The notes under the pieces were generated by a model. It did no database searches. It was not told the DNA's origin and saw only the letters and a list, made by a program, of their open reading frames with translations. From positions 1 through 23,901 of IMG/VR virus record IMGVR_UViG_3300025102_000288: a DNA stretch of 23,901 nt; one strand, 5' to 3'. Below, piece by piece: positions 1 through 23,901 of the stretch. Each line of letters opens with the position of its first letter. The first letter of the stretch is position 1. The DNA comes from a virus. Both the position numbers and the translations under genes were made by a program.

Positions 1-24
1 GATCTAGGATCTAGGATCTAGGAT
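1..24. repeat. GATCTAG tandem repeat at left edge
   Basis: Three perfect head-to-tail copies of the heptamer GATCTAG (1-7, 8-14, 15-21) followed by GAT. A fourth copy lies at 164-170, overlapping the stop codon of the first gene. The array begins at the first base, so more copies may lie outside the window. The rest of 1-166 holds one terminator and no convincing gene. Confidence 0.85.
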
Positions 25-118
25 TTTGTAAATTAGGTTTTCATAAAAATGGCCAGCGATACGATTGACCAGCTACGCGGCACGCTGGTGGCGGCGTGAT
101 TAACTGGAAATAAGACAC

Positions 119-144
119 AAAAAAAGCGGCGCAAAGGCCGCTTT
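119..144 (-). terminator. Rho-independent terminator after the 167-493 gene
   Basis: Perfect 8-bp stem AAAGCGGC / GCCGCTTT (123-130 with 137-144), 6-nt loop, followed on the minus strand by a run of seven T. It lies 23 bp past the stop codon of the last minus-strand gene and closes the left arm. Confidence 0.85.
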
Positions 145-166
145 AATTGCACCAGCTGGCGCGGAT

Positions 167-493
167 CTAGTCGACCATTTCAAATTGATCTTCTAGGCCA
201 ATAAGCGCTTCATGTTTACGCGTTTTCTGGCGTACCAACGACCGTTTTAATAGCGTCTTGCGTCCAGTATGGCCGTCAGTAAATGACAGCTGAAAAGTTT
301 TAACGCCGTTTTCTGGGTCTTCCTGCACGCTTATATCCAGCGCACCAAAGTTGTGAGAATTCACAGCGCTAAAACCTACCTTAATATTTTGCGTGTTGTG
401 CTGGATCACGCCAAACGATTTATTGCCAGTCTTGCCGCCAGATCTTGCATAAGCGCAAGAATTGATGTCAAACCAAATTGGATAATTTTTCAT
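167..493 (-). CDS. Hypothetical phage protein, 108 aa
   Basis: I do not recognise a family. The product is a basic, soluble 108-residue protein with no membrane segment; the middle (about residues 35-80) reads like alternating beta strands and the region around residues 78-95 is rich in Arg/Lys. The ATG at 493 lies one base after the stop of the 495-716 gene and an AGGAAG ribosome site sits inside the end of that gene, so the two are translationally coupled and share the promoter near 750-777. A strong terminator follows at 119-144. Probably an accessory gene of the phage left arm; no function can be inferred. Confidence 0.75.
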   Translation of the reverse strand: MKNYPIWFDINSCAYARSGGKTGNKSFGVIQHNTQNIKVGFSAVNSHNFGALDISVQEDPENGVKTFQLSFTDGHTGRKTLLKRSLVRQKTRKHEALIGLEDQFEMVD

Positions 494-494
494 T

Positions 495-716
495 TTATAC
501 TTCCTTTATCTGGATCATAGCATTTTCGGTTTCTTGCAACGCTTCCAGATCCTCTTCAGAAAGCGTGTACTGGCTATGTGATACCGTCCAATCAACACGG
601 CGGCCAATCTCTTCAGTTATCCAATCTTCAACTTCAGATATGGATTTAAATCTTTTTTTGGTCGGATTAGTATCCAGCCAATCAACTGGATAGGTTACTT
701 GATATTCAATAGTCAT
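495..716 (-). CDS. Hypothetical acidic protein, 73 aa
   Basis: Unrecognised 73-residue acidic protein. An N-terminal strand-like part (residues 1-12) is followed by helical, charged segments including an Asp/Glu-rich stretch at about 52-65. The ATG is preceded by AAGGA at 7 nt. It is the first gene of a two-gene transcript: a sigma-70-like promoter ends about 34 bp upstream and the next start codon is one base past this stop. No cysteines or membrane helix. No function is proposed. Confidence 0.75.
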   Translation of the reverse strand: MTIEYQVTYPVDWLDTNPTKKRFKSISEVEDWITEEIGRRVDWTVSHSQYTLSEEDLEALQETENAMIQIKEV

Positions 717-749
717 AATATTTCCTTTTCATAGTTATGTTTAAATTCA

Positions 750-777
750 AGTATAAGAAAAAATAAGTTAACGTCAA
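750..777 (-). promoter_or_regulatory. Sigma-70-type promoter for 716-167
   Basis: Minus strand: -35 TTGACG (772-777), 16-bp spacer, -10 TATACT (750-755). It begins seven bases after the T-run of the upstream terminator (784-810), so the old transcript ends just before the new one is set up. Confidence 0.75.
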
Positions 778-783
778 TAGCAT

Positions 784-810
784 AAAAAAAGGCCGCATTA
801 AGCGGCCTTT
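784..810 (-). terminator. Rho-independent terminator after the DUF932 gene
   Basis: Stem AAAGGCCGC / GCGGCCTTT (788-796 with 802-810), 5-nt loop, then a seven-T run on the minus strand. It lies 23 bp beyond the DUF932 stop codon. Confidence 0.9.
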
Positions 811-832
811 AGTGGTTCATATATAAATGGAT

Positions 833-2026
833 CTAAGCGGCTACGGTATCCAATAGCTGGCCAGCCTTGCGTTCCAGATCCAGCCTGTTATCTTGGTGCG
901 GAATATCGCGTGCTATAGCTGTTATAGCATTAGAAGCGTCCCAGATAGTCTTTAATGGTTTTTGTTCTTCGTCACCGTGCCTAGAATACGCGGCCTTAGC
1001 CATTCTAGCGGATAGGCCAACACGCTTTTGAAGAAATTTTAAAGCTTGCTCTTCATCTTCCGCTATTTGCGCATCTTGTGCCGCTTGTATACCGTCCAGC
1101 ACTTTTGTAGTTGATCCATTGCTAAAGGATCTAAGCGCTGGCTGGGCTTCATCACTAAAACGTTCCGCCGCGAATTTGGTATGCCTAATAGTAATTTCAC
1201 TAAAATCTTCAACACCCCATGCATATCGGTTCTGACACACGCCGCGCATGTACATAGTAGCGATTTTACAAGATTTAGCCCCGACTTCGCTATTAGAGAT
1301 ATAAAAACCCCTAAACACAAGATCTGGTTCACCGTTCGGAAGCTTGCCTATTTCAATAGGGTTCAGATCATCTACTAGAAAAATAAAAACGTCTCTATCA
1401 GATCCATAAATAGTAGTGCTCTCATTAGTCACAGGCGCAAAAGGATCATAGACGGCCATGCCGCTTTCAGATCCAGTTATATAACCGGGAATTTTAAACT
1501 TGGTAGCGGCGGCTATTTCTTGCACAGCGGCTACTATTTCCCAATCATATATGCGGCCATACTCTGATCCAGTAAGAGCTCTTAACTGGCCTTTTGTAGA
1601 TTTATAAGATTTTACCAGCTCTTTATTTCTGTTTTCTAATAAACCCCATTTAACACAGTCCGCCGCTAATGGCGCTGGTAGATCACGCAAATAGCCAGCT
1701 GGCGCACCAGCTAGACTACTGATCTGGCCAAAAGACCAATGAGTTGGAACGGCTTGATGTTCCTGTTTATTCTGATCAGTAAATTCAAGCGTTATCTTGC
1801 CTTGTCTTATATCGTTCTCATCTACATCACCGTTAATATGTAAATTCTTAACGTTAAGAACGTCCGCTTGCATCATCTGATAATCATTAAACTTGAAATC
1901 ACGCAACGCTTGCAAAGTTGTAAAGCGTTCATCAGCTGGCCGCCGCGCCCAGTTAGAAGCAATTAACCCAGCTTCGCTACTAATACCATGCGTCAACGCA
2001 TCTGTTTTATATGTAAATTCGTTCAT
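833..2026 (-). CDS. DUF932-family phage/plasmid protein
   Basis: A 397-residue member of the DUF932 family, found in phages and plasmids and of unknown biochemical role. Recognisable blocks are LRALTGSEYGRIYDW (residues 148-162), FYISNSEVGAKSCKI (241-255), and the following R-x-V-C-Q-N-R segment (261-267), a typical DUF932 signature. The C-terminal third is helical and charged. An in-frame ATG exists 63 bp upstream at 2089, but the ATG at 2026 has a clear AAAGGA site 7 nt away, whereas the longer form would have to be translated through a terminator-like hairpin. The gene stands alone between two terminators and is the largest gene of the accessory arm. Family members have been linked by context to DNA metabolism; that role is not shown here. 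Confidence 0.88.
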   Translation of the reverse strand: MNEFTYKTDALTHGISSEAGLIASNWARRPADERFTTLQALRDFKFNDYQMMQADVLNVKNLHINGDVDENDIRQGKITLEFTDQNKQEHQAVPTHWSFGQISSLAGAPAGYLRDLPAPLAADCVKWGLLENRNKELVKSYKSTKGQLRALTGSEYGRIYDWEIVAAVQEIAAATKFKIPGYITGSESGMAVYDPFAPVTNESTTIYGSDRDVFIFLVDDLNPIEIGKLPNGEPDLVFRGFYISNSEVGAKSCKIATMYMRGVCQNRYAWGVEDFSEITIRHTKFAAERFSDEAQPALRSFSNGSTTKVLDGIQAAQDAQIAEDEEQALKFLQKRVGLSARMAKAAYSRHGDEEQKPLKTIWDASNAITAIARDIPHQDNRLDLERKAGQLLDTVAA

Positions 2027-2047
2027 AGTTTTTTCCTTTGTTATGTT

Positions 2048-2073
2048 AAAAAAGCGGACTGTTTTACCAGTCC
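2048..2073 (-). terminator. Hairpin plus T-run in the DUF932 leader
   Basis: Perfect 6-bp stem GGACTG / CAGTCC (2056-2061 with 2068-2073), 6-nt loop, then a six-T run on the minus strand at 2048-2053. It can terminate the three-gene operon ending at 2112, but it also lies only 22 bp before the DUF932 start codon, with no room for a promoter in between. Confidence 0.7.
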
Positions 2074-2111
2074 ACCCCTTATATCGCATATATTCGTATA
2101 CTTTTCAAGAG

Positions 2112-2357
2112 TTAATTTTTCAGAAAATTATCTTCTTCATCAATGATAAGATTTAATTCTATGGTTTCCGAACCGTCCACAATAGAATGATCAAATTCTT
2201 CCCAGCGTATTTTGTGATCTTTGTCGCTGGGGTTCTCTTGCGGATCACCGTATTTAAGAAGATCATCAATCTTTGTAGGACTAATTCCCGTCACATTAAT
2301 ACGATATTTTATAGTGTGAAGTTCCTTAACAATAGCTTCTACATATAATTGTTTCAT
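2112..2357 (-). CDS. Hypothetical acidic protein, 81 aa
   Basis: Unrecognised 81-residue protein, strongly acidic in its second half (about residues 45-78), with a beta-rich pattern at both ends. Its ATG overlaps the stop of the 2354-2731 gene as ATGA, so translation is coupled. It is the last gene of a three-gene operon (2960 to 2112); a hairpin with a T-run follows 39 bp after the stop. No motif, membrane helix or cysteine pair is visible. Confidence 0.75.
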   Translation of the reverse strand: MKQLYVEAIVKELHTIKYRINVTGISPTKIDDLLKYGDPQENPSDKDHKIRWEEFDHSIVDGSETIELNLIIDEEDNFLKN

Positions 2358-2731
2358 TTTTTACCCTCTCTTTCACGCCGCTGTTTAGCCTCTATCCATA
2401 AAGACATAGTCACCGCTTTGTAATATTGATTTAGTCGATCTTTTTCTTGCTGGATCAAAGCGTCATATTCTTTGACAACGGCCTCTTTATTACCAGCGTT
2501 AATGGCCGCCTTAGATCTTTTCTTAAATTCATTGATCTTTCCATAGGCGGCTATTTCAGCAAACCTAGCGGCGGCTACGCCAGTTTCAGTACATTGCTTA
2601 CAGGATCTACCTTTTGAATAGGGCACCAGCGGTTCTGGGTTGTTGCCCTCAGCGTATCCAGTCTTTTCCTCTGGTAATATGGGCTCTTTGCAAAATACAC
2701 AATGATGTTTTACTTCTTTAATATCTGTCAT
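2354..2731 (-). CDS. Zinc-finger-like small protein, 125 aa
   Basis: The N-terminal third carries two CxxC pairs, HHCVFCKEP at about residues 10-18 and SCKQC at about 42-46, spaced by about 30 residues; together they could bind one zinc ion. The rest (about 50-125) is helical, highly charged and probably coiled-coil, ending in a basic tail. An upstream in-frame ATG at 2758 would overlap the previous gene, but the ATG at 2731 has AAGGA at 8 nt and is preferred. Zinc-ribbon plus helical tail is common in phage nucleic-acid-binding or recycling proteins, but the role is unknown. Middle gene of the 2960-2112 operon. Confidence 0.75.
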   Translation of the reverse strand: MTDIKEVKHHCVFCKEPILPEEKTGYAEGNNPEPLVPYSKGRSCKQCTETGVAAARFAEIAAYGKINEFKKRSKAAINAGNKEAVVKEYDALIQQEKDRLNQYYKAVTMSLWIEAKQRREREGKK

Positions 2732-2735
2732 AATT

Positions 2736-2960
2736 TTATTCCTTATTAATGTAGCCATGATTTATTTTCCATTTGGACGCCGTATCATCTATAAATTTAA
2801 AAGCGTCTTGAATAGATGAATTAAACCATTTCGATCTATCCCTACTTGGGCAATCTTCGTCGGCGTGATCTGAAACAGTTTGTAAATGATTGAGTGCTAA
2901 TTTTAAATCAAATAAAACTTCATCATGTTTAAACAAAAGCTCCTCATATTTATCTGCCAT
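2736..2960 (-). CDS. Hypothetical helical protein, 74 aa
   Basis: First gene of a three-gene operon. It encodes 74 mostly helical residues with a single Cys and an acidic middle segment (about 31-42). The ATG has an ideal AAGGAG at 7 nt and lies 33 bp downstream of a good -10 box. The leader (2958-2987) is nearly the same as the leader of the 3672-3938 gene, suggesting duplication of a regulatory cassette. No family is recognised. Confidence 0.8.
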   Translation of the reverse strand: MADKYEELLFKHDEVLFDLKLALNHLQTVSDHADEDCPSRDRSKWFNSSIQDAFKFIDDTASKWKINHGYINKE

Positions 2961-2972
2961 AGTTTTACTCCT

Positions 2973-2986
2973 TAGTTAGTGACAAT
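2973..2986 (-). repeat. Duplicated leader element, copy 1
   Basis: The 14-mer ATTGTCACTAACTA (minus strand) is present here and at 3953-3966. Each copy lies between a -10 box and the Shine-Dalgarno sequence of a small gene, and the following AGGAG...ACTATG context is also shared. Confidence 0.8.
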
Positions 2987-2993
2987 CTCTTAT

Positions 2994-3021
2994 ACTATAC
3001 ACAATAAAAAAGGCCAGTCAA
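2994..3021 (-). promoter_or_regulatory. Sigma-70-type promoter for 2960-2112
   Basis: Minus strand: -35 TTGACT (3016-3021), 16-bp spacer, -10 TATAGT (2994-2999). The -35 hexamer is formed by bases of the loop and descending arm of the terminator hairpin 3011-3034, so terminator and promoter physically overlap. Confidence 0.78.
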
Positions 3022-3038
3022 TTACAACTGGCCTTTTC
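3005..3038. terminator. Bidirectional terminator hairpin
   Basis: Perfect 8-bp stem AGGCCAGT / ACTGGCCT (3011-3018 with 3027-3034), 8-nt loop, flanked by an A-run on the left and T-run on the right, so it can work on both strands. On the minus strand it ends the 3938-3148 transcript. Confidence 0.85.
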
Positions 3039-3039
3039 T

Positions 3040-3099
3040 TTATTTACGGCGGCGGCGGTCTATTCTGCTTCTGTATTCATCATACTTTGATCCATACAT
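3040..3099 (-). CDS. Possible 19-aa basic peptide
   Basis: A short frame begins at ATG 3099 and ends in a run of arginines encoded by repeated CGC/CGT codons, just before the terminator at 3011-3034. The same frame is open upstream for about 12 codons (aliphatic and aromatic residues) without ATG/GTG/TTG. No convincing ribosome site is seen. It could be a real mini-gene with an unusual start or simply a 3' untranslated stretch. Confidence 0.25.
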   Translation of the reverse strand: MYGSKYDEYRSRIDRRRRK

Positions 3100-3147
3100 A
3101 AGACGGCCGAACCAATCAATTAAAAATAAAATCTACCTCACCCCCTT

Positions 3148-3456
3148 TCAATCCCATAGATCCCAAGCGTCACACGCTTCCAGACGTAAAGGGCTCTTTC
3201 TACCTTTTACGCCATGAAGAACCAGCCTACTTTTGGTTTCTATCCATAATTTTGCACCGCATGGTCTAGGCCGATCTGGCCTGTAAACCATACGCGCATT
3301 AGCTGGCAGTTCTACTTCCATACAATATTTAGTCTGCGTTTTCTGGCGCCTTGTCTTCTGATCCCAGTATTCATACTCTACACGAACTACGGGCTCACGT
3401 TCTTCACGCTTATTATTGCGCTGGATAATGTTTTTATTTATGTGGATAATTTTCAT
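3148..3456 (-). CDS. Hypothetical basic protein, 102 aa
   Basis: Unrecognised 102-residue protein, very rich in Arg and Lys in its first two thirds, with Cys at about 45, 67 and 94 and a Trp-rich acidic C-terminus. Its beta-rich, basic character would fit nucleic-acid binding, but no named fold is evident. It starts 3 bp after the stop of the 3460-3672 gene and is the last sure gene of the 3938-3148 transcript. Confidence 0.72.
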   Translation of the reverse strand: MKIIHINKNIIQRNNKREEREPVVRVEYEYWDQKTRRQKTQTKYCMEVELPANARMVYRPDRPRPCGAKLWIETKSRLVLHGVKGRKSPLRLEACDAWDLWD

Positions 3457-3459
3457 TAC

Positions 3460-3672
3460 TTAATCCCCTACAACATCAACTTGCACAGAGTGAAAATCTC
3501 TATGGACAGTTTTTAAATAATATTCCTTTGCTACTTTATCCTCACAAAATGAAAAACCGCCATAGTCCTTAGTGATTTTTAAGGCTTTATTCTCAGCATC
3601 TTTTTCAGTAGCGGCCTCGACTTCAAAATGAAACCCCTCTTCATATGCAATAGCTACCCTAAATTTTTTCAT
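3460..3672 (-). CDS. Hypothetical small alpha/beta protein, 70 aa
   Basis: A 70-residue protein with a beta-strand, beta-strand, helix pattern: an N-terminal strand (residues 2-9), a second strand (about 13-20) and an Ala/Glu/Lys-rich helix (about 21-34), then two more strands. This resembles many small phage proteins of the DpnD/PcfM-like size class, but the match is only by shape. The ATG overlaps the previous stop by one base (TAATG). No function can be assigned. Confidence 0.72.
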   Translation of the reverse strand: MKKFRVAIAYEEGFHFEVEAATEKDAENKALKITKDYGGFSFCEDKVAKEYYLKTVHRDFHSVQVDVVGD

Positions 3673-3938
3673 TACCCACCCCCCAAGAACGTACCAGACC
3701 CATCATAGGATATTTTAGAAATATCTATTTGCTTTAAAATATTGTAGATCTCCAAAGCATCAGTTAGCTGGCTTTCAGAACTTTTATATTTCTCAAAGAT
3801 CTCAGGGTTAGATAAAGTCTTCATATCTATCTCTGCATCAGAACTTACGGATATTTTCTGTAAGATCTTTTTCAGGTCTTCTTCTCTTAAACACAAACCC
3901 TCAAACTCAATATTATAATAATGCTCACGTTTTGTCAT
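3672..3938 (-). CDS. Hypothetical protein, 88 aa
   Basis: An 88-residue acidic, mainly helical protein with a Gly-rich C-terminal tail. The ATG at 3938 has AGGAG at 6 nt; a longer in-frame start at 3965 would run through the leader and is rejected. First gene of a three-gene transcript. Its leader shares a 14-bp element and ribosome-site context with that of the 2736-2960 gene although the two proteins are not obviously related, so regulation rather than the gene appears duplicated. Confidence 0.75.
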   Translation of the reverse strand: MTKREHYYNIEFEGLCLREEDLKKILQKISVSSDAEIDMKTLSNPEIFEKYKSSESQLTDALEIYNILKQIDISKISYDGSGTFLGGG

Positions 3939-3952
3939 AGTTTTCTCCTGTC

Positions 3953-3966
3953 TAGTTAGTGACAAT
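3953..3966 (-). repeat. Duplicated leader element, copy 2
   Basis: Second perfect copy of the 14-mer found at 2973-2986, 15 bp upstream of the ATG at 3938 and next to an AGGAG ribosome site. Confidence 0.8.
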
Positions 3967-3972
3967 ATCCCA

Positions 3973-4001
3973 TAGATAAACTATCAGACAGGACAAATCA
4001 A
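3973..4001 (-). promoter_or_regulatory. Probable promoter for 3938-3148
   Basis: Minus strand: -35 TTGATT (3996-4001), 17-bp spacer, -10 TATCTA (3973-3978, weak). The -35 lies inside the last codons of the nuclease gene. The shared leader with the better 2994-3021 promoter supports it. Confidence 0.5.
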
Positions 4002-4442
4002 GGAAAAAATTTTATCCCATTGAAAAGGCTGTTTACCTTTGAACTCTGGCTTAACCTTATCCAGACCGTCCATCTTCAGATCCACAGCGTCAGATCCTTT
4101 AAACAAATAGATCTCTGCTACATCAGAAGGCTTGGGTTGTTTCTTAACCAGCACCCAACAAGAGCCTTTTCCATGTCTAGTCAACCACGCTACTTGTGAC
4201 GGACGTAAGTCTACTTTATTAGTGGTGGTATATTTAAGCTCTACAAAATGAAAAGCACCCAGCTGGTCAAAGATCAATAGATCAGGAATACCAGCGCCGA
4301 CCCAGTTTTCAATTCGCGTTAGGTTCAGCTTGTAATTCGACCGACTCGCTGCTTCCTTTACTTGTTTGTAAAATCCGCTTTCTCGCTTTATTGCGGTTAC
4401 TGGTATTTTCTTCAGGTGTGATGTCGATTGTGACTGGGGCAT
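3984..4442 (-). CDS. VRR-NUC-type PD-(D/E)XK nuclease
   Basis: A 152-residue protein with the core of a VRR-NUC (restriction-like) nuclease: GAGIPDLLIF at about residues 49-58 supplies the catalytic Asp, FVELKY at about 66-71 supplies the E-x-K pair, and the downstream SQ-x-x-W segment (about 82-86) is characteristic of the family. Phage members are structure-specific nucleases thought to cut branched DNA during recombination, repair or packaging. The first 45 residues are encoded in a region that also codes, in another frame, for the tail of the terminase small subunit; the only start giving the full fold is ATG 4442. No cysteine or membrane segment. It is cotranscribed with the terminase gene. 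Confidence 0.82.
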   Translation of the reverse strand: MPQSQSTSHLKKIPVTAIKRESGFYKQVKEAASRSNYKLNLTRIENWVGAGIPDLLIFDQLGAFHFVELKYTTTNKVDLRPSQVAWLTRHGKGSCWVLVKKQPKPSDVAEIYLFKGSDAVDLKMDGLDKVKPEFKGKQPFQWDKIFSLICPV

Positions 4443-4932
4443 AACTATTTTTAATCTCCTCTAATGCTTTCATAACTTCTTCTTTAGACATACTGTCTAT
4501 GCTCCCGTGTCGTATTTCTGATTTATTTACGTAGATATCCCCTTGCGCCATACCTCTGGCTTTCTCAGCCATAACGGCGGCAGAGTACGCACCGTTCTGA
4601 AGCGCCAGATCACGGATAGTTTGCAAATCACGGATATGCCTGTGAAATGTAATTCCAAACTTTTCATCAAGCTCGCGCCTATATTCTTTTATAGCGTGAC
4701 ATACGTGTGGTGATATTCTGGGGTTAGTAAGCTCATATGCTCTAGTATGTGCGGAACCAACAGAATAGCCAGCATTGATAGCCGCTTCTCGAAATGTTAT
4801 CTGCCCGTCTTTACTTACCAGCTCTTTCACAAACAACTCTTGCTTTCGTGTTAGTGGGCTATGTATGTCCGCTGGTCTTCTACCGCGTGTTTCGTATTGT
4901 ATTCCTGATTTAGTGGGTCTGCGTCTTGCCAT
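4309..4932 (-). CDS. terS: Terminase small subunit
   Basis: A 207-residue DNA-packaging recognition protein. After a basic N-terminus (ARRRPTKS...), residues 26-75 hold the classic small-terminase helix-turn-helix: LTRKQELFVKEL, then REAAINAGYS and a run of helices ending near NPRISPHV. The middle (about 80-140) is helical and fits the oligomerisation region. It would bind the packaging site and hand DNA to the large subunit, which is not in this window. The last 45 codons overlap the nuclease gene by 134 bp. A promoter-like box (TATAGT at 4977-4982) lies 45 bp upstream, beside a 275-bp non-coding block with repeats that may include the packaging or replication signal. Confidence 0.85.
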   Translation of the reverse strand: MARRRPTKSGIQYETRGRRPADIHSPLTRKQELFVKELVSKDGQITFREAAINAGYSVGSAHTRAYELTNPRISPHVCHAIKEYRRELDEKFGITFHRHIRDLQTIRDLALQNGAYSAAVMAEKARGMAQGDIYVNKSEIRHGSIDSMSKEEVMKALEEIKNSYAPVTIDITPEENTSNRNKARKRILQTSKGSSESVELQAEPNAN

Positions 4933-4976
4933 GTGTTAATCCAGTTAAAAAGGTCTAGTTCGTTATTTCTCTATAT

Positions 4977-4982
4977 ACTATA
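4977..4982 (-). promoter_or_regulatory. Possible -10 box for the terminase gene
   Basis: TATAGT on the minus strand in the context TTGTGTCTATAGTATATAGAG, close to the TTGTGTATAGTATAAGAG context of the better promoter at 2994-3021. There is no good -35, only T-rich DNA at the right distance. Confidence 0.4.
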
Positions 4983-5047
4983 GACACAAAATAAAAAAAA
5001 TAAAAAACCATTTACCCCCCCATTAAGGAACATTTGTTAAATAACGG

Positions 5048-5150
5048 AATGATTACATTTTTAAAATTAAAGTGTAAACAAATATGTAATCATTAAGTCC
5101 TTATTATATAAGGGTTTTAAGCAATAATTACATAATTACACCGATTACAC
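5048..5150. repeat. ATTACAY repeats and 11-bp inverted repeat (candidate iterons)
   Basis: ATTACAT occurs at 5052-5058 (+), 5084-5090 (-) and 5127-5133 (+); ATTACAC at 5135-5141 (+) and 5144-5150 (+); a one-mismatch copy at 5072-5078 (-). The first and third are the cores of a perfect inverted repeat AATGATTACAT / ATGTAATCATT with a 25-nt spacer. The last three are direct repeats spaced 8 and 9 bp. Confidence 0.65.
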
Positions 5151-5207
5151 CTTTTCAAAATAAAAATTAAAAAAAATATTTTCAGCTCTATATATATAGG
5201 GAAATAA

Positions 5208-5387
5208 CTACAACAAGTGCCAAGAGTTCCGAAAACGACCATCATTATACTCTTTTTGTTTCGTGAGCATCTGTTCAGCCTCTTTGCGATTTGTCACGTT
5301 ATTCGTGATCCGATGTCCAGCCGCCTCGATATAATACAGGCGTTTATTGTCGAAGCCTTTTATTTCTTTAATAACAAACTTATCCAA
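5208..5387 (-). CDS. Small hypothetical protein with TTG start, 59 aa
   Basis: An open frame of 59 codons. It begins with TTG at 5387, overlapping the stop of the 5380-5697 gene by eight bases (TTGGATAA), which fits the overlap style of the whole cluster. Composition is that of a real small phage protein: a strand-like N-terminus (KFVIKEI), a YYIEAAGHRI strand pair, then a charged helix (about residues 33-47). No ATG/GTG is available in frame before residue 40 and no strong ribosome site is seen, so translation probably depends on coupling. It resembles small beta-beta-helix unknowns; no function. Confidence 0.6.
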   Translation of the reverse strand: MDKFVIKEIKGFDNKRLYYIEAAGHRITNNVTNRKEAEQMLTKQKEYNDGRFRNSWHLL

Positions 5388-5697
5388 CGGACATTTGGTG
5401 CAGCAGTTCTTTTACTTGTGTGGCGTCGCTACATTCTTTTAATTTTTTCTTATAAAAGGTAGATGTAAACTTTGGCAGCTCTTTTTCAAAACGTTGCTGC
5501 GCCATGATCTCATCTTTCTTTCTACACTCCAGCTCGTAAAAGAGCTCGTCATTCTCCAGCTTAAATGTTTTTGCCTCTGAATTTTCGTTACGCAGTCTGC
5601 AAATCTGCTGCACCAGCATATTAACATTAATACGCATTTTTACTTCTTGTTCCGTGAGCCGTCGTATTTCTTTTGTGGTTAGTGGTGTTATCTTCAT
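5380..5697 (-). CDS. Hypothetical coiled-coil protein, 105 aa
   Basis: A 105-residue, strongly helical protein with heptad-like spacing from about residue 20 to 75 (many Glu, Lys, Arg and Leu), probably a coiled coil. One Cys lies at about 33, another at about 58 and a third at about 90. The ATG overlaps the preceding stop (ATGA). Fifth gene of the tightly overlapped cluster 6795-5208. No family recognised. Confidence 0.72.
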   Translation of the reverse strand: MKITPLTTKEIRRLTEQEVKMRINVNMLVQQICRLRNENSEAKTFKLENDELFYELECRKKDEIMAQQRFEKELPKFTSTFYKKKLKECSDATQVKELLHQMSVG

Positions 5698-5930
5698 GGT
5701 TGTTTCCTCAGCATTTCTAAAACTTTTTCGAGCGCATCAACAGCGCCTACATTGTGTGACGCCTCTTCAGGTGAGATCTGCGGACTATTAATATTGATCT
5801 GTTTATAACTTAATATTTGCTGCTCCACGTATTCGGTTATTATCTCTATTTTAAGACTAAGCTTTCCCATGTGTTTCATGGCCTGTGTATGGTTGCCCAC
5901 AACTTTTGGGTCAATGTTTTTTATATCCAT
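5694..5930 (-). CDS. Hypothetical helical protein, 78 aa
   Basis: The preferred start is ATG 5930, which has GAGGA at 5 nt; an in-frame ATG four codons earlier (5942) has no ribosome site. The 78 residues are mostly helical, with Met-rich amphipathic segments (about 15-40) and an acidic loop. The stop overlaps the next start as ATGA. Probably expressed with its neighbours in the small-gene cluster. Function unknown. Confidence 0.7.
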   Translation of the reverse strand: MDIKNIDPKVVGNHTQAMKHMGKLSLKIEIITEYVEQQILSYKQININSPQISPEEASHNVGAVDALEKVLEMLRKQP

Positions 5931-6102
5931 CTCTATCCTCATTTAAAATCATGTCTGCTAAGTTTTCAAAGTCTTGCGCGATGTACACTATATTTGTGTA
6001 TTGTATATACTTAGCTATTTTTATTATTTTTTTTGTTTCATCGTCGTCGGGGAGCAGTCCGCGCTCCCCATACTCTATTATATATCTAAGTATCTGCTCC
6101 AT
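5911..6102 (-). CDS. Hypothetical protein, 63 aa
   Basis: ATG 6102 gives 63 residues; a TTG 12 codons upstream (6138) is an alternative. The protein is helical with an acidic mid-section (PDDDETKK, about residues 18-25) and an acidic C-terminus. It overlaps both neighbours (6086-6430 and 5694-5930) by about 17-20 bp in different frames. No motif is recognised. Confidence 0.65.
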   Translation of the reverse strand: MEQILRYIIEYGERGLLPDDDETKKIIKIAKYIQYTNIVYIAQDFENLADMILNEDRDGYKKH

Positions 6103-6430
6103 CGTCTTCCATACTAATATGTCTATCGATTTCGTCAATCGCGCCTTTTAGTTCTTTTACTGTGGCGTGTATGTTAGACGGATCTTGTCGGGCCTCGGGA
6201 CAATTACGGAGCGTGTCGTAAGAGTCCGATATCAGGCTCAGTAAAACTTTCTTAGCGATACGGAGCTCGCTTGGTGGTTCTTCCAAACTCTCGGTAATTA
6301 TATTGTCCTTCTTCTTGGCCCATGTTTCGAGAGCTGGTATGCAGACCGCGTAATACTCCTCGCACGTGAATGTTGCGATTTCTTCGGACCAAGAGCCCGT
6401 TTCGCTTTGTAGATGTACCCGTACTGTCAT
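6086..6430 (-). CDS. Hypothetical acidic protein, 114 aa
   Basis: A 114-residue acidic protein: strand-rich N-terminus (residues 1-25), then helices with a Trp-containing segment (about 33-42) and a very acidic tail. The ATG has GAGGAG at about 7 nt and overlaps the previous stop (ATGA). Second gene of the 6795-5208 cluster. No recognised family. Confidence 0.74.
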   Translation of the reverse strand: MTVRVHLQSETGSWSEEIATFTCEEYYAVCIPALETWAKKKDNIITESLEEPPSELRIAKKVLLSLISDSYDTLRNCPEARQDPSNIHATVKELKGAIDEIDRHISMEDDGADT

Positions 6431-6795
6431 TTGCTTCTCCTCAAGGTATCTTCGGCCATGCTTATAGCGGACGCTGTATCGGGATCAATCTTCTTTGCCA
6501 TCTCGTACAGCTCGGCTAGTTTCCATTGTAGCCATTGCGGTAATTTTTTATCGTCGGAACCACTAAGCACCTCTCTTTCCCACAGATCCTCGTAATACAG
6601 ATCATAGAGAAATTTGTTTGGATCTTCTCTCTTAGCCCGTTCTTCAGCGGGTGCGGTGTTGTTATCTATGAACAACTGATCGAGATACTCTAACAGCACC
6701 TGATCCATTTGTTCTCGGGACGGCTTAGAGTCAAACACGACCACATCATCTTCGTCGCCGCTTTCTCTAAATTTAAATATCCATACTTTATTCAT
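6427..6795 (-). CDS. Hypothetical acidic protein, 122 aa
   Basis: First gene of a cluster of six overlapping small genes. The ATG at 6795 has GGAGA at 6 nt; longer forms starting at TTG 6831 or ATG 6807 are less likely. The product begins with a strand (KVWIFKF), followed by an acidic loop and a long helical region with Trp-rich part (about 85-100). It is strongly acidic overall. Small acidic early proteins of phages often inhibit host enzymes, but nothing here shows that specifically. Confidence 0.74.
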   Translation of the reverse strand: MNKVWIFKFRESGDEDDVVVFDSKPSREQMDQVLLEYLDQLFIDNNTAPAEERAKREDPNKFLYDLYYEDLWEREVLSGSDDKKLPQWLQWKLAELYEMAKKIDPDTASAISMAEDTLRRSK

Positions 6796-6825
6796 ATGTT
6801 TCTCCATAGCTGTTGTTTTTATCCC

Positions 6826-6854
6826 ATACAATCACATAGTAAAACAGAAGTCAA
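6826..6854 (-). promoter_or_regulatory. Possible promoter for the 6795-5208 cluster
   Basis: Minus strand -35 TTGACT (6849-6854) is good, but the -10 at a 17-bp spacing is poor (TTGTAT, 6826-6831). The -35 begins four bases after the terminator T-run, as in the other terminator-promoter pairs here. Confidence 0.4.
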
Positions 6855-6858
6855 CACG

Positions 6859-6888
6859 AAAAAAGCCCCCCAGAAAACTGAGGGGCTT
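6859..6888 (-). terminator. Rho-independent terminator upstream of the small-gene cluster
   Basis: Stem AAGCCCC / GGGGCTT (6863-6869 with 6882-6888) with further G/C pairing in the loop, then a T-run (6859-6864) on the minus strand. It lies 70 bp after the stop of the 6957-7208 gene. Confidence 0.85.
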
Positions 6889-6927
6889 CCAACATAACTA
6901 CGGGAGAGGGCCTATGACTTCCCTCAG
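6859..6927 (-). ncRNA. Candidate small RNA (about 70 nt)
   Basis: Between a promoter-like pair (-35 TTGTAA 6957-6962, 17-bp spacer, -10 TATAAC 6934-6939) and a strong terminator (6859-6888) there is no open frame, only about 40 nt of non-coding DNA with a short GGGA/TCCC stem. This is the layout of a small RNA gene. It could equally be an attenuated leader or a 3' UTR. Confidence 0.35.
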
Positions 6928-6933
6928 TATCCA

Positions 6934-6962
6934 GTTATACGCGAGTATATAAGACTTTACAA
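6934..6962 (-). promoter_or_regulatory. Promoter-like pair with repeat box, copy 2
   Basis: -35 TTGTAA (overlapping the stop codon of the 6957-7208 gene), 17-bp spacer, -10 TATAAC. It contains TACGCGAGTATATAAG (6938-6953 on the plus strand), which matches 15 of 16 bases of the box at 7691-7706 in the RHH gene promoter. Confidence 0.45.
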
Positions 6963-7208
6963 GCTTTTTTTTGATTTTTTATTATTAAACCCGTCAGGCG
7001 TGATAAATCCTTTTTTTATATCGGCCCGAATACGTTTGATCGTTTCTTCATCGTCAAAAATCTTAGAATAATCGTCTTTTGTTATTTTTTTGCGGCGCAT
7101 CATGCGTTTAAAAGTATCCATAACTTCTTTGCTAAAGTGACGTATCTGGTGGTCCGTGGTGGTTTTTTTAAGAAAATTATTAATGTTTGCTAAATATTCT
7201 AGTTTCAT
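6957..7208 (-). CDS. Hypothetical basic protein, 83 aa
   Basis: An 83-residue, Lys/Arg-rich, helical protein with a basic patch MMRRKKITK in the middle and a lysine-rich end. The start is ATG 7208, whose ATGA overlaps the stop of the 7205-7444 gene; a longer non-ATG start inside that gene is rejected. The charge suggests binding to nucleic acid or to acidic partners, but no fold is recognised. The -35 box of a downstream promoter-like pair covers its stop codon. Confidence 0.7.
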   Translation of the reverse strand: MKLEYLANINNFLKKTTTDHQIRHFSKEVMDTFKRMMRRKKITKDDYSKIFDDEETIKRIRADIKKGFITPDGFNNKKSKKSL

Positions 7209-7444
7209 TTCATAAACTCGGGCTTTCGTAAGGGTATGCGCACTTCGGGGTAGCTGTAATAGCTTTCGACGGTCACACAATTAGGCTTCTGCACCCACGG
7301 ATCTTTGTGTTGATTAAACATTTTCGCGTGATACAGGCAATTTTCTTCTTTTTCAAAAACGATACGATGCACTAAATGTTCCTTTGCTTCCACATCAGGT
7401 AAAGTTATTAAAAATAATACATAGTATAGCACTTTAGGTGTCAT
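7205..7444 (-). CDS. Small exported or membrane-linked protein, 79 aa
   Basis: A 79-residue protein with a hydrophobic N-terminus (residues 5-15, VLYYVLFLITL) followed by a helix breaker and an Ala-x-Ala-like end (VEA, about 18-20), which reads as a signal peptide. The mature part has two Cys (about 36 and 56) that could form a disulphide outside the cytoplasm. GAGGAG lies 7 nt before the ATG, one of the best ribosome sites in the window. A strong promoter overlaps the end of the RHH gene upstream. It might act on the cell envelope, for instance in exclusion or lysis, but there is no known motif. Confidence 0.72.
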   Translation of the reverse strand: MTPKVLYYVLFLITLPDVEAKEHLVHRIVFEKEENCLYHAKMFNQHKDPWVQKPNCVTVESYYSYPEVRIPLRKPEFMK

Positions 7445-7485
7445 AGTCTAGCTCCTCTTCTATGTTAATATATATAACTTATCCC

Positions 7486-7513
7486 ATATTATAGCCAAAT
7501 TTTTTTACGTCAA
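7486..7513 (-). promoter_or_regulatory. Sigma-70-type promoter for 7444-6957
   Basis: -35 TTGACG (7508-7513) overlaps the TGA stop codon of the RHH gene; -10 TAATAT (7486-7491) at 16 bp, and the perfect TATAAT (7488-7493) overlaps it at a shorter 14-bp spacing. Confidence 0.65.
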
Positions 7514-7668
7514 GGCTTGGGATCGAGCTTCTCCTTCAGCTTATTGTATATTTGCCATACTATTTTTAGCTGGCCGCTGATTGTTCGTCCGTGGTCCACG
7601 CTTGTTCGCTTGATGTCCTCGTAAACTTCTTTAGGAACGAGCACCGATTTCCATTTTTCTGTGTCCAT
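7510..7668 (-). CDS. Small ribbon-helix-helix-like regulator, 52 aa
   Basis: A 52-residue protein. It has the order of an Arc/CopG-type ribbon-helix-helix: a short strand (WKSVLVP, residues 6-12), helix 1 (about 13-25), a turn at GRTIS (27-31) and helix 2 (about 31-46), then a basic tail. Such proteins dimerise and bind operators with the strand, usually repressing their own promoter. The ATG has GAGGA at 7 nt. It sits alone between a terminator-promoter pair and the next promoter, and its -10 box lies inside an inverted repeat, consistent with autoregulation. It could also be a toxin-antitoxin type antidote, but no toxin is seen next to it. Confidence 0.68.
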   Translation of the reverse strand: MDTEKWKSVLVPKEVYEDIKRTSVDHGRTISGQLKIVWQIYNKLKEKLDPKP

Positions 7669-7686
7669 AAGGGGTCCTCATATGTT

Positions 7687-7708
7687 ATCTTACGCGACTA
7701 TATAAGAT
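7687..7708 (-). promoter_or_regulatory. Candidate RHH operator over the -10 box
   Basis: Inverted repeat ATCTTA-N10-TAAGAT (7687-7692 / 7703-7708) centred on the -10 hexamer. It includes the 16-bp box 7691-7706 shared (15/16) with 6938-6953. Confidence 0.5.
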
Positions 7709-7725
7709 TATATGTAAGAAATCAA
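7697..7725 (-). promoter_or_regulatory. Sigma-70-type promoter for the RHH gene
   Basis: -35 TTGATT (7720-7725), 17-bp spacer, -10 TATAGT (7697-7702). It starts right after the terminator T-run of the replication operon. Confidence 0.75.
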
Positions 7726-7726
7726 G

Positions 7727-7753
7727 AAAAAAAAGCCCCGCAACGCGGGGCTT
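7727..7753 (-). terminator. Strong terminator closing the replication operon
   Basis: Perfect 9-bp stem AAGCCCCGC / GCGGGGCTT (7733-7741 with 7745-7753), 3-nt loop and a long T-run on the minus strand, 41 bp past the PolA stop. Confidence 0.93.
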
Positions 7754-7793
7754 GAGTATTGAAGGAAAGAACCGAAAAAGTGTTAGCAGTATA

Positions 7794-9686
7794 TCATTTA
7801 GCCGTTCCCCAGTCGGGGCCAACTTCAATGTCACACTTACTCGGTATTTCTAATTCTACCGCAGTTTCCATCATCTGCGAAACAGTTTCTGCATCTTTTA
7901 AGTCTTTTACGGACATTGCTATCTCGTCATGTATTTGTATGAGCGGTATACGGCCTGTGTTATATATATTAATCATGGCTTTTTTGGTCATGTCTGCTGC
8001 TGAGGCCTGAATTAATCTATTCAGGGCCTTGTAGGTATACGCACGCTTCAGGCGTGTGGTATCGCCATACTCTTGCACCGCTTCGCGGTACGGGAGCGCT
8101 TTGTTCATCTCGAATGTATCGGGCTCCCACAGATCAAAACGACACTTACGGCCCAGCAACGAGCGTATAGAGCCGCTGCTGCTCTTGTCGTTCAGTCTAT
8201 TCTGTACCCCTGTCATTAGCATCTTAACGAAAGGCACACGTTTATGGTACTGACGCACGAGCTCTTTGGCCTCATCTAGCGAGATATCCAGTTGGTCAGA
8301 CATCTTGCCAACCCCCATGCCGTACATCAGGCCCAAGTTTATTGTCTTTGCTTGCTTACGGGGTATCTGTGCCATTTCGGCAACCATTGTATGGAAGTCC
8401 ATGTCGGGATTGTTCCGATAGCCGTGGACAAACTCCTCTACACCGTCCAGCGTGAGCCCTTTGCTTTTGCCATACACGTACGCATAATGGACCAAGATCC
8501 GTGGTTCCTGTTGCGAGAAGTCAATCGCAGCCCATTGTTCGCCCTCTTCAGGCAGAAATAAGCTACGTATCATAGGACCAAGCTCAGGATCCCGTGCTGG
8601 AATCTGCTGTAAGTTTGGGTTATTCATAGATATACGCCCTGACACGGTACCGCCGTCATCGGAGCGTATTTGATTTATATGGCTATGTATGCGTCCGTCA
8701 GAGTGACAATGCTTCATAATAGTATTAATAAAGGTGCCCGACGTTTTATTTAGGTTACGCGCTTGCACAATTAACTGCGGAAGTTTGTGGCTGTGATCGC
8801 TCAAAAATTGTTTCGTGAATGATGGCGCCCCTTTCTCTGTGCGTGGGTAATCTATGCTCAGAGCCTCAAAGGACTTCGCTATGGAGGCAGCAGCCCATAT
8901 TTCTATGTCATGGCCCACAAGTTTCTTAATGTCCCCCAGCACCTCTTTTTCGCGCTTCAGGAGCGAATTACGTGTCCGCTCAACCTTATCTTGATCCACA
9001 CGGACACCGCGCCATGTCATATCTATCAGGCAAGGTAGGAGCGCGAGCTCAAGATTAGCGATGGGCCACAGATCTTCTTTACCCAGCTGACCAGATAAAT
9101 AGTTCCAGAGTTCGAGTGTGAGCTCGGCGTCACCCTCAGCGTAGGGCCCGACATACATGGCTGGCATCTTCCAGAGCTCTGCTTTTGGGTCCAGACCAAA
9201 ACCACGTGCCGCTTCTATCAGGTTCTTCTCAGACTTGACTTTACCTAAATGATCGTAGGCCAGCGCGTTTAGACTGTAGCTAAAGCGGTTCTCGTCCAAG
9301 AGCGAGGCTATGAGCATAGTATCTATGATGCGTCCGTTGATCGTGAAACCCATGCGACGTATCCAGCCAGCATCGTACTGGGCATTGTGCATGATTTTGT
9401 CTGCTGGGCACTCAAACACTTTCTTTAGCCACTTGTTTACCACACGCTCGTCAAGATTGCCGCCATACTTGTGACGGATTGGTATATATCCTGACCAATC
9501 ACTCACAGCTACGGCATAGCCAACGACCTCTCCATCGCCAGTTGCCCAACCAGCTCCCATGGTCTTTATGTTTGGATCGCGTGTTTCGACATCTATAGCT
9601 ATTTGCTTGGCGTCAAATATGTTTGGCAGCTCACTAGGCGGAAGCCACTCAGACTTTGGCGTGTCAAACGCCAACTGCAACGCCAT
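7794..9686 (-). CDS. polA: Family-A DNA polymerase with 3'-5' exonuclease (Leu at the 762 position)
   Basis: The replicative DNA polymerase, 630 residues, lacking the 5' nuclease domain as usual for phages. Proofreading domain: Exo I D32-x-E34, Exo II N101-x3-D105, Exo III Y182-x3-D186. Polymerase: motif A DFSQQEPR (D389), motif B R443-x3-K447-x3-L451-x3-Y455, motif C HDE (586-588); all catalytic residues are present. Position 451 corresponds to Phe762 of E. coli Pol I and is Leu here (codon 8334-8336). In marine viruses this position varies among Phe, Tyr and Leu and is used as a marker of polymerase type and replication lifestyle. The ATG overlaps the stop of the DUF6378-like gene by one base (TAATG), and the gene ends the replication operon before a strong terminator. 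Confidence 0.97.
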   Translation of the reverse strand: MALQLAFDTPKSEWLPPSELPNIFDAKQIAIDVETRDPNIKTMGAGWATGDGEVVGYAVAVSDWSGYIPIRHKYGGNLDERVVNKWLKKVFECPADKIMHNAQYDAGWIRRMGFTINGRIIDTMLIASLLDENRFSYSLNALAYDHLGKVKSEKNLIEAARGFGLDPKAELWKMPAMYVGPYAEGDAELTLELWNYLSGQLGKEDLWPIANLELALLPCLIDMTWRGVRVDQDKVERTRNSLLKREKEVLGDIKKLVGHDIEIWAAASIAKSFEALSIDYPRTEKGAPSFTKQFLSDHSHKLPQLIVQARNLNKTSGTFINTIMKHCHSDGRIHSHINQIRSDDGGTVSGRISMNNPNLQQIPARDPELGPMIRSLFLPEEGEQWAAIDFSQQEPRILVHYAYVYGKSKGLTLDGVEEFVHGYRNNPDMDFHTMVAEMAQIPRKQAKTINLGLMYGMGVGKMSDQLDISLDEAKELVRQYHKRVPFVKMLMTGVQNRLNDKSSSGSIRSLLGRKCRFDLWEPDTFEMNKALPYREAVQEYGDTTRLKRAYTYKALNRLIQASAADMTKKAMINIYNTGRIPLIQIHDEIAMSVKDLKDAETVSQMMETAVELEIPSKCDIEVGPDWGTAK

Positions 9687-9940
9687 TATTTTTCTCCCCC
9701 AAGGGCGCCGTAGCCACAGACATCGAGCCAGCTGTCCTCATGGTCTGGTGTTTCTATAAGGCGTGATAGCTTGACCGCTATCATACATTGATAGACTTGC
9801 GATACAGTTACCTCTTTCTCTAGTATAACTGACCACATCTTTGCTATGCGTTTGTGGTTCTCGTGGGCATCACCGTAAGCTTTGGCCCGTGGGCCGTTAA
9901 TCATCTTCTCAGCTTTCTCAAGTATTTTCTTCCTGTTCAT
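9686..9940 (-). CDS. DUF6378-like small phage protein, 84 aa
   Basis: An all-helical 84-residue protein. RAKAYGDAHENHKRIAKMW at residues 18-36, MIAVKLSRL at 53-61 and HEDSWLDVCGYGAL near the C-terminus are the blocks of the DUF6378 family common in phages. Its pattern (E/K-rich helices and a D-x-x-GY end) recalls MazG-like all-alpha NTP pyrophosphohydrolases, so nucleotide-pool control is possible, but catalysis is not shown. It overlaps the helicase stop (ATGA) and the polymerase start, and is therefore made together with the replisome. Confidence 0.8.
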   Translation of the reverse strand: MNRKKILEKAEKMINGPRAKAYGDAHENHKRIAKMWSVILEKEVTVSQVYQCMIAVKLSRLIETPDHEDSWLDVCGYGALGGEK

Positions 9941-11460
9941 ATTATGTAACTCCTCAATGCGTCTTCTGGCTCGATTAAATATAAGTTTTTTTTAGTTCGT
10001 GTTACACCAACGTAGAATACACGGTGCAGTTCGTCAGGGTCACTCTCTGCTGCTTTTGAGGCGGCAGGAGATATATCGGTGAATAGCACAACGTTTTCGG
10101 CCTCGCCACCTTTTGATCCGTGGATCGTGGATAGTTGTATACGAGGCGTGCTGTTGAACTTCTCACCGCGTCGCAACAGCGCTGTAATATACGCACGCTC
10201 GCTGTCGGGCATTTTATCCATGGCTTCGTGCCATATCATGTCCTTTGTGGCCAGTAGACCATGATGCTGCTGGAGCTCCTCAAGACCTACTGTTTCATCG
10301 TCCGCTAGATGTGGTAGCTTTTTAAACCCACGCTTTACACGGTTTCCCACAGACATATACGCATATACGACACGCGCTATGGGCGTGGCTATCGCACGGC
10401 CTTTACGCATTTGTTCCCAGCCGTTGACCGCCTCACTTATTTTTTGTGAGATGGACCGATGGCCGTGGTACGCAAACAGATGGCCCCGACCACGTAATGT
10501 TTCTACCATATCCGACAAGAAGTATCCCGCTTGCGCCAGCACCAGCCATGTGCCCTCAGAAAAGTCTAGGTCATTTATGTCATACACACGCTTGAACGTG
10601 CCCTCATCAGGACGCGGTAGATATGTTTTAGGTACGCGCTTGTGTATTCGCTTTGATATGCGTGACGCTATGGGGTGTATGTTTTGTGGTACGCGGTAGG
10701 ACTGCTCAAGCACCTCGTACCCACCATCAAGACCGATGAAGTGTTCTACATCAGCTCCAGCCCACTTGTATATAGCTTGGTCATCGTCGCCAGCACAGTA
10801 GATCTTTTCAGAATATTTCTCTATGACATGAGCTACATCCCATTGTAGCGGCGATAGATCTTGTGCCTCATCAATAAAGCTAACGCTAAGGTTAGGACAG
10901 AAACGTGAGCTCTCGTTTACAAACATCTCCAGCATATCGGTAAAATCATACAGACGCAGACGGTTCTTATAACTTTGTAAGGACCGCGCTACATAGGATA
11001 GTGTTACCCAATCCACCGTACTATCTGATTTATTGTATTGTTCTTTTAGAGATACCTTACGTAGCCGTGCTAAGTTTATGATGTTTAGGTAGGGGTCACT
11101 ATTGTTTGACTTATCCAATATGCTTTCATCTTCGTTCACTTTCTCCACACTAATAGTAATACCTATAGCGTTAGACAAATCACGATAGTGCTCAGGTTGC
11201 ATGATTTGTTCGGCACGAATACCCGACAGCCGTAGGGCAAAACTGTGTAAGGTACGAAACCATGGTAGCTGGCTTTCGTTAAAACCAAATCGCTGACACG
11301 CACGATCTACCGCTTCATAAGCCGCTTGGCGTGTAAAAGCAAAGTATCCTATCTTAGAGGGGGGTATACCTTGCGCTAACGCTTCATCGACTTTATTCAG
11401 TAGTGCTGTTGTCTTCCCTGTACCCGGTGGCCCGTATATTCTGAATATCTTTGTTTGCAT
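9937..11460 (-). CDS. UvrD/Rep-like superfamily 1 DNA helicase
   Basis: A compact 507-residue 3'-5' type helicase. Motif I GPPGTGKTT (10-18), Ia AFTRQAA (41-47), II DEAQD (197-201), III GDDDQAIYKWAGA (224-236), IV QSYR (253-256), V STIHGSKGGEAENV (444-457), VI VFYVGVTR (481-488) are all intact. It would unwind DNA in replication or recombination. It lacks the long 1B/2B insertions of UvrD (about 720 residues). The ATG at 11460 is required, since Walker A begins at residue 10; the first 68 bp therefore double-code with the end of the HTH gene. No strong ribosome site is seen, so coupling to the upstream gene is likely. Confidence 0.95.
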   Translation of the reverse strand: MQTKIFRIYGPPGTGKTTALLNKVDEALAQGIPPSKIGYFAFTRQAAYEAVDRACQRFGFNESQLPWFRTLHSFALRLSGIRAEQIMQPEHYRDLSNAIGITISVEKVNEDESILDKSNNSDPYLNIINLARLRKVSLKEQYNKSDSTVDWVTLSYVARSLQSYKNRLRLYDFTDMLEMFVNESSRFCPNLSVSFIDEAQDLSPLQWDVAHVIEKYSEKIYCAGDDDQAIYKWAGADVEHFIGLDGGYEVLEQSYRVPQNIHPIASRISKRIHKRVPKTYLPRPDEGTFKRVYDINDLDFSEGTWLVLAQAGYFLSDMVETLRGRGHLFAYHGHRSISQKISEAVNGWEQMRKGRAIATPIARVVYAYMSVGNRVKRGFKKLPHLADDETVGLEELQQHHGLLATKDMIWHEAMDKMPDSERAYITALLRRGEKFNSTPRIQLSTIHGSKGGEAENVVLFTDISPAASKAAESDPDELHRVFYVGVTRTKKNLYLIEPEDALRSYII

Positions 11461-11602
11461 TTAACTCGTCTATTTTATTTACTATGACACGGACACGTTC
11501 GCGTGACAGCCCGTACTTCTTTCCGATAGCGGTAAGAGTCATGCCTCTATGTTTTCTAAGGTTGTACATCTCCTTGTTGCGCTCTAAAAACTTTAAATCC
11601 AT
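11393..11602 (-). CDS. Small sigma-70 region-4-like HTH protein, 69 aa
   Basis: Residues 21-41 (MTLTAIGKKYGLSRERVRVI) match the helix-turn-helix of sigma-70 region 4, including the SRERVR recognition helix. Regions 1-3 are absent, so it is not a full sigma factor; it could bind -35-like DNA as a regulator or interact with RNA polymerase. The ATG at 11602 has AGGG at 7 nt; a TTG 13 codons upstream is an alternative. The C-terminal 22 codons overlap the helicase gene in another frame. Its place in the middle of the replication operon would link gene control to replication. Confidence 0.75.
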   Translation of the reverse strand: MDLKFLERNKEMYNLRKHRGMTLTAIGKKYGLSRERVRVIVNKIDELNANKDIQNIRATGYREDNSTTE

Positions 11603-11606
11603 GTGC

Positions 11607-11867
11607 TTACCCTGATATGTCGTGTATAAAATAGTCTTCAAACTCTTTCATGTTACCGTATCTCTTAATAAAGATAGGCGTCTTTTCTCCTACCCATGAT
11701 CCGATAACATTAAAATTAAAAAACTCTAACGCTTCCTCATACGTCATTCCGTCACGCCTACACAGTATAGCAATACACTCATCTTTATCATACGCTATAA
11801 TATCTTCCTGACCACAACGTTGCGCCACACCGAGAAACGCTTCATCAAATCCGTCTGCTTTTAACAT
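11607..11867 (-). CDS. Conserved-type small phage protein, 86 aa
   Basis: An 86-residue alpha/beta protein with blocks F(D/L)-EAFLGVAQRCGQEDIIAYD near the start, LCRRDGMTYEEALEFFNFNV in the middle and a G-S-W-V-G-E-K-T-P motif at about 57-65. I have seen this pattern often as an unnamed phage protein near replication genes; the function is unknown. The ATG overlaps the primase stop by one base (TAATG), and the next gene follows after 4 bp. Confidence 0.78.
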   Translation of the reverse strand: MLKADGFDEAFLGVAQRCGQEDIIAYDKDECIAILCRRDGMTYEEALEFFNFNVIGSWVGEKTPIFIKRYGNMKEFEDYFIHDISG

Positions 11868-13411
11868 TAAAACACCTCTTTGTTTTCTTGAGCACCAAAA
11901 TCAGGAGCGTTGAGCTCCACGTTTACAGCATCAAAGGACGGTATCTGCCATACGCGGATAGGCCGTCTTTTGATAGCTAGAACTACACTTTCCCCACCCA
12001 TATCGCGCAGACGCTGCGCTATCTTGTGGCTCTTATACTCAAAAAACTTGTTGCGTTTTAGAAACGCATCAAAGTCTTTTAGTCGAAAGTATGTTTTTTG
12101 TTGTTCTTCATCGGTCCATGGACGCTTGAGTAATATCTCCTCTTTATCCTGTGCCTGTTGCATATGGCGGCAGAACTCCTCAAGGTAATCATAAAACTGG
12201 CCTGTAATACTGGCGTCCTGTGCTACCTCTATAATAGCGCTTTCATTGTCTTTCATCTCTTGCATCAAGCCCCCTATACGGTTTTCCCATAGGATCTTTG
12301 ATACAGAACGTGGCATGAAGTTTAGTTGCTCCATGCAAGAGCGTTGAAAGGTAGATTGATTAAGTAGCGCATCGGTGTCCATCTCCAGCGGCTCACCGTT
12401 TACATCAACAAACCACACAGGCGGTGTAGAGTTATATTTACGTAAGTTTGCAATTACAGCGCCCTGTACGGCTGCTCCTACACCGTGTTTACGTGTAAGG
12501 CATAGTGTTTTATTGCAATGCGCGTTGATGGGCGCGTCGCTACATTTGTACACGTAATCTTTCTTTTCAAGCTGCTTTGCTACAATGTTTACCTCATTTA
12601 GTGGCAGAGGCGGCTCTAAATACTCCATATTGTATTTCAATATCTCGGACTCCCAGCTGTCTGGGTAGGCCTTGCGTAGATAGACGCCCAAGTTAAATAG
12701 GCCATTGTTACGACCGCCCTCTGATATTTTGTTCTTTGCTAATATCTGTAGGCAAGGTGGTCCATCTGTAAGATGATGCTGTTCCGTATCGCCACCTATC
12801 TGTAGCTTGGTTACTTGCTCAGGGGTTTGCTTATATTGTTCATAGAGTTCTATAAACTCGTCTAAGGTGGCGCTGGTGCCATCATCTTTGATAGCATAAC
12901 GCAGACCGTCTTCACTATTGTAGTAAGGCAAGTTAAGAAAGTTGCCCACATCATCGCGGTCTAAATGTAATTTTATCTGCTTTGGAAAGATCTCACTGCC
13001 ACCATATCCTAGTGCAGCGGACACCTGTTGTAAGGTAAACTGCATATCCTTGGCGTCAATCCACTCTGTTGTAAATAAAAAACAGTGTGCCCCGCCTGAT
13101 TTGGATCGACATATAACCAGTGGCAGTTTAAGTTTTCTAATTTTATGTATTAGTGTTTTGTGGTCTAGGGGGTACTGATCAACATCAATACACCCCCAAA
13201 CACATCGGTTGTCTTCATTGATAGGTATGATACCAACAGCCCTACCTTTACCTGACAAGTGCCCTTCCCACAGATCCTTGGTCCGTGGTTCGCGTACTAT
13301 TGCAGCACGGCCCGTGTTCTTACCGTTTAGTTGCTTTTTATCTATCTTGAACGTGCCGTAGGCTAGTTGCAGACCGTTGAAGATTGCGGCAAATTTTTCT
13401 ATTGATGACAT
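11867..13411 (-). CDS. Archaeo-eukaryotic-type primase with Cys-rich C-terminal region
   Basis: A 514-residue AEP (PrimPol-type) primase. Motif I is CIDVDQ (D76, D78), motif II is SKSGGAH (S103 to H109), followed by the EIFPKQ segment (140-145) and GNFLNLPYY (156-164). Residues 218-310 contain PPC (C220), GRNN (233-236), and C290, C299, C304, a spacing that recalls the iron-sulphur C-terminal domain of the large primase subunit PriL; this is an inference. The C-terminal part (about 400-490) is helical with a basic end. M5 at ATG 13411 has GGGAG at 7 nt and is chosen over ATG 13423. It makes primers for PolA. A hairpin and a short frame precede the start. Confidence 0.9.
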   Translation of the reverse strand: MSSIEKFAAIFNGLQLAYGTFKIDKKQLNGKNTGRAAIVREPRTKDLWEGHLSGKGRAVGIIPINEDNRCVWGCIDVDQYPLDHKTLIHKIRKLKLPLVICRSKSGGAHCFLFTTEWIDAKDMQFTLQQVSAALGYGGSEIFPKQIKLHLDRDDVGNFLNLPYYNSEDGLRYAIKDDGTSATLDEFIELYEQYKQTPEQVTKLQIGGDTEQHHLTDGPPCLQILAKNKISEGGRNNGLFNLGVYLRKAYPDSWESEILKYNMEYLEPPLPLNEVNIVAKQLEKKDYVYKCSDAPINAHCNKTLCLTRKHGVGAAVQGAVIANLRKYNSTPPVWFVDVNGEPLEMDTDALLNQSTFQRSCMEQLNFMPRSVSKILWENRIGGLMQEMKDNESAIIEVAQDASITGQFYDYLEEFCRHMQQAQDKEEILLKRPWTDEEQQKTYFRLKDFDAFLKRNKFFEYKSHKIAQRLRDMGGESVVLAIKRRPIRVWQIPSFDAVNVELNAPDFGAQENKEVF

Positions 13412-13473
13412 ACTTTCTCCCATAAGGTGGGGCGATGGACTAATATCTTTAAATCCTCTGTTCGGAAAACCAT
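13399..13473 (-). CDS. Possible 24-aa leader peptide before the primase
   Basis: A short frame from ATG 13473 to a TAG 13 bases inside the primase gene, preceded by AGGGG. Its start codon lies in one arm of a 10-bp stem. It could couple translation of the primase to a leader, but may be chance. Confidence 0.25.
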   Translation of the reverse strand: MVFRTEDLKILVHRPTLWEKVCHQ

Positions 13474-13479
13474 CACCCC
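13429..13479 (-). promoter_or_regulatory. Stem-loop in the primase leader
   Basis: GGGGCGATGG (13429-13438) pairs with CCATCACCCC (13470-13479): ten pairs with one U-G wobble in the minus-strand RNA, with a 31-nt loop. The downstream arm ends 18 nt before the primase ATG, so folding could affect ribosome access. No poly-T follows, so it is not a terminator. Confidence 0.5.
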
Positions 13480-13494
13480 TACGCGGCCGCCTCT

Positions 13495-14304
13495 TTAGAA
13501 CGGTATCTGATCTTTTTCGCCGCTCTTAACATCTTCATTCTCACGCTTAACTTCAACGTTGCCCGACTGGACACTCTCGGAGAATGATTTTGCCTGCTCA
13601 TATATAGCTAAGTTATTAGAAAATTGAGCTGGATCCTTCTTTTGCGTTTCCGCATCAAGGAGTGGACCATCTAGCTGCATTTCCCAGCCGTGCCATGAGC
13701 CTTTGTCATTAGACTCGGCTAACGTTTTAAGACGAAACTTGTACGCAAAACGTGCAAACCCATCTTTATTACACTGCGCCATAATCATGCTGTTAAACTT
13801 GCGTGATTTTTTAAGCTGCGTGGACTTCATGGGTATCAACGCTGTTTCGCCTTTTCCGTCCTCACCAATGACCAAGACAAAATGTTGATGCGTTTCTTCA
13901 ATATAGTCTCCACTACCGTCGGTGCAGTAGTCTTTATTGTCCTCTGTGGACCGTTTTGTCTCAGGACACTCCGCTTGTGTCTTATAGACCGTAGGAGCGC
14001 CGCTCCCTTGCCCTCTGGGGGCCCAACGGAGAAATTCACGCTGATAAGCTACCGGAACGACTACAATGCCTTCCTTACCGCTGTATAGCGCTTCTGTGAC
14101 ACTATTATATATGTCACCCTTTTTACCATCGAGCTTGTCCATCATTGGATCTACGCCAGATAGTATCTTAATAAACGGTAAGGCAAGATCATCTTTACCG
14201 ACGTTCTCGTTTCCCTTTCCCGCATCTTTTTGAAGTTGTGCAAAATCAAATGCGGCAACTTCTGTGGCCTTCTTTTCAGCCACGGCTTTGCTTGCTTCAG
14301 CCAT
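13495..14304 (-). CDS. SSB-like protein with acidic IPF tail
   Basis: A 269-residue protein. The N-terminal 30 residues are Ala/Lys-rich, the middle (about 45-220) has beta-strand segments consistent with an OB-like core, and the end is charged and finishes in GEKDQIPF, closely matching the DDDIPF tip by which bacterial SSBs recruit partner enzymes. It lies between the primase and a DUF7173-like gene, where a single-stranded DNA-binding protein is expected. ATG 14304 has AAAGGAG at 7 nt; the longer open frame upstream is only overlap with the previous gene. I infer an SSB role from tail and context; the core is not a classical SSB. Confidence 0.68.
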   Translation of the reverse strand: MAEASKAVAEKKATEVAAFDFAQLQKDAGKGNENVGKDDLALPFIKILSGVDPMMDKLDGKKGDIYNSVTEALYSGKEGIVVVPVAYQREFLRWAPRGQGSGAPTVYKTQAECPETKRSTEDNKDYCTDGSGDYIEETHQHFVLVIGEDGKGETALIPMKSTQLKKSRKFNSMIMAQCNKDGFARFAYKFRLKTLAESNDKGSWHGWEMQLDGPLLDAETQKKDPAQFSNNLAIYEQAKSFSESVQSGNVEVKRENEDVKSGEKDQIPF

Positions 14305-14887
14305 TTTTAGCTCCTTTAGCTTTAGTGATAATTGCTCTTTGACCAACATACGCCCCAAAGAGGTCCATGGGGAACTCGTCCCCGTTCTCCACACGTTCCT
14401 TAACAAAGGATCGTAAGGTGCTCGGTTCAATCTTTTCTGTTTGATCCGCGACAAAGCCTTCTTTTTCGGCAAAGGCCTTGAACGAAGACGCTTGATCATC
14501 TTCTCCGCGTCCAAACTGACAAGATATGATGTTTTTAATAATGTCGTCATAGCCATGCTCCCTAAGCCAATCATAAGCAGCTGGACGATTATCTACCTTA
14601 ATAGACGCGCCATACTGCGGTTTTATAGTTACTTTTGATCCGTCAAGAAGAGTAAACTCCATAGAGTTAGCTTCTGTCATCAATGCAGGTAAGTCTTCGT
14701 CTGTCATTTTTAACAGCTTCTTTTTTTCTTCTTTGAGCCGTTCTTCGAGCTCTTTCACAAAAGCATCTTGTTTTATGATAGCTTCGGCAAATCCAGTAAG
14801 CGTGGATAGGTCTTCATTATCTAACGTATGCTTGGAAAATAAGGAGCCTTGATTGGCGTCCTCTTGCAGTTTCTTCATTATGTCCAT
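14297..14887 (-). CDS. DUF7173-like phage protein, 196 aa
   Basis: First gene of the replication operon. A coiled-coil segment (about residues 35-62) is followed by a beta part (MEFTLLDGSKVTIKPQYGASI, about 78-97, quoted in two pieces: MEFTLLDGSKV and TIKPQYGASI) and the block WLREHGYDDIIKN (about 107-119), then FGRGED and a TLRSFVKER segment near the end. This order fits the DUF7173 family of phage proteins, which occur beside replication genes; the function is unknown. The ATG at 14887 has AAAGGA at 6 nt and lies 54 bp from a good -10 box. The stop overlaps the SSB-like gene start by 8 bp. Confidence 0.78.
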   Translation of the reverse strand: MDIMKKLQEDANQGSLFSKHTLDNEDLSTLTGFAEAIIKQDAFVKELEERLKEEKKKLLKMTDEDLPALMTEANSMEFTLLDGSKVTIKPQYGASIKVDNRPAAYDWLREHGYDDIIKNIISCQFGRGEDDQASSFKAFAEKEGFVADQTEKIEPSTLRSFVKERVENGDEFPMDLFGAYVGQRAIITKAKGAKNG

Positions 14888-14929
14888 ATATCGTCCTTTC
14901 TCTTTCGCGATTAAAAACCTTTTCAGGTC

Positions 14930-14957
14930 TTGACAATTCCATATATAAGCGTATAAA
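14930..14957 (+). promoter_or_regulatory. Sigma-70 promoter for the SNF2 helicase
   Basis: -35 TTGACA (14930-14935, perfect), 16-bp spacer, -10 TATAAA (14952-14957). The expected start lies about 15 bp before the SNF2 ATG, so the leader is very short. Confidence 0.8.
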
Positions 14958-14970
14958 TTCTTATAGTCAA
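14942..14970 (-). promoter_or_regulatory. Sigma-70 promoter for the replication operon
   Basis: Minus strand: -35 TTGACT (14965-14970), 17-bp spacer, -10 TATATA (14942-14947). It is interlocked with the plus-strand promoter: each -10 lies within the other's spacer and the two -35 boxes form the ends CTTGAC...GTCAAG. Confidence 0.78.
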
Positions 14971-14979
14971 GAGGTAAAA

Positions 14980-16428
14980 ATGAAAAAATATAAATTTAAA
15001 ACAAAACCATTTAAGCACCAGAGTAGAGCGCTTCGTGATTCGTGGGACGCAAAGTATTATGCACTATTTATGGAGATGGGTACAGGTAAATCGAAGGTGG
15101 CCATAGATACTATGGGGGCCTTGTATACAGAGGGTAAACTAAACGCCGCGCTAATTATATCGCCCAAGGGTGTATATGATAACTGGGTGCAAGGCGAGAT
15201 ACCGACACACCTATCGGATAAAATAGAGACAAACATAGTACGCTGGCAGCCGTCTAGCGCACAGTGGTTTCAAAAACAAATGAGAACACTTGTGTACGAA
15301 AAGTTTGATGGCCTAAAGATATTTGTTATGAACACAGAGGCGCTGTCCACGCCACGTGGAGCTCAAGCAGCGTTTACTTTCTTAGAGGCAAACGATGAAA
15401 ACATTGTGATTGTTGATGAGAGCACATCTATAAAAAATAGATCCGCTAACCGCACAAAGAATATCATGCAGCTGAAAAGCTTATCTAAATACCGACGTAT
15501 TCTTACAGGATCCCCAGTAACACGCAGTCCTATGGATTTATACAGTCAGTGTATGTTTTTGTCTGTGCTGGCCTTGAACTTTAAAAGTTTCTTTGCGTTT
15601 CAAAACCGATACGCACTGGTGCAAAAGCGCACTATGGGCCCACGGTCTTTCAATGAGATCGTGGGATACCGCCGGTTAGACGAGCTTAACAAGAAACTAG
15701 AGAGCTTTAGTAATCGTGTGCTGAAAGAAGATTGTCTGGATCTGCCAGATAAGATGTATACAAAGCGCCTTGTACCGTTGTCCGAGGAGCAAAACAAATC
15801 ATACAAAGAAATGAAACGGCTGGCTTTGACTAAGCTACACAATGGTGAGCTGGCCACGACACAAAGTGTGCTTACTCAGATTATGCGGCTGCAACAGATA
15901 TGCTGTGGTCACATACAGGATGATGAGGGTAATTTAGTGAGTTTCGCAAACGGGCGCCTGAAGGAGCTGCTCGATATATGTGAAGAAGTACAGGGAAAAG
16001 TTATCATTTGGGCGACATTTACATATGACATCCAACAGATAGCGAAAGCCCTGCGCGACCGCTTCGGGCCCGAAGCGGTTGCAACCTACTATGGTGAAAC
16101 CCCACAAGAGGAGCGCCAAGAGATTGTACGACGTTATCAAGATCTTGAAGATCCCCTGCGCTTCTTTGTGGGGCAACCAAGAACAGGGGGATACGGTATT
16201 ACTTTGACGGCAGCAAATACAGTGGTGTATTATAGCAACAGTTATGACTTAGAGATACGCTTGCAGTCCGAAGATAGAGCACACCGTATTGGTCAGACCA
16301 ATAAAGTTACGTACGTAGATATTATATCGCCGGATACGGTAGACGAGAAGATAGTTAAAGCACTTAAAGAAAAGATAAACTTAGCCCAACAGGTGTTAGG
16401 CGAAGACGCTAGGTCTTGGCTTTCTTAG
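14980..16428 (+). CDS. SNF2-like superfamily 2 helicase/translocase
   Basis: The only plus-strand gene. 482 residues with all SF2/SNF2 motifs: Walker A EMGTGKSK (32-39), DExx-type box VDES (145-148), motif III LTGSP (175-179), motif V GGYGITLTAAN (403-413) and motif VI QSEDRAHRIGQ (429-439), the latter typical of SNF2. Such phage proteins are ATP-driven DNA translocases thought to remodel replication or recombination intermediates. GAGG lies about 5 nt before the ATG. A 22-bp perfect palindrome sits at 16058-16079. The last 20 bp overlap the end of the minus-strand 41-residue gene. No terminator is visible after it. Confidence 0.95.
   Translation: MKKYKFKTKPFKHQSRALRDSWDAKYYALFMEMGTGKSKVAIDTMGALYTEGKLNAALIISPKGVYDNWVQGEIPTHLSDKIETNIVRWQPSSAQWFQKQMRTLVYEKFDGLKIFVMNTEALSTPRGAQAAFTFLEANDENIVIVDESTSIKNRSANRTKNIMQLKSLSKYRRILTGSPVTRSPMDLYSQCMFLSVLALNFKSFFAFQNRYALVQKRTMGPRSFNEIVGYRRLDELNKKLESFSNRVLKEDCLDLPDKMYTKRLVPLSEEQNKSYKEMKRLALTKLHNGELATTQSVLTQIMRLQQICCGHIQDDEGNLVSFANGRLKELLDICEEVQGKVIIWATFTYDIQQIAKALRDRFGPEAVATYYGETPQEERQEIVRRYQDLEDPLRFFVGQPRTGGYGITLTAANTVVYYSNSYDLEIRLQSEDRAHRIGQTNKVTYVDIISPDTVDEKIVKALKEKINLAQQVLGEDARSWLS
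16058..16079. repeat. 22-bp perfect palindrome in the SNF2 gene
   Basis: ACCGCTTCGGG joined directly to CCCGAAGCGGT, perfect dyad with no spacer. It encodes the stretch around RDRFGPEAV (about residues 359-367), between helicase motifs IV and V. No T-run follows. Confidence 0.9.
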
Positions 16429-16534
16429 TCTTTAGTACCGACCGAATAGTTTTGGCTTGCTTCGCGTGTAGCTTAGAAGCTTTGTTTAAGCCTTTCACTA
16501 CTTTCTTTAATTTTTTTTGATTATTTTTTTTCAT
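16409..16534 (-). CDS. Lysine-rich small phage protein, 41 aa
   Basis: A 41-codon frame. The peptide begins MKKNNQKKLKKVVKGLNKAS and continues with KLHAKQAKT, a basic amphipathic helix. I recall similar short Lys-rich peptides in marine phage genomes near virion genes. The ATG lies 5 bp after the stop of the 16540-16836 gene, and the gene ends inside the opposing SNF2 gene. It may bind DNA or a virion partner; no function is known. Confidence 0.6.
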   Translation of the reverse strand: MKKNNQKKLKKVVKGLNKASKLHAKQAKTIRSVLKTKKAKT

Positions 16535-16769
16535 TTTTTCTAGGTCGTCCTCTTTTTCGTTTTATTTTTGGCTCGGAGATCTTCTTTGGCCTTCCTCGCG
16601 ATTTGGGCTTGTCTGGTTTTGTTTTGAACTTTGGCTCGTTGTTCGAGGACGGTGAGGATTTGGATCTTCCTAGCAAATGGTTTATTAACTCTTTTAACTT
16701 TGCGAACAGTTGCTTGGGCATCTGCCACAGTGGCAAATTTAATAGAGACGGTGTCTTTGGGGTTTTCAT
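16521..16769 (-). CDS. Possible overprinted AT-hook protein, 82 aa
   Basis: An open frame overlapping 16540-16836 in another register. AAGGAG lies 11 nt before its ATG. The C-terminal half contains two canonical AT-hook cores, SRGRPKK (about residues 57-63) and KRGRPRK (about 72-78), in a Lys/Pro-rich tail. AT-hooks bind the minor groove of A/T-rich DNA. The overlapped 98-residue gene is more clearly real, and a Lys/Arg-rich frame can produce such motifs by chance, so this is a candidate only. Confidence 0.35.
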   Translation of the reverse strand: MKTPKTPSLLNLPLWQMPKQLFAKLKELINHLLGRSKSSPSSNNEPKFKTKPDKPKSRGRPKKISEPKIKRKRGRPRKNEKK

Positions 16770-16836
16770 CGGTATATAATCTCCTTCCTGACCCTTTTGG
16801 TTTCTTTCCAGTGCCTTTGAGGGGGTCTTTGCTCAT
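16540..16836 (-). CDS. Basic phage protein, 98 aa
   Basis: A 98-residue, very basic protein. DTVSIKFATVADAQATVRKV (about residues 28-47) forms a strand-helix block, followed by KPFARKIQILTVLEQRAKV and a long Lys/Arg-rich helix. I have seen this pattern in marine phage virion modules, without a named function. The ATG overlaps the stop of the 1571-residue gene (ATGA), and the 41-residue gene follows after 5 bp. Probably a DNA-associated or virion accessory protein. Confidence 0.72.
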   Translation of the reverse strand: MSKDPLKGTGKKPKGSGRRLYTDENPKDTVSIKFATVADAQATVRKVKRVNKPFARKIQILTVLEQRAKVQNKTRQAQIARKAKEDLRAKNKTKKRTT

Positions 16837-19800
16837 CCACGCAGGCTTCCTATACCTTCAATGAGCGCACGGTCCTCTGGAAATAAGGCGGCAAATCGCT
16901 TTCTAAAAGGCGCGTTTGCAGACGCGGTGTTTTGCACAGGGGGCGCTATGTTATTTAGTGAGGGGGACACAGAGGCTATGTTTGTCGTAGGCGCAGGCGC
17001 AGCGGCTGGGGCTTGACTTGTCTGTATAACGTCCGGTCTTACAAGAGTAGGTGTAACAGGTTCTGTTTCTCGTCCAATGACTTGAGGGGGATCTACGGGC
17101 ACTACAACATTTCTTTCTTCTTCCTCTTTTTTCTCTATAAAGTCCTCATAGCTTTGTGCTGAAATAAGACCAGAGCTAAACAAAAAGCTATTTAAGGCTT
17201 TTGGTAATTTAATTCGTTGTTGTCGGGTTATACCTTTTTCCATAAATAATTTGAAAGCACTTGGGTTAGTTACGGCCTCCAGTAATAAATCTTTTAAAGC
17301 CTCTGAGGGAACTTGAAACAAACGTTGATCTATCTCATCCGCTACAATAATTGGTTCTGCCAAGCCTTGGGATCGGCCCGGTATGAATTCTGTTACTTTG
17401 CCACCCGCGCTTAAACCAAAGAGGCGCACTATTTTTCTTAGTATCTCTCCACCTAATTCTTTCGGTAAAGGAGCTCCACTGGCCTGTCGAAGCTCAAGGT
17501 TGTCTGAGCCCATAAATCCTTTTTGAATACCAACGCTGTCATTCAACAAGCTGTTGAAGCGTATTGCTTCGGCGTTTGTAACCAATCCTTCTTGTCGCAT
17601 AATTTCAAGTATTGAGGGACCTCTTCCTTCAAAGGGGGACACTAAGTAATCTTGCATCTGCGCGAAATTTGTAAACTGTTTTCCTCCTTTGTCTGCTTTT
17701 CCCGTAGCATAATAATAAGCCTGCTCGAAAATAAGATCTTTTAAACCATTAGCGGCACCAGAAAATTTATTTTCTGCGCGAAAAGATTGTTTTATCAAAT
17801 TTCGTAACGCTTGCTCCGACCCTGTTTTACGATTTCCCGGTTCGCCGACTGTGCTTTTAACTATTTCGGTGGCATTACCGTCTAAAAAATTAGAAAGGCT
17901 AATTGTGTTTTTAAGTTTCTTTTGATAAACACCTTGACGGGCAATGCCTTTTCCTAAAGGGCTAATGCCTGTTTCAGTAATTCTTGGATCACCTGTTTTA
18001 GCAATAAGAGTATCAAAGGCATTTTGCGCCTTTTCTACGGTTTCTATATCACGCATAAACTCAGGGAATTTTTCTGTGCCATCCTCGTTGTATAAAACAA
18101 CCTTAAACTCCTCTTTAAATCTGTTCAAAGACGTTGCGTTTACACGACCCGTGTTTGGATCAATAGTTTTCTTTGCAGCCACTCGTAGAAGATCACTCTG
18201 AGCTGCTCGTAAACTACCCACTTGTGCTATTGTGAATTCATTAAAATTTTCGCCAGCTACATTGTCTGCTAAAAATGTCATAGCTTTTTGTAATTGATCG
18301 TACTTTAAAGCTGTAGAGTCTCCACCTCCAGTAAAAATTTTCTTATGAGCGAGTTCTGGAATATTAAACATTCCGCCTAATCTATCTTTTGCCACCATCG
18401 CGTTTGGAAAAGCGCGCGTAAAAACATCATTAAGTGCTTTTGAAAATATAAAAGCATTGCGTAATTTTTTTTGATCATCCGATAGTGCGGCTAAAGCTTT
18501 TCCATCAGGTGCATCGCCACCGACTTTAATGCCAAAATCATCTTTAATCGCGTCCGCGAGCTCCCCTAGAACTCTAGCTGCATTCAAATCTTGTGTACCA
18601 CCAAGGGCTGTTTTTTGTTTCATTAAAGTAAGAAGAATACTTCGGGCACGCATACCCTCCTTAACAGTTATTTCTTCAGGAGCCACGTCTGTAGTTTGCG
18701 CAGTGAAATTATTTTTTGCATTTATTAAGTTAAGTTCATTATTTAAAATCTTTGCTTTTTCTTTAAGAATATTTAGAACTCTATTTTTTCTTATACCCGG
18801 AAACTTTTCTTGTCCATTTGTAGCGCTTTGAATTAAAAACCCCACGTTTTGATCTTCTGGATTTATATATCCGGTGCTTCTGCTCGGATCAATGAAGGGT
18901 CTTTCAAAACCCGCTATGTGTTTTTGTATTTCTTCCAGCTGTACTCTAAGTTTTTCCGCTGGAGGCAGATCATCAAAATTTTCAACTGTTCGCACTTTTG
19001 AAGCACGTTGAAAATCACGATCGTAATTAAATGTGGTGGCCGCTGTAATTTTATCATCATCAAATAATTCAGGCCGATTACTTTTTAACTTTAAAAGTTT
19101 TTCAAGTGACTTTATGTGTTGATTTAATAGTTTAAAGGTATCGCCTCTAACTTTTGTTTTAAGGCGTTTGTCAGGATTTTCTTTTATTTGTTGCGCAAAG
19201 ACTTCATCTAAGGTTTCTGGTCCCAAAGTTTTTAAAGAATCAATAGTTTCTGCAAGTTCTTTTGTAGTTTGCATATCGTAAAAACTTGATTCTGTTCCTA
19301 AAAACTGCTCAAGGGTAAGATCGTTGGCGTCTCTTCTTATAAAAATACCACTTCGTTTTGCTTTTGGGCTAAATACCTCAGAAAATTTAGTCATAACATT
19401 AAACTCAAATGGTTTATCGTTAACTAATTTTGTAAACATTTCTTGATAAAAATTTAAAGGGTTATCAAATCTTGCTTGATCTTTAGAACCACCAAAAGTC
19501 ACAGAGTCTGGATCATCCAATACGTCTCTAAGTTCTGGATTGTCTCTTAATAATTCTCGCTTATTTATATTCTCTAAGGCGTCCAATTCATCATTAAAAA
19601 GTTTTTTTAAGTCATCAAAGGCCGCAAAATAACCCTTTCGCTGCATTAAAAAACTTTCTAAAGGCATATTTGGTTGACTACCTATACCTATGTCTCCAAC
19701 TTCGGCGCTAAGAGGCTTATTTAAGAAATTATAATTACCTTCCTCTATAATTCTGTTTACAAAGGCAACATCGTTTGGGTAAATAGCATTTATTTCACTA

Positions 19801-21548
19801 ATCTTTTCATTACCCTTAGCTATCTTTTTTTGTAACGAGTCGAGAGCACTATCAAAAGTCACCGCATCATCCCCCGTGACGCCTCTTGCTTTTAAAACTA
19901 AATTACGTATCGCTACAGGTAAAAAATCTATTTCACCCGGTAAAAGTTTTTCTTCATTCTCCGCAAGCTTGGTTAAAAAATTGTCAAGGTTAAAGGGTTC
20001 ATCACCATTTACCAAAGAATAAAGTTCTTTTTCTTGCTTTCGTGCAGCTGATAAGGCTTGTTGTGTAAGCTGTTCTAATGCAACAGAGGACTTTGCCGAC
20101 AAGAACGTATCGTTTCGTTTAATTAATTGATTAACCATGTTTTTTGCGCGTGTGTTTTTTTTATCTAGCAGTCGTGTAATGACACCTCTCATCAAATCTT
20201 CTTTCATAAGAGCTGCTTTTTCTAACAAAGCGGGGTCACCAGTCTTTTGCATTATGTCTATTAAAGCGCCAAGCGTCACGTAATCTTGATCTATCGCACC
20301 TGCTATGGTTGGGCCAAACTCTTTTTCTTGAAGCATTGTTTGAAAAAGTTTTTTAATTGCTGGATCATCCGTGATTTGTAACAAAGACATAGTTTTTGTA
20401 AACGTTTCTTTTCCCGTTTCCTCATCAACAGTTTTTATAGGTTTTAAGTCTACCCCTAAGTCTTTGGCTAGTTTTTGTATGCCAAGTTCCCCTGCTTCAT
20501 ATGCCTGCAAGGCAGCTAAAACTTTTTTTGGATCGCCATTATTCTTTTTTATATACTCTATGAGCCGAGTGCCCTGATTTGATTGTTGTCCGTCTGGCAG
20601 AGCGTATTTACGTATAGTATTCATCAACCCTTGTCCGGCGGCCTCCGTAAGTCTTGTCACCAATCGAACTGGACTAAATACGCCACCGACGGTTTCACCA
20701 ACAAATCTAGGTAATTCTTTCCCGGGAAAACTTCGTTCAGCCTGATAAGCCCCTGTTGCAGCGCCTAATATAGAGGTTGTTTCTAAGTAAGTAGACCCCA
20801 AAGGTCTTTTCGCATAAGTTTCAATAATAGGAGCTAAAGGATTTTTACTTAAAGCTAAATAGTCAATATTGTTTGAAACTGTTGCCGAACCCGGACTGAA
20901 CTTTCGTGCGGCATAGTGTGGCGCGTAAAAAGATAGTGACCCCATACCTACAGTTCGTCCAGACTCTCCAAACGCATAAGCATCTGGGGTAAAAGGAGCA
21001 TCACTAAACAAAAAGTTTTTTATATTTTGTCCCGTTGGAGTTAGAACTAACCCTGTTGCTAGCCCCGTAATAAGGCCCACTAACGGATTTCCTGTTATAC
21101 CAGTCGCGGTCATTCCTGCTGCAACTCCACCCGCTAACGGCGGCGCGGCTTCAACCATTCCAAGTTGTGTGCCTTTTCCAATCGCCTCCACACCCATTTC
21201 GGAGCGATAGCCTAAAAGCATAGAAAGTAAATTAGCGTCGTCAAACCCCTTACTTCGCAGGCCCTCTATGTCTATTGTTCCGGGAAAATTTCTTATAGCA
21301 TAGTCTAGTATTTGCCGATTATTCATATTAGCTTCAAAAGCCTTTTTATTTAAATCGTTTAAATCAAAGCTTTTTCTCCAATCTTCCACTGCATTTTTTT
21401 CAATTTCTGACCGCCCAATAGATACTTCAAAGGCTGCATCAGTAGGCTTTAGGTCAGTTTGCGCAAGATTAATGGTTGTATCTTCTTCTTGTGAAAAAGG
21501 ACCAACTTGTGTTAAGGAAATGTCATTTATATCAAGATCTTCTGCCAT
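16833..21548 (-). CDS. Very large putative internal virion protein, 1571 aa
   Basis: A single 1571-residue frame. Residues 1-120 are acidic; 135-171 are Gly/Ala-rich and hydrophobic (a likely membrane or channel segment), then a second Gly/Ala-rich stretch to about 330. The long middle (about 330-1400) is helical, charged and with coiled-coil character. The end is a Pro/Ala/Thr-rich linker followed by a short tip, FRKRFAALFPEDRALIEG. Giant, helical proteins with membrane-active segments at this place in podovirus-like maps are typically internal core or DNA-ejection proteins; I see no lytic-transglycosylase motif. ATG 21548 lies one base after the previous stop; a GTG at 21557 is an alternative start. 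Confidence 0.7.
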   Translation of the reverse strand: MAEDLDINDISLTQVGPFSQEEDTTINLAQTDLKPTDAAFEVSIGRSEIEKNAVEDWRKSFDLNDLNKKAFEANMNNRQILDYAIRNFPGTIDIEGLRSKGFDDANLLSMLLGYRSEMGVEAIGKGTQLGMVEAAPPLAGGVAAGMTATGITGNPLVGLITGLATGLVLTPTGQNIKNFLFSDAPFTPDAYAFGESGRTVGMGSLSFYAPHYAARKFSPGSATVSNNIDYLALSKNPLAPIIETYAKRPLGSTYLETTSILGAATGAYQAERSFPGKELPRFVGETVGGVFSPVRLVTRLTEAAGQGLMNTIRKYALPDGQQSNQGTRLIEYIKKNNGDPKKVLAALQAYEAGELGIQKLAKDLGVDLKPIKTVDEETGKETFTKTMSLLQITDDPAIKKLFQTMLQEKEFGPTIAGAIDQDYVTLGALIDIMQKTGDPALLEKAALMKEDLMRGVITRLLDKKNTRAKNMVNQLIKRNDTFLSAKSSVALEQLTQQALSAARKQEKELYSLVNGDEPFNLDNFLTKLAENEEKLLPGEIDFLPVAIRNLVLKARGVTGDDAVTFDSALDSLQKKIAKGNEKISEINAIYPNDVAFVNRIIEEGNYNFLNKPLSAEVGDIGIGSQPNMPLESFLMQRKGYFAAFDDLKKLFNDELDALENINKRELLRDNPELRDVLDDPDSVTFGGSKDQARFDNPLNFYQEMFTKLVNDKPFEFNVMTKFSEVFSPKAKRSGIFIRRDANDLTLEQFLGTESSFYDMQTTKELAETIDSLKTLGPETLDEVFAQQIKENPDKRLKTKVRGDTFKLLNQHIKSLEKLLKLKSNRPELFDDDKITAATTFNYDRDFQRASKVRTVENFDDLPPAEKLRVQLEEIQKHIAGFERPFIDPSRSTGYINPEDQNVGFLIQSATNGQEKFPGIRKNRVLNILKEKAKILNNELNLINAKNNFTAQTTDVAPEEITVKEGMRARSILLTLMKQKTALGGTQDLNAARVLGELADAIKDDFGIKVGGDAPDGKALAALSDDQKKLRNAFIFSKALNDVFTRAFPNAMVAKDRLGGMFNIPELAHKKIFTGGGDSTALKYDQLQKAMTFLADNVAGENFNEFTIAQVGSLRAAQSDLLRVAAKKTIDPNTGRVNATSLNRFKEEFKVVLYNEDGTEKFPEFMRDIETVEKAQNAFDTLIAKTGDPRITETGISPLGKGIARQGVYQKKLKNTISLSNFLDGNATEIVKSTVGEPGNRKTGSEQALRNLIKQSFRAENKFSGAANGLKDLIFEQAYYYATGKADKGGKQFTNFAQMQDYLVSPFEGRGPSILEIMRQEGLVTNAEAIRFNSLLNDSVGIQKGFMGSDNLELRQASGAPLPKELGGEILRKIVRLFGLSAGGKVTEFIPGRSQGLAEPIIVADEIDQRLFQVPSEALKDLLLEAVTNPSAFKLFMEKGITRQQRIKLPKALNSFLFSSGLISAQSYEDFIEKKEEEERNVVVPVDPPQVIGRETEPVTPTLVRPDVIQTSQAPAAAPAPTTNIASVSPSLNNIAPPVQNTASANAPFRKRFAALFPEDRALIEGIGSLRG

Positions 21549-21549
21549 C

Positions 21550-23901
21550 TTATCCACCCGAAGGAGTTACATTTATAAATTCATTTATGTCAACATTGTC
21601 GGGTCTACCACTCACCTCTACTTGTTTAAACCTTGTTTCAAAAGATTTTCTAAGGGCCGTATACCCGTCTCTTACTGCTGTAAATTTAGATAAATCAGCT
21701 AATAATTCTGTTTTTCTTGTCATTTTAAGAGGGTTGCTTAAAAGAGCGCGTAGCGCAGTTATTTCTTGGTTAAAGAAAGCCTCAGTTAGCTTAATCTTAT
21801 CTAAAGCGTCTTCTTTTCCTGCAAAAAATTGTGCCGGCTGCGGGAGTCTTGCTTCAATTCTCTTACGCATATCTTGATCGGTTTTGCCTTTTACACTCGA
21901 CATAATTACTAATTCAGCGTTTAGATTAAATCCTTCTAATAGATTTTGCGCTTTAGCAACATTTGGAAAGGGCTTACTAATCATAAAACTCAATAACTCT
22001 GCGCTTTTGTTAATAAGTTGTCCCACCGCCGCAGGTGTACCAACTCCTTTAAGAACATCAATTTCATTTATTAATTTTTCATACGTAATATCGTCAATGT
22101 CACTGTTTTCTTGAACCTGACTTATAGCAGCGTTAAAATTAGGCGTTGGACTGAAAGCTCCGCCCGTACCACCCCCCGTATAATTTTCTGGCAAGGTGTA
22201 TCTTTGCTCCACGGGTAATCCTTGATTAAGAGATTGACGTTGTGCGATAGCATCTTCCCACTCTTTTGGCAGACTTCCTCCCTGTACTACAGCGCCGTCA
22301 ATGTCACTCAATGTATCTTTCGTAAAATTGTTAATTACAAAGTGAATAGCGTTGTTTTGCGCCGGAAGAGTCTGGCCAAGTCCATAGGCAAGCGCTAAGT
22401 CTAAACCTTTTCCTTCGCCAACTTCTGTTAAAAATTTTGAAAAAGACTGCTTTTGACCAATACTATAATCAATTAGATTTGTGCTGGCCAACTCAACATC
22501 TGTTTTTCTTTTTTCTAACTCATATAACTTTTCATCTAAGGCTTGTTTTTCTGTGCCCTGCGTTCTATCTAACGATATCTTAATTTTGTCAATTTCACGA
22601 TCTAAGTTGTTTTGCAACTCAGTAAAGTTTTGATTTAATTTTACAATACTTTTGGCGTGAGCAAAGCCTTTCTCTTGTTTTTCTAACTCATTAGTATGTT
22701 GTAGGTTAAGTCGATCTGAAGCGAGCTTTGAAGTTAATCGTATATCAGCTCTGTTTCTAAAAAACTCTAAATCGTTTTGTTCTTTTGTAAACTTTTGTTC
22801 TAATTCTAAAATTTCTTTTTGATTAATTTGACCTTGCTTTAATTTTAACGTTTCTAAATTAATCCTATTTTTCTGAAGTAACTTTTCAATAACTTTTTTA
22901 TCTCTCAAATCCACTTTGGCCCCAGCCTCTTTTTCCTCTCTTTTTAGCTTTGATTTCAAAGTCTCCATAGATGTCTCACGGAGATACTTTAGATCTGCCG
23001 CTTTAGCGTCAGCCTCTGCTTTAGCCTTCTGTGATTTTAGGGCTGCGGCAGTTTTTTGCTCACTTTGCAACTGCGTTTCAGCAGACTGTAGAGCAGCAAG
23101 ACCTAATGCTCTTTTCTCTTTGTCTGCTGCTTTTTCCGCTTCTAATTGTGTTTGGGCTCTAGCTGAAATACGGTCAGGCAGTTGTGTGGTCGTAGCGGCC
23201 ATAGCTAGTCTCTCCGCAGGACTTAAACCGGGTCGCTCACCGGGCATCGGTGCTGCAAAAGCCAAAGCGGTCTTAGCAATATCAAATAACATTTGTGCTT
23301 TTGTTAAGTTTTTTTGTTTTTGTGCAGCATCTGGATCGGCCCCAAATTGACTATACAAGGCATATTTTTCATCTAATATTTGTTTAAGGCGGTTTCTTCC
23401 TGTTCCCGGAGCAGCTTTCTCTTCAGCTACTGCTTCTTTTGCGGCTAAACCAACAACCGTTCCTTTAAAGGGTTGAGACAAATCAACCCCGAGCTGGTCA
23501 AGACGAAAGTTTCCTAGCCCCGCGACCCTATTTGTGTTTACTGGTGCGAAGTATTGTATCGGGCGGACTTCCCCGCCTTTGTTAAAATTTACGGGAGCAG
23601 TCCCGCCGGCCTCCATTGGTGGAGGTTCGGGAACCGTGGACATTATGCCATCGGCCATTGGCCCCTCTATGGGCTGCGTCATCTCTTGCTGTGCAAGCTG
23701 ACCAATACCTTGATCGACGTTAGCCAACATCATAACGGGCTGTACTAAGGTCAACACGGACTCTGGTGTCTGGCTCGCGTCACCCGGCCCGACAACTCCT
23801 GCTAGTTCTTCGCGTCTTTCTTCTACTGTTGCCTGATCGCCACGCATAGTGTTCATTACCTGTTCGTAGTTCTGTGCCTGATCTAAGTCACCGATACCAC
23901 C
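21550..23901 (-). CDS. Coiled-coil putative virion protein, 5' end outside window
   Basis: At least 783 residues; the frame remains open to the right edge (15 codons beyond the ATG at 23856), so the true start is not in the window. The first 140 residues are Gly/Pro/Gln-rich and include FNKGGEVRPIQYF near residue 110, a motif style of marine phage structural proteins. A long coiled coil with Lys/Glu/Gln/Leu repeats spans about 230-480, followed by a mixed helical domain to the end. It is coupled to the 1571-residue gene (1-bp gap). Together they probably form part of the internal core or the tail-ejection apparatus. Confidence 0.7.
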   Translation of the reverse strand, partial: GGIGDLDQAQNYEQVMNTMRGDQATVEERREELAGVVGPGDASQTPESVLTLVQPVMMLANVDQGIGQLAQQEMTQPIEGPMADGIMSTVPEPPPMEAGGTAPVNFNKGGEVRPIQYFAPVNTNRVAGLGNFRLDQLGVDLSQPFKGTVVGLAAKEAVAEEKAAPGTGRNRLKQILDEKYALYSQFGADPDAAQKQKNLTKAQMLFDIAKTALAFAAPMPGERPGLSPAERLAMAATTTQLPDRISARAQTQLEAEKAADKEKRALGLAALQSAETQLQSEQKTAAALKSQKAKAEADAKAADLKYLRETSMETLKSKLKREEKEAGAKVDLRDKKVIEKLLQKNRINLETLKLKQGQINQKEILELEQKFTKEQNDLEFFRNRADIRLTSKLASDRLNLQHTNELEKQEKGFAHAKSIVKLNQNFTELQNNLDREIDKIKISLDRTQGTEKQALDEKLYELEKRKTDVELASTNLIDYSIGQKQSFSKFLTEVGEGKGLDLALAYGLGQTLPAQNNAIHFVINNFTKDTLSDIDGAVVQGGSLPKEWEDAIAQRQSLNQGLPVEQRYTLPENYTGGGTGGAFSPTPNFNAAISQVQENSDIDDITYEKLINEIDVLKGVGTPAAVGQLINKSAELLSFMISKPFPNVAKAQNLLEGFNLNAELVIMSSVKGKTDQDMRKRIEARLPQPAQFFAGKEDALDKIKLTEAFFNQEITALRALLSNPLKMTRKTELLADLSKFTAVRDGYTALRKSFETRFKQVEVSGRPDNVDINEFINVTPSGG

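Follow-up and report, generated by a model that had tools for sequence, protein, structure and literature searches.

The window analyzed here is a 23,901-base IMG/VR viral record whose long genes all read leftward, with an SNF2-type helicase gene as the sole exception. This gene (14980..16428, + strand; 482 amino acids; PF00176, PF00271, phrog_62) is the only large rightward gene. The leftward side is headed by a DUF7307 gene resembling Pam3 gp33 (14297..14887, - strand), with a Pam3 gp34-like gene (13495..14574, -; its upstream start possibly over-called), a primase (11867..13423, -; phrog_21866), an 82-amino-acid sigma-region-4-like protein (11393-11641, -; PF04545, E = 1.2e-6, above the cut-off, with no other sigma domain), a UvrD/Rep-like helicase (9937..11460, -; phrog_1967), and DNA polymerase A (7794..9686, -; phrog_17). 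This gene content justifies the label of replication operon, and domain matches, phrog matches, and synteny all place the junction, as the preliminary description had it, between the SNF2 gene and that operon. The divergent arrangement of SNF2 against primase, helicase, and PolA is maintained across relatives, which also have the one-way genome organization. Cumulative GC skew, used as a check for a replication origin, makes no turn at the junction in the window or in relatives G001 and G002. At the far end of the SNF2 gene, a possible short lysine-rich leftward frame at 16425-16533 (-), found by eye, meets the SNF2 stop codon practically without a gap, leaving no obvious terminator where SNF2 and the late genes converge.

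The junction itself contains two opposed, interlocked promoter sequences at 14930-14970. The predicted SNF2 promoter consists of a -35 hexamer TTGACA (14930..14935, +) and a -10 hexamer TATAAA (14952..14957, +) separated by a 16-bp spacer, and the predicted replication-operon promoter consists of TTGACT (14965..14970, -) and TATATA (14942..14947, -) separated by a 17-bp spacer. The preliminary description of these elements as TTGACA-N16-TATAAA and TTGACT-N17-TATATA is exact base for base, and the coordinates confirm that each -10 lies within the opposite spacer and that 41 bp are common to both promoters. The outer ends read CTTGAC (14929-14934) and GTCAAG (14966-14971), also as described. Counting about 8 nt past each -10, the SNF2 transcript is predicted to start at A-14965 (+), with the RNA 5′ end AGUCAAGAGG, and the replication transcript at G-14934 (-), with the RNA 5′ end GUCAAGACC. 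The Shine-Dalgarno-like site of SNF2, AGAGG (14970..14974, +), overlaps the opposing -35.

Sigma70-type hexamers 16-18 bp apart are present on each side, with 11/12 consensus matches rightward and 9/12 leftward, and the interlocked pair, at 20/24, is the best such pair in the window. Shuffling the whole 24 kb gave scores of at least 20 in 5 of 200 trials, and shuffling the 92-bp intergenic region did so in 1 of 20,000; CTTGAC-N25..37-GTCAAG occurs once in the window against 0.02 expected. Scanned for promoters in general, the window returned 28 promoter-like sites against 27.1 expected; because this is no excess, single promoter matches weigh little and conservation must decide. A strict TTGACW-N15-19-TATAWW scan of the 56.5-kb relative G001 found the junction site only. 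Conservation among relatives far outweighs the single-sequence statistics as evidence for the pair.

Relatives of the SNF2 protein were drawn from viral contigs and phage records, and their sequences upstream of SNF2 were compared. In a tree built from 86 SNF2 proteins, the window falls in a main clade of 47 rows, and a second clade of 13 rows includes phage 023Pt_psg01. Both TTGAC hexamers are intact in 38 of the 47 main-clade rows, spanning 38-42 bp end to end (40-41 bp in 35 rows, 42 in 2, and 38 in 1), while the leftward hexamer stands alone in 8 rows and neither is present in 1. The minus -35 is accordingly retained in 46/47 rows and the plus -35 in 38/47. Since the losses hit the SNF2 side and the replication -35 stays, replication transcription appears to be the more constrained function. 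The second clade carries the pair at 37-38 bp in 10/13 rows. No TTGAC pair was seen in the other lineages of the SNF2 tree, including HTVC027P, HTVC023P, and DSL-LC04. A related TTGAC...GTCAA pair was noted by eye upstream of SNF2 in single-cell SAR11 genomes.

Both promoters score highly in most distinct intergenic regions of the main clade. Among 31 non-redundant sequences of the 41-bp geometry, mean information reaches 1.93 bits at the rightward -35 and 1.75 at the leftward -35, 0.92 and 1.20 bits at the corresponding -10s, and 0.53 bits at the remaining positions within the 41 bp. TTGACA is invariant on the plus side and TTGAC on the minus side of this set; the plus -10 is conserved as tATAnn, and the TATA core of the minus -10 has two invariant and two strong positions. 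The last T of the -10 hexamers is not conserved, which suggests that one promoter side may be weak. As read from the alignment, this information pattern is that of two sigma70-type promoters, unlike a protein operator with a conserved interior, and both promoters appear to be under selection in relatives.

A within-genome control covered intergenic TTGAC promoters inside the one-way operon of eight large relatives and the window. None of the window's other intergenic TTGAC promoters has GTCAA at its start site, and the motif is usually absent from such promoters in the relatives as well. The exceptions are two orthologous groups of sites found in close relatives, where TTGAC-N32-GTCAA stands at unidirectional operon promoters (G001 23733-23774 and 27345-27386, with orthologues in G005 and G006); the window counterparts of the two G001 sites lack the second arm. 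GTCAA as a general start-site motif of this phage's promoters was considered and rejected, being mostly absent elsewhere. Given this absence, GTCAA at the divergent junction is retained in its capacity as the opposing -35.

The inverted repeat CTTGAC-N31-GTCAAG could also be an operator for a dimeric DNA-binding protein, with the promoter likeness secondary. Its dyad ends are perfect, and the two orthologous promoter sets in G001, G005, and G006 carry TTGAC-N32-GTCAA at unidirectional sites. This explanation is nevertheless highly improbable, as the spacing of the pair differs by lineage (37, 38, 40, 41, and 42 bp) whereas the promoter spacers stay within 16-19, the -10 cores are conserved as well, and most other TTGAC promoters are missing the second arm.

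Further leftward-operon TTGAC promoters of the window are found at 7513, 6854, 3021, and 777 (-), and the one at 6854 (-) directly follows a terminator-like hairpin at about 6888-6858. In several of the other TTGAC promoters, in the window and in large relatives, TATGGGAT occurs after the -10. A search of eight relatives, run without a positive control, found no T7-type RNA polymerase.

The leftward RNA, taken from its predicted start at 14934, would read GUC followed by AAGACCU-GAAA-AGGUUUU, a predicted 5′-terminal hairpin of the replication mRNA (14914..14931, -) that has covariation and a model hit behind it. The AAG of the hairpin is the complement of CTT in the SNF2 -35 region, and its first stem bases double as that -35. 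Across 33 distinct leaders, 93.3% of stem cells are paired versus 80.2% in shuffles. Two-sided changes number 20 versus 5.2 in shuffles (0/500), and sliding the partner gives no more than 7. The counts depend on the alignment, and relatedness inflates shuffles of this kind; the evidence lies in the two variable pairs. G-U or U-G pairs account for about 11 of the paired cells and would read A-C on the other strand, so the hairpin signal belongs to the leftward RNA. The fold of the window leader alone is not exceptional (z = -1.64), and Rfam contains no match for the leader element. Searched with a model of the element, the window, G001, and G002 show confident matches only at the junction, with a weak extra hit in G002 (E = 0.06). 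Judged from these comparisons, the replication mRNA should begin with a conserved 5′-terminal hairpin, its exact 5′ end being predicted.

The hairpin and the rightward promoter are separable. Three relatives (L065, L069, and L073) have lost the rightward TTGAC and retain the hairpin, and the second clade shows the reverse, with a TTGAC pair and no hairpin. Part of the left hexamer's conservation (CTT) may serve the RNA hairpin in addition to sigma. It is therefore conceivable, though unlikely, that the leftward promoter alone matters and that the left TTGAC is kept mainly as the source of the replication mRNA's 5′ end and stem, the rightward promoter being marginal. The covariation of the hairpin and the better retention of the minus -35 in the main clade are consistent with this proposal. 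However, the 31 sequences show no variation at any of the six plus -35 positions, even in the ACA, which is dispensable for the stem, and they also conserve the plus -10 core. The three relatives without a plus TTGAC also indicate that the hairpin does not need it, and the second clade keeps the pair where there is no hairpin to maintain.

Downstream of the hairpin, a conserved UAAYNACGAA stretch precedes the Shine-Dalgarno site. The boxA consensus of rrn- and lambda-type antitermination is GYTCTTTAANA (PMC5725501). The window matches it at 8/11 positions and 7 of 49 leaders match at 10/11, where none is expected from letter shuffles; the listed 10/11 leaders (L042, L044, and L057) all come from a single sub-lineage, and there is overlap between the motif and the stem. 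In these leaders and their kin, the 10/11 match is GGTCTTTAACA after the hairpin, and the consensus is gamma-proteobacterial. The boxA-like motif is a possible antitermination site in this one sub-lineage only.

The extent of the RNA polymerase footprint on promoters is well established, and footprints predicted from -55 to +20 around the starts at 14965 and 14934 overlap by ~72 bp. With each -35 placed over the opposing start site and each -10 within the opposing spacer, one bound polymerase would exclude the other. The earlier claim that two polymerases cannot occupy both promoters is thus very likely right, joint occupancy being sterically implausible. The consequence drawn from it, that SNF2 and the replication genes are mutually exclusive, does not follow, since exclusive occupancy is not exclusive expression; without feedback, polymerases would alternate and both transcripts would be made. 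SNF2 also adjoins replication genes in essentially all relatives compared, which fits co-expression better than exclusion. Nor is the idea of a simple switch sustained, as no conserved operator lies between the hexamers in the 31-sequence set and no regulator tracks the site.

A true switch would involve a phage or host regulator that favors one orientation and times SNF2 and the replication operon apart. The candidate regulator is the 82-amino-acid sigma-region-4-like protein of the same operon, which belongs to a family that recognizes TTGAC. In addition to its PF04545 match, primase and UvrD flank its gene in 42 of the 94 loci tested, and 7 of the 8 large relatives gave hits. It was undetected at this position in the other 52 loci, several of them interlocked (L039, L070, L071, L057, and the second interlocked clade among them), and there is no extra conserved operator through which it might act between the hexamers. 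A regulated switch is for these reasons improbable, even slightly more so than a junction in which only the leftward promoter matters. The same protein as an obligatory partner of the junction was rejected as a general explanation, being undetected in many interlocked loci.

The E. coli bidirectional promoters that were tested are too weak for competition unless one side is strengthened (PMC12825309). Both -35s at the junction are near consensus, which makes polymerase competition plausible here. In HTVC027P, a distant relative without the TTGAC pair, early genes are all of unknown function according to its transcriptome report (PMC12753301), the text of which assigns no class to the SNF2 gene.

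The junction is probably a pair of genuine opposed sigma70-type promoters served by the host RNA polymerase, forming a compact dual promoter that alternates and rations polymerase and sets a transcript ratio with no switch. The rightward promoter would produce an SNF2 mRNA with a very short leader, and the leftward promoter would head the replication operon; judging from gene orientation, it may also drive transcription of much of the one-way genome. Polymerases would clear in seconds to minutes and could alternate, and replicating genomes would presumably supply many copies of the site. Alternation and competition would then establish a ratio between the SNF2 and leftward transcripts. Most likely, the layout came about when two promoters were packed into about 90 bp, and it would persist because an indel almost anywhere inside it damages one promoter or both.

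It is more doubtful, though still worth considering, that the junction is an integrated control node, in which reciprocal use of -35 and first transcribed bases is combined with shielding or antitermination of the leftward mRNA by its 5′ hairpin. With no dedicated regulator, such a node would ration polymerase between a helicase that remodels DNA and a replication operon as long as the genome. If the dual-promoter reading is correct, steric sharing of one site can persist over long divergence, and marine phage annotation gains a recognizable start point of replication transcription with a 5′ hairpin. The geometry, present in dozens of uncultured phages, offers a naturally replicated test of RNA polymerase competition that includes lineages with one side lost or the spacing altered.

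Overlapping divergent promoters are a known class. In the classical examples, divergent transcription units have overlapping promoter elements; the phage junction differs in its reciprocal overlap of -35 and start site, in a fixed 40-42 bp kept across a phage clade, and in a 5′ hairpin that shares bases with one -35. A limited literature search found no description of a conserved reciprocal -35/start-site layout together with a hairpin sharing -35 bases. What is new here is a replication mRNA predicted to open with a 5′ hairpin, the first stem bases of which also serve as the SNF2 -35.

The best precedent for the role of this hairpin is a 5′-terminal stem protecting mRNA. The stabilizing stem-loops of the ompA and papA leaders, described in papers cited by PMC3997798, likewise lie within a few nt of the 5′ end; the phage hairpin is predicted, its stabilizing role is putative, and its stem bases double as part of an opposing promoter. 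The invariant C before TTGAC and the TATAT-like -10s resemble the sigma70 consensus of the alphaproteobacterium Sinorhizobium, CTTGAC-N17-CTATAT (PMC2873474), which may not be that of the host. The plus-side spacer, at N16, is one shorter than in this consensus.

Bidirectional promoters have, by definition, start sites separated by 7-25 bp and -10 elements that overlap reciprocally or are shared (PMC10268837). The predicted phage starts lie about 29-31 bp apart, outside this range, and the -10s are separate, with 4 bp between them (14942-14947 and 14952-14957). The bidirectional promoters of E. coli and Salmonella described by Warman, Grainger, and colleagues (PMC12825309, PMC10268837) are likewise opposed sigma70 promoters within one footprint, in which one polymerase excludes the other, and they often lie between divergent genes, as the phage pair does.
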